A model generated the notes under the pieces. That model saw only the letters and a program-made list of their open reading frames with translations, had not been told where the DNA came from and made no database searches. Below, piece after piece: positions 1-64,000 of a DNA stretch of 64,000 nt. Numbering within the stretch: position 1 is the first letter of the stretch; each line of letters begins with the position of its first letter. Origin of the DNA: Cyclobacteriaceae bacterium (GTDB taxonomy: Bacteria; Bacteroidota; Bacteroidia; Cytophagales; Cyclobacteriaceae). Made by a program: the position numbers and the translations under genes. Where the stretch lies: assembly GCA_020832305.1 (NCBI GenBank), contig JAFIEV010000007.1, forward strand, positions 7,501 through 71,500. Reading direction: 5' to 3'.

Positions 1-1240
1 ACTCGAAGATGAGACCTTTGGAAACGAGGCTAAGTGTTATCGGGGCAAATGTTCGGCGATCGATAGAAATATCGGGATCAACTCCTCCACCATCATATAC
101 TGTCCTTCCGTTTTTCGTATTAAAGGCAACTTTCAGTGAATCAGGGATTTTGGTTATACTTCCATCTTCATCCCTGATACTGTAATTTATGGCCTGAATA
201 CATCTTCCACTGGGAATGTAATATTTGGCTGTTGTTACCTTCAATTGTGAGTTATACGTAAGTGGACGGGTAGCCTGTACCAATCCTTTGCCAAATGTTC
301 TTTCTCCTATCAGGATGCCCCGGTCGTAATCCTGAATTACACCTGCGACAATTTCAGCAGCTGATGCACTACGGCTGCTAATAAGCACAGCTACAGGAAT
401 CTGGTCGTCTGAAGTATTTTCAAGGGTTTTATAGGTTTTGTTCCAATCTGTTATTTTTCCTTTAGTGCTTACCACTTCTCTACCCTTTGGGATAAAAACA
501 TTGGCTACATTCACTGCTTCTACAAGCAAACCACCGGGGTTATCCCTTAGATCAAGAATTACTTTTTCAGCACCTTGTTTTTTGAGAGTATTGAGGGCAT
601 TAGCCACTTCTTTACCGGCACCAGTTGTAAAATCGGTCAACCTGATATACCCAGTGCTTTCATTTACCATACCATGATACGGCACATTATCTATGGTGAT
701 TTTCTCTCGCACCATATTAAAGACCAGTTCATCTTTTTGGCCATACCTTTGTACAGTGACTTTAAGGGGAGTCTTTGCCTGGCCTTTTAGCAACTGACTT
801 ATTTCTGATGTACTTTTATTTCTTACATCCACATTGTCAATTTTAAGGATTTCATCTCCTATTTTCAATCCTGCCTTAAAAGCTGGAAAGCCCTCATAGG
901 GCATGATGATCATGTTTTTTTCATTATTTCTACCAATAAGAGCCCCTATACCTCCATACTGGCCCGTCGTCATCGTTCTGTAATCCTCTATATCATCTTC
1001 TGAAATAAAGTTTGTATAAGGATCGAGTGAAGAAAGCATGGCTTCTATTCCGGTCTTCATAAGGTCATTGGGATTGACCTCATCTACATAATAGGCATTA
1101 ACTTCCTTGAATAAAGTTGAGAAAATGTCTAGATTTTTTGCGATGTCAAAATATCTTTCATTCGGTCCTGATGATAGCAATGTTATCAAAGAGAAACCGG
1201 CTGCCACCAGCAGCATGAAACTGATTTTTTTTACCCTCAT
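1..1240 (-). CDS. S41 family C-terminal processing protease (partial, runs off left edge)
   Basis: Envelope serine protease of the CtpA/Prc type, which trims C-termini of secreted or envelope proteins. Reading starts at ATG 1240 and stays open to base 1, so the C-terminus is missing. Residues 1-20 form an uncleaved or cleaved N-terminal hydrophobic segment. A PDZ domain follows (GGIGALIGR, then GLKIGDEILKIDN), and then the S41 catalytic domain with LRDNPGG, the nucleophile region SSRSASAAEI and the lysine segment GERTFGKGL. The catalytic Ser and Lys are therefore both present. It starts 8 bases after the rnpA stop, so it is probably co-transcribed with rpmH-rnpA. Family assignment is secure; the substrate is unknown. 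Confidence 0.93.
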   Translation of the reverse strand, partial: MRVKKISFMLLVAAGFSLITLLSSGPNERYFDIAKNLDIFSTLFKEVNAYYVDEVNPNDLMKTGIEAMLSSLDPYTNFISEDDIEDYRTMTTGQYGGIGALIGRNNEKNMIIMPYEGFPAFKAGLKIGDEILKIDNVDVRNKSTSEISQLLKGQAKTPLKVTVQRYGQKDELVFNMVREKITIDNVPYHGMVNESTGYIRLTDFTTGAGKEVANALNTLKKQGAEKVILDLRDNPGGLLVEAVNVANVFIPKGREVVSTKGKITDWNKTYKTLENTSDDQIPVAVLISSRSASAAEIVAGVIQDYDRGILIGERTFGKGLVQATRPLTYNSQLKVTTAKYYIPSGRCIQAINYSIRDEDGSITKIPDSLKVAFNTKNGRTVYDGGGVDPDISIDRRTFAPITLSLVSKGLIFE

Positions 1241-1247
1241 AATATTA

Positions 1248-1646
1248 TTAGCTTATTTTTTGGCTGATTTCAGATAGCTTTTTTAATATAACAATAATTT
1301 TGCCATTTATGTATGCAAAGTCGGGCACATTTTTGCCAATATATATAATCGCAATGGAAAACGAAAGTTTCGCTTGTCTATTATCCTGCAAAATATATTT
1401 ATTTAATCTATAGCACTCACGAATTCTTCTTTTGACCAGATTTCTGTCTACAGCTCTTTTAAAGGTCCTTCGCGATACAGTGAATATTACTTTGTGATGC
1501 TTTTCCGCGGGATATGGCAGGTACAATACCTTAAAAGGATGTATAAAAAAAGAGGAACCGTTTTCGAACAGCTCCTTTATGTCCTTTTTTTTTCGAAGAA
1601 TTTCGTTTTTTGAGAAGGTAAATCTTATTCTACCGGCATGTGTCAC
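1248..1646 (-). CDS. rnpA: Ribonuclease P protein component
   Basis: Protein subunit of RNase P, which assists the catalytic RNA in 5' maturation of tRNAs. The 132-residue product is the usual size, basic, and contains the family RNR signature as KRAVDRNLVKRRIRECYR (about residues 63-80), preceded by VIFTVSRRTFKRA. It lies 29 bases downstream of rpmH, the near-universal arrangement. The coding strand has a run of nine A (T9 on the plus strand near 1584-1592), which is simply a Lys-rich stretch. Confidence 0.95.
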   Translation of the reverse strand: MTHAGRIRFTFSKNEILRKKKDIKELFENGSSFFIHPFKVLYLPYPAEKHHKVIFTVSRRTFKRAVDRNLVKRRIRECYRLNKYILQDNRQAKLSFSIAIIYIGKNVPDFAYINGKIIVILKKLSEISQKIS

Positions 1647-1675
1647 CCAAATTTTATTTTAATAATGGGTCAATC

Positions 1676-1834
1676 TTAACGCTTGTGCTTTTTCTCGTCA
1701 GACACAGTGAGTTTTTTTCTACCTTTAGCTCTCCTGGAAGTAATAACAGATCTTCCACCGGCCGTGGCCATACGTGATCTGAATCCATGTTTGTTTCTTC
1801 TCTTCCTGTTTGATGGCTGAAAAGTCCTTTTCAT
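1676..1834 (-). CDS. rpmH: 50S ribosomal protein L34
   Basis: Small basic ribosomal protein of the large subunit, 52 residues. It starts [18 protein letters not shown] and continues with the highly conserved [12 protein letters not shown], then a lysine-rich tail ending in KKHKR. Length and sequence are diagnostic. The start codon is ATG 1834, about 30 bases downstream of a very good promoter (1870-1900). rnpA follows, so promoter, rpmH and rnpA form the standard unit, here extended by the S41 protease. Confidence 0.97.
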
Positions 1835-1869
1835 CGCTTTGTATTTTTAGTAGATTTTTTAATGGGCTG

Positions 1870-1900
1870 CAAATATAATGAGCATTTATTTTAAATCAAA
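1870..1900 (-). promoter_or_regulatory. Bacteroidota-type promoter for rpmH-rnpA
   Basis: On the minus strand a -33 TTTG (1900-1897) is followed by a 19-base spacer and a -7 box TATATTTG (1877-1870). This matches the Bacteroidota consensus TTTG / TAnnTTTG exactly. The predicted transcript would start near 1863 and reach the rpmH ATG after about 30 bases. Confidence 0.8.
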
Positions 1901-1978
1901 AAATGTAAATAAAAAGACTTTAAAATTTTATTGCATTGCACATGCAAAGCTCAAAAAGTCAATTTTACAAATTCTAAG

Positions 1979-3202
1979 TCAGGGCACCTGGTTTGCATAT
2001 TGATCAACTTCCCTGAATACCCGCATAAAATTTTCACTCCATATTTTAGAAATATCTTCTTCCGAATAGCCCCTTTTGAGAAGCTCCCTGGTTATCTCAG
2101 GCATTTCGCTCACATCGTAACAATCCTTTAAGCCACCACCGCCATCGAGATCCATACCAATACCTACGTAATCGATTCCAACCAAATCGACGACATAATC
2201 GATATGGTCTGCAAAATCAGAAACCGCAGCCAAATCATCTTTAAACCTTTCTTTAAGCACTAGGTATTCCTTTCTGAATTCATCCCTCTTTTTTGGCGTC
2301 ATTTGATCGTATGAACCATATTTACTTCGTATTTCTGCCATTGCACTGTCTCTCTCCAAATTGGGCCCTGGCGTTTTAACATAACTGCTCAAGGCATTGA
2401 TTTGTATCACTCCTCCTTTTTCAGCCAGACGAATGATCATATCATCTGTAAGGTTACGAGGGTGGTCGCAAAGGCTCCTAACACTAGAATGTGAGGCCAT
2501 TACAGGTGCTTTACTTACATTTAAAACATCGTTAAAAGCACTGTCTGAAATATGAGATACATCTATCATCATACCAATTCGGTTCATTTCGGCAACCAGC
2601 TCTTTACCAAAATCGCTCAATCCGTTATGCAAGGGTCCCGAAGGATCAGTTGATGAATCGCAAATCTGGTTATTAGTGCCATGGCACAGGGTTATATATC
2701 GCGCTCCCAGATTGTAATACTGCCATGCCCTGGTCAAGTCATAACCGATGGGATACCCGTTCTCCAAACCTATATAAATCGCTTTTTTACCCTGATTATT
2801 CAATTTGCCAAGATCGTCGGGCGCTGTGGCTACAGCAACCAACTCTTTATTTTGCTCAACCACCTGGTAGATACTGCTAAAATAATCCAAAGTTTTCTGG
2901 TGTGCCAAATCAATAGAACCACTATCGAGCGGGCCCTGGCTAAGAAAAACGGCAAAAAATATACCATCCAGACCTCCCGCTTGCATTCGGGGTAAATCGA
3001 CTTGTGTGCCTGTTTTCCAGGGATCATGCGCATTGGCAAAATCAAAACCCTCCTGCGCAAAGTTAAGGGGCGTATCTGCATGGGTGTCGAGGGTAAGCAG
3101 GCGGTTGTGTATACTTAAATAATTTTCCTTTGGCTGTGTGCAAGCCAATAAAAGAAATAGTTTAATGTAGGGTATATGTCTTACGCTAAAAATTTTAACC
3201 AT
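1979..3202 (-). CDS. Membrane dipeptidase (peptidase M19), lipoprotein
   Basis: Zinc-dependent dipeptidase of the renal dipeptidase family, 407 residues. The first 21 residues are a lipoprotein signal ending in LLLAC, so the enzyme is probably anchored in the envelope. Metal ligands are visible in order: HAD in TLDTHADTPLN (about residue 41), the bridging Glu in GLENGYPIG, His in VSHISD and His in MASHSSVRSLCDHPRN. The C-terminal GIGMDLDGGGG segment is also family-typical. It is divergently transcribed from the susC locus and probably monocistronic. It may process D-,L- or L-,L-dipeptides from the cell wall or nutrients; the substrate cannot be read from sequence. Confidence 0.92.
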   Translation of the reverse strand: MVKIFSVRHIPYIKLFLLLACTQPKENYLSIHNRLLTLDTHADTPLNFAQEGFDFANAHDPWKTGTQVDLPRMQAGGLDGIFFAVFLSQGPLDSGSIDLAHQKTLDYFSSIYQVVEQNKELVAVATAPDDLGKLNNQGKKAIYIGLENGYPIGYDLTRAWQYYNLGARYITLCHGTNNQICDSSTDPSGPLHNGLSDFGKELVAEMNRIGMMIDVSHISDSAFNDVLNVSKAPVMASHSSVRSLCDHPRNLTDDMIIRLAEKGGVIQINALSSYVKTPGPNLERDSAMAEIRSKYGSYDQMTPKKRDEFRKEYLVLKERFKDDLAAVSDFADHIDYVVDLVGIDYVGIGMDLDGGGGLKDCYDVSEMPEITRELLKRGYSEEDISKIWSENFMRVFREVDQYANQVP

Positions 3203-3231
3203 AATAATTCAGCTTAAAGGAAACGAAATTG

Positions 3232-3263
3232 CAAAATATAATTTTTTCCAATAAAACATCAAA
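3232..3263 (-). promoter_or_regulatory. Candidate promoter for the M19 dipeptidase
   Basis: On the minus strand TTTG at 3263-3260 is followed by 19 bases and TATATTTTG at 3240-3232. The -7 element is one base longer than the TAnnTTTG consensus, so this is a good but imperfect match, 30 bases before the ATG. Confidence 0.5.
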
Positions 3264-3425
3264 TCAGAATAAATTTGCTAACATTTCAAAAATTTCTTTC
3301 TAATATTTTTAATTTTTACGCCACATTGTTGAATAATTAATTACTTAAAGTTATGTTAACAATTTACAAAGCTCATTTCATAGCTGCCATTTCTAATATT
3401 AATTAGCTTTTTTTATTAATTTTTT

Positions 3426-3451
3426 AGAAAACGTTTGCACAAACGTTTTCT
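3426..3451. promoter_or_regulatory. 26-bp perfect palindrome, operator-like
   Basis: Arms AGAAAACGTTTG and CAAACGTTTTCT flank a CA dinucleotide. The core holds two copies of the self-complementary octamer AAACGTTT, a half-site style used by LacI-family and similar dimeric regulators. There is no T-tract on either strand after it and no gene reading into it, so a terminator role is unlikely. Which protein binds is unknown. Confidence 0.5.
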
Positions 3452-3569
3452 GCATTATTGTATGCCTAGTATTTAGCCATACCGTTAGCTAAAGTAAAAT
3501 ATTTCTCACTCAAAATATTCTTTATGTGTAACTTAACAAGTCCCTTCATAACAATAATTTAGTGAAAAT

Positions 3570-3628
3570 AATCAGGCTTATTCAAGATTACCTGTTCATT
3601 AAGCACAAAATTGCCAATAAGCCTGATT
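3570..3628. repeat. 13-bp perfect inverted repeat
   Basis: AATCAGGCTTATT at 3570-3582 is repeated as its exact reverse complement at 3616-3628, separated by 33 bases. It lies 53 bases upstream of the susC -33 box. It could be a protein-binding site pair or an RNA hairpin of a short upstream transcript; the right arm is followed by TTT but no long T-tract. Confidence 0.55.
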
Positions 3629-3680
3629 TTATTTGCTACAAGCATTTAGCTTTAAATTTTTTATCATTTGTCAGCTCTTT

Positions 3681-3712
3681 TTTGGCATTTTACTTTTTTC
3701 ATCCTATTTTTG
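3681..3712 (+). promoter_or_regulatory. Bacteroidota-type promoter for the susC locus
   Basis: TTTG at 3681-3684, a 20-base spacer, then TATTTTTG at 3705-3712, matching the TTTG / TAnnTTTG consensus. The start codon of susC is 150 bases downstream, giving a long AT-rich leader. Confidence 0.6.
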
Positions 3713-3861
3713 AAGTCTTATTTTGTGTTTTCTGCAACTTTTATATTTTATTTTAGTTATAATGAATATTCAGGACATTTTATGTCACAAAAAGACTTAT
3801 ATTTAATTTTATTTTAATACCATAATGCATTTCATATTGTTTAATAATAAATTTTATTTTC

Positions 3862-6800
3862 ATGATGCGAAAATTACTAAATGCAGCGCTATGTGTCATT
3901 CTGTCGGTCGGGCAGTTAATGGCACAGGACATTACTGTTTCGGGCAGGATTACCAACGCTAAAACAGGTGAAACGCTTCCCGGTGTAAACGTACAGGAGG
4001 TAGGTACCACCCGGGGAAGTATTACAGATATAGATGGAAGATACTCTCTAAGTGTACCTTCCAATGCCTCTCTGAGGTTTTCATTTATCGGATTTGTCAA
4101 TCAGACTATTCAGGTAAATGGAAGATCGGTTATTAATGTAACTTTAGTCGAGGACGTTACTGAATTATCTGAAATCGTCATCGTAGGTTATGGCGCCATT
4201 GAAGCCCGGGATGCCACCGGTGCAGTTGAGAGAATCAACGCCAAAGAATTTAACCAGGGGGTTATAGCATCACCTGAGCAGCTAATCCAGGGTAAATCTG
4301 CCGGTGTGCAGGTAACTACTGCCAGCGGTGAGCCTGGTGCAGGGGTAAATATCCGTATCAGGGGAAGTTCTTCAGTTAGGGCTAACAATAATCCGCTCTT
4401 TGTAATTGATGGTATCCCTTTGGCGGGTAATGATGTAACTGCCGGAGGCCCCGATTTAGGCGCAGGGTCATCTTCTCCCAGAAACCCGCTCAATTTTCTA
4501 AACCCAAACGATATTGAAAGCATAGACATATTGAAAGACGCATCTGCAACGGCTATATATGGAGCCCGTGGTGCAAACGGCGTGGTCTTAATAACTACTA
4601 AAGGTGGCAGAGGACTTGGTAAAACACTTACCTATGATGCCAATATCAGTATTGCGCGTCCACAGAATCGATTCGATTTACTTAACAGAGAAGATTTTCT
4701 TGGCAATGTAGGTAGATTTGGTGCGGACCCCAATGAACTGGATTTTGGAAATAATACTGACTGGCAAAACGAAATTTACAATACTGCCATTTCGACCAAA
4801 CACGACCTGGCATATGGAGATTCTTATAAGACAGGTAGTTATCGTGTATCTCTTGGATACGAAAACATGGACGGCGTTATAAAAAATTCTTCCATGGAAA
4901 GACTTACAGGTCGTGTAAACTGGAATCAGAAGTTTTTGAATGACCGCCTAAACTTCAACACGCAAGCAACCATATCACGTATTAATGATGAATTTGCTCC
5001 TATTACAGATAATGCAGGTTTTCAGGGCGACCTTCTGGGCTCTGCCTATTTAGCGAATCCCACTTTACCTGCAGATCCTGAAAATCAAATTGCAGGGTTT
5101 ATTAACCCTCTTTCTCTTTTGAAATACAATCAGGATAATGCTCAAACCGACAGGATACTTCTGAATTTTTCTTTAGACTATGACATCACCAGTGATTTAA
5201 ACTTCAGGGTTAATGTTGGATTCGACAGGGCCAGTTCTGTAAGAAGTACTGCTGCTTCAAGAGATCTGATTATTGGAAGTGGTATCACCGGGAACGGCAG
5301 AACATCCATTACGTCAATAGACAACAGCAGTGATCTTCTGGAAGCTTTTTTAACCTATGAAAAAAGCTTCGGGAATTCCAAAGTTAACATCCTTGGAGGT
5401 TATTCATACCAAAATTTTAAAATCACAGGTTACGGAGTTAATGGCTGGGGTTTTAATACTTCTGACATGAATGAAATGATCAGTCAGACCAACACAGCAG
5501 CCGACCGCGTAAGATCTGCCATAACAGGCAATTACCAGCAATTTGGTTTTAATCCTGAAAGAGAAATATTCTTTACCAATCAGTTCGGCACGGCACCAAC
5601 TCTTGGTACGGTGGGAAATATTCCGGTAAGAGCCGTAACTGAAAATATCTTTGGTAACCAAAATGAACTACAATCCTTTTTTGGCCGTGTAAATTATGCC
5701 TTACATGATAAGTATCTGTTTACTGCTACACTGCGTGCTGATGGGTCAACACGTTTTGGTGGTGACAATAAGTACGGTGTATTCCCTTCTGCGGCCTTTG
5801 CCTGGAGGATATCTGACGAAGGATTTCTTCCCGAAGCCGTTTCTGATTTAAAATTCAGGATAGCTTATGGGGTAACAGGAAATCAGGAGATCCCCCACAA
5901 TGTGCATCAGAGAAGGCAGGCATTTACCGGTATAGGCATACAGGATAATGGCAACATCGTAAGGCCGGGTTTAAGTACAGTTGCTTTCGAAAACCGCAAC
6001 CTACGCTGGGAACAAACAGCCATGACCAACCTGGGTTTTGATTTTGGTTTTGCCAACAATCGTTTAACCGGTATGATAGATGCCTATTACAAAAACACAA
6101 CTGACTTATTGTTTCAGGTTATATCAGCACAGCCGGCACCCCAACCTTTTACCTGGGAAAACCTTGATACAGACGTGATCAATCAAGGTATAGAATTGAC
6201 GATGAATTATATAGTGATAGATCGACCTGAATTCACCTGGTCTTTTGGCTATAACGTTGCTTACAATCACAACCGTGTAAGAGGATTGGTAGGATCCTAT
6301 GATACCGGCGCAATTTCAGGACAAGGCCTTACGGGTGCGTTTGCACAACGGATTCAGGATGGTGAACCTTTATTCGCCTTTTTCCTCAGGGATTTTGTGG
6401 GATTCAATGAACAAGGACTTACTGAATATGGCTTAGGTGACTTTCAGACATTTCTGGGTGTAAATACCATTCCTGTTTGGAATTATGGTATAAACACCAT
6501 GGCCTCCTACAAAAACTGGGATTTTGCCATCTTTATGAACGGACAGGGTGGGCATCATGTGTATAATAATACCGCCAATGCTTTCTTCACTGCCGGTGCT
6601 TTTGGTAATGGCCGTAACGTCACCCGAGATGTACTTACTTCAGGAGAATCTCCGATTAACAATCCAGACGTTTCTTCAAGATTTCTTGAAAGAGCTGATT
6701 TTCTCAGAATGCAAAACCTAAGCGTAGGGTACAACTTTAATCTCGAAAACAGTCGTACATTTAAAAATCTGAGATTGACTGCCAACGCGCAGAATTTGTT

Positions 6801-6939
6801 TGTTTTAACGCCTTATACCGGACTCGATCCTGAGGTAAACGTAAACAAAGCAATTGGCGGAATACCATCATTTGGTATTGATTATACCGCATTCCCACGT
6901 CCTACGACTATAACAATTGGTCTGAACGCAACATTTTAA
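3862..6939 (+). CDS. SusC/RagA-type TonB-dependent outer-membrane transporter
   Basis: Outer-membrane beta-barrel that imports a large nutrient with energy from TonB, working with the SusD partner encoded next. The 1,025-residue product has a signal peptide (about 1-21), a CarboxypepD-regulatory-like domain (about 24-98, with TGETLPGVNV and GRYSLSVP), the SusC signature EIVIVGYG at about 104-111, and a plug domain including VRIRG-like NIRIRGSSSVRANNNPLFVIDGIP and the SIDILKDASATAIYGARGANGVVLITTK motif near 220. A long barrel follows, ending in phenylalanine (GLNATF), as barrel proteins do. No N-terminal anti-sigma-interacting extension is present. susD begins 34 bases later. The substrate is not deducible; the neighbouring genes are not glycoside hydrolases. 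Confidence 0.96.
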   Translation: MMRKLLNAALCVILSVGQLMAQDITVSGRITNAKTGETLPGVNVQEVGTTRGSITDIDGRYSLSVPSNASLRFSFIGFVNQTIQVNGRSVINVTLVEDVTELSEIVIVGYGAIEARDATGAVERINAKEFNQGVIASPEQLIQGKSAGVQVTTASGEPGAGVNIRIRGSSSVRANNNPLFVIDGIPLAGNDVTAGGPDLGAGSSSPRNPLNFLNPNDIESIDILKDASATAIYGARGANGVVLITTKGGRGLGKTLTYDANISIARPQNRFDLLNREDFLGNVGRFGADPNELDFGNNTDWQNEIYNTAISTKHDLAYGDSYKTGSYRVSLGYENMDGVIKNSSMERLTGRVNWNQKFLNDRLNFNTQATISRINDEFAPITDNAGFQGDLLGSAYLANPTLPADPENQIAGFINPLSLLKYNQDNAQTDRILLNFSLDYDITSDLNFRVNVGFDRASSVRSTAASRDLIIGSGITGNGRTSITSIDNSSDLLEAFLTYEKSFGNSKVNILGGYSYQNFKITGYGVNGWGFNTSDMNEMISQTNTAADRVRSAITGNYQQFGFNPEREIFFTNQFGTAPTLGTVGNIPVRAVTENIFGNQNELQSFFGRVNYALHDKYLFTATLRADGSTRFGGDNKYGVFPSAAFAWRISDEGFLPEAVSDLKFRIAYGVTGNQEIPHNVHQRRQAFTGIGIQDNGNIVRPGLSTVAFENRNLRWEQTAMTNLGFDFGFANNRLTGMIDAYYKNTTDLLFQVISAQPAPQPFTWENLDTDVINQGIELTMNYIVIDRPEFTWSFGYNVAYNHNRVRGLVGSYDTGAISGQGLTGAFAQRIQDGEPLFAFFLRDFVGFNEQGLTEYGLGDFQTFLGVNTIPVWNYGINTMASYKNWDFAIFMNGQGGHHVYNNTANAFFTAGAFGNGRNVTRDVLTSGESPINNPDVSSRFLERADFLRMQNLSVGYNFNLENSRTFKNLRLTANAQNLFVLTPYTGLDPEVNVNKAIGGIPSFGIDYTAFPRPTTITIGLNATF

Positions 6940-6973
6940 ACAGGTAGAAATTTATAAATAACCGATTTGAGTT

Positions 6974-8503
6974 ATGAACAAATTAATAATTTTCATGATG
7001 GGCTTATCTGTACTGATATTTTCATGTACAGATCTGGAGGTAGTAGAATTAGACTCTGAGGTGGTTGATACACCTGAAGGAGGATTTACAGGAGTAAATG
7101 TAGAAGCCAACCTAACGGACGCTTATAATGGCTTGAATGCACTGGGTGATCAGGCAAATATTTATGCATTAATGGAAGTTACTTCCGATGCCCAGCTTGT
7201 ACCCACCCGGGGAACTGACTGGGGTGATAATGGCGTATGGAGAACCCTTCATCAACATACATGGGATGCGTCACATCAGTTTGTATTGACAGCATGGAAC
7301 CAGCTAAACAGTGGTACTTTCAGGATCAACCAGATTCTCGAATCAAACCCTAATCCGCAGCAGGAGGCTGAGGCTCGCTACATCCGTGCACTACTATCTT
7401 TTCTGATTGTAGATTTCTGGGGTGTATTACCTGACAGAGGTCCAAGACAACTTGCCGATGAATTGCCCAATATCCTTACCCGTGCAGAAGCTGTGGCAAG
7501 GATTGAACAGGACTTATCCGATGCACAGATCAATAATCTACCTGCCATTGGCCCTGGTAATACTAATCAGATACTCAAGGGATCCCGGGCAGCGGCCCAT
7601 CATCTACGCGCCAAATTCTTTCTGAATAAACACATCCTGCTTAATGGTGCTGATACAGATCCGCAACCACAGCAGGCCGACCTACAGAAGGTAATTGAAT
7701 CCGTTGATTTTATCACCAACGCTGGCTTCGCACTGGAACAAGATTTCTTTAAGATTTTTGATCCTGCTCCGGACAATGAATCCATCTTTATTTTAAATGC
7801 CAACGCAGGTAACAGGATTTACAATACGGTTCACTATGCACATAATTTTGGCAACCTGAACCCTGGCGGCGGATGGAATGGTTTCTGTACTACGGCCGAA
7901 TTTTATGCATTGTTTGAAGGACCCGCTAATACCAATGCTCCCAACTCAGGTCAGGAAATCAGAAGAGGTTTCGTGCCTAACAATGGACTTGGATTTGGAA
8001 TGCTGTTTGGACAGCAATACGATCTTCAGGGTAATGCGCTTTCTACAAGGTCTGGTGCTCCATTAAACTTTTCCAGAGATTTGCCCGGTTTAGCAGGAAA
8101 TACTGAAGAAACAGGTATTCGACTAATCAAATATCATCCGGAAAATGGAGGTGAATTTCCTGATTATCAAATCCTTTTCAGATATGCTGATGCTTTTTTA
8201 ATGAAAGCTGAAGCACAACTTCGATTGGGTCAAAATGCGGAGGCTCTGGCTATGGTCAATCAACTGAGAACATTGCGGGGTGCAACGCCATTCACTGCTC
8301 TTACACTCTCTGAGATGCTTGATGAGAGAGGTCGAGAGTTATATATTGAATTCTGGAGAAGGCAGGATCAAATCCGTTTCGGCACTTTCCTCAGAGACTG
8401 GCCTTACAAGGGAGGGGCCTCTGATGCATCAAGATTATTATTCCCAATACCCGTATTGGCTTTGAGTTCAAATCCCAATTTGGTTCAAAATCCAGGGTAC
8501 TAA
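6974..8503 (+). CDS. SusD/RagB-type outer-membrane nutrient-binding lipoprotein
   Basis: Surface lipoprotein that caps the SusC barrel and binds its substrate. The 509-residue protein starts with a lipoprotein signal (VLIFSC, Cys18) followed by TDLEVVE. The body is TPR-like SusD: ALLSFLIVDFWGVLP near residue 135, the ADAFLMKAEAQLRLGQNAEAL helix near 400, and the conserved C-terminal block MLDERGRELYIEFWRRQDQIRFG near 450. It ends with the family-typical PIPVLALSSNPNLVQNPGY. It is paired with susC at 34 bases and is followed by a strong hairpin. Confidence 0.95.
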   Translation: MNKLIIFMMGLSVLIFSCTDLEVVELDSEVVDTPEGGFTGVNVEANLTDAYNGLNALGDQANIYALMEVTSDAQLVPTRGTDWGDNGVWRTLHQHTWDASHQFVLTAWNQLNSGTFRINQILESNPNPQQEAEARYIRALLSFLIVDFWGVLPDRGPRQLADELPNILTRAEAVARIEQDLSDAQINNLPAIGPGNTNQILKGSRAAAHHLRAKFFLNKHILLNGADTDPQPQQADLQKVIESVDFITNAGFALEQDFFKIFDPAPDNESIFILNANAGNRIYNTVHYAHNFGNLNPGGGWNGFCTTAEFYALFEGPANTNAPNSGQEIRRGFVPNNGLGFGMLFGQQYDLQGNALSTRSGAPLNFSRDLPGLAGNTEETGIRLIKYHPENGGEFPDYQILFRYADAFLMKAEAQLRLGQNAEALAMVNQLRTLRGATPFTALTLSEMLDERGRELYIEFWRRQDQIRFGTFLRDWPYKGGASDASRLLFPIPVLALSSNPNLVQNPGY

Positions 8504-8553
8504 TACGTAATTTATTTTACAGCGATTATTAAAGGCTGTGTAATTTTATGATG

Positions 8554-8583
8554 AAGGATAATGTTTGCAAAAACATTATCCTT
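8554..8583 (+). terminator. Hairpin after susD, possible attenuator/terminator
   Basis: A perfect 13-bp stem (AAGGATAATGTTT / AAACATTATCCTT) closes a GCAA loop of the GNRA type, 51 bases after the susD stop. The following bases TATTTTAG are only modestly T-rich. It may therefore lower, rather than stop, transcription into the FG-GAP genes. Confidence 0.55.
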
Positions 8584-8615
8584 TATTTTAGCTGTTGGTA
8601 CAAGATTTCGGAAAA

Positions 8616-11600
8616 ATGACACACCTTAAAGCCTTAATCAAAAAAAGCTTCCTTTTTACCTTGATTGTGTTCCTGGGGTGTAAAAGTGAAAAAGAAGAAT
8701 ATAGGACAGAGATAGTTAATGATTCAAAAAAGATCTTTGAGTTATTGTCTCCTGAGCAAACCGGTATTGACTTTTACAATAAAGTAGTCAACAAGGAAAA
8801 ATTTAATATTTTCTCATATAGAAATTTCTACAACGGTGGTGGTGTTGGAATTATAGATGTAAATAATGATGGTCTAAAGGATATAATCCTCACGGGCAAT
8901 CAAACCGGCAACAAATTATATCTGAACAAGGGAAATTTTGAATTTGAAGATATAACCACTGCTGCCGGCCTCGATAAAAGCAACAATTGGAGTACCGGTG
9001 TGGCCATAGTAGATATTAATCAGGATGGTTTCCACGATATCTATATCTGCAATGCCGGTTATACCGATGGCATTTCTCAGGCAAACGAGTTGTTTATTAA
9101 CAATGGCGATAACACATTCACCGAACAAGCTGCCGAATTTGGGCTCGACGATGCCGGTTATACAACCCATGCTGTTTTTTTTGATTACGATGGAGATGGC
9201 GATCTCGATGTATACATACTTAACAATAGTTTTATCCCGGTTAATACCTTAAATTATTCCAATAAAAGAGAACTCTATGCAGAAGACTGGGACGTGAAAG
9301 AATTTGTAAAGGGGGGGGGAGATAAACTGCTGAGAAACGACAATGGCAAATTTATCGATGTAAGCAGGGAGGCTGGAATATACGGCAGTTTAATTGGCTT
9401 CGGTCTGGGTGTAATGGTAGGGGATGTGAATGGTGACAATCGGCCCGATATATTTGTAGCCAATGATTTTTTTGAACGCGATTACTTATATATTAATCAA
9501 GGTAATGGCACTTTCAGGGAGGAAGGAACAGCTTACATGAGCCAGATGAGCCTGGCATCGATGGGTGCAGATATGGCAGACATTGACAACGATGGTTATC
9601 CTGAAATTTTTACAACGGAAATGCTTCCTCAAAGCGATGAAGAAATAAAGCAAAAGCTTCAATTCGATTCCTATAACACTTTCAAATTAAAACTTACAAG
9701 GGATTTTCATTATCAATACATGCAAAATACCTTACAGCTCAACAATCAAAATGGCACATTTAGTGAAATTTCATGGTATGCAGGGGTAGCGCAAAGCGAC
9801 TGGAGTTGGGGTGCCTTGATTTTTGATGGAAATCTCGATGGCTTCAAAGACCTGTTTGTTTGCAATGGTGTATACCAGGATGTAACAGACACTGATTTTA
9901 TGGATTTTTTTGCCAATGAAGTAGTGCAGCAAATGGTGCTGACCGGCACCCGGGAAGATATGAGTAAAGTACTTGAAAAAATCCCGTCTAACCCCCAGGC
10001 AAACAAATACTATAAAAACAACGGAGATTACACCTTTACGTCCGTAGAAAAAGAAATAGGTTTGGGTGACCTTACTTTTTCCAATGGCGCAGCCTACGCA
10101 GACCTCAACAATGATGGAGCTCCTGATCTGGTCATAAATAACCTTAACCAGCCTTCACACATTTACAAAAACCATATAAAAAAATTAGAGCAACCCCATC
10201 ATATCTCCGTAAATCTTAAGTATGTAAAACCCAATATTGATGGAATCGGCACGCAGGTATTTGTTTACAGCGGCCCGAATGTTTTTCATCAACATCATAT
10301 GCCGGCAAGAGGATTTCAATCCTCTGTAGATTACACTCTGCATTTCGGATTGGGTAAACATGAAGTAATTGACTCAATCGAGGTTCTATGGCCAAATCAT
10401 ATGATATCAAGCATATACAACATATCGGCTGATACTTTGGTAGATCTTCAATATGATAATATGGACAAAAGACCATGGAAGCCCCGGATAAAAGAAAAAA
10501 ATGTTTTTGCTCATCAGGTAAGTCATAACTTTGCCAAACATAAAGAGGACGCACATGTTGATTTCTATCATGAAGGTTTAATCATTAAAAAACTTTCGCG
10601 TGAAGCTGCACCTGTAGCCGTAGCAGATCTGAACGGGAATGGACTGGATGACCTTGTAATGGGTAATGCTTTAAACCAGCCTACCAGGGTATACTTTCAG
10701 AATATTTCAGGAAAATTTGAAGAGTATATACTTACAGGCTCTGAAGAATTTGAAGATACCTGTATTCACTTATTTGATGCTGATGGAGATGGTAAAACCG
10801 ATATAATTATTGGTTCCGGAGGCAACCACCAACCTTTTAAAAGTAATGCATATAAAGTGCGATTGTATTTAAATAAAGGGAAAAACAGATTTGAATATGT
10901 AGAACAACCTTCACTGCATACAGGATTCAATACAGCGGTTATCGTCTCCCTTGATTATGACGGGGATGGGGACCTCGACCTCTTTATCGGAAGCAGAAGT
11001 ATCCCACAGAATTATGGATCAGACCCGCAGAGTTTTCTGCTTGAAAACGATGGAATGGGCAATTTCACCGATATGACCCTGCGAAGGGCAAGAGAAATAT
11101 CCAATATTGGTATGGTCACCGATGCTACACTGGCCGATCTGGAAGGCGATGGTTTGCCAGAGCTTGTAGTGGTGGGCGAGTGGATGGGTATTGAAATATT
11201 TTCGATACAAAACCGCCAGTTGACTCGTTTAACACAGGATTTGCAAAAGCATAAAGGATGGTGGTACAGTGTAAAAGCCACAGACCTTAATAATAACGGT
11301 AAAGATGAACTGATCATAGGCAACAGGGGCACAAACTTTTACTTTAATGGCACCTCTGAGAGTCCTGCTAAATTATGGCTGGCAGATTTTGATGGCAACG
11401 GTGACACGGAAAAAATTATCACCAGGAGAAAACAGGATAAAGATTTTCCGATTCATATTAAGGCAGAACTCTTTTCACAACTTCCATCCTTAAAAAAAGA
11501 GAACCTCAAAAATGTGGATTATTCCAAAAAGTCTATGAAAGAACTTTTTACAGAAGAACAACGTAAGAGCGCCATCGTTAAGGAAGCCAATTATTTTTAC

Positions 11601-11963
11601 TCAGCTGTAGCTTCCTTTGCAAGTGATGTAAATATTGTGGAAGTAGTACCCTTACCGGCTCAAGCACAATTCTCCAGTATTCATGCAATTTATACAATGG
11701 ATTTCAACAATGATGGTATAACCGACCTGTTTATTGCCGGAAATGACAGTCACTTTATCCCACAGTTTTCAAAACTGGATGCCAATCAAGGTCTCCTATT
11801 GAGGGGCAAGGGCGATTTTCAGTTTGAAACTCTGCCTAAAGCTCAGCAATCTTTCAACATCTCCGGCGACATTAAGCAAATTGAAAAAATTCGAATTAAA
11901 GGATCGCCGCATATAATTGTAACTATAAACGACCAAAGTCCTGAGTTGTATAAAATAGATTAA
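8616..11963 (+). CDS. FG-GAP/VCBS repeat lipoprotein with ASPIC/UnbV domain (first paralogue)
   Basis: Large surface lipoprotein of the CRTAC1/UnbV type. ATG 8616 was chosen because it places a lipoprotein signal (LIVFLGC, Cys22) directly at the N-terminus; an upstream ATG at 8595 adds seven residues. Many calcium-binding repeats are visible, for example VDVNNDGLKDI, VDINQDGFHDI, DYDGDGDLDV, DIDNDGYPEI, and a second set after residue 660 (DADGDGKTDI, DYDGDGDLDL). The ASPIC/UnbV domain sits in the middle (about residues 535-610, GIGTQVFVYSG through PARGFQSSVDYTLHFGLG). Length is about 1,115 residues, with FG-GAP propellers on both sides. A run of nine G (9311-9319) codes for Gly-Gly-Gly. The function in SusCD loci is unknown; binding or presentation of a substrate at the surface is an inference. 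Confidence 0.93.
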   Translation: MTHLKALIKKSFLFTLIVFLGCKSEKEEYRTEIVNDSKKIFELLSPEQTGIDFYNKVVNKEKFNIFSYRNFYNGGGVGIIDVNNDGLKDIILTGNQTGNKLYLNKGNFEFEDITTAAGLDKSNNWSTGVAIVDINQDGFHDIYICNAGYTDGISQANELFINNGDNTFTEQAAEFGLDDAGYTTHAVFFDYDGDGDLDVYILNNSFIPVNTLNYSNKRELYAEDWDVKEFVKGGGDKLLRNDNGKFIDVSREAGIYGSLIGFGLGVMVGDVNGDNRPDIFVANDFFERDYLYINQGNGTFREEGTAYMSQMSLASMGADMADIDNDGYPEIFTTEMLPQSDEEIKQKLQFDSYNTFKLKLTRDFHYQYMQNTLQLNNQNGTFSEISWYAGVAQSDWSWGALIFDGNLDGFKDLFVCNGVYQDVTDTDFMDFFANEVVQQMVLTGTREDMSKVLEKIPSNPQANKYYKNNGDYTFTSVEKEIGLGDLTFSNGAAYADLNNDGAPDLVINNLNQPSHIYKNHIKKLEQPHHISVNLKYVKPNIDGIGTQVFVYSGPNVFHQHHMPARGFQSSVDYTLHFGLGKHEVIDSIEVLWPNHMISSIYNISADTLVDLQYDNMDKRPWKPRIKEKNVFAHQVSHNFAKHKEDAHVDFYHEGLIIKKLSREAAPVAVADLNGNGLDDLVMGNALNQPTRVYFQNISGKFEEYILTGSEEFEDTCIHLFDADGDGKTDIIIGSGGNHQPFKSNAYKVRLYLNKGKNRFEYVEQPSLHTGFNTAVIVSLDYDGDGDLDLFIGSRSIPQNYGSDPQSFLLENDGMGNFTDMTLRRAREISNIGMVTDATLADLEGDGLPELVVVGEWMGIEIFSIQNRQLTRLTQDLQKHKGWWYSVKATDLNNNGKDELIIGNRGTNFYFNGTSESPAKLWLADFDGNGDTEKIITRRKQDKDFPIHIKAELFSQLPSLKKENLKNVDYSKKSMKELFTEEQRKSAIVKEANYFYSAVASFASDVNIVEVVPLPAQAQFSSIHAIYTMDFNNDGITDLFIAGNDSHFIPQFSKLDANQGLLLRGKGDFQFETLPKAQQSFNISGDIKQIEKIRIKGSPHIIVTINDQSPELYKID

Positions 11964-11995
11964 TTCCATCTAATACAACCTTAATTTTAAGAGAA

Positions 11996-14900
11996 ATGAA
12001 AATACATTTTACTTTATTTCCGGCCCTCCTGCTTTTATTTAGTGCTGTACTGCCTGCCTGCAAGGAAAAGCAGGTTTCAGTTAAAGATGCGGCATTTGAA
12101 TTACTCACGGCAGAAAAAACCGGACTTCATTTCGAAAATCAACTGCAACAAAGCATTGAGTTCTCGATTTTCGACTATATGTATTTTTTTAACGGTGGAG
12201 GTGTTGCCGCGGCAGATTTTAATCAGGATGGCCTTATAGATTTATTCTTTACCTCAAATCGGGGAAAAAATAAATTGTTCCTCAACAAAGGAAATTTGCA
12301 ATTTGAAGATGTAAGTGAAAAAGCCGGCATAGAAGGAAATGGTGAATGGGCCACAGGAGCTTCCGTTGTCGATATTAATAACGATGGAATGATCGATATT
12401 TATGTGTCTGTCGTCGGTGACCATCATACTCTGGAAGGTAGTAATCTCCTTTTTGTATGTACAGAAATAAAGGATGGCATCCCTGTATTTCAGAATAAAG
12501 CCATAGACTACGACCTTGACCTGGTGGGTTTTGGCACCCAGGCTGTATTTTTTGATATCGACAAAGATGGAGATCTGGATATGTTTATGCTCAACCATTC
12601 AGTTCATCAGAATGGCACTTTTGGACGAAGGTTTGAATTTGATGGCAAGGTTAGTGCGACGGCCGGAGATAAATTATTTATCAATGAAAATGGCCGCTTT
12701 ACAGAGCAAACCCTGAAGGCCGGTATTTACAGTACAGCCATTGGTTATGGCCTTGGCGTGGCAGTGAGTGACATCAACAATAATGGCTTGCCTGATATTT
12801 ATATAGGCAATGATTTTCATGAAAATGACTATCTGTATCTCAACCAGGGTGATGGAACGTTTGTAGAATTGCTAACAGAACAAATGGGTCAGACCAGCAG
12901 GTATACTATGGGGGTTGACATTGCAGACATTAATAACGATGGTTTTCACGATATTTTTTCATTGGATATGATGCCTTATGACAGGTATATTCTGAAAAGC
13001 TCATTGGGTGAAGATTCCTACGACAACCATTCGTTCAAAAAGCGCTTTGGATATAATGATCAGTATTCAAGAAATACTCTGCAACTAAACAATGGAGATT
13101 CAACTTTCAGCGAGATAGCCCGGTATGCAGGTGTATTTGCAACGGATTGGTCATGGGCAGCCCTGTTTTTTGATTTCAATAACAATGGATATAAAGATCT
13201 TTTTGTAAGTAATGGGATTCCCAGGCGTATGAATGATATTGATTACATCAATTTTCTTGAGGAAAATGAGGATAAAAAAATGCGTACAAGTACTGGTCTG
13301 ATGGATGAAGAAGACCTTAATGTGGTAGAAAAGATGCCCAGAATTAAAATCCCTAATATGTTTTTCAGTAATCAGGGTAACCTGACATTCGGAAACATAG
13401 GGAAAAGCATCAGAAACAATTTAAACTCTTATTCCAATGGAGCCATTTATGTAGACCTCGATAACGATGGGGATCTTGACATCGTGGTCAACAACATTGA
13501 AGACAAGCCCTTTATCTACAAAAACTTATCAGTTGAAAACCAGAGAAGCCACGATGCCCTCATCCTCAGCTTAAAAGGATCTCCCGAAAACATCCACGCC
13601 ATTGGTACCCGTATACTGATCAATAAAAAAGATGAGGTTATCAGTCAGGAATTTTATCCCGTACGTGGCTTTCAATCAAGTGCACTGGCACCCTTTCATA
13701 TCGGCGTTGGCCAGGCAAAAGATGTACAGAAAATTATTATCATCTGGCCTGATGGCACCTCATTTACACTTGAAAATCCCGTATTCAATAAGATCGTCGA
13801 ATTAGCATGGAAACCAGGTCTGCCTGATTTTGATTATTCTATATTAAAAAAGAAAAGCCAGGGAGAATTTTATGTTGAAGATCTAAGCCATTTTTTGCAT
13901 AGTAACATGGCACATAGTGAAAACAATTTTCCTGAATTTAACAGGGAACCTCTCATCCCATTTCTTACCTCTTCAGAGGGGCCTGCAATTGCTGTAGCCG
14001 ACATAAATGGCGATGGCCTGGATGATGTTTTTGTAGGAAGAGCTAAAATGTATCCTTCCAGCGTATTTATCCAAACGAAAGAGGGCACATTTGAAGAGCT
14101 CAATGTGCCCCTGCTGGCAAATGACAGTACTTTTGAAGATGTACACGCGGTTTGGCAGGATGTTGATATGGATGGATACCCCGATTTAATCGTTGCCTCC
14201 GGAGGAAACGAATACTGGGGAACCTCTGAATATTTATTACAACGAATCTACTTTAATGATGGTAAAGGAAACCTGACAGAAAAGCTTTACCTGCCAGATG
14301 CCCACCTGACAGCTTCTGTTGTGGCAGTTGATGATTATGATGGCGACGGTCTTCCTGATATATTTATAGGTGGCAGGGCTGTTCCCAGATATTATGGCCA
14401 GGAACCCTTATCTTACCTGTTTAAAAACCTGGGCAATCGCAAATTCGAGAATGTTACATCAACATCTTACCAGGAACTCCATACTGCCGGTATGGTTAAG
14501 GATGCGCATTGGCATGATTTTGATGGGGATGGCAGGCCCGATTTGATTATAGCTTCTGAATGGGAAACCATTAAAATCTTCTATAATAAAGACGGTTATT
14601 TCAGTCCGGTACAAATTACAACACATAAAGGATGGTGGAATACGCTTTTACTAGCTGATATAAATCAGGACGGTAAAACCGATATCATAGCTGGAAACCA
14701 GGGTTTAAATTCCCGTATGACGGCATCAGATAAAGAACCCATTCGCATGTATGTAAATGACTTCGACAAAAATGGACAACCAGAGCAGATTATTACCTAT
14801 TACCTGCAAGGTGAAGAAACACTGCTGGCCAATCATGAGGCATTGCGGAAACAAATTCCGGAATTGAAAAAAAGATTCCTGTTTGCAAAAGATTTTGCTA

Positions 14901-15355
14901 AGGCCAGCCTTACTGATTTGTTTGGTAAGCCAGCCATACAAAATTCCTTGATCTATGAGGCCAATACCATGGCTTCAATGTTATTCCTGCAAACAGAGCC
15001 TGGGAACTTTGAAGCCACGGAACTGACGGGTACGCTGCAATTTTCAACTTTAGATGCTATTGAAAAAGTTGAAGGTTATCCCTGGTATATAAGTGGTGGT
15101 AATACCTATGGAAATCACATGGAAATAGGTAAAAATGATGCAGATTTTGGTAATTTTTTCGTTTATAATGAAAACGGAAAGATCGATGTAATCAGGCCCG
15201 AAGGCTTAAAGTTGGAAGGCCAGGTAAGAAGTATTAAGAATATTAAGATCGGAGAAGACCATTACCTTTTATTGGGAATAAACAATGAGTCTTTAAAATT
15301 GATAAAAATATCTATGGTTAATAAAGGCAATATCTACGCTGAAAAGAACAGGTAA
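11996..15355 (+). CDS. FG-GAP/VCBS repeat lipoprotein with ASPIC/UnbV domain (second paralogue)
   Basis: Paralogue of the preceding gene with the same length (1,119 residues) and domain order. The lipoprotein signal ends LPAC (Cys22). The first propeller has NFNQDGLIDL-type repeats (ADFNQDGLIDL, VDINNDGMIDI, DIDKDGDLDM, DINNNGLPDI, DINNDGFHDI). The ASPIC/UnbV domain is near residues 535-605 (AIGTRILINKKDEV through VRGFQSSALAPFHIGVG), followed by a second propeller (DINGDGLDDV, DYDGDGLPDI, DFDGDGRPDL, DINQDGKTDI). It starts 32 bases after its neighbour, indicating an operon and an old tandem duplication. It is followed by the tandem structured repeat before the haloperoxidase-like gene. Confidence 0.93.
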   Translation: MKIHFTLFPALLLLFSAVLPACKEKQVSVKDAAFELLTAEKTGLHFENQLQQSIEFSIFDYMYFFNGGGVAAADFNQDGLIDLFFTSNRGKNKLFLNKGNLQFEDVSEKAGIEGNGEWATGASVVDINNDGMIDIYVSVVGDHHTLEGSNLLFVCTEIKDGIPVFQNKAIDYDLDLVGFGTQAVFFDIDKDGDLDMFMLNHSVHQNGTFGRRFEFDGKVSATAGDKLFINENGRFTEQTLKAGIYSTAIGYGLGVAVSDINNNGLPDIYIGNDFHENDYLYLNQGDGTFVELLTEQMGQTSRYTMGVDIADINNDGFHDIFSLDMMPYDRYILKSSLGEDSYDNHSFKKRFGYNDQYSRNTLQLNNGDSTFSEIARYAGVFATDWSWAALFFDFNNNGYKDLFVSNGIPRRMNDIDYINFLEENEDKKMRTSTGLMDEEDLNVVEKMPRIKIPNMFFSNQGNLTFGNIGKSIRNNLNSYSNGAIYVDLDNDGDLDIVVNNIEDKPFIYKNLSVENQRSHDALILSLKGSPENIHAIGTRILINKKDEVISQEFYPVRGFQSSALAPFHIGVGQAKDVQKIIIIWPDGTSFTLENPVFNKIVELAWKPGLPDFDYSILKKKSQGEFYVEDLSHFLHSNMAHSENNFPEFNREPLIPFLTSSEGPAIAVADINGDGLDDVFVGRAKMYPSSVFIQTKEGTFEELNVPLLANDSTFEDVHAVWQDVDMDGYPDLIVASGGNEYWGTSEYLLQRIYFNDGKGNLTEKLYLPDAHLTASVVAVDDYDGDGLPDIFIGGRAVPRYYGQEPLSYLFKNLGNRKFENVTSTSYQELHTAGMVKDAHWHDFDGDGRPDLIIASEWETIKIFYNKDGYFSPVQITTHKGWWNTLLLADINQDGKTDIIAGNQGLNSRMTASDKEPIRMYVNDFDKNGQPEQIITYYLQGEETLLANHEALRKQIPELKKRFLFAKDFAKASLTDLFGKPAIQNSLIYEANTMASMLFLQTEPGNFEATELTGTLQFSTLDAIEKVEGYPWYISGGNTYGNHMEIGKNDADFGNFFVYNENGKIDVIRPEGLKLEGQVRSIKNIKIGEDHYLLLGINNESLKLIKISMVNKGNIYAEKNR

Positions 15356-15374
15356 AAATTCTAAAAATCTGCAT

Positions 15375-15463
15375 ATGAAACACCCATGAGAAAAGTCTTC
15401 TCACACAGAGGAATGATTATAAAGGGTGTTCCATCTGACCATTGAAAAACAAATTATAAACAG
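15375..15463 (+). repeat. Tandem structured element, copy 1 (89 bp)
   Basis: First of two head-to-tail copies starting at ATGAAAC. Stem P1 pairs AACACCC (15379-15385) with GGGTGTT (15424-15430). Inside it TGAGAA (15387-15392) pairs with TTCTCA (15398-15403) around loop AAGTC. A second hairpin pairs CATCTG (15432-15437) with CAGATG (15461-15466). A 19-codon mini-ORF runs from 15386 to 15445 (MRKVFSHRGMIIKGVPSDH). Compared with copy 2, P1 shows two compensatory base-pair changes. I do not recognise it as a known riboswitch or leader. Confidence 0.75.
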
Positions 15464-15551
15464 ATGAAACCTCCATGAGAAAATGGTTCTCACACATGGG
15501 AATGATTATAATGGAGGTTCCATCTGACCTTAAAAAAACAATTATAAACAG
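15464..15551 (+). repeat. Tandem structured element, copy 2 (88 bp)
   Basis: Second copy, ending at the ATG of the haloperoxidase-like gene. P1 pairs AACCTCC (15468-15474) with GGAGGTT (15513-15519), the inner stem TGAGAA/TTCTCA encloses loop AATGG, and CATCTG (15521-15526) pairs with CAGATG (15549-15554), so the pairing would cover the next start codon at 15552. A 26-codon mini-ORF runs from 15475 to 15555, reads MRKWFSHMGMIIMEVPSD and further, and its TGA overlaps that ATG as ATGA. Confidence 0.75.
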
Positions 15552-16925
15552 ATGAAAGGCTTTATTACGACCGGTTGTATGAATAAAATATTGTTCGCGG
15601 TAACAGGATTCCTGCTTTTAGGCAATATGTTTGGCTGTAATCCTCCTAAACAAAAAAGAGACCTGCAGCCTGAATTTATGTATAGTGTAATGCAGGAGCT
15701 TACAGATGTGATTGTACACGACATTTTTTCGCCTCCTGTGGCATCGAGGATATATGCCTATCCCAGCATAGCCGCATATGAAATTATGCAGTGGGAAGAC
15801 GATGATTGTCTGTCACTGGCTGGTCAGCTCAATGGTCTTGAAGCATTAGCCAAGCCTGAATTCGAAATTAGTTATCCCCTGGCTGCAACGCATGCTATGT
15901 ATTTGGTTGGGAAAAACCTCGTATTTTCAGAACAGAAACTGGAAGGCTGGTACACACCGAGATTTGAAGATATCAGAAGAAATAGTGGGCTTACCAAAAA
16001 AAAATTTAATAACTCTATACAGTATGCAGAAGATGTAGCTGAGCATATTCTTAACTGGGCCGACGGTGATAATTACAAACAAACCCGCACTATGGCCAAG
16101 CACAGCCTGAGCGAATTTCCCCATCATTGGGAGCCTACTCCCCCAGCATATATGGAGGCCATTGAACCCAATTGGAATAAAATCAGACCTTTTACCCTAA
16201 AAGAATTAGAATCTTTTTCACCTGCACCACCTCCGCCATTCAGCCTGGAAAAAGGCAGTGATTTTATGCAGGAAGTCATGAAGGTCTATGAGGCCGTAAA
16301 CCAGCGTACTAAAGAGCAGGCAGAGATCGCGGCTTTCTGGGACTGTAATCCTTATGTAATGAATATTACCGGACATGTAATGTATGCTACCAAAAAAATA
16401 ACTCCGGGAGGTCACTGGATGGACATTGTAACAACAGCCTGTAAAATCGACTCATCTGGTTTTCTGAAAACAGCCAAAGCCTATGCCCTTACTTCCATTG
16501 CATTAGCTGATGCATTTATTGTATGTTGGGATGAAAAATTCAGAAGCAATCTCATAAGACCTGAAACTTTCATAAACCGATATCTCGATGAAAAATGGGT
16601 GCCGGTGCTTCAGACACCTCCTTTCCCGGAACATACCAGTGGCCATAGTGTGATCTCTTCTGCCGCCGCCGTAATACTTACTGATATTTTCGGTGAGGAT
16701 TTTCCTTTCATCGATAGTACTGAAGTTAAATATGGTTTACCGCCGAGGAAATTTGAAAGCTTTTTAGCTGCCGCTGAAGAAGCTGCTATCAGCCGTCTGT
16801 ATGGAGGCATTCATTATATGCCTGCCATTACAGAAGGTGTAAAACAAGGAAAGTCAGTTGGGAATTATATTATTGGGCATCTCAAACTGGAAAATGATCT
16901 TATGTCTGTTGCTGATAGCGAATAA
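15552..16925 (+). CDS. Vanadium-dependent haloperoxidase-like (PAP2 superfamily) lipoprotein, first paralogue
   Basis: Member of the vanadium haloperoxidase / acid phosphatase superfamily, 457 residues. The anion-binding signature is visible in order: K-x6-R-P as KFRSNLIRP (Lys about 329, Arg 336), TSGH (His about 365) and SRLYGGIH (Arg 415, His 421). The Asp that usually follows the last His in PAP2 enzymes is absent (HYMPA). A lipoprotein signal ends in MFGC. Two starts are possible: ATG 15552, which overlaps the stop of a mini-ORF as ATGA, and ATG 15579, which gives a tighter signal peptide; I prefer 15552. Vanadate-dependent oxidation of halides is the family activity; phosphatase activity is the alternative. 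Confidence 0.88.
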   Translation: MKGFITTGCMNKILFAVTGFLLLGNMFGCNPPKQKRDLQPEFMYSVMQELTDVIVHDIFSPPVASRIYAYPSIAAYEIMQWEDDDCLSLAGQLNGLEALAKPEFEISYPLAATHAMYLVGKNLVFSEQKLEGWYTPRFEDIRRNSGLTKKKFNNSIQYAEDVAEHILNWADGDNYKQTRTMAKHSLSEFPHHWEPTPPAYMEAIEPNWNKIRPFTLKELESFSPAPPPPFSLEKGSDFMQEVMKVYEAVNQRTKEQAEIAAFWDCNPYVMNITGHVMYATKKITPGGHWMDIVTTACKIDSSGFLKTAKAYALTSIALADAFIVCWDEKFRSNLIRPETFINRYLDEKWVPVLQTPPFPEHTSGHSVISSAAAVILTDIFGEDFPFIDSTEVKYGLPPRKFESFLAAAEEAAISRLYGGIHYMPAITEGVKQGKSVGNYIIGHLKLENDLMSVADSE

Positions 16926-16999
16926 ATTATAATCAAATAGTATTTGACTTATGCTGTTAGTGTCGAAAGCATATAGAATTACAAAAATTCAAAATTTTG

Positions 17000-17007
17000 T
17001 ATATTTG
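17000..17007 (+). promoter_or_regulatory. -7 box upstream of second haloperoxidase-like gene
   Basis: TATATTTG matches the Bacteroidota -7 consensus TAnnTTTG, 27 bases before the ATG. No clear -33 TTTG lies at the right distance, so this may be a weak secondary promoter inside the operon. A 6-bp hairpin (TATGCT / AGCATA) lies just upstream, around 16949-16973. Confidence 0.4.
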
Positions 17008-17034
17008 TAAATGTCGGGTTAAAGTATTTTAAGT

Positions 17035-18396
17035 ATGGGATATAACAAATATTTTAATTTTTGTAAGATCTGGCTGTTTATCATGGTTTTACATATTAGT
17101 TCATGCCAGCAACACAATGAAAATTATAGAGAGTTGGCATCAGAACCAGCCATTTTTCACAAGGCACTCAAGGGGCTTACTGAAATAATAGTGCATGATA
17201 TCTTCTCTCCGCCGGTAGCAAGTCGTATTTATTATTATACCAGTTTAGCCGCCTATGAAGCACTGGTACATGATTATCCCGGATACATCAGTTTATCTGG
17301 ACAGCTCAATGGCCTGACTCCGGTTCCTGAACCAATTAAAGGTGAAACCTATTGCTTATCATTATCAGCAACCCACGCTTTTCTGGTGGTTGGCAGGAAA
17401 ATGATATTCTCAGAAAACAAAATGGACTTGCTGGATCAGGAAATTTACGGCTATTTTAAAAATGCAGGAATCCCTGCCAATGTCTATAAAAGATCGATAG
17501 AATATGGCAGTTTAGTAGCAAAGCATATATTGGAATGGGCAGATACCGACAATTACAAACAAACCAGGACATTTCCAAAATATACCGTTTTATCCGATGC
17601 ATATGCATGGAAACCTACACCGCCTGATTACATGGAGGGAATAGAACCTCACTGGGATAAAATAAGAACAGCTGTCCTGGATTCAGCAAATCAATTTATT
17701 CCTCCACCACCCACTCCCTTTGATATGCAGCCCGGAAGCACATTTCTTAAAGAGGTAATGGAAGTGTATGAGGCTGTAAACACTCTTTGTGACGAAAAAT
17801 CAGAAATTGCGCAGTTTTGGGATTGTAACCCTTATGTATCGCACCATAAAGGTCACGCTATGTTTGCAACTAAAAAAATTACTCCCGGCGGGCATTGGAT
17901 GGGAATTACCGGTATCGCGGCCAGAAAAGCAGGCCTTGACGTCATGGGTACCATAGAAGCATATTCGATGGTTTCGATTGCCTTGTTTGATGGTTTTATC
18001 AGCTGCTGGGATGAAAAATGGAGAAGCATTCTCATCCGGCCAGAAACGGTCATTAATCAATATATTGACGAAAACTGGGTACCATTGTTGCAAACACCTC
18101 CTTTCCCCGAATACACCAGCGGTCACAGTGTAATTTCAGCAGCTGCCTCTACAACCCTGACCCATCTGCTGGGTGATCATTTTCAGTTTAATGACTCGAC
18201 TGAAGTGGAATACGGTTTACCTATACGTTCTTTTAACAGCTTTAATGAAGCTTCAAAGGAAGCTGCTATAAGTCGCTTATATGGTGGCATACATTATATG
18301 CCAGCCATAACCCATGGTGTTGAACAAGGCCATAAAGTGGGGAAGCTTGTAACTCACCGAATTAACACACGCAAAACCGGCGTGGCCTTGCAGTGA
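17035..18396 (+). CDS. Vanadium-dependent haloperoxidase-like (PAP2 superfamily) lipoprotein, second paralogue
   Basis: Paralogue of the preceding enzyme, 453 residues, with a lipoprotein signal ending ISSC (Cys24). The same signature is present: KWRSILIRP, YTSGHSVIS and SRLYGGIHYMPA, again without the final Asp. Other shared blocks are IVHDIFSPPVASRIYYY at the N-terminus and ATKKITPGGHWMGI in the middle. Both paralogues keep every residue expected to hold vanadate, so both are probably active. It is the last gene of the plus-strand block and faces the ABC importer convergently over a 77-base gap without an obvious terminator. Confidence 0.88.
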   Translation: MGYNKYFNFCKIWLFIMVLHISSCQQHNENYRELASEPAIFHKALKGLTEIIVHDIFSPPVASRIYYYTSLAAYEALVHDYPGYISLSGQLNGLTPVPEPIKGETYCLSLSATHAFLVVGRKMIFSENKMDLLDQEIYGYFKNAGIPANVYKRSIEYGSLVAKHILEWADTDNYKQTRTFPKYTVLSDAYAWKPTPPDYMEGIEPHWDKIRTAVLDSANQFIPPPPTPFDMQPGSTFLKEVMEVYEAVNTLCDEKSEIAQFWDCNPYVSHHKGHAMFATKKITPGGHWMGITGIAARKAGLDVMGTIEAYSMVSIALFDGFISCWDEKWRSILIRPETVINQYIDENWVPLLQTPPFPEYTSGHSVISAAASTTLTHLLGDHFQFNDSTEVEYGLPIRSFNSFNEASKEAAISRLYGGIHYMPAITHGVEQGHKVGKLVTHRINTRKTGVALQ

Positions 18397-18473
18397 TTCG
18401 ATGTTGAACTGCCGTTTTTACCTTAAATTAATATTGTTTGCTCGAAATACACATCTTTGACTCTGTTTCAAAT

Positions 18474-19478
18474 TCATTCTAAAGATTCCATTATCTTTAA
18501 CAATTCACCAATAGTCCCGGCTATTAAAGTTTTTTTCTGAATCATATGTATTATTTCATATTGATTTTCATCGGGTTTACATTGTATAATAAATGTACAA
18601 TCTTCTGAACCAGTTAGTTTATAACCTTTACGAATAAGCGCTTTTTCGATCCAAATCGATTGTAAACCAGAAGCAAGCAGTCTTACACGGGCCTTATTGC
18701 CAGACTGTGTTAACCTGAAACTGCCACTTTGCAAATCAAAAAATGAATGATGTAATGGAAAAGCTTTAGCGAGTGAACCATTCAATACGAGGTCCTCTGG
18801 TACACCTGTAAATAAATAGCCTTTAGCATCGAAAAGCCATAAGATATCAGCTGTCTGGAGGGCAAGGTCCAGATCATGTGTTGAAAGTATTATTGCCTTG
18901 TTCTTATCAGATGCCAGTTTTTTGAGAGTTAACATAACTTCGGTGCGGTTGGGCAGGTCAAGATGTGCGGTAGGCTCATCCAAAATCACAATATGGGTAT
19001 CCTGGGCCAACGCTCTTGCTATAACTGCTTTTTGTCTCTCTCCATCACTTATGCGATCAATAAATTTTGAAGCCTTATGTCCAATTCCTGCATCTTCCAT
19101 AGATTGCCGGATAACCCGTTCATCTTCTTTGCTAAGATTCCCCCACCATCCGGTATAGGGTGATCTTCCCAGTGCTACCAACCCATAGACAGTCATATTA
19201 CCTGGATATTGCCGGTCTGTAAGGACCATACTTACAGTGCGGGATAATCTGCCAGCCGTAATATTGAAGACACTTTCCCCCTCGAGATAAACATCACCAG
19301 ATATTGGCCTTAGCATGCCTGTAAGTGTTTTCAGCAAAGTCGTTTTACCGGCGCCATTAGGTCCCAGCAGGCAAACGAGTTGACCTCTCTGCAATTGCAG
19401 ATCAAAAGGCCCGCCTAATATGTCATGGCTTCTTTTTTTCGTTGAATATCCTATTCTGAGATTTTTGGTTGAAAGCAT
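18474..19478 (-). CDS. FecCD-type metal-chelate ABC importer, ATP-binding protein
   Basis: Energises uptake of a siderophore, heme or cobalamin-like compound. Residues 1-250 are a complete ABC domain with Walker A GPNGAGKTT, Q-loop region, signature SDGERQK, Walker B IVILDEPTAHLDL and the switch His in LSTHDLD. The signature starts SDGE rather than LSGE. A C-terminal extension of about 80 residues follows (from about 255), longer than in FecE or BtuD, with an alpha/beta look and no recognised motif. The permease gene lies immediately upstream with a one-base gap, and the binding protein before that. Confidence 0.92.
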   Translation of the reverse strand: MLSTKNLRIGYSTKKRSHDILGGPFDLQLQRGQLVCLLGPNGAGKTTLLKTLTGMLRPISGDVYLEGESVFNITAGRLSRTVSMVLTDRQYPGNMTVYGLVALGRSPYTGWWGNLSKEDERVIRQSMEDAGIGHKASKFIDRISDGERQKAVIARALAQDTHIVILDEPTAHLDLPNRTEVMLTLKKLASDKNKAIILSTHDLDLALQTADILWLFDAKGYLFTGVPEDLVLNGSLAKAFPLHHSFFDLQSGSFRLTQSGNKARVRLLASGLQSIWIEKALIRKGYKLTGSEDCTFIIQCKPDENQYEIIHMIQKKTLIAGTIGELLKIMESLE

Positions 19479-19479
19479 T

Positions 19480-20523
19480 TCAAAATTTTAAATTTCCGCG
19501 TTTCAAAATGACCCATATCACTACAGGGGAACCAATTAAAGCTGTAATGGCGTTGATTGGGAGTGTGGATGCAGTACCAGGCATCTGCGCAATGATATCA
19601 CAAAGCAGCATTATGGCAGCCCCTGTTAAAAATGAAGCAGGTGTAAGCCACCGATGATCGGCTGTTTTGAGTATGGCCCTTGCAAGATGAGGCACCGCTA
19701 AACCTACAAAACCAATAGGGCCGCAAAAACCAGTAACACTGCCTGTGAGTATACTTGACGATAAAATTATTATAATTCTTGCATAGCGCACATTTAAACC
19801 AAGACTTCGGGCATAGTTTTCACCCAGCAGCAAAATGTTTAACATTTTACTTATGCCCACAGACAACACCAGGGCCGATATTACAACAATTCCCAATACC
19901 TTCAAGGCATTTCGGTCAACACCATTTAAACTGCCCATCGTCCATAAAACATAATCCTGTATTTGATCGGGATGACTGTAATATTGCCAGATACTCACCA
20001 GACTTAGCGTGATATTGCCTACCATTATTCCTACCAAAAGCAATATTACATTATCATTAATTCGAAAAGAAAGCATAAGTACCAGACCGAGTACAAAAGC
20101 CGAACCAGCGGTGGAGGCAATAAATACCAGCCAGCTGCCATTTATACCCAATTCCCGTAAGGCATAAATACTTGTTGATAAACCTGAGCCTAGAAAAACT
20201 ATGGCAACACCAAGACTTGCACCTGCGGTAATACCTAACACAGAGGGTCCGGCAAGCGGGTTCCTGAAAAGAGTTTGCATTTGAAGACCACAAACAGCGA
20301 GTGCCCCGCCCGCTAAAATGGCTGTTATCGCCTTTGGCAAGCGAATTTTAAAAATTATATTTTCCCAGGCTACATTCGAAGAATTCCCAATCAAAACATT
20401 CCAGATTTCTCTTGGCGGAATTTTTACTGATCCCAGCATAATATCAGCAGCAAACAAAGTAAATATTGCCAGCATCAGCAATATCAAAAAAAGAAATGAT
20501 GTATAATTTGTTTTTTGGCTCAT
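19480..20523 (-). CDS. FecCD-family ABC importer permease
   Basis: Integral inner-membrane permease of the iron-siderophore / cobalamin type (BtuC, FecCD), 347 residues with about ten membrane helices. Recognisable blocks are RLPKAITAILAGGALAVCGLQMQTLFRNPLAGPSVLGI near the N-terminus, GFCGPIGFVGLAVPHLAR around residue 265, and the C-terminal ELPINAITALIGSPVV-like stretch LPINAITALIGSPVVIWVIL. It sits between the ATPase and binding-protein genes on the same strand, so the three encode one transporter. Confidence 0.94.
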   Translation of the reverse strand: MSQKTNYTSFLFLILLMLAIFTLFAADIMLGSVKIPPREIWNVLIGNSSNVAWENIIFKIRLPKAITAILAGGALAVCGLQMQTLFRNPLAGPSVLGITAGASLGVAIVFLGSGLSTSIYALRELGINGSWLVFIASTAGSAFVLGLVLMLSFRINDNVILLLVGIMVGNITLSLVSIWQYYSHPDQIQDYVLWTMGSLNGVDRNALKVLGIVVISALVLSVGISKMLNILLLGENYARSLGLNVRYARIIIILSSSILTGSVTGFCGPIGFVGLAVPHLARAILKTADHRWLTPASFLTGAAIMLLCDIIAQMPGTASTLPINAITALIGSPVVIWVILKRGNLKF

Positions 20524-20568
20524 ATAACACTACCCGGGATAATAAAATACAGCCTCTTTAATCCTTGT

Positions 20569-21723
20569 TTATTTCAATGCTTCAAAATAAACAGGATTGT
20601 GCTCAGGAAGGATCTGCGGGTGAAAAATATAAATTAAATCGGCCAGCACCAAATCAGGCCTTAACACACCTCCTTCAAAATAATCATTACCACCTGATTC
20701 ATTGACCCTAAGGGTACAATTGTAAACTTTTCCGCGCTTTACGGAGTAAAAATCCCTGAATCTGTCATCCTGCAGAACCAGATGTTGCATTGTTCGGGAA
20801 ATACCAGGATTAACCCAAAAATCTGCATGAATAGCCGACACATATACAGACTCAAAATCGAGGGGGTGTGCACGACTCCCTTCAAGGTGCTTCCAGATAT
20901 AATTGCCTCCGGCCTCATCCAGTAATCCGGCTATATAACTATCAGCCCCCGGCATATACCAGACTCCTTTGAAGGGATTATTAATCAATACCCCGGGTTT
21001 ATTCTCTACATTTTTTGTTAATGCTGCTAATTGAAAGTAATTTCGTTCTGTATTTTCAAAAAATATTTTACCTTCTTCGAATCGGTTTAATAACAAGCCC
21101 ATAAGTACTACCCATTCAGCCCGGCCCAGGATATGTTTTTCCTGCCAGTCACGATTAACAATAACAGGAATTCCCGCATCTTTTAATATCTTGTATCGAT
21201 CAGAAATACCTGAATTGCTTCCAGATAACATCACAAGGTCTGGAGGGTTACCAACAATCCATTCAAAATTCAAGGTGCCATCTATGCCTGTTTCAAATGT
21301 GTGACCTGTCTTAATTTGCTGATGGATCCTTTCATTGAAAATATGCTCCTTTGCTGTTACCCCTTTTATGACACTTTCTGCCCCGAAAACAGAAGTTAAG
21401 GCAATATGAGAGGCTGATGTTGTTACCAGGCTTTCAATGGGCCAGGGAATTACCATCATATCAGATGCCCAATTTGGTAATTGATGGTTTTTGGGTAACA
21501 GCAAATAACTCTCCTCCGTATTTTCTGAATAGTCCTTTGAGCTGATTTGTATCACATAGAGGCCTTGATGTGTAAATATGTTAAATCCATCCGCATATTT
21601 AGGTGCCAGGGTATCGAATGATTTCTCCAGGCCATTTGTGCTTTTCTCCTTTGAAACAGGATTACAGGCTACATTGATAAACAATAATAAGAAGAAAAGT
21701 ATAAAAGGCTTAGATATTTCCAT
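20569..21723 (-). CDS. Metal-chelate ABC importer substrate-binding lipoprotein
   Basis: Binding protein of the helical-backbone class (BtuF/FepB fold). ATG 21723 was chosen because it starts a lipoprotein signal (FINVAC, Cys20) and because the predicted transcription start (about 21742) lies downstream of the alternative ATG 21747. The body has the family pattern of two lobes: a first lobe with the VTAKEHIFNERI and PPDLVMLSGSNSG blocks, a long linking helix near 230, and a second lobe with GVWYMPGADSYIAGLLDEAGGNYIW. The ligand cannot be told from sequence. No TonB-dependent receptor gene is adjacent. Confidence 0.9.
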   Translation of the reverse strand: MEISKPFILFFLLLFINVACNPVSKEKSTNGLEKSFDTLAPKYADGFNIFTHQGLYVIQISSKDYSENTEESYLLLPKNHQLPNWASDMMVIPWPIESLVTTSASHIALTSVFGAESVIKGVTAKEHIFNERIHQQIKTGHTFETGIDGTLNFEWIVGNPPDLVMLSGSNSGISDRYKILKDAGIPVIVNRDWQEKHILGRAEWVVLMGLLLNRFEEGKIFFENTERNYFQLAALTKNVENKPGVLINNPFKGVWYMPGADSYIAGLLDEAGGNYIWKHLEGSRAHPLDFESVYVSAIHADFWVNPGISRTMQHLVLQDDRFRDFYSVKRGKVYNCTLRVNESGGNDYFEGGVLRPDLVLADLIYIFHPQILPEHNPVYFEALK

Positions 21724-21748
21724 AACCATATTGGCTTGAATTAGCATT

Positions 21749-21756
21749 CAAATTTA
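21749..21756 (-). promoter_or_regulatory. -7 box for the ABC importer operon
   Basis: TAAATTTG on the minus strand matches TAnnTTTG. A TTTG lies 17 bases further upstream (21777-21774), a spacer shorter than the usual 19-20. The start codon at 21723 is 26 bases downstream. Confidence 0.5.
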
Positions 21757-22057
21757 TAAAAGACATTCCATTACAAAAACAATCCTAATTCATTCAGAAA
21801 TAAAAATACATGCTAACATTTGTTTATTATTACATTATTTTTTTGACAAATTTATCCTTTTATGTGTTGAACTAAAACAACAAAACATTAAACAATACTC
21901 AAAAACGCAAAAATATTTTCGAATTTTCATTATATATCGAAAATATAATGTTATTTTACAACTTTAAAGCAAATGCTACGTATGTTATTTTACAAATTCA
22001 TTAATACGCTTTAAAGTACTTTTTACCAAATCAACTAAAAATTTTGTTTCAATGCTT
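21757..22057. other. Divergent spacer with overlapping inverted repeats
   Basis: About 300 bases of very AT-rich sequence between the ABC importer and the small conserved gene. At 21913-21946 ATATTTTCGA is repeated inverted as TCGAAAATAT. A second repeat, CATTATAT / ATATAATG (21929-21950), overlaps it, so the two hairpins exclude each other. Nothing coding is seen. Confidence 0.45.
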
Positions 22058-22354
22058 ATGAAAGAGTACATGGTAGACATCCGATTACCTTCCAGCCCTG
22101 GAATGGATGTACTTATTAAATATCCTGATTATCGGGTCATCATAAATTTTCTTTTGAGTATAGGTAGGCTTGCTAGTTATTCTTCTTCATTTGATCGGTC
22201 GAGATTATGGATAACCCTGCAGGCTGATTCGAAGTTTGAGGTAGTTAAACTGCTAAAAAAATTTCCTATCTATGCTTCCATGAAATATGAAATACACCAA
22301 TTAACCCTCAATGAACACACTAAGGTGTTGTTACCCCCTGTTTCTGATAATTAA
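22058..22354 (+). CDS. Small conserved Bacteroidota protein, muconolactone isomerase-like fold suspected
   Basis: A 98-residue protein starting MKEYMVDIRLP (an ATG two codons earlier is possible). The pattern of an N-terminal beta strand, a helix around RVIINFLLSIGRL, a strand with RSRLWITLQA, a helix with FEVVKLLKKFPI and a final strand resembles small ferredoxin-like dimeric alpha-beta barrel proteins, such as muconolactone isomerase relatives common in Bacteroidota. No catalytic residue can be named. It lies 48 bases before murF-alr on the same strand; the two could be co-transcribed. Function unknown. Confidence 0.65.
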   Translation: MKEYMVDIRLPSSPGMDVLIKYPDYRVIINFLLSIGRLASYSSSFDRSRLWITLQADSKFEVVKLLKKFPIYASMKYEIHQLTLNEHTKVLLPPVSDN

Positions 22355-22402
22355 TTCAATAAAATTTCAGTTCCTTCATGCGGCATTTTTAAATTTGCCT
22401 GT

Positions 22403-24859
22403 ATGATTTCCTTTGAAAAGATTGCATCGATATGTAGCGGACACATTATATCGGGTTCGATGGATGGTTACGTACGCGATTTTTACACCGACAGCCGCAG
22501 TCCGATTATGGGCAATACCAGTGCTTTTATTGCCATTGAAGGCAGAAACCACGATGGGCATATTTTTATACCAGAACTTTACCAACTGGGAACGCGTTGT
22601 TTTATTGTTGAAAAACAGCAGGACTATTACGCTGGTGATTGTCCTCTTGCCACATTTATTAAAGTATCAAAGGGTCTGGTTGCCTTGCAACAAATTGCTG
22701 CATGGCATAGAATGCAATTCAAAATTCCTGTGGTTGCAATAACGGGTAGCAATGGAAAAACCATTATAAAGGAATGGTTGAGTCAATTACTGTCATGGCA
22801 ATTTCATATAGTAAAAAGTCCGAAGAGCTATAATTCACAGTTGGGTGTGCCATTATCTGTGTTGCAAATGGATCTCCTGCACGAATTGGCCATTTTTGAA
22901 GCAGGTATTTCCAAACCTGGTGAAATGGAGATTTTGCAAAAAATACTTCATCCGGTTGTTGGTATTTTTACCAATCTTGGTTCTGCTCATGATGAAGCTT
23001 TTAGAAATCGAAATGAAAAGCTCAGTGAGAAATTAAAGCTTTTTCAAGACGTAGAAGTTTTAATTTACTGTAAAGACCAAACACTGGTTCACGAAAAAAT
23101 CTGTAGCAAAAATTTTCCTGTTTTTACATGGAGCATGCATGACCAGGCTGACTTATGTGTGCGGATAATAAGGCAGGATAGTCTTGGCACATATTGTCAA
23201 TGCAGGCATAAAGGTAATGATTGTGAAATTTACCTTCCTTTTTCTGATACTGCATCTTTAGAAAACGCATTTCACTGTATGGCCTTGATTGTGTGGATGG
23301 GTCTGCCTCTGCAGCGCTTTAAGGAGTCTTTTCAAAATCTCAAAAATGTGCCTATGCGGCTTGAACTCGTAGAAGGCAACAACAATTGTCATATAATAAA
23401 CGATGCTTATAATAATGATCTTGCTGGCATTATTGCTGGTATTGATTTTATGATTCAGCAACAAAACAAACCCAAAAAGACCGTCATTTTATCTGATGTA
23501 TTGCAATCAGGAAAAGGAGGAGATGCATTATATGCTGAAATCGCCAGGTTATTGAAAACCAAAAACATTGACCTTATCATAGGCATCGGGCCTGAAATTT
23601 GCCAAAATAAAGAAGTTTTTGAGGGTAATTGTATGTTTTTTGAGAGTACCGATAACTTCCTGACCGAATTAGATGAAACGACCTTCACCAACCAAACAAT
23701 TTTGGTAAAAGGTGCAAGACCCTTTAGATTTGAACGTATCGTACAAAAACTACAGAAAAAACTTCATGGCACGGTCCTGGAAATAAACCTCGAAGCGCTT
23801 CTGCATAATTTTAATTTCTATAGAAGCAAAATACAGGGTGATACTAAAATTATGGTAATGGTGAAAGCCCTTGCTTATGGTAGTGGAAGCCATCAGGTTT
23901 CCTCACTATTGCAATACCATGGAGCTGATTACCTCGCAGTGGCCTATGCTGATGAAGGAATTGAGTTAAGACACCACGGCATCAGTTTGCCTATTATGGT
24001 TATGAATGCCCAAACCGATCAGTTTGAAAAAATCTCTTTGTTTCGACTGGAGCCTGAAATTTATTCTTTGGCTCTTTTAAAAGCATTGAATGACTTTTCA
24101 TTACAGCACCAGACAGATTTTATAATTCACTTGAAACTGGAAACCGGCATGCATAGACTTGGGTTCAAGAAGGAAGAACTGGAAGAACTCTGCGGCATAA
24201 TTAAGAAAAATCCACGATTAAAAGTGGTAAGTGTCTTTTCTCATCTGGCAGGAGCCGACGAAGTATCACACGACGAATTTACCCTGAAACAGGTTAGTGC
24301 TTTTGAGGTATTGAGCAATACTCTTTCTGATAAACTGGGCATTAAGCCCTACCGCCATATTCTAAATTCTGCCGGCATATTGCGATTTCCGGAATACCAA
24401 TACGACATGGTAAGACTGGGCATAGGTTTGTATGGGTTTGATGCCAGTTTGCTCTATCAGAACAAATTGCAGCAGGTAAGTACGCTTAAAACGACGATTT
24501 CACAAATTCATAAAATAGGACCAGAAGATAGAGTAGGTTACAGCCGGATGGGCAGGTTGCCCAATGGTGGTAAGGTAGCCACTATTGGGATCGGATATGC
24601 CGATGGATATCCCAGAATTTTGGGAAATGGAAAAGCCTATGTAAAGATAAATGGTCAGAATGCCAGGGTGATAGGGAACATTTGCATGGATATGACCATG
24701 GTAGATGTGAGTCATATCGAATGTAATGAAGGAGATACAGCAATTGTTTTTGGAAGCGATCCTGACATATATCAACTGGCGGAACTGGCCCACAGCATAC
24801 CTTATGAGGTTCTTACAAATATCAAAGACAGGGTGAAAAGAGTATACTTTTCCAGCTGA
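22403..24859 (+). CDS. Bifunctional MurF ligase / alanine racemase
   Basis: Fusion of UDP-MurNAc-tripeptide:D-Ala-D-Ala ligase (MurF, residues about 1-445) and PLP-dependent alanine racemase (about 455-818), two steps of peptidoglycan precursor synthesis. MurF shows the ATP loop VVAITGSNGKTIIKEW (about 115-125), AIFEAGISKPGEM and the GARPFRFER end. The racemase shows the PLP lysine in MVMVKALAYGSG (about 488), and the catalytic Tyr in VGYSRMGRL (about 711), followed by GNICMDMTMVDVS. The fusion is characteristic of Bacteroidota. It faces the LEA-type gene convergently with only two bases between stops. Confidence 0.95.
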   Translation: MISFEKIASICSGHIISGSMDGYVRDFYTDSRSPIMGNTSAFIAIEGRNHDGHIFIPELYQLGTRCFIVEKQQDYYAGDCPLATFIKVSKGLVALQQIAAWHRMQFKIPVVAITGSNGKTIIKEWLSQLLSWQFHIVKSPKSYNSQLGVPLSVLQMDLLHELAIFEAGISKPGEMEILQKILHPVVGIFTNLGSAHDEAFRNRNEKLSEKLKLFQDVEVLIYCKDQTLVHEKICSKNFPVFTWSMHDQADLCVRIIRQDSLGTYCQCRHKGNDCEIYLPFSDTASLENAFHCMALIVWMGLPLQRFKESFQNLKNVPMRLELVEGNNNCHIINDAYNNDLAGIIAGIDFMIQQQNKPKKTVILSDVLQSGKGGDALYAEIARLLKTKNIDLIIGIGPEICQNKEVFEGNCMFFESTDNFLTELDETTFTNQTILVKGARPFRFERIVQKLQKKLHGTVLEINLEALLHNFNFYRSKIQGDTKIMVMVKALAYGSGSHQVSSLLQYHGADYLAVAYADEGIELRHHGISLPIMVMNAQTDQFEKISLFRLEPEIYSLALLKALNDFSLQHQTDFIIHLKLETGMHRLGFKKEELEELCGIIKKNPRLKVVSVFSHLAGADEVSHDEFTLKQVSAFEVLSNTLSDKLGIKPYRHILNSAGILRFPEYQYDMVRLGIGLYGFDASLLYQNKLQQVSTLKTTISQIHKIGPEDRVGYSRMGRLPNGGKVATIGIGYADGYPRILGNGKAYVKINGQNARVIGNICMDMTMVDVSHIECNEGDTAIVFGSDPDIYQLAELAHSIPYEVLTNIKDRVKRVYFSS

Positions 24860-24861
24860 TC

Positions 24862-25329
24862 TTAAAGTTTAAGGGCGACATCTTCATAATGATCTACTGG
24901 CACACTAAAAGCAATACCATAGACCTTAACCCTTATTTTACCCTTGAAGTGTAGCGTTTTTTTCTCTCCTCCAAGCATGCTGAGCGCAGATGATATTGAA
25001 TTCACTTTTAAATCTTTTAAAGGGACCCTGACGTCGATGGGCACGGTAAAATTTTGAAGTTTCGCGGCCTTAATGTTGAATTCCTGTTCAAGGGTTGTGA
25101 TTTTGGAACCATCTACCGACAAATCGATAACCGCATCAAGAATGTTAATCGTTGTTTTATTGGGATTATAGAACAGTGCTTCTCCTGATACACCTGCTGT
25201 GGTAAAACCTTGTAGCTGTACTTTAAGATCTTTTACATCTATAAACTCAGGCGCCAGTACGTTTTTACATGATTGGCTGATTAAAGCTATTATAATAATG
25301 GGAATTAATCCCAATTTTCCATTTGTCAT
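24862..25329 (-). CDS. LEA type 2 (LEA14-like) domain lipoprotein
   Basis: A 155-residue lipoprotein of the desiccation-related WHy/LEA14 type. ATG 25329 is chosen because it begins a lipoprotein signal (ALISQSC); the frame is open upstream to another ATG at 25398, which would bury the signal. The domain shows the usual pattern: IDVKDLKVQLQG, GVSGEALFYNPNKTTINILDAVIDLSVDG and PVDHYEDVALKL with an Ig-like beta pattern. It is cell-envelope located by inference. Role unknown; such domains bind or stabilise proteins under water stress in some organisms. Confidence 0.8.
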   Translation of the reverse strand: MTNGKLGLIPIIIIALISQSCKNVLAPEFIDVKDLKVQLQGFTTAGVSGEALFYNPNKTTINILDAVIDLSVDGSKITTLEQEFNIKAAKLQNFTVPIDVRVPLKDLKVNSISSALSMLGGEKKTLHFKGKIRVKVYGIAFSVPVDHYEDVALKL

Positions 25330-25434
25330 TTTGTCTCCTCTTAACATTTCTGTTTCATTCACAAGTTTTTGCCAACCTATCACCAGTTTGTTAAACATCC
25401 TGATATTTTGATTTCCCTTGAAACGTCAATTTTG

Positions 25435-25473
25435 AAAATAAAAAAAGCAGGATTATTTTGAATTACCCTGCTT
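25435..25473 (-). terminator. Rho-independent terminator after the DUF2911 gene
   Basis: On the minus strand a 7-bp stem AAGCAGG/CCTGCTT (25473-25467 with 25451-25445), loop of 15 bases, runs straight into a T7 tract (25446-25440) and then ATTTT. It lies 21 bases after the stop codon at 25494. Confidence 0.75.
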
Positions 25474-25493
25474 CAAAAATAGTGCTAAATTTT

Positions 25494-26030
25494 TTACCGC
25501 GAAGGTTTCACATCAAAATCAAATGACAAATATTCCCATTCAAATTTCACATTACCTCTATTATTCACGTAGAACTTCAGGTTTTCAGAAAGCTCAATTT
25601 CTTTCTTTGGTTTCACTTCAAAGCGGTGTACATCCTGATTTTCATCGTAATTATAAGCGCCCCATTGATCCCAGGTTTTATTTAAGATTACCGTCCATGT
25701 TCCTCCACTTCGGGGTATAGTAAATAAAGCATATTTTCCGGCAGGAACTGTTTTTCCTTCGATTTTAACTGGTCGCGAAACTTCAAGTATGGTAGCATTA
25801 TTAGCGCCGGTTCTCCAAACTTTGTCATACTCCACCACATTACCCCAGATCTGACGGTCACGTACAGCAGGAGAAAAATATTTTATTTTTACCTCAGTTT
25901 TACCAATAATAGCTGTAGCTGAATCGCCCGGGCTCAATTGTTGCTGTGCGTATAATTGCCCAGAAAGACATATGAACAAAGTTGCCGATAGCATTAGCAG
26001 GCAGGCAGATATAAAATTATTCGTTTTCAT
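25494..26030 (-). CDS. DUF2911 domain secreted protein
   Basis: A 178-residue protein with a cleavable signal peptide (about 1-28, ending LYAQ). The mature part matches the DUF2911 family: SPAVRDRQIWGNVVEYDKVWRTGANNATILEVSRPV, then GKTVPAGKYALFTIP and TVILNKTWDQWGAYNYDENQDVHRFEV. The family is common in Bacteroidota and its biochemical role is unknown. It lies 36 bases after rodA and ends before a good terminator, so it may be the last gene of the rod-shape operon. Confidence 0.88.
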   Translation of the reverse strand: MKTNNFISACLLMLSATLFICLSGQLYAQQQLSPGDSATAIIGKTEVKIKYFSPAVRDRQIWGNVVEYDKVWRTGANNATILEVSRPVKIEGKTVPAGKYALFTIPRSGGTWTVILNKTWDQWGAYNYDENQDVHRFEVKPKKEIELSENLKFYVNNRGNVKFEWEYLSFDFDVKPSR

Positions 26031-26066
26031 ACTGGTTTAAGTTTAGGTTTGTAAAAAATCATTTTT

Positions 26067-27335
26067 CTATCTTAATAATACTTGCATACGATGAGCATCC
26101 AACTTTATAAATATAAAAAGTAAAATCGTAAAAGCCCAAAGCGATGACCCTCCATACGAAATAAAGGGAAGTGGTATACCAATTACCGGAAACAGACCAA
26201 TAGTCATGCCGATATTCACAAAATAGTGAAAGAAAATAAGAGAGGCTACAGAATATCCATAAATTCTTGCAAATTTTGATTTTTGACGTTCTGCCAGAAT
26301 TACGATTCTGAACAGCAACATCATAAATATCATAATTAATGCAAGGCTTCCAAACCAGCCTTGTTCTTCTCCGAGGGTACAAAAAATGAAATCTGTGCTT
26401 TGTTCTGGTACAAAATCAAATTTGGTTTGCGTTCCTTGTAAAAAACCCTTTCCCCAAACGCCTCCCGATCCTATAGCGATTTTTGATTGTGTCACATTCC
26501 AGCCATAGCCAAGTGGATCTGCTTCAGGGTTTATCAAGGCTTTCACCCGGTTTTGCTGGTGCGGTTTTAAAATATTTTCAATAAAATAATCTACACCGAT
26601 AATTACCGAAGCTACCAATAACATTCCGCTTAGTATGAGAACAATTCTCTGTAATGTTCTTTTGCCAAATAAGATCAGCAAAGCTCCACTTAACAGAATT
26701 CCTATATAGAGATAAAATTCGTTAACCAGTAGGGTTAGTACAAATATAGCGGCTGAGATCAGGCCAATAGCTATTACCTGAGGCCAGAATCCCTCTCTGT
26801 AAAACATGATAAAAAAAGCTCCAAAAACCAGTGCAGTGCCTGTATCTCCTTGCAGCATAATCAGCAGTACAGGTGTAAATAAAATGGCAAAAGTTATAAA
26901 AAGATCTTTTAAACGCTCAAATTTAAAATTACTACCTGACATGTATTTTGCCAGGGCCAGGGCTGTGGCAAATTTTGCAAATTCGGCTGGTTGTAACCTG
27001 AATGAACCGATTTCAAACCATGATTTTGAGCCAGCCACTTCCTTGCCAAATATGAGCACAAGTATCAGCAGAAGCATTATACCGGCATAAATGGCGTAGG
27101 CAAATGAGTTGTAAAAGCGAAAATCTATCGATAAAATCACAATTATAATCAATAGACCCAAACCCATCCACAAAAACTGTTTCCCTGAATTGAGACTTAA
27201 ATCGAGTAGACCTCTTTTAACATCTTCATCATATACAGCCGCATAGATATTAAACAGACCAATAAGTACAAGAGCTACGTATAAAAACACCAGAATCCAA
27301 TCCATCCGACTAATTATCTTATCGCCATCTCTCAT
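26067..27335 (-). CDS. rodA: Rod-shape-determining peptidoglycan glycosyltransferase RodA (SEDS)
   Basis: SEDS-family glycan polymerase of the elongasome, 422 residues, about ten membrane helices. Family marks are RLQPAEFAKFATALALAKYMSG (about 115), QGDTGTALVFGAFFIMFYREG (about 160) with the Asp of QGDTG, GSGGVWGKGFLQGTQTKFDFVPEQSTDFIF (about 290) and the C-terminal FISYGGSSLW. It starts 3 bases after the PBP2 stop; SEDS and its cognate class B PBP work as a pair, which the gene order supports. Confidence 0.95.
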   Translation of the reverse strand: MRDGDKIISRMDWILVFLYVALVLIGLFNIYAAVYDEDVKRGLLDLSLNSGKQFLWMGLGLLIIIVILSIDFRFYNSFAYAIYAGIMLLLILVLIFGKEVAGSKSWFEIGSFRLQPAEFAKFATALALAKYMSGSNFKFERLKDLFITFAILFTPVLLIMLQGDTGTALVFGAFFIMFYREGFWPQVIAIGLISAAIFVLTLLVNEFYLYIGILLSGALLILFGKRTLQRIVLILSGMLLVASVIIGVDYFIENILKPHQQNRVKALINPEADPLGYGWNVTQSKIAIGSGGVWGKGFLQGTQTKFDFVPEQSTDFIFCTLGEEQGWFGSLALIMIFMMLLFRIVILAERQKSKFARIYGYSVASLIFFHYFVNIGMTIGLFPVIGIPLPFISYGGSSLWAFTILLFIFIKLDAHRMQVLLR

Positions 27336-27338
27336 GGT

Positions 27339-29150
27339 TCAATAAATAAAAGGTCCTTTAAGTGCATACTCTTCCATATATTTACGTTTTATTTCACCCG
27401 TAAGATATTTTTCTATCATTAATCCTGCAATGGATGCAGCCGCCCGGGCACCTTGTCCCGAATTTTGCACATAAACCGAAATGGCGATTTTAGGATTATC
27501 CTTTGGCGCAAAAGCTATATAAACAGAATGATCTTCACCATGAGGGTTTTGAGAGGTGCCTGTTTTACCACAAACCTGTATACCGGGTAACCTCGACCTG
27601 AAACCCGTACCCTCATTAACTACCATTACCATTCCATCAATTACTGAATCGAAGTGTACTGAATCTATACCAACATAATTTTTTTGGCGGTATTCTTCCC
27701 GGGGCTTTCCATCTAATCCAATCGATTTAACTACGTGAGGGGCGATATACCATCCTCTGTTGGCAATTATGGCAGTGTAGTTGGCCATTTGAAGCGGGCT
27801 TGTCAATACCTCTCCCTGTCCGATGCTTACAGAATTTATAGTTGACCACTTCCATCGATACTGGCCATATATGCGATCGTAATAGTCAGGCCCCGGTATT
27901 TTACCTCCTTTTTCATTGGGAATATCAATGCCCAATGGCCTGCCCAGGCCAAATCGATCCATATAGTCGGCCCATTTTTGCAGTCCGACATTCGAATCCA
28001 TAAATGTATTGGGGTATACTTCCTGGTTTATAATCCTTCTGAAAATAATATAAAAGTAATTATTTGAAGACCGTTGTATAGCTTTTCTCACATCATAATA
28101 CCCTGGAGGGGAATGGTCGCCTACAAGACCCCCCGGACAATGAACCTGCTCATCAGCTCTCAATACACCTTCCTGTAATGCAATTAATGCCTGAACCGGT
28201 TTAAAAGTGGAACCCGGCGGGTAAACAGACATGATGGCGCGGTTGTATAAAGGGGTAAGGGAATCAAGGGTCAGACGTTGAAAATTTTTACCAAACTCAC
28301 GACCACTAAGCAATTCAGGGTTATAAGATGGACTGGAGACAAGTGACAGGATTTCACCACTTTGAGGTTCCAGCGCTACAATAGCGCCTGCCTTTCCCTG
28401 CATGAGGTATTCACCATATTTTTGCAGTTCAAAATCTATGGTAGTAACTATATTTTTACCTGGTGTGGATAATGTATCAAAACGACCTCCTTTAAAGCTT
28501 CCTTTTTCAACACCTCTTACATTAACCATCTTAAATTTAACCCCCTTTTTTCCTCTTAGTTCTGGTTCATAAGTTGCTTCAATACCACTGATACCAATAT
28601 AGTCTCCTTGCCGGTAATAACCGGTTGTGTCCCGGTCGAGTCGAGGGCGGCTAATTTCACCGACATAACCCAGGGCATTGGCCAAACCATTAAGGGCATA
28701 GCCTCTCAAGATTCTTGGTTGTATATAAAAGCCAGGATAATCGACAAGGTAATCTTCGAACCTGGCAAGATCTTCTACAGAGAGCATTTTTAGAAAAACG
28801 GCAGGCTGCAATGAAGAATACCCTTTTCTCCGTTTCATTTCTCGCATATTATTCTCAAACTGATCCGGCGAAATGCCAATTTGACGGCAAAACAAAAGGG
28901 TATCATCGATTCTGGCCTCACGGGTTACGACCATCAGATCAAAAACCGGTTTATTATAGACAATCAGATTTGAATCACGATCGTAAATAAGTCCTCTGAA
29001 AGGATATTCTGTAATTCTTTGCATTACGTTGTACTCTGCCGCCTGCTTGTAGGTGCTATCAATCACCTGAATAGAGAACAGTTTGGCTATATAAATGAAA
29101 CTGACCAACACAAAGACTAAAAGAATAGTATATCTTCTTTCCTCATTCAT
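27339..29150 (-). CDS. mrdA: Penicillin-binding protein 2 (elongasome transpeptidase)
   Basis: Class B PBP that crosslinks peptidoglycan during elongation, 603 residues. One N-terminal membrane helix (about 8-25) is followed by the PBP dimerisation region (YNVMQRITEYPFRGLIYDRDSNLIVYN) and the transpeptidase domain. The three active-site motifs are present: SxxK as PGSTFKPV (about 311), SxN as SSNNYFYIIF (about 361) and KTG as CGKTGTSQNP (about 527). The start overlaps the mreD stop by 4 bases. It is followed directly by rodA. Confidence 0.95.
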   Translation of the reverse strand: MNEERRYTILLVFVLVSFIYIAKLFSIQVIDSTYKQAAEYNVMQRITEYPFRGLIYDRDSNLIVYNKPVFDLMVVTREARIDDTLLFCRQIGISPDQFENNMREMKRRKGYSSLQPAVFLKMLSVEDLARFEDYLVDYPGFYIQPRILRGYALNGLANALGYVGEISRPRLDRDTTGYYRQGDYIGISGIEATYEPELRGKKGVKFKMVNVRGVEKGSFKGGRFDTLSTPGKNIVTTIDFELQKYGEYLMQGKAGAIVALEPQSGEILSLVSSPSYNPELLSGREFGKNFQRLTLDSLTPLYNRAIMSVYPPGSTFKPVQALIALQEGVLRADEQVHCPGGLVGDHSPPGYYDVRKAIQRSSNNYFYIIFRRIINQEVYPNTFMDSNVGLQKWADYMDRFGLGRPLGIDIPNEKGGKIPGPDYYDRIYGQYRWKWSTINSVSIGQGEVLTSPLQMANYTAIIANRGWYIAPHVVKSIGLDGKPREEYRQKNYVGIDSVHFDSVIDGMVMVVNEGTGFRSRLPGIQVCGKTGTSQNPHGEDHSVYIAFAPKDNPKIAISVYVQNSGQGARAAASIAGLMIEKYLTGEIKRKYMEEYALKGPFIY

Positions 29151-29668
29151 ATTGATTTAACATTTCTGTAAAAGAAATATTGAAAAACGATGATCAAAAA
29201 CAGATTGAACAACGAACTCAAAAGAATCCTTTTAAATATAAAGAAAAAAGAGTTGAAGCTTCCTGCCTCAATAAAAAACAACGCAAAATGATGTACAAAT
29301 ATGATGGGAATTGTATAAACTATGAACCATTGAAAGCCCATAATCTGAATGGTGGGTATTGATACATTTTCGTATCCGCCCCTTGGAGTTATTAAATTTA
29401 ACCAATGTGGTCTTAAAAAAGCTATCAGCACTGTAGCTGCACTGTGTACACCAAGGGTGTCTGAAAATACATCTATCAGAAAACCCATAACAAAAGACAT
29501 GAGCAATAAGCTCACCCTGCCCGATTCAAGGGGGACCATTAGCACAAAGGATATATACACTAATGCAAATGCTCTTCCAAACAATACCAGGTCATTGAAA
29601 ACCAAGGCTTGCGCCAAAAGGTAAAGCGTTATATGAATAAGTTGTATAATATATGTCCTGCTGCTCAT
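29147..29668 (-). CDS. mreD: Rod-shape-determining protein MreD
   Basis: A small 173-residue inner-membrane protein with five or six hydrophobic segments, positioned between MreC and PBP2 as in other rod-shape operons. Sequence conservation in MreD is low; the block PLESGRVSLLLMSFVMGFLIDVFSDTLGVHSAATVLIAFLRP fits the family. It overlaps both neighbours by 4 bases (ATGA type), indicating translational coupling. The assignment rests on topology, size and context. Confidence 0.88.
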   Translation of the reverse strand: MSSRTYIIQLIHITLYLLAQALVFNDLVLFGRAFALVYISFVLMVPLESGRVSLLLMSFVMGFLIDVFSDTLGVHSAATVLIAFLRPHWLNLITPRGGYENVSIPTIQIMGFQWFIVYTIPIIFVHHFALFFIEAGSFNSFFFIFKRILLSSLFNLFLIIVFQYFFYRNVKSI

Positions 29669-30498
29669 GGCATAAACAAATTTTCTTCCAGACGATTTCT
29701 TTCCTCTGCCAATGGATTTTTAATTACATAAACCTGCGACAAAGTATAAAAATCGGTGGATAAAGCCACCTTTACATTGTAAAATGATTCGCTTTCTTTT
29801 AACGATACATCTTCGATTATACCTATCATTATATCTGAAGGAAATACTGGGTTAAAGCCTGAGGTTACCACTGAATCGCCCTTTTGAACAGATATATGCC
29901 TCGGCACATATAATAAGTTGATATATCTGGGATCTTCACCAGACCAACGTGCCGTACAAAATGTTCCATCACTTTTTATCACAGCAGAAGTGAGTACATC
30001 AATGTTTAATGCAGAAGATATAGTGGCATAATTCTCAGAAACGGAGAAAACTTTACCAATAATACCCGAAGGCCCTATTACACCCATGCCAGGTTCAAGT
30101 CCATTGGCAGCGCCTGCATTAATGGTAATAAAATTGTGAAATTTTCTAGTGGAGTTGTTGATTACGGTTGCATTCACAAATTCAAACGGCTCAAAATTTT
30201 TACTCTCCTCAGGTAATAAACTTGTACCTGTTCTGAACTCATGTCTAAGTTTGTAATACTGCTCTCTCAACAAGGCATTTTCATAAGCCAATTCTTCATT
30301 TTTAGATACCAGAGAAAAATACTGCGCAATGTTGTTGCGCAGGGTAAATATTTTACCTGTTAACACATTTGAAGAATAAAAGAAAGAAGCGCTATGATAA
30401 GGGTTAAAACGAACCAGCAAGATTAAACTTACAAACTCGAGTACCAGGAACAGTAAAAAAGCACGATAATAATGTATGAGTTGAAGTAATCTGCGCAT
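29665..30498 (-). CDS. mreC: Rod-shape-determining protein MreC
   Basis: Bitopic elongasome scaffold, 277 residues: a short cytoplasmic N-terminus, one membrane helix (about 11-30), a coiled coil (about 50-95) and the periplasmic two-lobed beta domain beginning NATVINNSTRKFHNFITINAGAANGLEPGMGVIGPSGIIGKV. This last block is diagnostic. It lies 7 bases after mreB. Confidence 0.94.
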   Translation of the reverse strand: MRRLLQLIHYYRAFLLFLVLEFVSLILLVRFNPYHSASFFYSSNVLTGKIFTLRNNIAQYFSLVSKNEELAYENALLREQYYKLRHEFRTGTSLLPEESKNFEPFEFVNATVINNSTRKFHNFITINAGAANGLEPGMGVIGPSGIIGKVFSVSENYATISSALNIDVLTSAVIKSDGTFCTARWSGEDPRYINLLYVPRHISVQKGDSVVTSGFNPVFPSDIMIGIIEDVSLKESESFYNVKVALSTDFYTLSQVYVIKNPLAEERNRLEENLFMP

Positions 30499-30505
30499 GT
30501 AGCCA

Positions 30506-31531
30506 TCAGGTCATCAAAACACCTTTCATTTTATCAAGTTTCTGTAGGGCAACCCCTGTACCTCTAACAACTGCTCTAAGTGGATCTTCAGCTATATGCA
30601 AAGGCAATTTAGTCTTCATGGCTAGCCTTTTATCAAGACCCCGAAGTAATGCACCTCCACCGGTTAAGTGAATACCATTGTCATAAATATCGGCAGAAAG
30701 TTCCGGAGGAGAAATTTCCAGTGCTTTCAAAACTGCTTCCTCAATTTTCGAAACCGACTTATCAATAGCAAAAGCAATTTCAGAGTAGGAAATTTTGATG
30801 ACTTTAGGTATACCCGTCATAAGGTCACGCCCCCGAATCTCATAATCGTCTGGTGGATTGTCTAATTCGGTTAGGGCCGAGCCTACTTCAATTTTAACTT
30901 TCTCAGCTGTACGTTCGCCTATAAGAAGATTATGCTGCCTTCTCATATAATCTAGAATATCCCTGTTAAAAGTATCACCAGCAACCCGTATAGACTGGTC
31001 ACAAACAATACCCGACAAGGCAATAACGGCAATTTCTGTTGTACCTCCCCCTATATCTACAATCATAGAACCCACAGGTCGCTCAATGTCTATACCAATA
31101 CCCAATGCAGCTGCTATCGGCTCATGCACCATATAGACTTCTTTAGCACCGGCATGTTCAGCACTATCTCTTACTGCTCTTTTTTCAACCTCAGTAATAC
31201 CCGATGGAATACAGATTACCATACGATGTGAAGTGGGTATAAATCGATTTCTCGTTTCAATCATTTTTATCATACCACGTATCATATGTTCAGCTGCGTG
31301 AAAATCAGCTATTACCCCATCCTTTAGCGGGCGTATGGTTTTAATATTTTCATGTGTTTTTTCATGCATCTGCATGGCATCTCTTCCTATTGCCAGCACC
31401 TTGTTGGTATTTTTATCGATGGCAATAATAGAAGGCTCATCTACAACAATTTTATTTTTATGTATGATGAGGGTGTTTGCTGTTCCCAGGTCTATGGCAA
31501 TGTCGCTTGTAAAAAAATCAAAGAAACCCAT
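30506..31531 (-). CDS. mreB: Rod-shape-determining actin homologue MreB
   Basis: Cytoplasmic actin-fold ATPase that orients the elongasome, 341 residues, the usual size. Nucleotide-binding blocks are IAIDLGTANTLI at the N-terminus, VDIGGGTTEIAVIALSG around 160-175, and HLTGGGALLRGLDKRL near 290. It is the first gene of the mreBCD-mrdA-rodA run and begins 110 bases after purH ends; I found no consensus promoter in that gap. Confidence 0.97.
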   Translation of the reverse strand: MGFFDFFTSDIAIDLGTANTLIIHKNKIVVDEPSIIAIDKNTNKVLAIGRDAMQMHEKTHENIKTIRPLKDGVIADFHAAEHMIRGMIKMIETRNRFIPTSHRMVICIPSGITEVEKRAVRDSAEHAGAKEVYMVHEPIAAALGIGIDIERPVGSMIVDIGGGTTEIAVIALSGIVCDQSIRVAGDTFNRDILDYMRRQHNLLIGERTAEKVKIEVGSALTELDNPPDDYEIRGRDLMTGIPKVIKISYSEIAFAIDKSVSKIEEAVLKALEISPPELSADIYDNGIHLTGGGALLRGLDKRLAMKTKLPLHIAEDPLRAVVRGTGVALQKLDKMKGVLMT

Positions 31532-31641
31532 ATAACATTATATCTCCGTAAAGAATTTTTAAAGGCCTAATAATAAACCAATTATTTGTATAATTTCACA
31601 TTTCACTGCCAATATTGCCGCAATATGTAATAATTATGGTA

Positions 31642-33168
31642 TTAATGTTTAAAATGTCTTACTCCAGTAAATACCATGGCCATTTCATGTGCATCACAGT
31701 AGTCTATTGAATCCTTATCCCGCACAGAACCTCCCGGCTGTATTACTGCTTTTATACCTGCTTTAAGTGCAATTTCAACGCAATCAGGGAAAGGAAAAAA
31801 TGCATCTGATGCCATAACAGCACCGTCTAATACAAAGCCAAAATGACGTGCCTTTTCTATAGCCTGTTTTAAAGCATCAACCCTTGAGGTTTGCCCAACA
31901 CCACTTGCCAATAATTGATCTCTGTTGGCCAGTACAATGGTATTGGATTTAGTATGCTTGCAAATTTTGGAAGCAAAAATCAAAGCCTGTACCTCATCCC
32001 TATCCGGTTTGCGTTTAGTGGTTACTTTAAGCAACCCTGCATGATCAGTTATCAGATCACGGTCCTGCTCAATGACACCATTAAGTATGGTCTTAAACAT
32101 TTTTTTGGTTTTGAGCGATTCTTTCTGAACCAACAGAATCCTGTTTTTCTTCTCTTTTAAAACGACCAGTGCATCTTCATCAAAAGAAGGGGCTACCAGA
32201 ATTTCAAAAAATAGTTTATTAATCTCTTCTGCTGCTTCAGCATCAACATTTTTGTTGGTAATAAGCACACCTCCAAAAGCTGACACCGTATCTGCCTCAA
32301 AAGCTTTCAAATACGCCTGTTTTACAGAATCAGCAGTGGCACAACCACAGGCATTGGTATGTTTTAAAATGGCAAAAGCAGTTTCATCGGGAAATTCTTC
32401 AATCAAATTAACTGCGGCATCGATATCTACCAGGTTATTGTAAGAAATTTCTTTGCCGTGCAACTGATGAAACATAGCTTCAAATTCGCCATAAAATACC
32501 CCTTTTTGATGTGGATTTTCTCCATACCGCATAGGCTTATTGCTTCTTATGCTTTGTTTAAATACAGGTAAATCTACACCTTGATTCAAATATGAAAATA
32601 TTGCGGTATCGTAATGAGAACTAATATCAAAAGCAGCGGCGGCAAACCGGCGGCGTTCATTTAATGAAGTGCTGCAGTTATGCTCCTTCAATAAGTTATA
32701 TATTTCATTATATTGGCTGCGGGAAGAAACGATAAGTACATCCTTATAATTTTTTGCTGCCGCTCTGATCAAAGATATACCTCCAATATCAATCTTTTCA
32801 ATAATTTCATCATGCAGAGCTCCGGAAGCAAGGGTTTCTTCAAATGGATATAAGTCAACAAGTACAAATTCAAATGATGGAATTTCATATTGCTTCATTT
32901 GCTCCTTATCTGATGCAAGTTCTTTTCTACCCAATATACCCCCGAATACTTTTGGATGCAGGGTTTTTACCCTTCCCCCGAGTATGGAAGGATAACCGGT
33001 CAAACTTTCAACAGAAATAACGGGCAATCCAAGTTCCTCTATAAATTTCTGAGTGCCTCCTGTCGAGTAAAGTTGCACTCCTGCATCGTGCAAAAGTCGC
33101 AACAAAGGTTCAAGATTATCTTTATGATAAACAGAAATTAGCGCGTTTTTGATTTTTGTATTTGGCAT
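31642..33168 (-). CDS. purH: Bifunctional AICAR formyltransferase / IMP cyclohydrolase
   Basis: Performs the last two steps of IMP synthesis, 508 residues from ATG 33168. This start is favoured over the in-frame start at 33219 because a promoter (33189-33219) would place the transcript start near 33182. The N-terminal MGS-like cyclohydrolase domain has VYHKDNLEPLLRLLHDAGVQLYSTGGTQKFI and LGGRVKTLHPKVFGGIL. The AICAR transformylase part has MRYGENPHQKGVFYG, AILKHTNACGCATA (the Lys-His pair), VALANRDQ-like TIVLANRDQLLASGVGQTSRVDA, and ends ADAFFPFPD and GGSVRDKDSIDYCDAHEMAMVFTG. Confidence 0.96.
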   Translation of the reverse strand: MPNTKIKNALISVYHKDNLEPLLRLLHDAGVQLYSTGGTQKFIEELGLPVISVESLTGYPSILGGRVKTLHPKVFGGILGRKELASDKEQMKQYEIPSFEFVLVDLYPFEETLASGALHDEIIEKIDIGGISLIRAAAKNYKDVLIVSSRSQYNEIYNLLKEHNCSTSLNERRRFAAAAFDISSHYDTAIFSYLNQGVDLPVFKQSIRSNKPMRYGENPHQKGVFYGEFEAMFHQLHGKEISYNNLVDIDAAVNLIEEFPDETAFAILKHTNACGCATADSVKQAYLKAFEADTVSAFGGVLITNKNVDAEAAEEINKLFFEILVAPSFDEDALVVLKEKKNRILLVQKESLKTKKMFKTILNGVIEQDRDLITDHAGLLKVTTKRKPDRDEVQALIFASKICKHTKSNTIVLANRDQLLASGVGQTSRVDALKQAIEKARHFGFVLDGAVMASDAFFPFPDCVEIALKAGIKAVIQPGGSVRDKDSIDYCDAHEMAMVFTGVRHFKH

Positions 33169-33188
33169 AGCAGTATAAAATATTGTTG

Positions 33189-33219
33189 CAAAAGTATGAT
33201 ATGCATTGTAATATATCAA
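33189..33219 (-). promoter_or_regulatory. Promoter for purH
   Basis: Minus-strand ATTG-containing -33 (TTG at 33219-33217), 20-base spacer, then -7 box TACTTTTG (33196-33189), matching TAnnTTTG. The leader to ATG 33168 would be about 14 bases. Confidence 0.6.
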
Positions 33220-33269
33220 TTTGTATTCCTTAAAAGCTTACGTGAGTCTGTTTAAAAACAAAAAACTTT

Positions 33270-33845
33270 TCATTCGAGCTCGGTAATGCATTTTTCAATA
33301 ATCCTCGGATAGTAAAAATGTTCCAATCGGTGAACCTTTTCGGCAAGGCTTTCGGGAGTTTCATTTTCTTCCAGCCTGCACTTCTCCTGAAACACCATCT
33401 CACCTTTGTCATATTCTGCGTTGACAAAGTGAATGGATATACCACTATATTTTTCACCTGCCTGTAAAACAGCCTTATGTACGCGGTCTCCGTACATGCC
33501 TTTTCCTCCGTATTTTGGAAGAAGGGCCGGGTGTATGTTGAGGATTCGGTTTGGGTATCTGGAAATAATCCTTTCTGGAAATAACCACATAAACCCCGCA
33601 AGTACAATAAAATCTATATTGTAATCCTCCAATATTTCATCTACTGTATGACTTTCATAGAACGTTGCCCGGTTAAATATGGTTGCAGGTACATTCAATT
33701 GTGCAGCCCTGTTAAGAACAAAAGCATTTTCCTTATTACTCAAAACCAATGCAACCCTTGCAAGCGGATGTTCTTTGAAGAAACTAATGATTACTTCTGC
33801 ATTACTCCCGCTTCCTGAGGCAAATATTGCTATGTTCTTTCTCAT
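33270..33845 (-). CDS. purN: Phosphoribosylglycinamide formyltransferase
   Basis: Transfers a formyl group from formyl-tetrahydrofolate to GAR in purine synthesis, 191 residues. It shows IAIFASGSGSNAEVI at the N-terminus (phosphate loop), the formyl-folate binding segment DFIVLAGFMWLFPERI, the catalytic NIHPALLPKYGGKGMYG (Asn-His) and the GISIHFVNAEYDKGEMVFQ block with the catalytic Asp. Upstream of purH on the same strand; the purH promoter in between suggests partly separate transcription. Confidence 0.95.
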   Translation of the reverse strand: MRKNIAIFASGSGSNAEVIISFFKEHPLARVALVLSNKENAFVLNRAAQLNVPATIFNRATFYESHTVDEILEDYNIDFIVLAGFMWLFPERIISRYPNRILNIHPALLPKYGGKGMYGDRVHKAVLQAGEKYSGISIHFVNAEYDKGEMVFQEKCRLEENETPESLAEKVHRLEHFYYPRIIEKCITELE

Positions 33846-33883
33846 GGATGTCTTATTTAAACGAAATATGTGGTCAAAAATTA

Positions 33884-34756
33884 TCAGAAAAAAGCCATAC
33901 TAATAATACCTGCCAACATAATTAATTTGGAAAAATCACTCAATTGTTTAAATCGGAACTGGGTATCTGCCCTGTAAAGTAAATAAATAAAATACAGCAT
34001 AGGCAGGCTCATTAAAAGAAAAAAGTTATTTAAGATTGGATTTTGCAAATTGAGTGCCATGGCATACAACAGAACCATAAAAAACGAAATCATAAAATAC
34101 AATATAATTTTGGTTTTATGGATCCCCAGTAAAACAGGAAGTGTTTTACTGCCGAATCTTTCATCTCCTTTTACATCTTCCATATCCTTTACAATTTCTC
34201 TTATCAGACTGATCGAAAAAGCAAAAACTGAGTAATTTATTACCAAAAAGCTGTTTTCCTTATAAAATACAGCAACAACTAACAAGGCCAAACCTGTGAG
34301 TAACGCTATGGTAAAATTTCCGGCAAAAGCTATGTGCTTTAAACGGTTACTGTATAACCAGAGTAAAAAAGCTGAAAAAAAGTTTATTATGCCAATATAA
34401 AATGATAAGTAAAAACCAATGGCAACACCGATCAGATTTAACAGCGTATGTGAAATGAGTACGATACGTCGCTTAATAAGTTTTCCTACAACTACCCGGT
34501 CTGGCTTATTTACATAATCAATTTTCACATCGTAATAATCATTTATGATATACCCAGCCGCGGCAATGACAATAGTACTGGCAGATAGCAAAAATAACTC
34601 AGTACTAAAAAATATGCTTAGATGATCAGATGTGTATGAAACCAGAAATATGACCGAAAGATATTGGCTTAAACCAATCATAATTAGGTTCGGAAACCTC
34701 GTAAGCTTCAAAAAACCCAAAATAGAAAAAGATCCTGATTTTTTACTGGTCGACAT
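33884..34756 (-). CDS. UbiA-family prenyltransferase
   Basis: Integral-membrane prenyltransferase with about eight or nine helices, 290 residues. The first Asp-rich motif is NDYYDVKIDYVNKPDRVVVGKLI (about 72-94). The second is usually DxxxD; here KDMEDVKGDERFGSKTLPVLLG (about 191-211) fits. Bacteroidota homologues are often named geranylgeranylglycerol-phosphate geranylgeranyltransferase, but the true acceptor (menaquinone precursor or lipid) cannot be set from sequence. A -7 box lies just upstream. Confidence 0.85.
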   Translation of the reverse strand: MSTSKKSGSFSILGFLKLTRFPNLIMIGLSQYLSVIFLVSYTSDHLSIFFSTELFLLSASTIVIAAAGYIINDYYDVKIDYVNKPDRVVVGKLIKRRIVLISHTLLNLIGVAIGFYLSFYIGIINFFSAFLLWLYSNRLKHIAFAGNFTIALLTGLALLVVAVFYKENSFLVINYSVFAFSISLIREIVKDMEDVKGDERFGSKTLPVLLGIHKTKIILYFMISFFMVLLYAMALNLQNPILNNFFLLMSLPMLYFIYLLYRADTQFRFKQLSDFSKLIMLAGIISMAFF

Positions 34757-34775
34757 CTGCTTGCTTTAGGTAATG

Positions 34776-34783
34776 CAAATATA
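34776..34783 (-). promoter_or_regulatory. -7 box upstream of the UbiA-family gene
   Basis: TATATTTG on the minus strand, 20 bases before the ATG at 34756, an exact TAnnTTTG match. No TTG occurs at the usual -33 distance. Confidence 0.45.
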
Positions 34784-34851
34784 CGCATAAGCATCAGACA
34801 ATAAATCTAATCCAATTAAGAACCTTTAATCAGACTAAATAAATAATAATT

Positions 34852-35610
34852 TTATCTGAATTTTGATATCCTGTCTAAAAAAGGCTCCTTTTTTCGTTTA
34901 GATACATCCAATGCAACATTGTTATTCATAATTACATATCCACCTTCTCCTCTTACATATTCACGAATCTCGTTAATATTGATCAGATAAGATTTATGTA
35001 TTCTGAAAAAACCACTGTTACTGAGCATTTCATCATACTCTTTAAGGGTTCTGGATACCATAATTTTAGTACCATCTGAAAAATGAAAATTTGTATAATT
35101 GCTTTCTGCCTCCAGATAAATGATGTTTTTCAGCTTCACAAAAACCAATCCATTGGCTGTGGGTAATGCTATTTTATAATTGTCACTGACATCCGATTTA
35201 AGATTGTTGAGAAGTATCTCCAGCTTACCACTGTCTGACTTTTGATCTTTACTGCGACGCTTTATCACTTTATTTACAGCGACTTGAAACTCAGCGATAT
35301 CTACTGGTTTCAGTACATAATCTACTGCTGAAAACTTGATGGCCCTCAATGCAAATTCAGCATAAGCAGTGACAAAAATTATGTCAAAATTTATAGAATC
35401 GATCGATTCAAGCAAGTCAAAACCTGTTTCCATCTTCATTTGAATATCAAGAAATACAAGTTCTGGCTTTTCCGAAGAAATCAGTTCAATAGCCTCAGTA
35501 ACAGATCCTGCCTGGCCTGTCACCTGGACATCGGGACAATACTCTTCCAGAATCATCTTTAAATTTTCACGACTTTTATATTCGTCATCAACTAATATGG
35601 CACGTATCAT
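34852..35610 (-). CDS. LytTR-family response regulator
   Basis: DNA-binding response regulator, 252 residues. The receiver domain (1-125) has the acidic pair VDDE, phospho-acceptor Asp55 in LVFLDIQMK, Thr-Ala in IFVTAYAEF and Lys in DYVLKPVD. The LytTR domain (about 150-250) includes IIYLEAESNYTNFHFSDGTKIMVSRTLKEYDEML and FFRIHKSYLININEI. It follows the REC-PAS-LytS kinase on the same strand across 311 bases, and LytS-type kinases classically pair with LytTR regulators, so the kinase is the likely partner. Confidence 0.94.
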   Translation of the reverse strand: MIRAILVDDEYKSRENLKMILEEYCPDVQVTGQAGSVTEAIELISSEKPELVFLDIQMKMETGFDLLESIDSINFDIIFVTAYAEFALRAIKFSAVDYVLKPVDIAEFQVAVNKVIKRRSKDQKSDSGKLEILLNNLKSDVSDNYKIALPTANGLVFVKLKNIIYLEAESNYTNFHFSDGTKIMVSRTLKEYDEMLSNSGFFRIHKSYLININEIREYVRGEGGYVIMNNNVALDVSKRKKEPFLDRISKFR

Positions 35611-35921
35611 CTTAAAAAAAAATTGTCCAAAATTACAACGTCAAACAACTTGTCTACCTCTATCCCTTACGCTTACAAAGTTAAGTAAACCCTTGGGTTT
35701 ATACCCTATTAACCAATTGAAATTTAAATTTTTGCAAAAAAATACAGAAATTGTTCAGTCTAAAATAATGCGTTAAAATACAATATTTTTTAATCCAAAT
35801 CTGAACATTGATGAGTGAATGTACTTTGGCTTTCATTCAAGATAAATAACGAAAGAATGTATAATATTGTGTGTTTTAATTGTTAGTATCGTTTGAAAAT
35901 CAAATTCTAAAAAAATTATTT
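35611..35921. other. 311-bp gap between LytS-type kinase and LytTR regulator
   Basis: AT-rich spacer. It contains the candidate -7 box at 35676-35683 and, at the kinase stop codon, an 8-bp inverted repeat TTGAAAAT/ATTTTCAA (35893-35900 with 35918-35925). No gene or clear terminator is visible. Confidence 0.5.
35676..35683 (-). promoter_or_regulatory. -7 box upstream of the LytTR regulator
   Basis: TAACTTTG on the minus strand matches TAnnTTTG, about 65 bases before the start codon. No -33 TTG at the usual distance, so support is moderate. Confidence 0.4.
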
Positions 35922-38900
35922 TCAATCATGGAGTAATAATTTCAAGATAACTCTTGTACCTGCCGGGGTTTTATCAGTATGATACAAATCTATAATTTCA
36001 ACAGAAACATCATCATTTTGATTAATAATGCCTAATCTTTCTTCTGTTACTGACATCCCCAAAGATCTATATTTTTTATTTTCGGGTGTGTGCTTACGGG
36101 CAAAGGCCCGGCCCACTCCATTGTCTTCAACGGTACAAACAAGATAAGTACCTTCCTGTCTGATTTTAATGCAAAGTTTGCCTTTCCTTTCATTATTCAA
36201 TAAACCATGAATAATAGCATTTTCAATATATGGCTGCAATAGCATTGAAGGCACTTCTGTAAAGTCTCTATCAATGCCTTTTTCTACATCAATTGAATAA
36301 TCAAACTGCTCATCAAATCGAAGTAGCTCAAGCTCTATGTAATAGCTGAGTATTTCGATCTCCTGTGCCAGACTGATATACATATCCACAGAGCTGTTGA
36401 GTACACTTCTGATTAGTTTAGAAAACAGCGATAAATAATCAATTGCTTTTCGTTTCTCGTTTTTACCTATGTAAAACTGAATAGAATTTAGGCAGTTAAA
36501 AATAAAATGCGGATTCATTACCGACCTTAAAGCCATTAATCTGTATTCAGCCAATTTTTTATTGATTTCGATCATTTGGAGGTTTTGATCCTGCAGCGCC
36601 AGTTCAGCGCTCTTCCTGTCGCTGATATCCCGTATGATCATAATCATACTGTACTTACCTTCCAGACGAATTCTGCGTGCTGAAATATCACAATATACAG
36701 TATCTCTATTTCTGAGGTGAATTTCAACTTCCTCAAACAATTGGCCTTCGTTTTGATGGTAATCATTAATAAGATCAGGCCATTGTCTGTTGTTGACAAG
36801 CTTGAAAATATCAGAAATATGTGACCCAATCACTTCAAGGCCATTACTAAATCTCTGTTGACCGATCAGGTTAATTTCTTCAATAATCCAGCTTTCTTCA
36901 TCTAATAAGAAAATGGCATCGGGGCTAAGATTAAAAGTGCGCGAAAATCGCTCCTCGCTTCTGACCAAAAGCTCTTCATTTATTTTACGGTTTGAAATGT
37001 CTTCCATCAGTAAAACCACAGCAGCTGTTTCGCTTTTTATATCTTTCACTGAAAAGGCATTGACAGAAAACCATCTTCTGTATTTGTTTACTGAAAGACT
37101 ATAGCCAAATTTTGAAAGGTCCATCACTATTTCCAGTGCGTTGACATCCTGCCCCTGATAAGCCTGTAAAAGTATATCCGATAAACCGGTGCGGGTATAA
37201 AGTGAATCTTTTAATCCGTTGGATGTAGGTTTCTGATCACAGCAATCAAGCGAAAAGGTGTTTTTGGCCGATTTATTACACTTAATTAAATCGCCTTGAG
37301 GGTCAAATACCATGAGAGCCTGTGGCAGTTGGTCTATAATACTATTGAGAAATTTTTCACTGTAATGTATTTGATCTTCTATAAGTTTTCGCTGGGTTAT
37401 GTCTTCTTTTACGGCCAGAAAATTTATTATTTCACCATGTTTGTTTTTAATGGGTGAAATTGATGCAGACTCCCAATATAGTTCGCCCGATTTGGTTTTA
37501 TTACAGAAAATTCCCTGCCATTCATGACCGTTTGTTATCTTTTCCCACAGTTCTCGATAAAATTGTTTAGGCAGTTTGCCTGAATTTAATAAATTGGTAT
37601 TTCTACCTAACACCTCTTTTGCCGTATAGCCGGTAACCTCTTCAAACTTTGGGTTTACGTATTCAATATTACCCTGTAAATCAGTAATGATAACTGAGTT
37701 GGCACTTTGCTCTACTGCCCGGGAAAGTTTATGCAATTGCTCTTCAGCCATTTTTACATCGGTAATATCCTTGGCCAACACCAGTCGGGCATCTTTTTCA
37801 TTAAACAAAATTTGCTGTGAGCTGATCTCAACAAAAATTTCAGAACCATCTTTTTTTATGTGGGTCCAGGGTTGAGAGCTATGAAATTCTGAGTGGTTTT
37901 GTTCAATATGATTTTTTAGTTTTTTAACTTCCTCAGGTGACAGTATATCCTGTAAAGTCATTTGTAAAAATTCAGATCGGCTGTATCCGTAATGATGTAC
38001 AGCAGCGGAGTTAACCTCCAAAAATTTAAGACTATCTATCTCATATACCCACATGGGTTGGGGATTTTTATCAAAGAGATATTTGTACTGTCTCCTGCTC
38101 GCCTCAATTTTCCGCTCTGCCTGCTTAATTTTTTCGATATCTCTTGCAATATTCAGGAGGCAAGGTTCACCTTCAATTTGGATTTTTGAGACAGAAACCG
38201 AAGCAGAAAATTCACGGCCATTTTTTTTGATTAAAAGGGTTTCAAAAAATTCGACACGACCCAATTTATGGAGCCTTTCATTCATACGATTACGATCGTT
38301 GTCATTGCTCCAGATGTTCAGGTCCTTGATGGTTTTCCCCTGAACCTCATCTGCACTGAAACCCATCAAATTTTGAAAACCATCATTTACTAAAAGTATT
38401 TTATTATTTGATTCAAGTGTGATGGCAATGGCATCAGGAGAGTTTTGAAAAATACCTCTGAATTTTCTCTCGCTTTGAAGCAGTAATTCTGTATTACGGA
38501 TTCGCTCTGATACATCACGAATGGCTGCTTGTAGTATTATCTCATTAAAAAAATTTACCGTAGTAAATAAAACCTCAGTATATACAGGCTTACTATTAAT
38601 ATCAATAAATCTCCAATCAAATCTGCTATTTCCTTCACTTAAAGCCTGTTGGGAATGGAATTTTATAAGTTCTTCAGAACGATCGCCATTTTGCTGAAGC
38701 TCCGGTGAAAATTGTACCAAGGTTTTCCCCAATAATTCATCAAAACCCTTAAGTTTAAGCAAACGAATCATTGATGGGTTTGCATCGGTAATCAACCCTT
38801 CTTTTATTAATAAAATACCATCTGTTGTAGCTTCAAACAAATTTCGGTATCGGGCTTCATTGTCTATAAGTCGCTTTTCGGTGAGTTCATTTTTTTTCAT

Positions 38901-39308
38901 GAGGGTCCATTCGCGCCATACTCGCTCCAATGTTCTGGGTATTTCATGAAAAAAATCTTCGGTTTTCACAATGTAATCGAGGGCACCTAACTTCATGACC
39001 TGTACAGCAGAGGTTTCGTCTCCCTGAGCGGTCATAACTACTATTGGAAACTCGTGATTGCCATAACATTTTTTTAACAGATCTATCGCTGTACCATCTG
39101 GCAAATTCAGATCAGCAATTACAAGGTCTGGATGCTGGTGCTTTTTACCCTCTTCAAACTGACCGATTGTTTCGTATTCTGTCAGCTCAAAATTCTGATG
39201 GGCATCTTCCAGCGTCATACTTATGAGCAATACATGGCCCGGGTTATCTTCAATGATTGCGATTTTACGCAGTTCAAATATCTTTTCTATGTCATTAAAA
39301 AACTCCAT
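35922..39308 (-). CDS. Hybrid sensor kinase: N-terminal REC, six PAS domains, LytS-type kinase
   Basis: Cytoplasmic 1,128-residue kinase without membrane segments. Domains in order: receiver (about 12-130; phospho-acceptor Asp in LVIADLNLPDG), then six PAS/PAC units starting at about 150, 280, 400, 525, 650 and 780 (YRNLFEATTDGIL; FRGIFQNSPDAIA; YKYLFDKNPQPMW; LSRAVEQSANSVI; FLNSIIDQLPQAL; FSRTFNLSPDAIF). A His_kinase domain of the LytS type follows, with the phospho-acceptor His in RSVMNPHFIFNCLNSIQ (about 935) and HATPase blocks PSMLLQPYIENAIIHGL and VEDNGVGR. Receiver-first architecture suggests it is itself a phosphotransfer target of the upstream kinases or CheA. It sits three bases after the preceding kinase gene. 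Confidence 0.92.
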   Translation of the reverse strand: MEFFNDIEKIFELRKIAIIEDNPGHVLLISMTLEDAHQNFELTEYETIGQFEEGKKHQHPDLVIADLNLPDGTAIDLLKKCYGNHEFPIVVMTAQGDETSAVQVMKLGALDYIVKTEDFFHEIPRTLERVWREWTLMKKNELTEKRLIDNEARYRNLFEATTDGILLIKEGLITDANPSMIRLLKLKGFDELLGKTLVQFSPELQQNGDRSEELIKFHSQQALSEGNSRFDWRFIDINSKPVYTEVLFTTVNFFNEIILQAAIRDVSERIRNTELLLQSERKFRGIFQNSPDAIAITLESNNKILLVNDGFQNLMGFSADEVQGKTIKDLNIWSNDNDRNRMNERLHKLGRVEFFETLLIKKNGREFSASVSVSKIQIEGEPCLLNIARDIEKIKQAERKIEASRRQYKYLFDKNPQPMWVYEIDSLKFLEVNSAAVHHYGYSRSEFLQMTLQDILSPEEVKKLKNHIEQNHSEFHSSQPWTHIKKDGSEIFVEISSQQILFNEKDARLVLAKDITDVKMAEEQLHKLSRAVEQSANSVIITDLQGNIEYVNPKFEEVTGYTAKEVLGRNTNLLNSGKLPKQFYRELWEKITNGHEWQGIFCNKTKSGELYWESASISPIKNKHGEIINFLAVKEDITQRKLIEDQIHYSEKFLNSIIDQLPQALMVFDPQGDLIKCNKSAKNTFSLDCCDQKPTSNGLKDSLYTRTGLSDILLQAYQGQDVNALEIVMDLSKFGYSLSVNKYRRWFSVNAFSVKDIKSETAAVVLLMEDISNRKINEELLVRSEERFSRTFNLSPDAIFLLDEESWIIEEINLIGQQRFSNGLEVIGSHISDIFKLVNNRQWPDLINDYHQNEGQLFEEVEIHLRNRDTVYCDISARRIRLEGKYSMIMIIRDISDRKSAELALQDQNLQMIEINKKLAEYRLMALRSVMNPHFIFNCLNSIQFYIGKNEKRKAIDYLSLFSKLIRSVLNSSVDMYISLAQEIEILSYYIELELLRFDEQFDYSIDVEKGIDRDFTEVPSMLLQPYIENAIIHGLLNNERKGKLCIKIRQEGTYLVCTVEDNGVGRAFARKHTPENKKYRSLGMSVTEERLGIINQNDDVSVEIIDLYHTDKTPAGTRVILKLLLHD

Positions 39309-39311
39309 GTC

Positions 39312-40793
39312 TCAATCAATTACTTTGATGCCGGGTAGAGTAAACCAAAAAGTACTTCCTTTTTCCAGACCTTCAGAAAATGCCCAAACCTTTCCACCGT
39401 GGATTTCTACAATTCTTTTCACAATGGTCAATCCTAAGCCAGTACCTTTGGCTTGCGGATCGAGTTTGTGGAACAGATCAAATATTTTATTCAAAAAACG
39501 AGGTTGAATGCCTCTTCCGTTATCCCGGATGAAAATACAGATTTCTCCATTGCAAAACTCCCAGCCTAATTCAATTTTTGGCGCTGTATTGGCTCTCTTA
39601 AATTTTATGGCATTTTCCAAAAGATTTTGAAAAACCTGTGATAAACGCAATACATCGCCTTTCAGCAATAAATCTTTTTCAGGTAGTACAAGCTCGATAT
39701 TGTTTTCATTTAACGGGGCCATTAGCAATATTCGCGTTTGCTCTATGATTTCAGAAAGCCTGACGGGCTGCCAATTCCCACTCTTTCGGCCAATTCTTGA
39801 AAGCTCCAATAAACCTTCCAATAAATCATTCATTCGATGTACAGAAAATCTGATAAAATCAATATGGGTTTTAAGTCGATCTGTACGGCCTGAAATCAAA
39901 TCCTTTTCTAAAAAGTCTGCAAAAGATTTAATGGATATCAGCGGACTGCGAAGGTCGTGTGAAACAGTATAGGTGAATCTTTTTAACTCCTCATTTACCC
40001 TTTCAATTTCATCCTGCTGCTTTTTCTCCACGGTTATGTCTCTCACGATAGCTAAAAAATCATCTTTGCCACAAATAACCATACGGCTTTCAAAAACTCT
40101 TTTTTGCAAGCCATCATCTATTTCATATTGGTAGTATTGTGATTCGCCTGTCTCTAGCAATTCATTGATCTTATCCTTAGTGAGCGTTGCCAGATATTCC
40201 GGAAGTACTTCATCTACCGATTTATTTGCAAAAACTTCCCTGGGCACCAGGGTAGTCTGGCCTTCAGGTATATGGCAATCTATGAATACCCCATCACGAT
40301 TGTATAAAAACATAAGATCAGGTAGTGCTTCGAGCAGAGCCTTGTGACGAGATTCTGATTGTAAGGCCTGGGTGATCACTTCCTTTTCATGGGTGATGTC
40401 CCTTACCCAACCCAGTCTGATCCAGTCCTGGGTAACCGAATTCAGTTCAGAAATAATATTTTCCTTCAACCATCTTTCCTCGCCATCTTTGCGAATAATT
40501 CTGTATTCTTTGCTGGAAAATTCCTCCCATTCATTCAACTGCGCAGACTCCAGGATACCGAGATCATCGGGATGTACCAATGTTTTAAATCCATCGGGCA
40601 TTTGCTGCAATTCATCAGCGGTATATCCTGTTACTTTATGGAAGTTCCCTGCGATGGCTGTTTTATTAACCTCACCCTTTGAAAAACGAATTTCATAACA
40701 ATAATCTCCTGAATATTGCACCAACTTGAACAAAAGCCGTGCATCCGAAGTAAGCGAATCGGTAATTGAAGTTTGTTGTGAAATTACTATCAT
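39312..40793 (-). CDS. PAS sensor histidine kinase
   Basis: Soluble histidine kinase, 493 residues from ATG 40793; the frame extends to a TTG at 40814. Two PAS domains (about 20-135 and 150-265) precede a DHp domain with intact H-box FTYTVSHDLRSPLISIKSF and a CA domain with N-box LLENAIKF, G1 IFIRDNGRGIQ and G2 GTGLGLTIVKRIVEIHGG. This is the only complete classical HisKA kinase in the cluster. Flanked closely by the degenerate kinase upstream and the REC-PAS kinase downstream, all one transcription direction. Confidence 0.92.
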   Translation of the reverse strand: MIVISQQTSITDSLTSDARLLFKLVQYSGDYCYEIRFSKGEVNKTAIAGNFHKVTGYTADELQQMPDGFKTLVHPDDLGILESAQLNEWEEFSSKEYRIIRKDGEERWLKENIISELNSVTQDWIRLGWVRDITHEKEVITQALQSESRHKALLEALPDLMFLYNRDGVFIDCHIPEGQTTLVPREVFANKSVDEVLPEYLATLTKDKINELLETGESQYYQYEIDDGLQKRVFESRMVICGKDDFLAIVRDITVEKKQQDEIERVNEELKRFTYTVSHDLRSPLISIKSFADFLEKDLISGRTDRLKTHIDFIRFSVHRMNDLLEGLLELSRIGRKSGNWQPVRLSEIIEQTRILLMAPLNENNIELVLPEKDLLLKGDVLRLSQVFQNLLENAIKFKRANTAPKIELGWEFCNGEICIFIRDNGRGIQPRFLNKIFDLFHKLDPQAKGTGLGLTIVKRIVEIHGGKVWAFSEGLEKGSTFWFTLPGIKVID

Positions 40794-40810
40794 AAGCAAG
40801 AGGTTAACAA

Positions 40811-41905
40811 TCAAATTGATTCATCGTAAACTTCAGATGGAATTAAAATCCTGAAACTAAGTTCATCCATCTCTTTAATGCAAGTGTCAAGTATACCATC
40901 TATCTGGGCGATTTGGTTTCGTAAGATATAATACTTTAAGCAATCTTCCTGATGAATTACTTCGCTGGCAAAAACAGTTTTTTTATCTACTAAACTTTTC
41001 ACAGTATCCGTTATCACCATACCTACTATGTCGACATCCAATAAGAGGTTATTATTAAACATTGATGCCAAGGATATTTTGACCTCAGGAGGGTGTCGTT
41101 TGATACTAAGTACCCTTACAAACTCAAATACACTGTTTAAAATCTTTTTTACCGGCAAATCATCTGGCAAAACATGATTATCGGATTCATTCAATTCGAA
41201 TTGTGCGATGATTTCGGTATCTACTAAGTTCATTGAAATAAAATCTTTAAGCGCATGCTTAGAAATATATTGGGATTCTATCAATGCTTTACCTGATTCA
41301 AAAATTTCAGCGAGGTTTTTAATTCTGTTTTCAAGTACCGCAGCGGTTTGACCTATCATTTCAATGAGGTTTATGCGCTCGGCGCTCACCGATGGATGTC
41401 CGCTAAGGTTTACAAGTCCCTTAATGGTAGCCAGTGGACCCCTGAGGTCGTGGTAAGACCGGTATAGCAGCTCATTAAATTCGGCTGCTTTGTATTGCAA
41501 ACGTTCTTTATACAATGCAACCTGACTTAAATCTTTTACCGTAATCAAAATCTGGTTACTAAAATCACTGAGCATTCCCAGATAAAATCCTGAAAGCTCA
41601 ACATTAGAATAATTGCCGAATTTTTGTGCGATTTTGGCAGACTGACCCTGAAAAAAGCCAGCCATACTGAGTTCGGTAATAATTTTTTCTTTAAGGCCAT
41701 CACAAAGGAATAATTCAAAGACTGACCGATTCAGTATTTCATTTTCACTTTGCATTGTCAATTGACATATATCACTGCTCAAGCCTGTGATCTGAAAGTT
41801 TTCATCGAGTAAAATAGAACCCGGTAACATCATTATCAGATTTTCCTTAACAAAATCATAATCGATAATTCTATGTGTGATCTCTGCCTTCATAATAATT
41901 TCCAT
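40811..41905 (-). CDS. PAS-DHp protein with degenerate ATPase domain
   Basis: A 364-residue protein from ATG 41905 (ATG 41893 is also possible). The N-terminal PAS-like region (about 20-130) includes GSILLDENFQITGLSSDICQL. A dimerisation helix keeps the phospho-acceptor His in SYHDLRGPLATIKGLV (His about 152). The C-terminal region has the size of an ATPase domain but none of its motifs: ILNSVFEFVR stands where the N-box should be, and no DxGxG or GxGxG is present. It may be phosphorylated in trans. It overlaps or abuts the cheB stop. Confidence 0.75.
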   Translation of the reverse strand: MEIIMKAEITHRIIDYDFVKENLIMMLPGSILLDENFQITGLSSDICQLTMQSENEILNRSVFELFLCDGLKEKIITELSMAGFFQGQSAKIAQKFGNYSNVELSGFYLGMLSDFSNQILITVKDLSQVALYKERLQYKAAEFNELLYRSYHDLRGPLATIKGLVNLSGHPSVSAERINLIEMIGQTAAVLENRIKNLAEIFESGKALIESQYISKHALKDFISMNLVDTEIIAQFELNESDNHVLPDDLPVKKILNSVFEFVRVLSIKRHPPEVKISLASMFNNNLLLDVDIVGMVITDTVKSLVDKKTVFASEVIHQEDCLKYYILRNQIAQIDGILDTCIKEMDELSFRILIPSEVYDESI

Positions 41906-41916
41906 CTTAAATCTGA

Positions 41917-42990
41917 TCAACAACCTATTTTACTAATATAACTCTTTATATCCGTTAATGAAAGCACCTTGTGCGCTGCATTTAAGGAAATTGCTGCTTT
42001 TGGCATTCCAAATACAATTGAGCTCGATTCATCCTGTGCAATGGTTATGGCACCTGCCGCTTTCATTTCGAGCAGTCCTCGGGCGCCATCATCTCCCATT
42101 CCAGTGAGAAGAAAGCCAAAGGCATTTTTTCCTGCATTTGCAGCTACCGACCTGAAAAGCACATCTACGGAGGGTCTGTGCCGGTTTACGAGTTCTCCAT
42201 CGCTGACATGCACATAATAGCGGGCCCCGCTTCTACGCAGCATAGTATGCCGGTTTCCGGGGGCTATCAAAACGGTACCGTTGATTACAGCATCGCCATC
42301 TTTGGCTTCATGCACTTCGAGTTTGCCAATTTTATTGAGGCTTTCTGCAAAAGAACGTGTAAAAAGTTCTGGCATATGTTGTACAACTATGATTACCGGA
42401 GTATTGCCTGGTAAATTTTCTATCAGGTATCTCAGGGCTTCTGTACCACCTGTTGATGCCCCGATGGCTATAATTTTTCCGGTGGTCTCAGTGAGAATTC
42501 GTCGCGGCATTGGTAAAACTGCATCGGCTGAGTATTTTGGTGCCACATCAAAACCGGGTATAGGTTTAGCTTTTCGTTTTCCCACTTTTGCTTGTGCCGC
42601 TGCTTTCACTACATCTGTAATGCGTATGGCCGACTCTCTGTAGTAGGCAGAAGTATCAATTCTGGGCTTGGTAATCACATCGACAGCTCCAAATTCAAGC
42701 GCCTTTATGGCAGCGTCTGACCCATTGCCGGTTAAGCTGGAAATAATAACTACCGGAATGGGGAACTGCTGCATAAGCTTACGAAGAAAGGTCAAACCAT
42801 CCATGCGTGGCATTTCAATATCAAGGGTAATTACATCAGGCAATTGCCTTTTCAAAATATCTGCTGCCGCGTAAGGGTTGGAGGCAGTGCCCACTACTTC
42901 TAACATAGGGTCATCACTCAGAATTGACGAAAGCGTTTGGCGTACCAGTGCAGAGTCATCAACAATCAATACCTTTACCTTCTCTTCCAT
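41917..42990 (-). CDS. cheB: Chemotaxis protein-glutamate methylesterase CheB
   Basis: Removes methyl groups from, and deamidates, chemoreceptors, 357 residues. The receiver domain has phospho-acceptor Asp57 in VITLDIEMPRMDGL. The methylesterase domain has the catalytic triad in GASTGGTEALR (Ser), VVQHMPELFTRSFAESL (His) and GMGDDGARGLLEM (Asp). cheD lies immediately upstream. Confidence 0.96.
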   Translation of the reverse strand: MEEKVKVLIVDDSALVRQTLSSILSDDPMLEVVGTASNPYAAADILKRQLPDVITLDIEMPRMDGLTFLRKLMQQFPIPVVIISSLTGNGSDAAIKALEFGAVDVITKPRIDTSAYYRESAIRITDVVKAAAQAKVGKRKAKPIPGFDVAPKYSADAVLPMPRRILTETTGKIIAIGASTGGTEALRYLIENLPGNTPVIIVVQHMPELFTRSFAESLNKIGKLEVHEAKDGDAVINGTVLIAPGNRHTMLRRSGARYYVHVSDGELVNRHRPSVDVLFRSVAANAGKNAFGFLLTGMGDDGARGLLEMKAAGAITIAQDESSSIVFGMPKAAISLNAAHKVLSLTDIKSYISKIGC

Positions 42991-43000
42991 TTAGTAAAAT

Positions 43001-43468
43001 TTACGATTTACCATTGTTCCCCAAAAATTTCATCTGCACCACTCCGCTGCCAGTATCAAAAATTATTTTTCTACCGTATTTACCCCCCAGGCTTTGCCCT
43101 TTTACGGGTATTTTTAAAATTTGTAAGGTTTTTACAGCCAATTCGGCATTTCGCTCACCAATTCTAAAGTGCCCTTCAGACCCTTTTTGCAACACTTCAC
43201 TTCCTCCAAAAACCTTGGCAATCAAATGATTTGTAGAGGCACCCTTTTTCAACATTTTTTCATACAGCTTTTGAATGGCAATATTGCCATATCTGGGTGT
43301 TGCCAGACCTTGTCCGTTCCAAAAGGGTAGCATATAATGATTAATTCCACCAATGTTGTTCTTTGCATCATATAAAACTACCGATATACATGAACCCAGC
43401 ACCGTGTGAATGGTGATTGGAGTTGAAGACACCATGATTCCTTCGGGATATAAATACATATTTTCCAT
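43001..43468 (-). CDS. cheD: Chemoreceptor glutamine deamidase CheD
   Basis: Deamidates receptor glutamines and, with CheC in other species, tunes CheY-P. The 155-residue protein keeps the catalytic Cys27 (LGSCISVVLYD) and His44 (GINHYMLP), and the KVFGGSEV block. The IGERNAELAVKTLQ segment is family-typical. Ten bases separate it from cheB. No cheC is visible in the cluster. Confidence 0.94.
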   Translation of the reverse strand: MENMYLYPEGIMVSSTPITIHTVLGSCISVVLYDAKNNIGGINHYMLPFWNGQGLATPRYGNIAIQKLYEKMLKKGASTNHLIAKVFGGSEVLQKGSEGHFRIGERNAELAVKTLQILKIPVKGQSLGGKYGRKIIFDTGSGVVQMKFLGNNGKS

Positions 43469-43489
43469 GCATTATAATCCTAAAAGTTA

Positions 43490-44371
43490 TTAAAAGAGCT
43501 CTCCCTCATGCGGCAAAATGGCATCTTGAATAAGATTATTTTCACCAGATATCATGTCAGCATTTTTCATAGGAAGTTTTACAAAAAATTCAACCGATGG
43601 TTCTTCATCGACTACGACTTCAATATTTCCACCCAACAATTGAACAAGTTCTTTACACACCGATAACCCGAGACCATGGCCACTTTGTATAGAATTTATA
43701 CTTTCATCCTCTCTTCTGAAGCGGTCAAATAAATTTGGCAGATAAACCTTTGAAATAGAGCTCCCCTGGTTCTTTATACTGATAACGAGTTGATCCTGTG
43801 CCTGATCTAAAACAATAAAAAACTTACCAGACTGCGGGCTGAACTTTATGGCATTATCTATAAGATTTGCTAAAATCAATTCAATAAAAAGAGGATCTGA
43901 AATAAATCCACAAATAAAATCATCATCGGATGTTTCACAATTAAACTCATATTTTACTGCCTTTTTGCGCATAGGATAGCGATATCGATGCAGTAATTCA
44001 AGAAGCAAACGATGAACATCAACCTGTTTAAACTCTGGTTGCACTTCGCCTGATTCCACTTCTGCTGCCATAAAGATGTTATTAAACTGAAAGTTGAGTT
44101 TAAATGCTTCACCATGAATAAGTGCAGCCAGGCTTATGACCGTTTTCCATGCGTTTCTATCGGTATTTATTATATGGTCAGACAAACCCAAAATAGATGT
44201 AAATGGGTTGATTATGGTATTTCTTATATTGCTTAAAAAATTGCTTTTAAATTTTTCGGCTACCAGCAGACGCTGGTTGGCAAGCGTAAGATCATTTCGC
44301 ATCTTTTCCATCTCTTCAACCATCAGTTGCCTGTCCTCTTCAATCACGGGTATTCTGCGCTTATTTTCCAT
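43490..44371 (-). CDS. Histidine kinase-like protein lacking the phospho-acceptor histidine
   Basis: A 293-residue cytoplasmic protein shaped like a histidine kinase: short coiled coil (about 12-45), DHp-like helix, ATPase domain. In the H-box (FKSNFLSNIRNTIINPFTSILG) Asn51 stands where His is expected and the E-I-R-T-P core is also changed. The ATPase part has N-box NLIDNAIKFSP and G2 SGHGLGLSVCKELVQLLGG, but the G1 Asp is Asn (IKNQGSSIS). It probably cannot autophosphorylate. Located between cheR and cheD; a scaffolding or trans-acting role is an inference. Confidence 0.8.
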   Translation of the reverse strand: MENKRRIPVIEEDRQLMVEEMEKMRNDLTLANQRLLVAEKFKSNFLSNIRNTIINPFTSILGLSDHIINTDRNAWKTVISLAALIHGEAFKLNFQFNNIFMAAEVESGEVQPEFKQVDVHRLLLELLHRYRYPMRKKAVKYEFNCETSDDDFICGFISDPLFIELILANLIDNAIKFSPQSGKFFIVLDQAQDQLVISIKNQGSSISKVYLPNLFDRFRREDESINSIQSGHGLGLSVCKELVQLLGGNIEVVVDEEPSVEFFVKLPMKNADMISGENNLIQDAILPHEGELF

Positions 44372-44393
44372 AATTTAATTATTTTGCTATGGT

Positions 44394-45251
44394 TCAAATT
44401 CTACGGTATATTGTTGGCTTTAGGGGCTTTAGGGGCACATCCATTCTCGCGATTGACTCAGAATGGCCCAGAAAAAAATAACCATCAGGCCTGAGATGAT
44501 CGCACAGCTTATTGATCACTGCCTCCTGAGTTGGTCTGTCGAAGTATATCAGTACATTTCTGCAAAAAATCACATTAAAGCCAAAAGGCACTTCGTAGGT
44601 ACCATCCATAAAATTCAGACGATCAAAGCTGACTTTACCACGAAGTTTTGATTGCACCCTCACTTTTTTCAAATCCGGGTTTTTGCTTTTTAAAAAATAC
44701 TTTTTCTTGATGTCCAGTGGTAAATTGATCACCCTGTTGCAATCATAAATGGCATCTTGGGCTTTTTGCAATACGGTGCTGGAGATATCGGTAGCAAAAA
44801 TTGAATAATCAAGGGGATGATTATTAGAAATAAATTCTTCCAATACTATGCTGAGTGTATAAGGCTCTTCTCCTGTTGAGCAACCGGCACTCCAGATTTT
44901 TAAACTGCTTTGATTTTCTGATAATTCCGGGAGTATATTGCCTGTCAAATATTCAAAATGCACCGGTTCCCTGAAAAAATCTGTTTTATTGGTAGAAACC
45001 ACATCAATAAAATTCACCAGTTCTGTTTTACCTGTATCGCTCTCCAAATATTCAATATATTTAGTAAAGGATGGCAATTGCAGCGCCCTTAACCTTCTTT
45101 GCAGACGACTTTGCAACATAGTTATCTTTACTTCCGGCATTTTAATGCCGAATTGAGATTGAATGAGCCTGCTAAAATATGAGAATTCAGCAGAAGTGAG
45201 CGGTATCCAATTATATGTTTTTAGCTCGCTGCTCATTGTTGAAGTTTGCAT
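44394..45251 (-). CDS. cheR: Chemotaxis protein methyltransferase CheR
   Basis: SAM-dependent methyltransferase for chemoreceptor glutamates. ATG 45251 gives a 285-residue protein; the frame extends to 45323, which would add residues unlike the family. The N-terminal helical domain (FSYFSRLIQSQFGIKMPEVK) precedes the Rossmann domain with IWSAGCSTGEEPYTLSIVLEE (SAM site), ATDISSTVLQKA and VIFCRNVLIYFD. It lies 92 bases after the receptor gene it presumably serves. Confidence 0.95.
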   Translation of the reverse strand: MQTSTMSSELKTYNWIPLTSAEFSYFSRLIQSQFGIKMPEVKITMLQSRLQRRLRALQLPSFTKYIEYLESDTGKTELVNFIDVVSTNKTDFFREPVHFEYLTGNILPELSENQSSLKIWSAGCSTGEEPYTLSIVLEEFISNNHPLDYSIFATDISSTVLQKAQDAIYDCNRVINLPLDIKKKYFLKSKNPDLKKVRVQSKLRGKVSFDRLNFMDGTYEVPFGFNVIFCRNVLIYFDRPTQEAVINKLCDHLRPDGYFFLGHSESIARMDVPLKPLKPTIYRRI

Positions 45252-45343
45252 AATGTTGTAAACGTGATTTAAAAAAAATTGAACCCAAACGGATGAAGAT
45301 AGACCGGAACTGCCATTGTGCAATTCCGGTGCTTCCCAGTTAC

Positions 45344-47443
45344 TTAAAACTTTTCAAACTCAGTGTCATTATCATCAAGCACCAAATTGAATCCGGTGCC
45401 GGTTTTTCCCTTTTTCTGACCTCCATTTGCACCTGCGTGCGTTTGTCCATTGCCTGGTTTCATAAAGGTACCCGTGGTAGTACGTGAAGATAGCGCCTTT
45501 TGCTTTTGGGCTCCGGCCTTTTTTGTATTTCTGCTGCTGTTGTTATCGAGTTTAAAGAAGGAAACCAAATCCAGTAGTTGCTCAGCCTGTCCGGCCAATT
45601 CTTCTGAACTGGTAGCCATTTCCTCACTGGAGGCAGCATTTTGTTGCGTAACCTGATTGAGTTGCTGTACAGCGGAATTAACCTGTTCGGCGCCTGAATT
45701 TTGTTCAATGCTGGCTGCCGCAATTTCCTGTACCAGTCAAGCTGTCTTTTGGATTTCGGGAACGATTTCTGCGAGCTTCTTGCCGGCCGTTTCTGAAATA
45801 TCTACTCCATACTTTGACAGTTTGTCAATTTCATTGGCCGCTACCTGCGATCTTTCAGCCAGTTTACGTACTTCAGCGGCTACTACGGCAAAACCTTTAC
45901 CGTGTTCTCCAGCCCGGGCGGCTTCAACGGCTGCGTTTAGTGCAAGGATATTCGTTTGACGGGAAATTTCACCAATTATGCTGATCTTTTCTGCAATTTG
46001 CTTCATGGCATCTGCTGCCTGATTAGTTGTTTTACTACCTTCGGTGATACCACTTTCAGCGGCTTTGGCTATTTTTTCGGTTTCCCTTGCATATTCTGTA
46101 TTTTGTTGAATATTGGCAGCCATTTCCTCCATTGATGAAGATACTTCTTCGGCAGAAGACGCCTGTTCTGATGAGCCCTGGCTCATTTGCTGAGCGACTG
46201 AGCTCATTTGCTGGCTGGCAGCAGCTATGTTGTCGCTACCGGCAATTACATTTCCGATGATATCGCGTAATCGATCTACCATATCCTGAAGAGCACGTGC
46301 CAATTGCCCGATCTCATCTTTCTGATTGGTGTACTTTTTGTCAATATTCTGTGTTAAATCACCATTTGAGATTACTTCTGCAAATTCCACCCCTTTCTGT
46401 ATGCCTCCGGTAATGGCTTTTGAGATTATGTTGGCCAGGAAAAATGCAATAAAAGCTCCCAGGACGATGCCTGCTATCAGCATAAAATTACTGCTGGAAA
46501 CAATGCGTGCACCCGCCAGGGTTTCTTCTTCTGCCATTTCACGATTGAGTTTAATGACATTATTCAAAGCATCTACCGACTTCTGGTAATGTTGATTACC
46601 AACTACACCTACCAAATGATTCATTTCTCCTACGAGTTGTACTACTTTTTCTGCCTCATTATTGGCAAGGCCAAAGTATGAAAAAACTTTGTCTGCCGTG
46701 GGTATCATCTCATGAAGGTATACATCATTGGCCGCATTGCGATTGCCTTGCCTGATGTGATTTTTTATCTTTCCTACCGCTGCATGGAACTGCTGATGGT
46801 CATTGCGCATACCCATAAAATTGGCGCTAATGGCCTGGTTTTCTGTTTTGAATTCTGGAAGCCAATGCCCAAAATTACAAGCCGTATGATCATCTCCGCC
46901 ATCAAAATAATCGAGAGCCTGAATGGCATTTGATGTGCGCACCTGCAAAGCATAGTGGTCTTTCATAAAAAGTTCCAAATCGCGGTTTAGCCGTAAAGGA
47001 TTAAGTACATCAATGCGCAGTACTTCAGCATGTGCACGGTCAATCTGCCGGTTGGCTTCAGCATACTGATTAAGCTCCTCAACAAAGGTATCCCAGTATC
47101 TTTGTTCCTCACTTGTTTTAGACATGGCATCATAGGCATTCATAGCCCTGATATAAGATGCACGGTTTTGCTCAATTTCTTTGACAATTTTATCCCGCTC
47201 TTCTCTGTTTAGACCAATCTGCAGCAGGTTATTATATCCTTTATTTAATTTTTCAAGATAAACTTCCAGCTCATATACCCTTTGAATGGAAGGCAGATTG
47301 TTTTCTGAAACAGCCCGGAAGGAGCCAGCAACATTGCGTAAGCTGATAAAGCCGATACCTCCAACAATTACGAGTATGGCAATTACGAGTAAAAACCCTG
47401 ATAACAGTTTTCTCCCGATATTTAAATCATTAAAGCTAAACAT
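45344..47443 (-). pseudogene. Methyl-accepting chemotaxis protein with periplasmic CZB-like motif, interrupted by in-frame TGA
   Basis: Transmembrane chemoreceptor of 699 codons. From ATG 47443: TM1 (about 14-34), a periplasmic helical region, TM2 (about 315-340), HAMP, and the signalling hairpin with tip [33 protein letters not shown]. The periplasmic part contains a CZB-like zinc site (His163, Cys189 in CNFGHW, His216 and His220). Codon 569 is TGA (45737-45739) in [15 protein letters not shown]; the same frame continues for 130 residues, completing the coiled coil and ending in EFEKF, an aromatic-x-x-aromatic tail like CheR/CheB docking pentapeptides. A substitution, not a frameshift, explains this. 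Sequencing error, recent nonsense mutation or readthrough remain possible. Confidence 0.8.
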
Positions 47444-47494
47444 AAAAATAAAAAAATTAAGTGGAAATTTTATTGACAAAAAATGGTAAAAGCA

Positions 47495-47998
47495 TCAGGC
47501 ATGTACTGTGCTTATGGTTGCCTGAGAAGAAATAAGCTCTCCGGCGTTAAAAACTTTATCGACATCCAAAATCATGATAAAATGGTCTTCATTTCGATAC
47601 ATACCTTTAAGATAGTCGGGATTGAACTTACTTCCAATTGAAGGAGGCAATTCAATTTCATCATCTGTAAGTTCAAGTACCTCTTCAACAGAATCTGCCA
47701 GAGCTCCAAGTGTAATCATATCGCCGTCGAGTTCAACAAGAAGTACTATAATACACGTATCTACTGTGTCTTCTTTTACTGTGAGACCGAATTTGATTCT
47801 TGTATCCAGGACCGGCAAGACACTTCCTCTTAAATTGATTACTCCTCGCATAAATGCAGGAGTTTTTGGGACTTTTGTTATGGGTCTTAGCTCAAGTATT
47901 TCCAATACTTTGCTTACATCAGCCGCAAAAATTTCATCTCCCAATTGAAAAGAGAGATAAGAACGTTTTAGCTGATTACTGTTATAGGTATTATCCAT
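47495..47998 (-). CDS. cheW: Chemotaxis coupling protein CheW
   Basis: Adapter linking receptor and CheA, 167 residues with one CheW domain: YLSFQLGDEIFAADVSKVLEILELRPITKVPKTPAFMRGVINLRGSVLPVLDTRIKFGL is diagnostic. A modest C-terminal extension follows the usual end. It lies between cheA and the receptor gene. Confidence 0.95.
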   Translation of the reverse strand: MDNTYNSNQLKRSYLSFQLGDEIFAADVSKVLEILELRPITKVPKTPAFMRGVINLRGSVLPVLDTRIKFGLTVKEDTVDTCIIVLLVELDGDMITLGALADSVEEVLELTDDEIELPPSIGSKFNPDYLKGMYRNEDHFIMILDVDKVFNAGELISSQATISTVHA

Positions 47999-48088
47999 AT
48001 ACGCTGTTTGAAATAAAAAAATTATAAAATTGATTTTTAAAATCCTTCCGTGTTTTGAGTTGTTATTACCATTTTAACAAATACTGAG

Positions 48089-50155
48089 TTACTCTACTAG
48101 TTCTGTTTTCAAGCGGTTTTTCTGTATTTTTTCATCGAAATACTGAATAATTTTTGCTGGATCAAGAACGAGGGCTATACTGCCATTTCCTAAAATGGAT
48201 GCCCCCGAAACGATATCAATACCATTATACATTTTACCCAGTGGTTTCAATACCGCCTGGTACTCACCAATTACCTGGTCGACCGACAGACCTGCTGCTT
48301 TACCTTCGAATGCGACTAGAACTATTTGGGCATAATCAGGAACATCTTCTATAAAATCAAATTCACGACGTAAATGCACAAATGGAATAAGGCGGTTGTC
48401 AAGCCTGACAGCATTGTTAAATGCAGTATCAAGCTCAGTGTATTTCATTTCATAGCATTTTTCTACAGATCCCAATGGAATTACAAAGTGGGTTTCTCCA
48501 ACTTTAACCAACAGTCCATCCAGCATAGACAATGTAAGAGGAAGTCGAATGGTAATGGTGGTTCCTTTTCCTTTCTCAGATTCTATTTGAAGCTGTCCAC
48601 GAAGTTCTGTGATTTTCTTTTGCACAACATCCAGACCTACACCTCTGCCTGAAACATCTGTTACCATTACGGCGGTTGAAAAACCGGGTAGAAGTATAAG
48701 ATTTTGTATTTCCTTGGCAGAAAGATTGTCTTCTCCCTGAATCAAACCTTTTTCTATGGCTTTCTGTCTTACGCTTACTGTATCAATTCCTTTACCGTCA
48801 TCCCGTACCTCCACCACCACGTTTGTACCAGAATAAAATGCACGCAGCGATAATGTACATTTTTCGGGTTTGCGCATTTTTTTTCTCTCATCCACTGATT
48901 CAAAACCATGATCCATCGCATTTCTGAAGATATGCATAAGAGGGTCTGCCAGCTTATGTATCATATTCATATCTAATTCAGTGTCGGCGCCTTCAGTAAT
49001 GAACTGAACTTCTTTTTGCAATTCATTGGATAAATCTCTAACCAGCCTTCTCAGTCGTATAATGATGGAATCTAACGGCACCAAACAGATTTCATGTGTA
49101 ACATCTCTGAGTTGCCGGGTGATTTTTTCTATTTCCTCGGATAGATTAAGCAGATGAGCATCAGGAGAGGATTCTGCCATTAAGCTTAATCCAGCCTGGG
49201 AGGTAACCAATTCACTTACCAGGCTTATGAGTTTATCTATCTTATCGGCATCTACCCTGATGCTTGCCGAATGTGCCACTTCTTTTTCAGTGAATACAAT
49301 TCCGGAGCGAATTTCCTGATATTGATTGTCTCTTATTATTTGTAAAAGTTCATTTACATACTTTTGCAATTCACCAATATCTACAACTTGTTCGCCTGCT
49401 TCAATATCTGCAATTTTTTCAACAAACTCCTTATACCCCAATAGGTTTTCATCAGCGACTTTGTAGATTTCAATTTTACAAATATCATCTACAAACATGA
49501 ATACATCTCGTATGCTTTGCTCGGTTTCTTGTGTAACAAGGTATATGTCCCACCAGGTATAACAGGTATGTACATCGAGTTCTTCCAGATCAGGAATATC
49601 TGCTCTATGGGCAGTTACATGGGTCTCTCCAAGCGTAAAAAGCTCATCGATCAACAGCAGTGGGTTGGTTCCGTTTTTAAAAATTTCAGTACCGGGTCTG
49701 AATAAAATATACCAGGTTGCCAGGGTACTTTCTTTCGGAGGAACTACTCCATGTTTAATACTTTTAATGTGCTCGCATTTATTTTCTCTCAGGCCAAATA
49801 TACATTTTTTCAATGTTTCATGACGCTCTGCATTAACTGGATTAATAAGGCTTCTGTCATTCAACAGTGCTCTTAAATGATCAATTGATGAAAGGGTGAT
49901 ATTGAGTAATTCTGCATTAACTGACTTTTTCTCCTGCCTGATGTCATCAAAGATATTTTCAAGTTCATGGGTAAGTTCTCCGACATGCACGAAACCGAAC
50001 ATAGAACTGTTGCCCTTCAGCGTATGCATGGCACGAAATATTCGTTCAATCGCATTTTCCGAGGAGGGCTGTTGCTCAAGGTTCAATAATATTTCTTCAA
50101 TTTCTGCCAATAGTTCACCAGCTTCATTGAGATAAGTGCTTTCAAAGGTCTTCAT
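48089..50155 (-). CDS. cheA: Chemotaxis histidine kinase CheA
   Basis: Central kinase of the array, 688 residues. P1 carries phospho-acceptor His44 in RAMHTLKGNSSMFGF. A middle region (about 140-270, WYILFRPGTEIFKNG) is a P2-like docking domain. P3 begins near 300 (SIRVDADKIDKLISLVSELVTSQ). P4 has the N-box HIFRNAMDHGFES, VRDDGKGID and the TDVSGRGVGLDVV box. P5 is CheW-like (LLVKVGETHFVIPLGSVEKCYEM). All parts needed for activity are present. Its ATG overlaps the cheY stop by one base (TGATG). Confidence 0.96.
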   Translation of the reverse strand: MKTFESTYLNEAGELLAEIEEILLNLEQQPSSENAIERIFRAMHTLKGNSSMFGFVHVGELTHELENIFDDIRQEKKSVNAELLNITLSSIDHLRALLNDRSLINPVNAERHETLKKCIFGLRENKCEHIKSIKHGVVPPKESTLATWYILFRPGTEIFKNGTNPLLLIDELFTLGETHVTAHRADIPDLEELDVHTCYTWWDIYLVTQETEQSIRDVFMFVDDICKIEIYKVADENLLGYKEFVEKIADIEAGEQVVDIGELQKYVNELLQIIRDNQYQEIRSGIVFTEKEVAHSASIRVDADKIDKLISLVSELVTSQAGLSLMAESSPDAHLLNLSEEIEKITRQLRDVTHEICLVPLDSIIIRLRRLVRDLSNELQKEVQFITEGADTELDMNMIHKLADPLMHIFRNAMDHGFESVDERKKMRKPEKCTLSLRAFYSGTNVVVEVRDDGKGIDTVSVRQKAIEKGLIQGEDNLSAKEIQNLILLPGFSTAVMVTDVSGRGVGLDVVQKKITELRGQLQIESEKGKGTTITIRLPLTLSMLDGLLVKVGETHFVIPLGSVEKCYEMKYTELDTAFNNAVRLDNRLIPFVHLRREFDFIEDVPDYAQIVLVAFEGKAAGLSVDQVIGEYQAVLKPLGKMYNGIDIVSGASILGNGSIALVLDPAKIIQYFDEKIQKNRLKTELVE

Positions 50156-50520
50156 CAGCCTATGATTTTTTTAACTACTGCCAGAAGTTTTTCTTTAACA
50201 AAAGGCTTTACGATCCATCCTGTGGCGCCTGCAACTTTTGCCATTTCTTTTTTAGTGGCCTGTGATTCAGTAGTTAAAAGTAGAATGGGTGTAAAACTGT
50301 AATTTGCATGTGCCCTTACAACTTTTATTAGTTCAATACCATCAATTTTCGGCATATTTAAGTCGGTAATTACCAGATCTATTTTACGGCCATCGAGATA
50401 CTTTTGTGCGTCCTCGCCATCTATGCCAATATGTATTTCATATCCTGCTTCATTCAAAACATAAGAAACCAGCTCGCGAATGCTCTCTGAATCATCAACG
50501 ATGAGTATTGTCTTTGTCAT
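50155..50520 (-). CDS. cheY: Chemotaxis response regulator CheY
   Basis: Single-domain receiver, 121 residues: acidic pair in IVDDSE, phospho-acceptor Asp53 in LVITDLNMPKIDG, Thr in LLLTTESQ and Lys in GWIVKPFVKEKL. The gene overlaps cheA by one base, indicating tight co-expression. With no flagellar motor genes nearby, the output is likely gliding or another process; this is inferred. Confidence 0.94.
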   Translation of the reverse strand: MTKTILIVDDSESIRELVSYVLNEAGYEIHIGIDGEDAQKYLDGRKIDLVITDLNMPKIDGIELIKVVRAHANYSFTPILLLTTESQATKKEMAKVAGATGWIVKPFVKEKLLAVVKKIIG

Positions 50521-50540
50521 AATAAAAAAATAAATTGTTA

Positions 50541-50804
50541 TTAATTGTTAGCCAGGCAGTTAAATCCATATCGCAAAAAAGAACCTTTGAGTTCGTCATT
50601 TATACATATTTTGAATTTTGTGTCTTTTTTCACGCAGCGATACAAGGATGCCAGCAGTTGTATCCCTGCCAGATCCGGTATATTGGAAGAGTCGATTTTA
50701 ATTGAGACCGATTCATCAGAATTGATGATTTCGAGGAGTTTTTTCCTCACTTCATGCACATTTCCGAGTTGGATACTTTCTTTAAAAATAACATGACTGT
50801 TCAT
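50541..50804 (-). CDS. STAS-domain protein
   Basis: An 87-residue single STAS domain of the anti-sigma-factor-antagonist fold: VHEVRKKLLEIINSDESVSIKIDSSNIPDLAGIQLLASLYRCVKK. The position of the phosphorylatable Ser in SpoIIAA-type proteins is Ala here (DLAGIQLL), so regulation by a serine kinase at that site is not possible. It is tightly placed between cheY and the CheZ-like helical protein, suggesting a structural role in the chemosensory system. Confidence 0.82.
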   Translation of the reverse strand: MNSHVIFKESIQLGNVHEVRKKLLEIINSDESVSIKIDSSNIPDLAGIQLLASLYRCVKKDTKFKICINDELKGSFLRYGFNCLANN

Positions 50805-50815
50805 AGTAATTAGAT

Positions 50816-52546
50816 TTAAAAAATTTCAATATCGTGCTTAAAATCAGCCTTATTTAATTCATGAGTGCCTGAGCGATCCAAGATCATACTTTCATGTATT
50901 TGCCTTTGGCTTTCCATGGTGTAACTTTTCTTTAAGATTATCAGAGCTTTTTTCTTTCTGCCTGGCTCCACATCGAAAGGAAATGCTGATATAATTTCTA
51001 ATGCTGATATAGCATTTTCTACTTCTGACTCTATTTTGGTTTGATTGCGAATCAAAATGATACTTTCTTGCTCCATTTTCAGCAGGGAATCTATACTTTC
51101 TGCATTTTTGCTCAAATGTTTCCCTGCATTTGTCAGCATATGTTCAAGATTGCATATCAGATGCCAGATTTCCTTTATTCTTGAAGATACCATTAAGGAG
51201 ATGCTTTTGTTATTTTGCTGTACATCTTTCCTGCATTCAGACTTCATATCAGCTATTAGTTGGCGCATCAAATGACCAGCTGTTGCTATTTGTTCCAGTA
51301 TTTGAGGGGACAGCTCTGATTGCTCAGACTCGATTTGATGGATATAGTCTTGTAAACTCATCAGGGATCCTTCTACAGCAGAAAGACAGTTTGGTATAAT
51401 ATTTAAGCCAGAAATCTGTTCATTGGTATTAAGGTTTTCATTCTCAGATATCTCTGTCCCGGGGTTTATTTCTCCCAGAGTTGAGAGTACTGAAAAAAGT
51501 TTTTCAAGCAAGTGATCTAATCTTCTGAGCATGATTTGGTTGAGGCGATCAGCTTTATGACGATAGCCAAACAAAGGAGTAAAATGCTTTTGTGTTTCGG
51601 TTATTGATTTTTGAAACTCAATTTTTGATAACAGAAGCTGCCTTATGAAGATATCACATAATTCTGGCATGATGTGCAATAATCCCTCATTTCCGGAACC
51701 ATTTATTGACCTTTTCAGATTTAAAACAGACTCATATTCAAATTCATTGATCAGGTCAGATATGGTTCTGTTCACAAAATGAATTTTTTGAAGTATGATG
51801 TCCTGATATTGCAGACAAGTCACCACACCATCTATCTGTTTGAGTGTATTATTTGCGTATGCTTTTATCTGAGGCACGTGATGTTGTATGTGAACTTCCA
51901 GTTGGTTTAGATATCTGCCCAGTTGAATTACCGTTTCTGATAGCGCTTTATAATTAGGACCATTAAGTAACAAGAGCCTTTGTTCGTGGGTATCGAATCC
52001 TGCATTTATAGCCATATCTGCCAGATTCTGGATGGATCGCTCTGCGCGTATAATGGCTACACCGGCTTTAATACAATCAGACAAAATACCTGACGATATA
52101 CCTTCATCATTGTGCTCATGGCTAAGAGTATCTAATAATCGTGAGATGATTTTTACATGATCTGAAATTTCAATAACAGCTTTACCGAGATTGCAAAACT
52201 GCTTTTTTTGCTGTCCTAAGGTTTTATCGGCATTCAGGGACTGACTACTCAGTTTTTCGTTGAGATCCTCCCATTGGCTTTGTAAATTGTTGAAGTTTTG
52301 AAAAAGCGGTGTATTTATTAAATGCGAAATATTGTCTTCAAATTTTTGCAGGTTATCACAAATATTACTAAGCCATTCCCGGCTTCTGATCAAACGATGC
52401 TGAAACAAACTAAAAGATTCAGTAACCATTTCATCGATTCCAGCCATTTTATGCTGTACAGTAATGAGAAGCGCCTCCAAATCGCAGTAGTCTGAAGCGG
52501 ACATTCTCATTGGTACTGCAGTAAATTTTTCTGGATTCGCTTTCAT
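50816..52546 (-). CDS. Helical chemotaxis-associated protein with CheZ-like DxxxQ motif
   Basis: A 576-residue, almost wholly helical soluble protein with no membrane segment. It is not a recognised named family, but residues about 240-268 (VVTCLQYQDIILQKIHFV) resemble the CheZ active-site helix (FQDLTGQVIKR), with Asp249 and Gln253 in the catalytic D-x3-Q spacing. The C-terminal part includes PFDVEPGRKKKALIILKKSYTMESQRQIHE near 520-560. Gene context is directly upstream of STAS-cheY-cheA. A CheY-phosphate phosphatase is a reasonable hypothesis, not a demonstrated function. It starts 8 bases after the upstream sensor gene. Confidence 0.6.
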   Translation of the reverse strand: MKANPEKFTAVPMRMSASDYCDLEALLITVQHKMAGIDEMVTESFSLFQHRLIRSREWLSNICDNLQKFEDNISHLINTPLFQNFNNLQSQWEDLNEKLSSQSLNADKTLGQQKKQFCNLGKAVIEISDHVKIISRLLDTLSHEHNDEGISSGILSDCIKAGVAIIRAERSIQNLADMAINAGFDTHEQRLLLLNGPNYKALSETVIQLGRYLNQLEVHIQHHVPQIKAYANNTLKQIDGVVTCLQYQDIILQKIHFVNRTISDLINEFEYESVLNLKRSINGSGNEGLLHIMPELCDIFIRQLLLSKIEFQKSITETQKHFTPLFGYRHKADRLNQIMLRRLDHLLEKLFSVLSTLGEINPGTEISENENLNTNEQISGLNIIPNCLSAVEGSLMSLQDYIHQIESEQSELSPQILEQIATAGHLMRQLIADMKSECRKDVQQNNKSISLMVSSRIKEIWHLICNLEHMLTNAGKHLSKNAESIDSLLKMEQESIILIRNQTKIESEVENAISALEIISAFPFDVEPGRKKKALIILKKSYTMESQRQIHESMILDRSGTHELNKADFKHDIEIF

Positions 52547-52553
52547 GAAAATT

Positions 52554-54260
52554 TCAAAAAAGTTCTACGGATATTTGTTGAACAAAGAGTGCAAAGGTGT
52601 GATTTCCATCAGATTCTGCCCTTGACAGAGTGAGCAGTACTGCAACTTCCTCTGCATGCTTATCCCAAATGGTAACTTCAGTTCTCGTTCCGAGTGGTAT
52701 ATGGCTGCCATTTGAAACATATTCTACAAATCTATTCTTACCTGAAGCAATAATCTCCAGCGGTAACAAATTTTTTATGTTTCTTCCGATAACTTCATCT
52801 CTGCCTGCATTCCAGATACTTTCAGCTGATGAATTAAAAAATTCTATTTTGCCATTATCATCAAAAATAACCACACCATCTTCGCATCCTTCAAGGATAG
52901 CTGTGTTTTTTTCTTTTTCGGCTTTGATCTTTACAATTTGTTCCTGCATTTCAAAACGGGCTTCGTTTAATCTTCTTTCCAGATTTTCCTGCGATGCCTG
53001 CAGCTCTTCTGCATTCTGTCTTAACTCTTCTTCCTGTGCCTGCAAATTGCGTGTCAGTACCCTCGATTCATCCAGCAACAGTCTGGTTTGTTTATTGTGC
53101 TCTATACTGGCTAGAGCTGAAGCAATATTTTCAGATATCTTTAATAAAAAATCGATTTGATATTCAGCAAATTCATCAAATGAAGCAATTTCAATTACGC
53201 CATAGACTTTTTCATTGAAAATGAGGGGAACTATTATAATTTCTTTTGGCTGTGCTTCTCCCAAACCAGAGGTGATTTCTATAAAATCTTCGGGTACATT
53301 TTTTAAGTATATATGGCTTTGTTCTAAAACTGCCATGCCACAGAGATTATCTTTCAAACCCAAAACTTTATCGGCAAATCTTTTCTTTGACCATGCATAG
53401 GTCGAAATTCTGCGCAATTGCATGCCCCCCTGATTATCCTCCTCGGTAATATAAAATCCACCCTGGTTAGCCTTTAGATAATTTACCAGTTTCGACAATA
53501 CCTGATCTGCCATTGAATCCCCGGCATTGAGTGCATCTCTCAATATAGTTGCAAATGAAGCAATACCTTCATTTACCCAATTTCTCACATTTTCTGATGC
53601 AGAAAGTTCCTGAAGTTTATTCTGCAATTCAAACAGTGACAAATGTATGTGATCATTTGCATGTAAAGATTTGTCAGTTTGAACATACTGGCCTGAACCA
53701 ATTTGGTCTATGGATTGAGAAATTTTTTGGTGATAGTTGTCTATTTGTGCTAATATTTTAACAAATTCGTCCTTTTCAGAAAGATTATCTGTAAGTTCAT
53801 CAGATTGCAGCTTTATTCCTTTTGATAGTGCTTCTGCGACCTTATAATACAGGCTATATATGTATTTGTTGAGGTGAAAAAGATAGATCAAAAAAATAGC
53901 CAGAGCAATATTAATAGCGGGCAACAAAACTTTCCAACTAAATCTTCCCCTCTTATCGTTCTGCTGCGCTGCTTTAACACGCTCTGGCTGTCCATCCCCT
54001 CTTCCCTTAACAATATCCTTATTTGTGGCTTTCGCATCTCTGTTTTTTTCTTTAAAGAAAGGAGCGGAACCGTCACTTACCCTGGTCGGTTCCGCCATAG
54101 AATTGAATTGTGATACTTGGTATTCATTCTCTGTTGCAGCTTTTGGATTCCTTTCAAAATACAAAAAGTAAAGTGTCCAGGCGCTGTTGGTAAGCATCAA
54201 AATAAAAATGGTAAGTGCCAACCATCTTTGAACTAAACCCACTGTAAACCGAGAATTCAT
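52554..54260 (-). CDS. Membrane sensor with GAF and PAS domains, no output kinase
   Basis: First gene of the chemotaxis run, 568 residues from ATG 54260 (an upstream TTG at 54284 is in frame). Two membrane helices (about 9-32 and 120-145) flank a short periplasmic region rich in Lys, Asp and Glu. A cytoplasmic HAMP-like/helical segment leads to a GAF domain (about 230-385, with KEIIIVPLIFNEKVYGVIEIAS), a long coiled coil (about 395-455, RQNAEELQASQENLERRL) and a C-terminal PAS domain (about 460-565, GCEDGVVIFDDNGKIEFFNSSAE). There is no kinase, methyltransferase or cyclase domain. It probably talks to the chemosensory proteins by direct contact. Confidence 0.85.
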   Translation of the reverse strand: MNSRFTVGLVQRWLALTIFILMLTNSAWTLYFLYFERNPKAATENEYQVSQFNSMAEPTRVSDGSAPFFKEKNRDAKATNKDIVKGRGDGQPERVKAAQQNDKRGRFSWKVLLPAINIALAIFLIYLFHLNKYIYSLYYKVAEALSKGIKLQSDELTDNLSEKDEFVKILAQIDNYHQKISQSIDQIGSGQYVQTDKSLHANDHIHLSLFELQNKLQELSASENVRNWVNEGIASFATILRDALNAGDSMADQVLSKLVNYLKANQGGFYITEEDNQGGMQLRRISTYAWSKKRFADKVLGLKDNLCGMAVLEQSHIYLKNVPEDFIEITSGLGEAQPKEIIIVPLIFNEKVYGVIEIASFDEFAEYQIDFLLKISENIASALASIEHNKQTRLLLDESRVLTRNLQAQEEELRQNAEELQASQENLERRLNEARFEMQEQIVKIKAEKEKNTAILEGCEDGVVIFDDNGKIEFFNSSAESIWNAGRDEVIGRNIKNLLPLEIIASGKNRFVEYVSNGSHIPLGTRTEVTIWDKHAEEVAVLLTLSRAESDGNHTFALFVQQISVELF

Positions 54261-54663
54261 AAACCATTCCTTCAGAAACCACAACTATTTAACTTTTACC
54301 CCTCTTCCCGTCTCTATTAACAATACAATACTATTTAAAATAAATGCAAGCAGTTAGCATCAATGAGTATGCGCTATGCTTTATTGATTAAAAGGGAACA
54401 AAAGGTAGTTATCGGTATTCCAGGCAGGTGCCGTTGATGCTTAATATTTTCTTCCTTGAAAAAAAACCTCGGGGTTTAAGCGTAATCGGTGATTAGAAGT
54501 ATGATAAACAGGAACTTCTGAAAACGTATGCGTCTAAAATGTAAATTCAGGACTTTTAAATAAGATAAGTCAACAAGGCAGGTGATTTTCAGCACACCCT
54601 TATTATTGTTAGCCAGCTTTGGGAAACCAAAAAATTGAATCCGCTGTGTAATAAACAAATGTA
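54261..54663. other. 403-bp gap upstream of the chemotaxis run, with terminator and possible small RNA
   Basis: Contains a minus-strand terminator at 54459-54477 and, at 54656-54663, the sequence TACATTTG on the minus strand, a -7 match lacking a -33. A short frame at 54476-54658 has no family resemblance. I found no consensus promoter for the chemotaxis genes in the rest. Confidence 0.5.
54459..54477 (-). terminator. Rho-independent terminator
   Basis: On the minus strand AAACC, loop CCGA, GGTTT, then five more T: a 5-bp stem with a tetraloop running into an eight-T tract. It lies 187 bases after the DUF6146-like gene and would insulate the chemotaxis run from it. Confidence 0.7.
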
Positions 54664-55089
54664 TCAGATCGGCCGACGCATTCTGGGTATATCCAAAATA
54701 GGGATTCTTAATTCAATCTCAACCCAGCGAAAGTAATAATATAATTTTCTCGTTATTTCCATGCCATAGTTTTCATGCGGGTCATACTGAATTATGTTTT
54801 CAAAAAAATAAGCATATCTTGGCTGCATGGCTTTAAAATTCCATGCCTGCACATATTGATCATTCCAGTGCTTGTAATAGCTGTAAGACCTGTCCTGTGC
54901 CGGAGACCAGTTGGTAATGAACCAGGTCTCAAAACCAGGGTCCAGTATAATCAACTGGTGTTCCTTATCTTCCTTGTCAGTTTCCAGATCAATCAGGTTT
55001 TCACTCACAGGCGTCTGAACCCGCTGATACACATTACATGACAGTAAGGCAAAGGAAAGTAAACTAATATATAGAAGTGCTATTTTCAT
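54664..55089 (-). CDS. Small conserved lipoprotein (DUF6146-like)
   Basis: A 141-residue lipoprotein with signal ending FALLSC. ATG 55089 is preferred over ATG 55101 because it begins MKIALLYISLL directly. The mature part has ILDPGFETWFITNWSPAQDRSYSYYKHWNDQYVQAWNFKAMQPRYAYFFENIIQYDPHENYGMEITRKLYYYFRWVEIE in one run, a pattern I associate with the Bacteroidota DUF6146 family. Function unknown; probably an envelope protein. Confidence 0.7.
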   Translation of the reverse strand: MKIALLYISLLSFALLSCNVYQRVQTPVSENLIDLETDKEDKEHQLIILDPGFETWFITNWSPAQDRSYSYYKHWNDQYVQAWNFKAMQPRYAYFFENIIQYDPHENYGMEITRKLYYYFRWVEIELRIPILDIPRMRRPI

Positions 55090-55173
55090 TTCTGTCAGCA
55101 TTAATAGAAAATATATTAACCATACTGATTAACACACATATCTATTAAATTTAACGTGAGGCTCTGGAATGTG

Positions 55174-56631
55174 TTATGGCGCTTTAGAATATTTAACATA
55201 GTTTGGCATTACTTGCCTCTTACTGTATAAAGTCGAAAGCAATGGCATGTGATGCATTAATTCAGGCATAAGATCTTCATAGTCTAAAATATAATCCGGG
55301 CTTTCTGCCATTAGATTATTGTATATGGAAGTAAGATTATCATAATAATCTAACCTGCTGAACTTCCTGGATGATATAATCCAGTTTAAATAAGGCGTCA
55401 CATGTTTTCCATGGTATAAAGGTCTCAGGTCTGTTCCCAACACCAATACGCTATTATCCTGAAGGTTGCCAAATTCAGCTCCGGAAGTGTCCAGAATCAG
55501 TTTATCAAAGTCTGTTATTTTCTCAATGCCAAACTTTTCAAATCTGCTGGCATAAAACACAAACAATATGGATAATATATATATGGTAAAATACAATTCC
55601 TGATATAAAACTTTCCTGTATATGAGAATGCTGTGTGCCGTAAAAAATGCCAGCATAGGAACGAAGAAAACCAGTGAAGAGCCCGACTTATTACTCCACA
55701 ACAACCATCCAATTGAGGAGAAAACCAGCATTATCAACATTACACCCTGTAAGCGGGACTGAAAATTGGTATATGATGGCGCCTGTAGAGCCCTCATTAT
55801 AGAAATTCCTCCTACAAAGGTTGGCACTGTAATTAAAACAAGTAAGGTTTGAAAGTTTAAGGGTTTGAGATAATCAAATCGAAAAAGTGACTGAAAAAAG
55901 CATATCATCAAAGATTCCGTATAGCCTTGCCAATAATAATATATATACAATAGTAAAAATGGAAAAGACACAGTATAAAAAAACAACATATATCTTCTTT
56001 GTACTGTACCAGTGTAAAAAAGCATAGATAATAAAATGGCTGGCAAAAAAATCAAGTAGGGCAAATAAAAAAGACTGGCAACTCCAAGATTCAGACCGGC
56101 ATTTATTATATAAACATCTGATTTAAAGCGTGCTTCAAGATGCGAAAATAGATTTTTTACAGAAAAGAGAACAAAAGTCATCCCCATCAGCTCTGGAGAC
56201 AGGGAGATAATATCAAATGCCATAAAACCAAGTATTGCATACATCAAAGCCGGAACAAAATTATTTTCATTATAAGCTTTGAAGCGAAGCAGAAAAAGAT
56301 TCAAATATCCGGCTTGCACGATAAACAATAATACGGCTAAAACAGAATAAGCCTGAATAGATCTGCCAAAAATAAAGTGTATTATACCATAAACCCAGGC
56401 TGCCAATGGTGCTGTATCATCTATAATATCGAAGTATATAAGTCCTCCTTCAGCTACCTTTTGACCTAACACCATCCACTTCAATTCTGAATAGGTTATT
56501 ATATCTGGCGTTAAAAACAGCGGTAAACGAAGCAGGACTACCAATATCAAAATAATTACCAGCCTGTAGGGATCATTTATTCGAAAATAGTTTAACAATA
56601 GTATATTTGTTGAGTGAAATAATATCTGCAC
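55174..56631 (-). CDS. Polytopic membrane protein, DUF6427-like
   Basis: A 485-residue protein with about twelve hydrophobic segments. The N-terminal LLRLPLFLTPDIITYSELKWMVLGQKVAEGGLIYFDIIDDTAPLAAWVYGIIHFIFGRS resembles membrane glycosyltransferase-like (GT-C) proteins of Bacteroidota, with an Asp-Asp in the first loop, and the C-terminal soluble tail (about 385-485) has VLVLGTDLRPLYHGKHVTPYLNW. The start is a GTG; it overlaps a possible promoter for rbfA on the other strand. Function unknown. Confidence 0.65.
   Translation of the reverse strand: MQILFHSTNILLLNYFRINDPYRLVIILILVVLLRLPLFLTPDIITYSELKWMVLGQKVAEGGLIYFDIIDDTAPLAAWVYGIIHFIFGRSIQAYSVLAVLLFIVQAGYLNLFLLRFKAYNENNFVPALMYAILGFMAFDIISLSPELMGMTFVLFSVKNLFSHLEARFKSDVYIINAGLNLGVASLFYLPYLIFLPAILLSMLFYTGTVQRRYMLFFYTVSFPFLLLYIYYYWQGYTESLMICFFQSLFRFDYLKPLNFQTLLVLITVPTFVGGISIMRALQAPSYTNFQSRLQGVMLIMLVFSSIGWLLWSNKSGSSLVFFVPMLAFFTAHSILIYRKVLYQELYFTIYILSILFVFYASRFEKFGIEKITDFDKLILDTSGAEFGNLQDNSVLVLGTDLRPLYHGKHVTPYLNWIISSRKFSRLDYYDNLTSIYNNLMAESPDYILDYEDLMPELMHHMPLLSTLYSKRQVMPNYVKYSKAP
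56602..56609 (+). promoter_or_regulatory. -7 box for rbfA
   Basis: TATATTTG on the plus strand, exact TAnnTTTG match, lies inside the N-terminus of the divergent DUF6427-like gene, 89 bases before the rbfA start. No -33 TTG at the usual distance. Confidence 0.35.
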
Positions 56632-56697
56632 AAAAACAGCATCAAATTAATGCTAATTGCGGTTATAAATCAAAGGCTGAAGTAAATTTCGAAGGGT

Positions 56698-57081
56698 ATG
56701 GAAAGTAAACGTCAAATAAAAGTAGCCAGGCTTATGCAAAAAGAGCTGAGCGAGATATTCCAGAGGGATGCTAAAAGTATGTTCACCAACAATATAATTT
56801 CAGTAACCAGAACCTCGGTAAGTCCGGATTTGGGCCTGGTGAAAGTTTGGCTGAGTTTTCTTAAAACTAATGATGCTCATAAAAGCCTTGAATATATTGA
56901 TTCAAAAAAGAAAGAAATCCGTTGGATGCTGGGCAATCGGATAAGCAAACAAATGCGTCGGGTACCTGAGCTTGCTTTTTTTCTAGATGATGGCGCTGAA
57001 CACGCTTTTAAAATGGATGAGTTGCTTAAAAATTTAAATATTCCACCTGAAGGACCTGAAGAAGGTGATTCAGTAAATTGA
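56698..57081 (+). CDS. rbfA: Ribosome-binding factor A
   Basis: Small-subunit maturation factor, 127 residues. The KH-like domain shows RQIKVARLMQKELSEIFQRD at the N-terminus, VTRTSVSPDLGLVKVWLSF (strand pair) and ISKQMRRVPELAFFLDDGAEHAFKMDELLKNL at the C-terminus, all diagnostic. It is followed after 16 bases by an FtsX-type permease gene. Confidence 0.95.
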   Translation: MESKRQIKVARLMQKELSEIFQRDAKSMFTNNIISVTRTSVSPDLGLVKVWLSFLKTNDAHKSLEYIDSKKKEIRWMLGNRISKQMRRVPELAFFLDDGAEHAFKMDELLKNLNIPPEGPEEGDSVN

Positions 57082-57097
57082 TAAAACCGATACTGGA

Positions 57098-58324
57098 TTG
57101 AAACTCTCATTGTTCATAGCTCGGAGATATTTTTTTTCTAAAAAGAAAAAAAACTTCATCAATATAATTTCTCTCATCTCTATGCTAGCTGTGGCAGTTG
57201 GTACTATGGCATTGGTTGTAGTATTATCAGTTTTTAATGGATTAGAAGATCTCATAAGGTCATTGCACAATTATTTCGATCCCGAATTGAAAATCGTTCC
57301 CTCAAGTGGTAAATCATTTGAAGTAAATGACGAAATGCTCGAAAGCATTCGAAACACAGAAGGTGTTGCCATACTCACCCAGGTGGTTGAAGATAATGCT
57401 TATGTTCAATATAGAAATGCTAAAATGGTCGTGAACCTCAAAGGCGTTGAAGAAAATTTTATTGAACACAGGCGCCTTGATAAAAGAATGGTGCAAGGAG
57501 AACTTAAACTGAGGGAAAATGGTATCGATTATGCCATTATGGGAAGAGGTGTACAATATGCACTGAATGTCATGAATATGGCTGAAATGCACAGTCTTCA
57601 GATATATTATCCCCGAAAAGGAAGGGTATCGACAGCCAACATCGCTTCAAGCCTCAACCGTATGAACATTATGCCGGCAGGCGTCTTCGCTATTGAAAAA
57701 CAATACGATATGTCGTATATTTTTGTGCCGCTTGGTTTTGCTATAGATTTGCTGGATTACGAAAACCGCCGGACTTCACTCGAAGTTAAAGTTCAGGATG
57801 GCTATAGCATAAATGCAACCCAAAGACGGCTTAAAGCTCTTCTTGGTGAGCATTACGAAATTCTCAATAGTGACGAACAACACTCAAGCCTCCTCAAAGC
57901 CATAAAAATTGAAAAACTCTTTGTATACCTCACTTTTTCGTTTATTCTTCTGGTAGCTTCTTTTAATATTTTCTTTTCACTTACCATGCTGGCCATCGAC
58001 AAAAAGAAAGATATAGCCATTCTCTATGCCATGGGCGCTAACAATAAGCTTATTAAAAGTATATTTTTGTCAGAAGGTGCAATAATTTCTTTTTCAGGCG
58101 CTTTTTTGGGACTTAGTATTGGTCTCATCATTTGCATTATACAACAACAATTCGGAATTGTGTCGATGGGAATGGCCACTTCTGTATTAGAAAGCTATCC
58201 TGTAAAGATGCAGGCAGGGGATTTTCTTTATACGGGCTTAACCATTATTCTCATTACCTTAGCTGCATCGTACCGCCCGGCACATATTGCTACGCGCGTA
58301 GACCTGCGCAGCAGCAGATTATAG
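57098..58324 (+). CDS. LolC/E-type ABC transporter permease (FtsX family)
   Basis: Permease subunit of the type VII ABC (MacB/LolCDE) class, 408 residues. It starts at TTG 57098 with SLFIARRYFFSKKKKNFINIISLISMLAVAVGTMALVVVLSVFNGLEDLIRSLHN, typical of LolC/E. One N-terminal helix, a large periplasmic domain (about 50-265) and three C-terminal helices follow (about 275-405, LTFSFILLVASFNIFFSLTMLAIDKKKDIAILYAMGAN). The ATPase partner is not adjacent. The gene meets the symporter convergently with two bases between stops. Confidence 0.88.
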   Translation: MKLSLFIARRYFFSKKKKNFINIISLISMLAVAVGTMALVVVLSVFNGLEDLIRSLHNYFDPELKIVPSSGKSFEVNDEMLESIRNTEGVAILTQVVEDNAYVQYRNAKMVVNLKGVEENFIEHRRLDKRMVQGELKLRENGIDYAIMGRGVQYALNVMNMAEMHSLQIYYPRKGRVSTANIASSLNRMNIMPAGVFAIEKQYDMSYIFVPLGFAIDLLDYENRRTSLEVKVQDGYSINATQRRLKALLGEHYEILNSDEQHSSLLKAIKIEKLFVYLTFSFILLVASFNIFFSLTMLAIDKKKDIAILYAMGANNKLIKSIFLSEGAIISFSGAFLGLSIGLIICIIQQQFGIVSMGMATSVLESYPVKMQAGDFLYTGLTIILITLAASYRPAHIATRVDLRSSRL

Positions 58325-58326
58325 AA

Positions 58327-59739
58327 CTAAACATTCTTTTGTATGCGAAAATACCGCCTCCTCAGTTTCACTCTCGCATGATAAACACCATAGATCATTC
58401 CAAATATGCTTGCCGCCAATCCCAATGGGACTGCCGCCATTTCCTGATCAAAAATATAGCTTGTAACAAACCACACTATTAAACCGGCAAACATCGAAAC
58501 CATGGCACCAAGCGCGTAATATCTCCGGCCATACAAAGCTATAACCATAGGCACAAGCAAAGTTACCATCCCCAAAATGGAAGATTCCGCAACCAATTCA
58601 TAAATATTCCTGCGGCTCAATGACATGAAAAGGGCTAAAATTGCAAACAATGCAACTGATAAACGTAGTATGAGTAAAAATGTCTTTTCTTTGATTCTAT
58701 GCCCTAGTAAAGGCCTGATAATATTTTCTGAAAACACACTGGCAGGGGCCAGTAAGGAACCACTGCAAGTACTTAAAATAGCAGAAATCAGCGCACCAAA
58801 AAAAACCGTCTGTACCCATAAAGAAGTATGTCCGCTTACTATAGAAGGCAACACAGTTTGTGTATCTTCATAATGACTTCCGGGTTGCAGAATATTGGCG
58901 CTAAGTACAATATACAGTGGCAACATGGCCAGTACAATATAAAAGATTGAAGCTATATACGTCGATCTGACCGCTGCCTTTTCATTTCGTGCAGAATTTA
59001 CCCGCTGGAATATATCCTGCGATGGCAAAGATCCCAGGCCCAATATACTCCAGGCAACTATGTAGTGAATTATAGCCGATGGCTCAAACTCCGGAATAAA
59101 CCTGAAATAACCTTCAGGTGCACTATTAAAGATCTCATTTACGCCTCCTGCTTTGCCGGTGACCACAACAGCCGTCCAGATAAGACCTACGACAATCATG
59201 ACGCTTTGTATAAAATCTGTAACTGAAATCGCCCACATTCCTCCACTCATGGTATATAAAGTAACGATCACCGAACTGATAATTATTCCGATATGAACCG
59301 GAATGTCGGCAATGGTGTGCATGAGTATACCCAGCGCCACGAACTGAGCGCCTATCCAACCCACAAAGGTCATGATCATAATGATTGATGACCATAACTC
59401 AACCCTGGCACCAAATCGCTTCCTGAACAAATCATTAATGGTGAGCAGATTCATTCGGTACAACTTTCGGGCAAAAAACATGGCAAACAATAATAGACAC
59501 AGGGCAGCGCCAAATGGATCTTCGATTACCCCTAAAAGCCCATGCTGAATAAATTCACTGCTGGCCCCAATGATGGTTTCTGAGCCAAACCACAAGGCAA
59601 AAAGGGCAGTAGCATTTAAAAACATGGGTAAGCGACGGCCTGCATTGATGAAATCCTGTGAATTTTTAACCAGCCTTACGGTAAGCATGCCTGCCAGCAG
59701 GGTTATTGCTATATACGAGATAATAAAGATCAGCAGCAA
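58327..59739 (-). CDS. Sodium:solute symporter
   Basis: SSS-family secondary transporter, 470 residues with about thirteen helices. Family blocks are ADxFINAGRRLPMFLNATALFALWFGSETIIGASS near residue 30, GGMWAISVTDFIQSVMIVVGLIWTAVVV near 165, and ILGLGSLPSQDIFQRVNSARNEKAAVRSTYIASIFY near 235, the last with the characteristic R-x3-A. The start codon is TTG 59739; no ATG is available before the first helix is lost. Substrate unknown. Confidence 0.9.
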   Translation of the reverse strand: MLLIFIISYIAITLLAGMLTVRLVKNSQDFINAGRRLPMFLNATALFALWFGSETIIGASSEFIQHGLLGVIEDPFGAALCLLLFAMFFARKLYRMNLLTINDLFRKRFGARVELWSSIIMIMTFVGWIGAQFVALGILMHTIADIPVHIGIIISSVIVTLYTMSGGMWAISVTDFIQSVMIVVGLIWTAVVVTGKAGGVNEIFNSAPEGYFRFIPEFEPSAIIHYIVAWSILGLGSLPSQDIFQRVNSARNEKAAVRSTYIASIFYIVLAMLPLYIVLSANILQPGSHYEDTQTVLPSIVSGHTSLWVQTVFFGALISAILSTCSGSLLAPASVFSENIIRPLLGHRIKEKTFLLILRLSVALFAILALFMSLSRRNIYELVAESSILGMVTLLVPMVIALYGRRYYALGAMVSMFAGLIVWFVTSYIFDQEMAAVPLGLAASIFGMIYGVYHARVKLRRRYFRIQKNV

Positions 59740-59782
59740 TTATTGTAGTATTTTAGTAGATCAACAAGTATTTACAGGTTTC

Positions 59783-60451
59783 TTATGGAGCGCCCTTAAG
59801 GTTTAAAGGCTTTAATAGAGTACGCAATTTCAGCATAAACTCATCGCCGGGGTCTGTTTTAAAGGTGAGGTAATCAGGATCTGTTTCCTTCCAGATTTCA
59901 GTTGTTCTGAACCGCTGGTATTCGTGATGACCTATCAGGTACTCAATAGGATACTTCCCGGCAAGTTTTTTTACCAGAAAATGATTGGCCTTTAATTGCT
60001 CTTCTGTGAGTGGGTTATCTTTACCATCTCCGACATTTTCTATACCTATAGCACAGTAATTCAAACCTATGCAGTGCCTGGCAAATACTGTATCGGGAAG
60101 TAGGCGATAAATGCTGCCATCCCGGTCTACCAAATAATGTGCAGACACATTTAAATCGCTTGCACCCGAAATGGCGGCACGAGTCCCCGGTAGCCGGGAT
60201 GATTCAAAGGCTTTATACGTCAGGTCCAGGGTAGGTATAGCGGTCCAGTGAATAACGACCATCGCAGGATTTATATAGGGATGGTCCTGATCAATGCCGT
60301 GTCGCTTTTTCAGGTATTCAATGCTCAGCAATTTTCGCTCCTCATCGAAATTAAGCGGCATTTCAATTATTTTTGGGTGGTCACAGCCATATACAGCCGC
60401 AAATAAGCTTATCCAAATGATGCTGCGCAGTAACGAAATTAAACTCTTCAT
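59783..60451 (-). CDS. N-acetylmuramoyl-L-alanine amidase (Amidase_2) lipoprotein
   Basis: Zinc amidase of the AmpD/PGRP fold, 222 residues from ATG 60451; an ATG at 60502 is in frame but would bury the lipoprotein signal (FAAVYGC). Zinc ligands are in VVIHWTA (His) and ARHCIGLNYCAIGIENVG (His) with the third in the GHHEY / FKTDPGDEF segment (catalytic Lys-x-Asp-Pro-Gly). It probably cleaves peptidoglycan fragments in the periplasm. It lies next to the DUF58 gene on the same strand with 58 bases between the genes. Confidence 0.88.
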   Translation of the reverse strand: MKSLISLLRSIIWISLFAAVYGCDHPKIIEMPLNFDEERKLLSIEYLKKRHGIDQDHPYINPAMVVIHWTAIPTLDLTYKAFESSRLPGTRAAISGASDLNVSAHYLVDRDGSIYRLLPDTVFARHCIGLNYCAIGIENVGDGKDNPLTEEQLKANHFLVKKLAGKYPIEYLIGHHEYQRFRTTEIWKETDPDYLTFKTDPGDEFMLKLRTLLKPLNLKGAP

Positions 60452-60509
60452 TCCTTCAACATTATAGGCATTTACGTTTATTGATAAAGACACAAAAGGC
60501 AAATATAGG

Positions 60510-61880
60510 TCAGATTATATTTCTCGACTTCAATTCAAGATACTTATTTATCACTTGAATACTCAAAAGCGCCGGTGGCGTAAGGATACTTTGTATACCA
60601 TAACGCTGCAGGGTATTTACGATCAAATGTTTTTCTCTTTTAAATTGACCTGCAATAATTTGCTGATAAGTCCCTTTTATATCCCTGACATCCTGCTTTA
60701 AAAATTCAGTTATCTCGGTATTTTCAAAAAAAATGACAACAAGTCTGTGCGTGCTATTTATTTTTCTCAAATAAGGTAACTGCCGATAAAGTGCTTGCAC
60801 TGATTCAAAGTTGGTAAACAAAAAAATCAGTGAATGCTGCCGTATTTGGTTTTGAATTTGAATATAGAGCTTTTCAAAATCAGATTCCGCAAAATTGGTT
60901 TGTATGCGGTATAAAAATTCCATGATCGAAGACATCTGACGGTTCATCCGTCCTGCAGGCAAATGAGCTCCCTGACCTGACCCAAAGGTAAACACCCCAG
61001 TCTTATCATCTTTTTTAAGTGAAATATGTGATATGGCAAGCGCTGCATTTATTGAATAATCGAGTAAAGTCATGCCCTCAAAGGAGATCTTCATAACCCT
61101 TCCTGTGTCAATAACTGAATAGATATTTTGAGATTTTTCATCCTGAAAGGTATTTACCATTACCTGTTGACGCCGCGCTGTTGCCTTCCAATTAATGGTG
61201 CGTACATCGTCTCCCTCTACGTAATCTTTAATCTGATCAAATTCCATACTATGACCAACCCTCCGGATTTTTTTGATTCCATAAGCTGATTTCAATTGTG
61301 AAAAAGTCATAAGTTCGTATTCCCTTAGCCGGGAAAAAGCCGGGTAAACCTTTACCGTCTTGCCAAGGGTAAAAATAATCCTACGGCTGAACAACATAAC
61401 CGGACTTTGAATAAAAATATGCAGATTGCCAAAGTAATACTCACCTCGCTCTACAGGTTTAACATGTATTGTAAAAGTTTTTTCTGCAAAACCTTTCAAA
61501 CTGCTTTTAACCAAATATTTTCTGATTTGAAACTGTTTAGGCAATTCGTCAAATACCTTTATCCTTAAAGAGAAAGGCAGGCCAGACCGCAGTGAATACA
61601 TGATTGCATTGGTCTCACCGTTAGAAAACCTTATAGCACATTCCCTGCTTACTTTTATGCCTTCTTCCTTCTTAAATAGTAACAACAAGTCGATGAGTAT
61701 AATTGCCAATGACAACCAAAATACCCCAAGACTTAAATAAAAAAGCGGATGGAAATAGTAGGACAAGGCAAACAAAAATGCAATAGCACCAAAGACCAGG
61801 TAAAGGCGGTTTGCTGGATATACATTCTTAATTTTCCTCACTACTTTGGGACCTCTGTTTGTTGGATGATTTTTTTGCAT
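60510..61880 (-). CDS. DUF58 domain protein
   Basis: A 456-residue membrane protein with two N-terminal helices (about 25-70). The DUF58 block is GHSMEFDQIKDYVEGDDVRTINWKATARRQQVMVNTFQDEKSQNIYSVIDTGRVM (about 205-260), a vWA-like fold with a DTGR motif. ATG 61880 overlaps the moxR stop region by 40 bases; a GTG at 61841, in frame and overlapping the moxR TAG by one base, is an attractive alternative. MoxR-DUF58 pairs act as chaperone-like systems for envelope or metal-protein assembly. Confidence 0.88.
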   Translation of the reverse strand: MQKNHPTNRGPKVVRKIKNVYPANRLYLVFGAIAFLFALSYYFHPLFYLSLGVFWLSLAIILIDLLLLFKKEEGIKVSRECAIRFSNGETNAIMYSLRSGLPFSLRIKVFDELPKQFQIRKYLVKSSLKGFAEKTFTIHVKPVERGEYYFGNLHIFIQSPVMLFSRRIIFTLGKTVKVYPAFSRLREYELMTFSQLKSAYGIKKIRRVGHSMEFDQIKDYVEGDDVRTINWKATARRQQVMVNTFQDEKSQNIYSVIDTGRVMKISFEGMTLLDYSINAALAISHISLKKDDKTGVFTFGSGQGAHLPAGRMNRQMSSIMEFLYRIQTNFAESDFEKLYIQIQNQIRQHSLIFLFTNFESVQALYRQLPYLRKINSTHRLVVIFFENTEITEFLKQDVRDIKGTYQQIIAGQFKREKHLIVNTLQRYGIQSILTPPALLSIQVINKYLELKSRNII

Positions 61881-62824
61881 ACTTCCATGGCAGTAAGACC
61901 TTCCATTTCTGCTTCCGGGTTAAGGCTAATCCGGTGGTTAAGTGCCGGTACCGCAATGTATCGGATGTCTTCAGGTACAACAAAATCCCTGCCCTGCAAG
62001 GCAGCGTAAGCTTTTGATGCTTTCAGCAACACAACAGAAGCCCTGGGAGAAGCCCCCAGGAAAATCGAAGGATGTGTACGGGTAGCCTGAACAATAGAGG
62101 TAATGTATCCGAGAAGGCGATCTTCAACAAAAACACCCGCTACGATGTTGCGCAAATCATCAATTTTATCTTTTGTCAATATATGCCTGATATCACGTAA
62201 GGCAGTAAAGTCCCGTTGATGCTGATGACGTTGTAAAATTTTAAGTTCCTCACTACTGTCGGGATAACCGAGCACTATTCTGAAAAAAAAGCGGTCAAGT
62301 TGTGCCTCCGGCAATTTGTAGGTGCCTTCCTGTTCAATGGGATTTTGTGTCGCCAATACCAGAAAATAATCACCAAGGCTATATGTGATGCCATCGTTGG
62401 TAATCTGACGCTCTTCCATAGCTTCGAACAAAGCTGACTGTGTCTTTGCCGGAGACCGGTTAATTTCATCTATTAATACAATGTCTGAAAAAAGTGGCCC
62501 CTTTCGAAATTCGAAAACCGACTTTTGCATATCGTAATATGAGGTACCTAAAATATCTGATGGCATCAGATCTGGGGTAAATTGAATGCGGGTAAATTGG
62601 GCATCCAGTAATTTAGCCAAAAGACGTGCACTTAAGGTTTTACCAATGCCTGGTACGCCTTCAATTAATATATGCCCCTCTGACAACAATGCTGTGAGCA
62701 TCAAACCTGCTAAAGCCGGTTGACCGGCTATTACTGAATAAAAAGCAGAATATACAGACGCTGCTGAAGATTTTAAGGCTGTCAGGTCGGTACGATTCTC
62801 AAAATCGGGCAAGGAATCAGACAT
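61841..62824 (-). CDS. MoxR-family AAA ATPase
   Basis: A 327-residue AAA+ ATPase: Walker A GVPGIGKTLSARLLAK (about 56-70), Walker B DIVLIDEINRSPAKTQSALFEAMEE (about 116-140), sensor 1 LATQNPIEQEGTYKLPEAQLDRFFFRI and a C-terminal lid region ending ALNHRISLNPEAEMEGLTAMEV. It is followed by a DUF58 gene and preceded, with 8 bases of overlap, by the DUF4350-like gene, the usual MoxR neighbourhood in Bacteroidota. Confidence 0.94.
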   Translation of the reverse strand: MSDSLPDFENRTDLTALKSSAASVYSAFYSVIAGQPALAGLMLTALLSEGHILIEGVPGIGKTLSARLLAKLLDAQFTRIQFTPDLMPSDILGTSYYDMQKSVFEFRKGPLFSDIVLIDEINRSPAKTQSALFEAMEERQITNDGITYSLGDYFLVLATQNPIEQEGTYKLPEAQLDRFFFRIVLGYPDSSEELKILQRHQHQRDFTALRDIRHILTKDKIDDLRNIVAGVFVEDRLLGYITSIVQATRTHPSIFLGASPRASVVLLKASKAYAALQGRDFVVPEDIRYIAVPALNHRISLNPEAEMEGLTAMEVCKKIIQQTEVPK

Positions 62825-64000
62825 TTTTATTGATGTTTTTATAATCCATAATTTTATTTATCATACTATTGAGCCATATGAGCTCTTCCGCTCCTATGCT
62901 TTTTTTCTTATCTGTTTCTTCGATAAGTTGTATCAGTTTTTTTATATCGCAATCAGCACTCCCTGTCTTTTGAGCTATTCGGCTAAAAAGCGCTTCATAA
63001 TGAGCATCCGGAGGAATCCTGTACTGCACACTCATATATTCCCGGAACTGAAATATCTTTTTTCTAGCAGCATCATAATGATTATTTTGCAGAAAGTACA
63101 AATTGCCAACAGATTTGACAAACTCCATTGTTGTGTTTTGCCTCGGTAATTGCAAGGGAACAAGAGGAATTCTCCTTCTGGCGTCCATTGTTATCGCAAG
63201 TAATGCCAAAAAAAGTAAAATATAATATGAATAACGCAAAGGCTTTTCACTCAGGATAAACCTCAGTGGGGAATCTATTTCGCTGCGTCCTGTCTGATAA
63301 AATTCTGTCCACAATATTCCGTCCCTATGGACCAAAGACATAACTTCCTCCGCAAAAGCAATATTTTCTCCTTTCAATAAACCGAAATTGCTGAAAATTA
63401 ATGGAACAGAGCACAGGTATAATTTGCCTTTTCCTTCATGAAACAAACTAAATACTATGGGCTTTCCATATTGATTTACGGCCATTGTCTCTGCCAATTC
63501 AGTCCTTTGTTCTGAAAAATAACGGTAAACCATTCTACCGGGATAGGTATAGAAAGTTTCGGAGGCAGACATACGCAAAGATATTGAATCAAGGCCTAGT
63601 GGGTTAGGGTCATTTTGAACCAGCCGATCAATGACAGTAGCATTGAGTTTCAGACTATCGGCAAACTGACCACCAAATAAATTGGCAGCCACAAAAATAT
63701 TGCGTCCATTCCTGAGCATTGACTGCATTGCCTGCACATCGGTGTCAGAAGGTTTAAAAACATCACATATTACTAAAACTGATTTCTCTTGAAGGTTTTC
63801 AATTTTTTCAATCTCACTAAGCGTAAGCCCGACATTATTATACTTTTCCCCGTACATATCATCCAATAGAATATGCAGCAAATAAGCACCAAAAGGGTTT
63901 TTATCCTTCCTGGAAAATGTAATCGTCCAGTCGTAGTGCTTACTTGTGGTAAAATAAAAGAAGCCAAAAAACAAAACGATGGCAGTGAGGAAAAGCCAAT
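62817..64000 (-). CDS. DUF4350-like membrane protein (partial, runs off right edge)
   Basis: The frame is open to base 64000, so the N-terminus is missing; the in-frame TTG at 63974 is not a real start because the frame continues in the same hydrophobic segment. After the first helix there is a soluble part (SLSEIEKIENLQEKSVLVICDVFKPSDTDVQAMQSMLRNGRNIFVAANLFGG), a second helix (about YILLFLALLAITMDARRR) and a C-terminal cytoplasmic tail. This is the layout of DUF4350 proteins found with MoxR and DUF58. Function unknown. Confidence 0.8.
   Translation of the reverse strand, partial: WLFLTAIVLFFGFFYFTTSKHYDWTITFSRKDKNPFGAYLLHILLDDMYGEKYNNVGLTLSEIEKIENLQEKSVLVICDVFKPSDTDVQAMQSMLRNGRNIFVAANLFGGQFADSLKLNATVIDRLVQNDPNPLGLDSISLRMSASETFYTYPGRMVYRYFSEQRTELAETMAVNQYGKPIVFSLFHEGKGKLYLCSVPLIFSNFGLLKGENIAFAEEVMSLVHRDGILWTEFYQTGRSEIDSPLRFILSEKPLRYSYYILLFLALLAITMDARRRIPLVPLQLPRQNTTMEFVKSVGNLYFLQNNHYDAARKKIFQFREYMSVQYRIPPDAHYEALFSRIAQKTGSADCDIKKLIQLIEETDKKKSIGAEELIWLNSMINKIMDYKNINKNV

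Follow-up and report, generated by a model that had tools for sequence, protein, structure and literature searches.

A dispersed folded repeat associated with ATGAA start codons in Cyclobacteriaceae and beyond, with the appearance of a small mobile element

Cooperative tandem riboswitches of the glycine type are composed of structured units repeated in tandem ahead of an ORF. Among dispersed repeats, the nearest described systems are the REP sequences associated with RAYT (TnpAREP) proteins. According to the available text of PMC6006769, canonical REPs display the motif GT[AG]G at the foot of their hairpin, this motif is absent in subclass 2.6 and class 3, the guide sequences lie 5' of the hairpin foot, and RAYT genes with such repeats inserted in them are described for subclass 2.4. 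In the literature consulted, nothing was recognised as the element presented here; the nearest, by description, are the repeats with "atypical secondary structures" that accompany genes of subclass 2.6 (PMC6006769, as far as its available text goes).

The window analysed here, i.e. the whole stretch of 64,000 nucleotides, comes from a Cyclobacteriaceae bacterium and contains two tandem copies of a folded unit. We propose, with a probability of roughly 0.7, that these copies belong to a non-autonomous, dispersed, folded element that inserts immediately 3' of a host ATGAA, or in some cases of GAA alone, and whose right end brings an ATGAA of its own. The copy number, the exact junctions with their empty counterparts, the covarying folded strand and the excess of start-like ATG are observed, and the units look like mobile DNA rather than a riboswitch.

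The tandem copies of the window and the fold of the unit

The two copies are arranged head to tail with a spacing of 88-89 nt and are 83% identical across 81 nt. Tandem structured copies ahead of a haloperoxidase-like gene had been pointed out by the sequence-only reading and are confirmed as the units 15380-15468 and 15469-15556. The array extends slightly beyond the end at 15551 given there: unit 2 stops at 15556, within the ATGAA where an ORF of 457 amino acids begins (15552). The features are the following, all on the + strand:

15375-15379, +, host target ATGAA, left flank of the array
15380-15468, +, unit 1, 89 nt, starting next to the host ATGAA and including an ATGAA of its own at the right end (covariance model match of 91.3 bits, G000:C29:22875-22968)
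15379-15385, +, unit 1, 5' arm of P1, AACACCC, pairing with 15424-15430
15387-15403, +, unit 1, P2 hairpin, TGAGAA..TTCTCA (P2 covaries across units)
15401-15422, +, unit 1, conserved core TCACACAnnGGAATGATTATAA (unit alignment)
15424-15430, +, unit 1, 3' arm of P1, GGGTGTT, pairing with 15379-15385
15432-15437, +, unit 1, guide-like arm CATCTG, which is the 5' arm of P3 (P3 covariation)
15461-15466, +, unit 1, 3' arm of P3, CAGATG, right end (P3 covariation)
15469-15556, +, unit 2, 88 nt, ending in the ATGAA that overlaps the ORF start (covariance model match of 83.8 bits, G000:C29:22964-23056)
15468-15474, +, unit 2, 5' arm of P1, AACCTCC, pairing with 15513-15519
15476-15492, +, unit 2, P2 hairpin (sequence)
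15490-15511, +, unit 2, conserved core (unit alignment)
15513-15519, +, unit 2, 3' arm of P1, GGAGGTT, pairing with 15468-15474
15521-15526, +, unit 2, guide-like arm CATCTG (sequence and covariation)
15549-15554, +, unit 2, 3' arm of P3, CAGATG, including the ATG at 15552 (sequence)
15552-15556, +, rebuilt ATGAA opening the downstream ORF (sequence)
15552-16925, +, downstream ORF, PAP2-superfamily protein of 457 amino acids (ORF list and family match)

As had been read from the letters alone, P1 is compensated between the copies, AACACCC/GGGTGTT in copy 1 and AACCTCC/GGAGGTT in copy 2 differing at two pairs with the pairing retained, and P2 (TGAGAA/TTCTCA) and P3 (CATCTG/CAGATG) are found in both. 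The arm CATCTG of unit 1 would have a double role, its CAT being able to pair with the left ATG too. Concerning the PAP2 ORF, the 19 homologues retrieved align only from residue 9 to 34 onward, and translation may natively start at Met-10 (15579, 27 nt downstream of 15552), which is followed by a lipoprotein-like signal. The surrounding region (8595-18396) encodes two FG-GAP/UnbV-ASPIC proteins of about 1120 amino acids followed by two tandem PAP2-superfamily (haloperoxidase-like) genes that are 55% identical. Further along (22403-24859), an ORF of 818 amino acids resembles a MurF-alanine racemase fusion, judging from its translation.

From the loci L001-L244, 282 units were parsed, corresponding to 147 distinct arrays after removal of duplicates (one array, L136/L244, had been counted twice by the parser). 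They comprise 83 single, 46 double, 12 triple and 6 quadruple arrays; these sizes are lower bounds, since 13 right flanks start with an apparent further unit (L183 being wrongly so called) and six left flanks resemble another unit. The units mostly measure 88-100 nt and have the general form: host ATGAA, then A(Y)..P1..P2..CACACAnnGGRATGATTAT..P1'..RTTCCATNNGRCC..A/T-rich linker..NNNATGAA, then host. The core CACACA..GGGATGATTATAA is conserved, and the stem types vary widely between units. The left 5-mer is ATGAA in 124 of the 147 arrays (the parser demanded GAA); in 21 arrays the left start is not of a listed common type, and some of these starts are clearly misplaced (L061, L091, L114, L144 and L149, for example). 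The right 5-mer is ATGAA in 142 arrays, and in 140 right flanks the adjoining base is either A (95%) or T (5%). The existence of tandem arrays is accounted for by this right end, which recreates the insertion target.

Each of the window units folds better than its dinucleotide shuffles, with z values of -2.15 (copy 1) and -4.19 (copy 2) on the given strand, and of -1.65 and -2.42 on the complement; P2 as drawn is absent from the minimum-energy folds of the given strand for these copies. Covariation was measured on 22 of 34 representatives, drawn from 134 units of standard length among 190 extracted; the 12 units omitted from the alignment include the mosaic L127. This alignment brings together units of many genomes. 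Its covariation score over the three stems is 0.291, compared with 0.079 in shuffles (none of 500 shuffles reaches the score) and at most 0.078 in slid controls, and 86.6% of cells are paired against 73.9% in shuffles. As the units were aligned by sequence and the structure was picked by eye, these values lean somewhat towards the chosen structure. P3 was also examined on 126 right ends, located by a pattern that leaves both arms free and separate from the 22-unit alignment. The hand-counted arms are CTG/CAG (105), GTG/CAC (13), CTG/CAC (5) and GTG/CAG (3), i.e. eight mixed cases (Fisher p 2.5e-11), and by this covariation the guide-like arm pairs with the right end. The diverged units L027 and L224, with CATCCG/CGGATG, extend the covariation of P3.

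That the stems covary indicates that a folded single strand matters. Read on the top strand, two P1 positions are occupied by G.A (13 of the 22 units) and by A.G (14 units), which favours this strand as the folding one. At the foot, where ATGAA faces TTCCAT, the A.C mismatch would become a wobble on the other strand and argues the opposite way. In the mosaic units L004, L005, L014 and L019, the P1 arms belong to different stem types and are unpaired, from which it follows that units recombine. Smaller palindromes are nested within some units (L002, L011, L013, L014, L016, L020, L064 and L082), where, for example, CCCCGAANGCTTTCGGGG replaces ATTATA and CCCGAAGAAAAATCGGGA lies shortly 5' of the P3 arm; judging from the sequences, it is as if a second tiny repeat family inserted into the first.

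Dispersal, insertion junctions and placement

In the genome of the window (G000), blastn detects 43 places at E<=0.001 and 50 at E<=10, several of them being pieces of one array, and the covariance model, applied to 150 of 4786 candidates, gives at least 38 matches at E<=0.01. With the own genome always included, matches were found in 18 of 59 genomes of relatives, in 15 of 194 genomes of the order under strict filters (families f1, f3, f5, f16, f19 and f22) and, for the right-end pattern, in five of 395 genomes of a sample of the phylum, one of which (G364) belongs to another class. The exact core pattern is present in at least 111 stretches of genome contigs. Among 80 stretches listed, most belong to Algoriphagus, Lunatibacter and Cyclobacterium (all Cyclobacteriaceae), others to Belliella, Anditalea and Pleomorphovibrio, and a few to MAGs labelled Flavobacteriaceae, Flavobacteriales, Bacteroidales or Cytophagales. 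The family is spread across Cyclobacteriaceae and beyond. No unit match was obtained in viral contigs, plasmids or phages (one query each). Runs of N occur within the arrays L140, L156, L265 and L285, and three contigs of one genome (G034: C13, C20 and C26) start inside or close to units. Given these N runs and contig ends, the repeats seem to break assemblies and the copy numbers are probably underestimated.

The extent of the unit is given by pairs of filled and empty loci, which indicate that it begins next to the host GAA and ends with its own ATGAA. A RAYT-type gene is filled in L183 and empty at ..GAA|ATGCC in L185, L182, L179 and L178, with nothing duplicated. At a SusC/SusD-like gene boundary, the insertion in L221 separates precisely bases 5 and 6 of the start ATGAA|AAG, and this start is intact and empty in the homologous L156 (about 70% identical DNA). 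A third case is the coaD-like gene of Algoriphagus resistens (L097), whose start codon carries a unit; among its homologues (39 of 39 genomes matched; 30 loci fetched), 29 gene starts were displayed over 70 nt, and none of these contains a visible unit. Insertion takes place 3' of the host (AT)GAA without target duplication, and the element terminates in its own ATGAA. A classical MITE, defined by terminal inverted repeats and a target duplication, was considered and rejected, as no target duplication is found at L183 or L221.

The units are strongly enriched at start codons. A start-like ATG, defined by an ORF of at least 60 codons to the right and fewer than 40 codons in frame to the left, is found in 69 of the 121 arrays that could be tested; for ATGAA sites elsewhere in the same loci, the figure is 150 of 1200 (odds ratio 9.3, p 3.7e-27). 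The excess stands when the arrays whose right flank opens with another unit are left out (68 of 112 against 135 of 1077). At a start codon the element gives back ATGAA, so that the predicted protein is unaltered. The sequence-only reading had set its proposal against that of dispersed repeats unlinked to genes; the dispersal is largely what was found, but with a strong tie to start codons.

Concerning the genes downstream, 84 ORFs of at least 60 amino acids include only eight homologous pairs, six of them among SusD-like proteins. The nine proteins scanned for families correspond to a dUTPase, a porphobilinogen deaminase, two cytidylyltransferases, Ham1, RsgA, an aromatic amino acid lyase, an exonuclease and SusD, and no common functional theme emerges from these two sets. 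Proteins starting with MK are often hydrophobic at the N-terminus, and a hydrophobic N-terminus is present in 40 of the 84 ORFs. Units also sit between genes and occasionally within genes.

The tandem arrangement in the window had been likened to that of cooperative riboswitches. In such a cis-regulatory RNA, P3 would hide the start codon, pairing of CAU with the upstream AUG would free it, and tandem copies would provide cooperativity. The covarying stems and conserved core, a guide arm able to pair with either AUG and the strong link to start codons all suit this reading, as does the predicted accessibility of the right-end AUG, unpaired at a mean of 0.28 with the element against 0.43 without it (135 arrays from the list before duplicate removal, folded in windows of unequal length). 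On the other side, the unit is dispersed, with precise insertion junctions and empty counterparts, the genes that follow are unrelated in function, copies lie between and inside genes as well, and the displayed coaD-like homologues lack the unit. No Rfam family matches the 64 kb window at its gathering score; when the limit is relaxed to E 10, four hits appear, the best having E 0.06, and all are at chance level and far below that score. We consider a riboswitch very improbable; covariation and a place ahead of ORFs are insufficient for calling one. An effect of the element on gene expression through the accessibility of the start codon is plausible according to the predicted folds.

Inside genes, the units are depleted. 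An open frame of at least 60 codons on both sides spans six of 137 arrays (four sense, two antisense) against 193 of 339 control sites (138 arrays and 341 controls prior to duplicate removal). Among the spanned cases, L002 and L112 (sense) can be read as start-codon insertions that happen to be preceded by an open frame, and L080 (antisense) as a chance overlap. By eye, the insertions within genes are L008, L014, L016, L064, L183 and L185 (both RAYT) and L209 in sense, and L141 in antisense. In L209, the element (111 nt) lies within a GH95-like gene, in frame and free of stops; the catalytic domain of this gene is matched as one stretch, and the sequence of the element is compatible with translation. 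A sense bias of the in-gene insertions was dropped as an argument, the control ATGAA sites being equally skewed (156 sense and 43 antisense, n=339).

A tiny intron, or a mobile element that ribosomes bypass between an ATGAA for take-off and a matching one for landing, would agree with the identical ATGAA on both sides of a folded element and with in-gene insertions that are nearly all read in sense. The depletion of spanning open frames runs counter to it, since it suggests that insertion inside a gene is normally harmful and that the element is not routinely spliced out or bypassed. The sense excess of the controls, the antisense case L141 and the open frame of L209 also speak against this reading, to which we give hardly any weight. 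Returning to the mobile element, the excess at start codons is at least partly survivorship: insertions inside genes would mostly be lost, and start codons would serve as safe sites.

Candidate mobilisers and proposed mechanism

A search of 18 genomes for Y1_Tnp gave 86 matches (28 from a set of five genomes and 58 from a set of 13), and 58 of these loci were inspected (28 from the first set and 30 from the second). None of the 58 has units on both sides of the Y1 gene according to the covariance model. Units are present in four of them: in two cases the unit lies within a broken RAYT copy, and in the other two it lies outside the Y1 gene, at a distance of about 120 nt in one locus and of about 840 nt in the other. 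By eye, the flanks of 19 Y1 genes mostly contain other palindromes, and the unit in none. Several RAYT genes (L174, L178-L180, L182, L186, L187 and others) are apparently flanked by their own distinct palindromes, with several families per genome. In G034, the degenerate RAYT-type Y1 genes L183 and L185 contain a unit within the reading frame at the same place, where L178 is uninterrupted; the unit of L185 is open until a stop at its last codon, and that of L183 has an earlier stop.

The unit could be a REP-type repeat moved by a RAYT/Y1 protein resembling subclass 2.6. Several observations agree with this reading: RAYT-type genes exist in these genomes, two degenerate copies of which contain the unit; insertion 3' of a short target without duplication suits Y1 chemistry; and the available text of PMC6006769 reports that genes of subclass 2.6 are surrounded by dispersed structured repeats devoid of GT[AG]G. 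Against it stand the rarity of units at the inspected Y1 loci and their absence from the 19 flanks, as well as two element-bearing genomes, G113 (nine unit matches) and G077 (four), which have no Y1 match at E<=0.001 and may have had one in the past. For the replication strand, roughly approximated by the local GC skew, no bias is seen: 31 arrays follow the skew and 28 oppose it (59 of 71 arrays at a skew of at least 0.01, the other 12 being omitted for weak skew). This test covered 60 stretches of three genomes, of which 58 measure 20 kb and the other two 19.8 kb and 11.3 kb; 457 of their genes lie with and 292 against the skew. As far as this rough proxy goes, the lack of a lagging-strand preference would argue mildly against replication-coupled single-strand transposition. 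On the whole, we regard mobilisation by a RAYT as unlikely.

No autonomous copy was detected: the 30 right-end loci fetched without the core requirement, of 126 matches, all adjoin an ordinary unit. Orphan right ends were flagged in 56 of 252 candidates, and the genuine ones, by eye, had the core upstream or corresponded to short or truncated units. A tyrosine or serine recombinase, of the host or of an element, could also move circular units with ATGAA as the shared core, in the manner of tiny integron cassettes. The direct ATGAA on both sides, the tandem arrays and the folded strand are in line with such an enzyme. Among 16 recurrent upstream gene clusters, none resembles a transposase or an integrase on inspection, and we hold this explanation to be quite unlikely.

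For the non-autonomous element, the following mechanism can be proposed. An enzyme supplied in trans would recognise the folded top strand, i.e. P1 and P2 with the CACACA..GGGATGATTATAA core. The shared arm TTCCAT(NNG) would pair by turns with the left ATGAA and with the right-end NNNATGAA, uniting both cleavage points, a guide logic akin to single-strand (HUH/Y1) transposition. Beyond ATG, pairing of the guide with the left flank is no better than in shuffled pairs (five full matches of 123, with 7.2 expected); with no extended complementarity between guide and target, the target is just ATGAA. When this target is a start codon, the element would restore the first five bases behind an A/T-rich leader, the protein would remain the same and the insertion would be tolerated. 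The regenerated right end would then permit further insertion and produce tandem arrays.

It is conceivable, although we would put it forward only tentatively, that the guide pairs alternately with the host start codon and the right-end copy and that insertion at start codons is carried out by an enzyme other than Y1, or by the nucleic acid of the element itself, with the protein left intact and a switchable hairpin placed over the start codon; this would constitute a new kind of miniature mobile element. There is a real chance that the mobiliser makes the element something newer than a dispersed folded mobile repeat. If the mobiliser is not a Y1 protein, a new transposition or recombination partner is to be found. 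By targeting and rebuilding ATGAA, such a repeat makes start codons, including those of housekeeping-type genes, safe insertion sites, and many unrelated genes thereby receive an identical folded leader.

Comparison with known systems

Like the glycine-type tandem riboswitches, the units are structured, arranged in tandem and placed 5' of an ORF. Unlike them, they are dispersed, have insertion junctions, share no common gene function and match no Rfam family.

The resemblance with REP/RAYT lies in the short folded repeats dispersed in Bacteroidota and in the repeat insertions within RAYT genes, which are seen here too. The units differ by the absence of GT[AG]G, their conserved foot being ATGAAAY/RTTCCAT, by the target ATGAA, by an own ATGAA end and by the excess at start codons. 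Moreover, they do not flank the 58 Y1 loci inspected, and two unit-bearing genomes have no Y1 match.

With the non-autonomous derivatives of IS200/IS605, the units share insertion 3' of a short target without duplication, a right end with an equivalent short sequence and an internal guide-like pairing. In contrast, the guide-like arm is located here 3' of the hairpin (3' of P1), whereas the guides of that system lie 5' in the available text of PMC6006769; no parent element was found in the genomes analysed here and no lagging-strand bias was seen.

Finally, the Rickettsia palindromic elements, as described in the available text of PMC10969869, are also small palindromic repeats that can be accommodated in frame within a gene, as is the case here for L209. 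The units differ from them in that in-gene insertions are rare here and start codons dominate.
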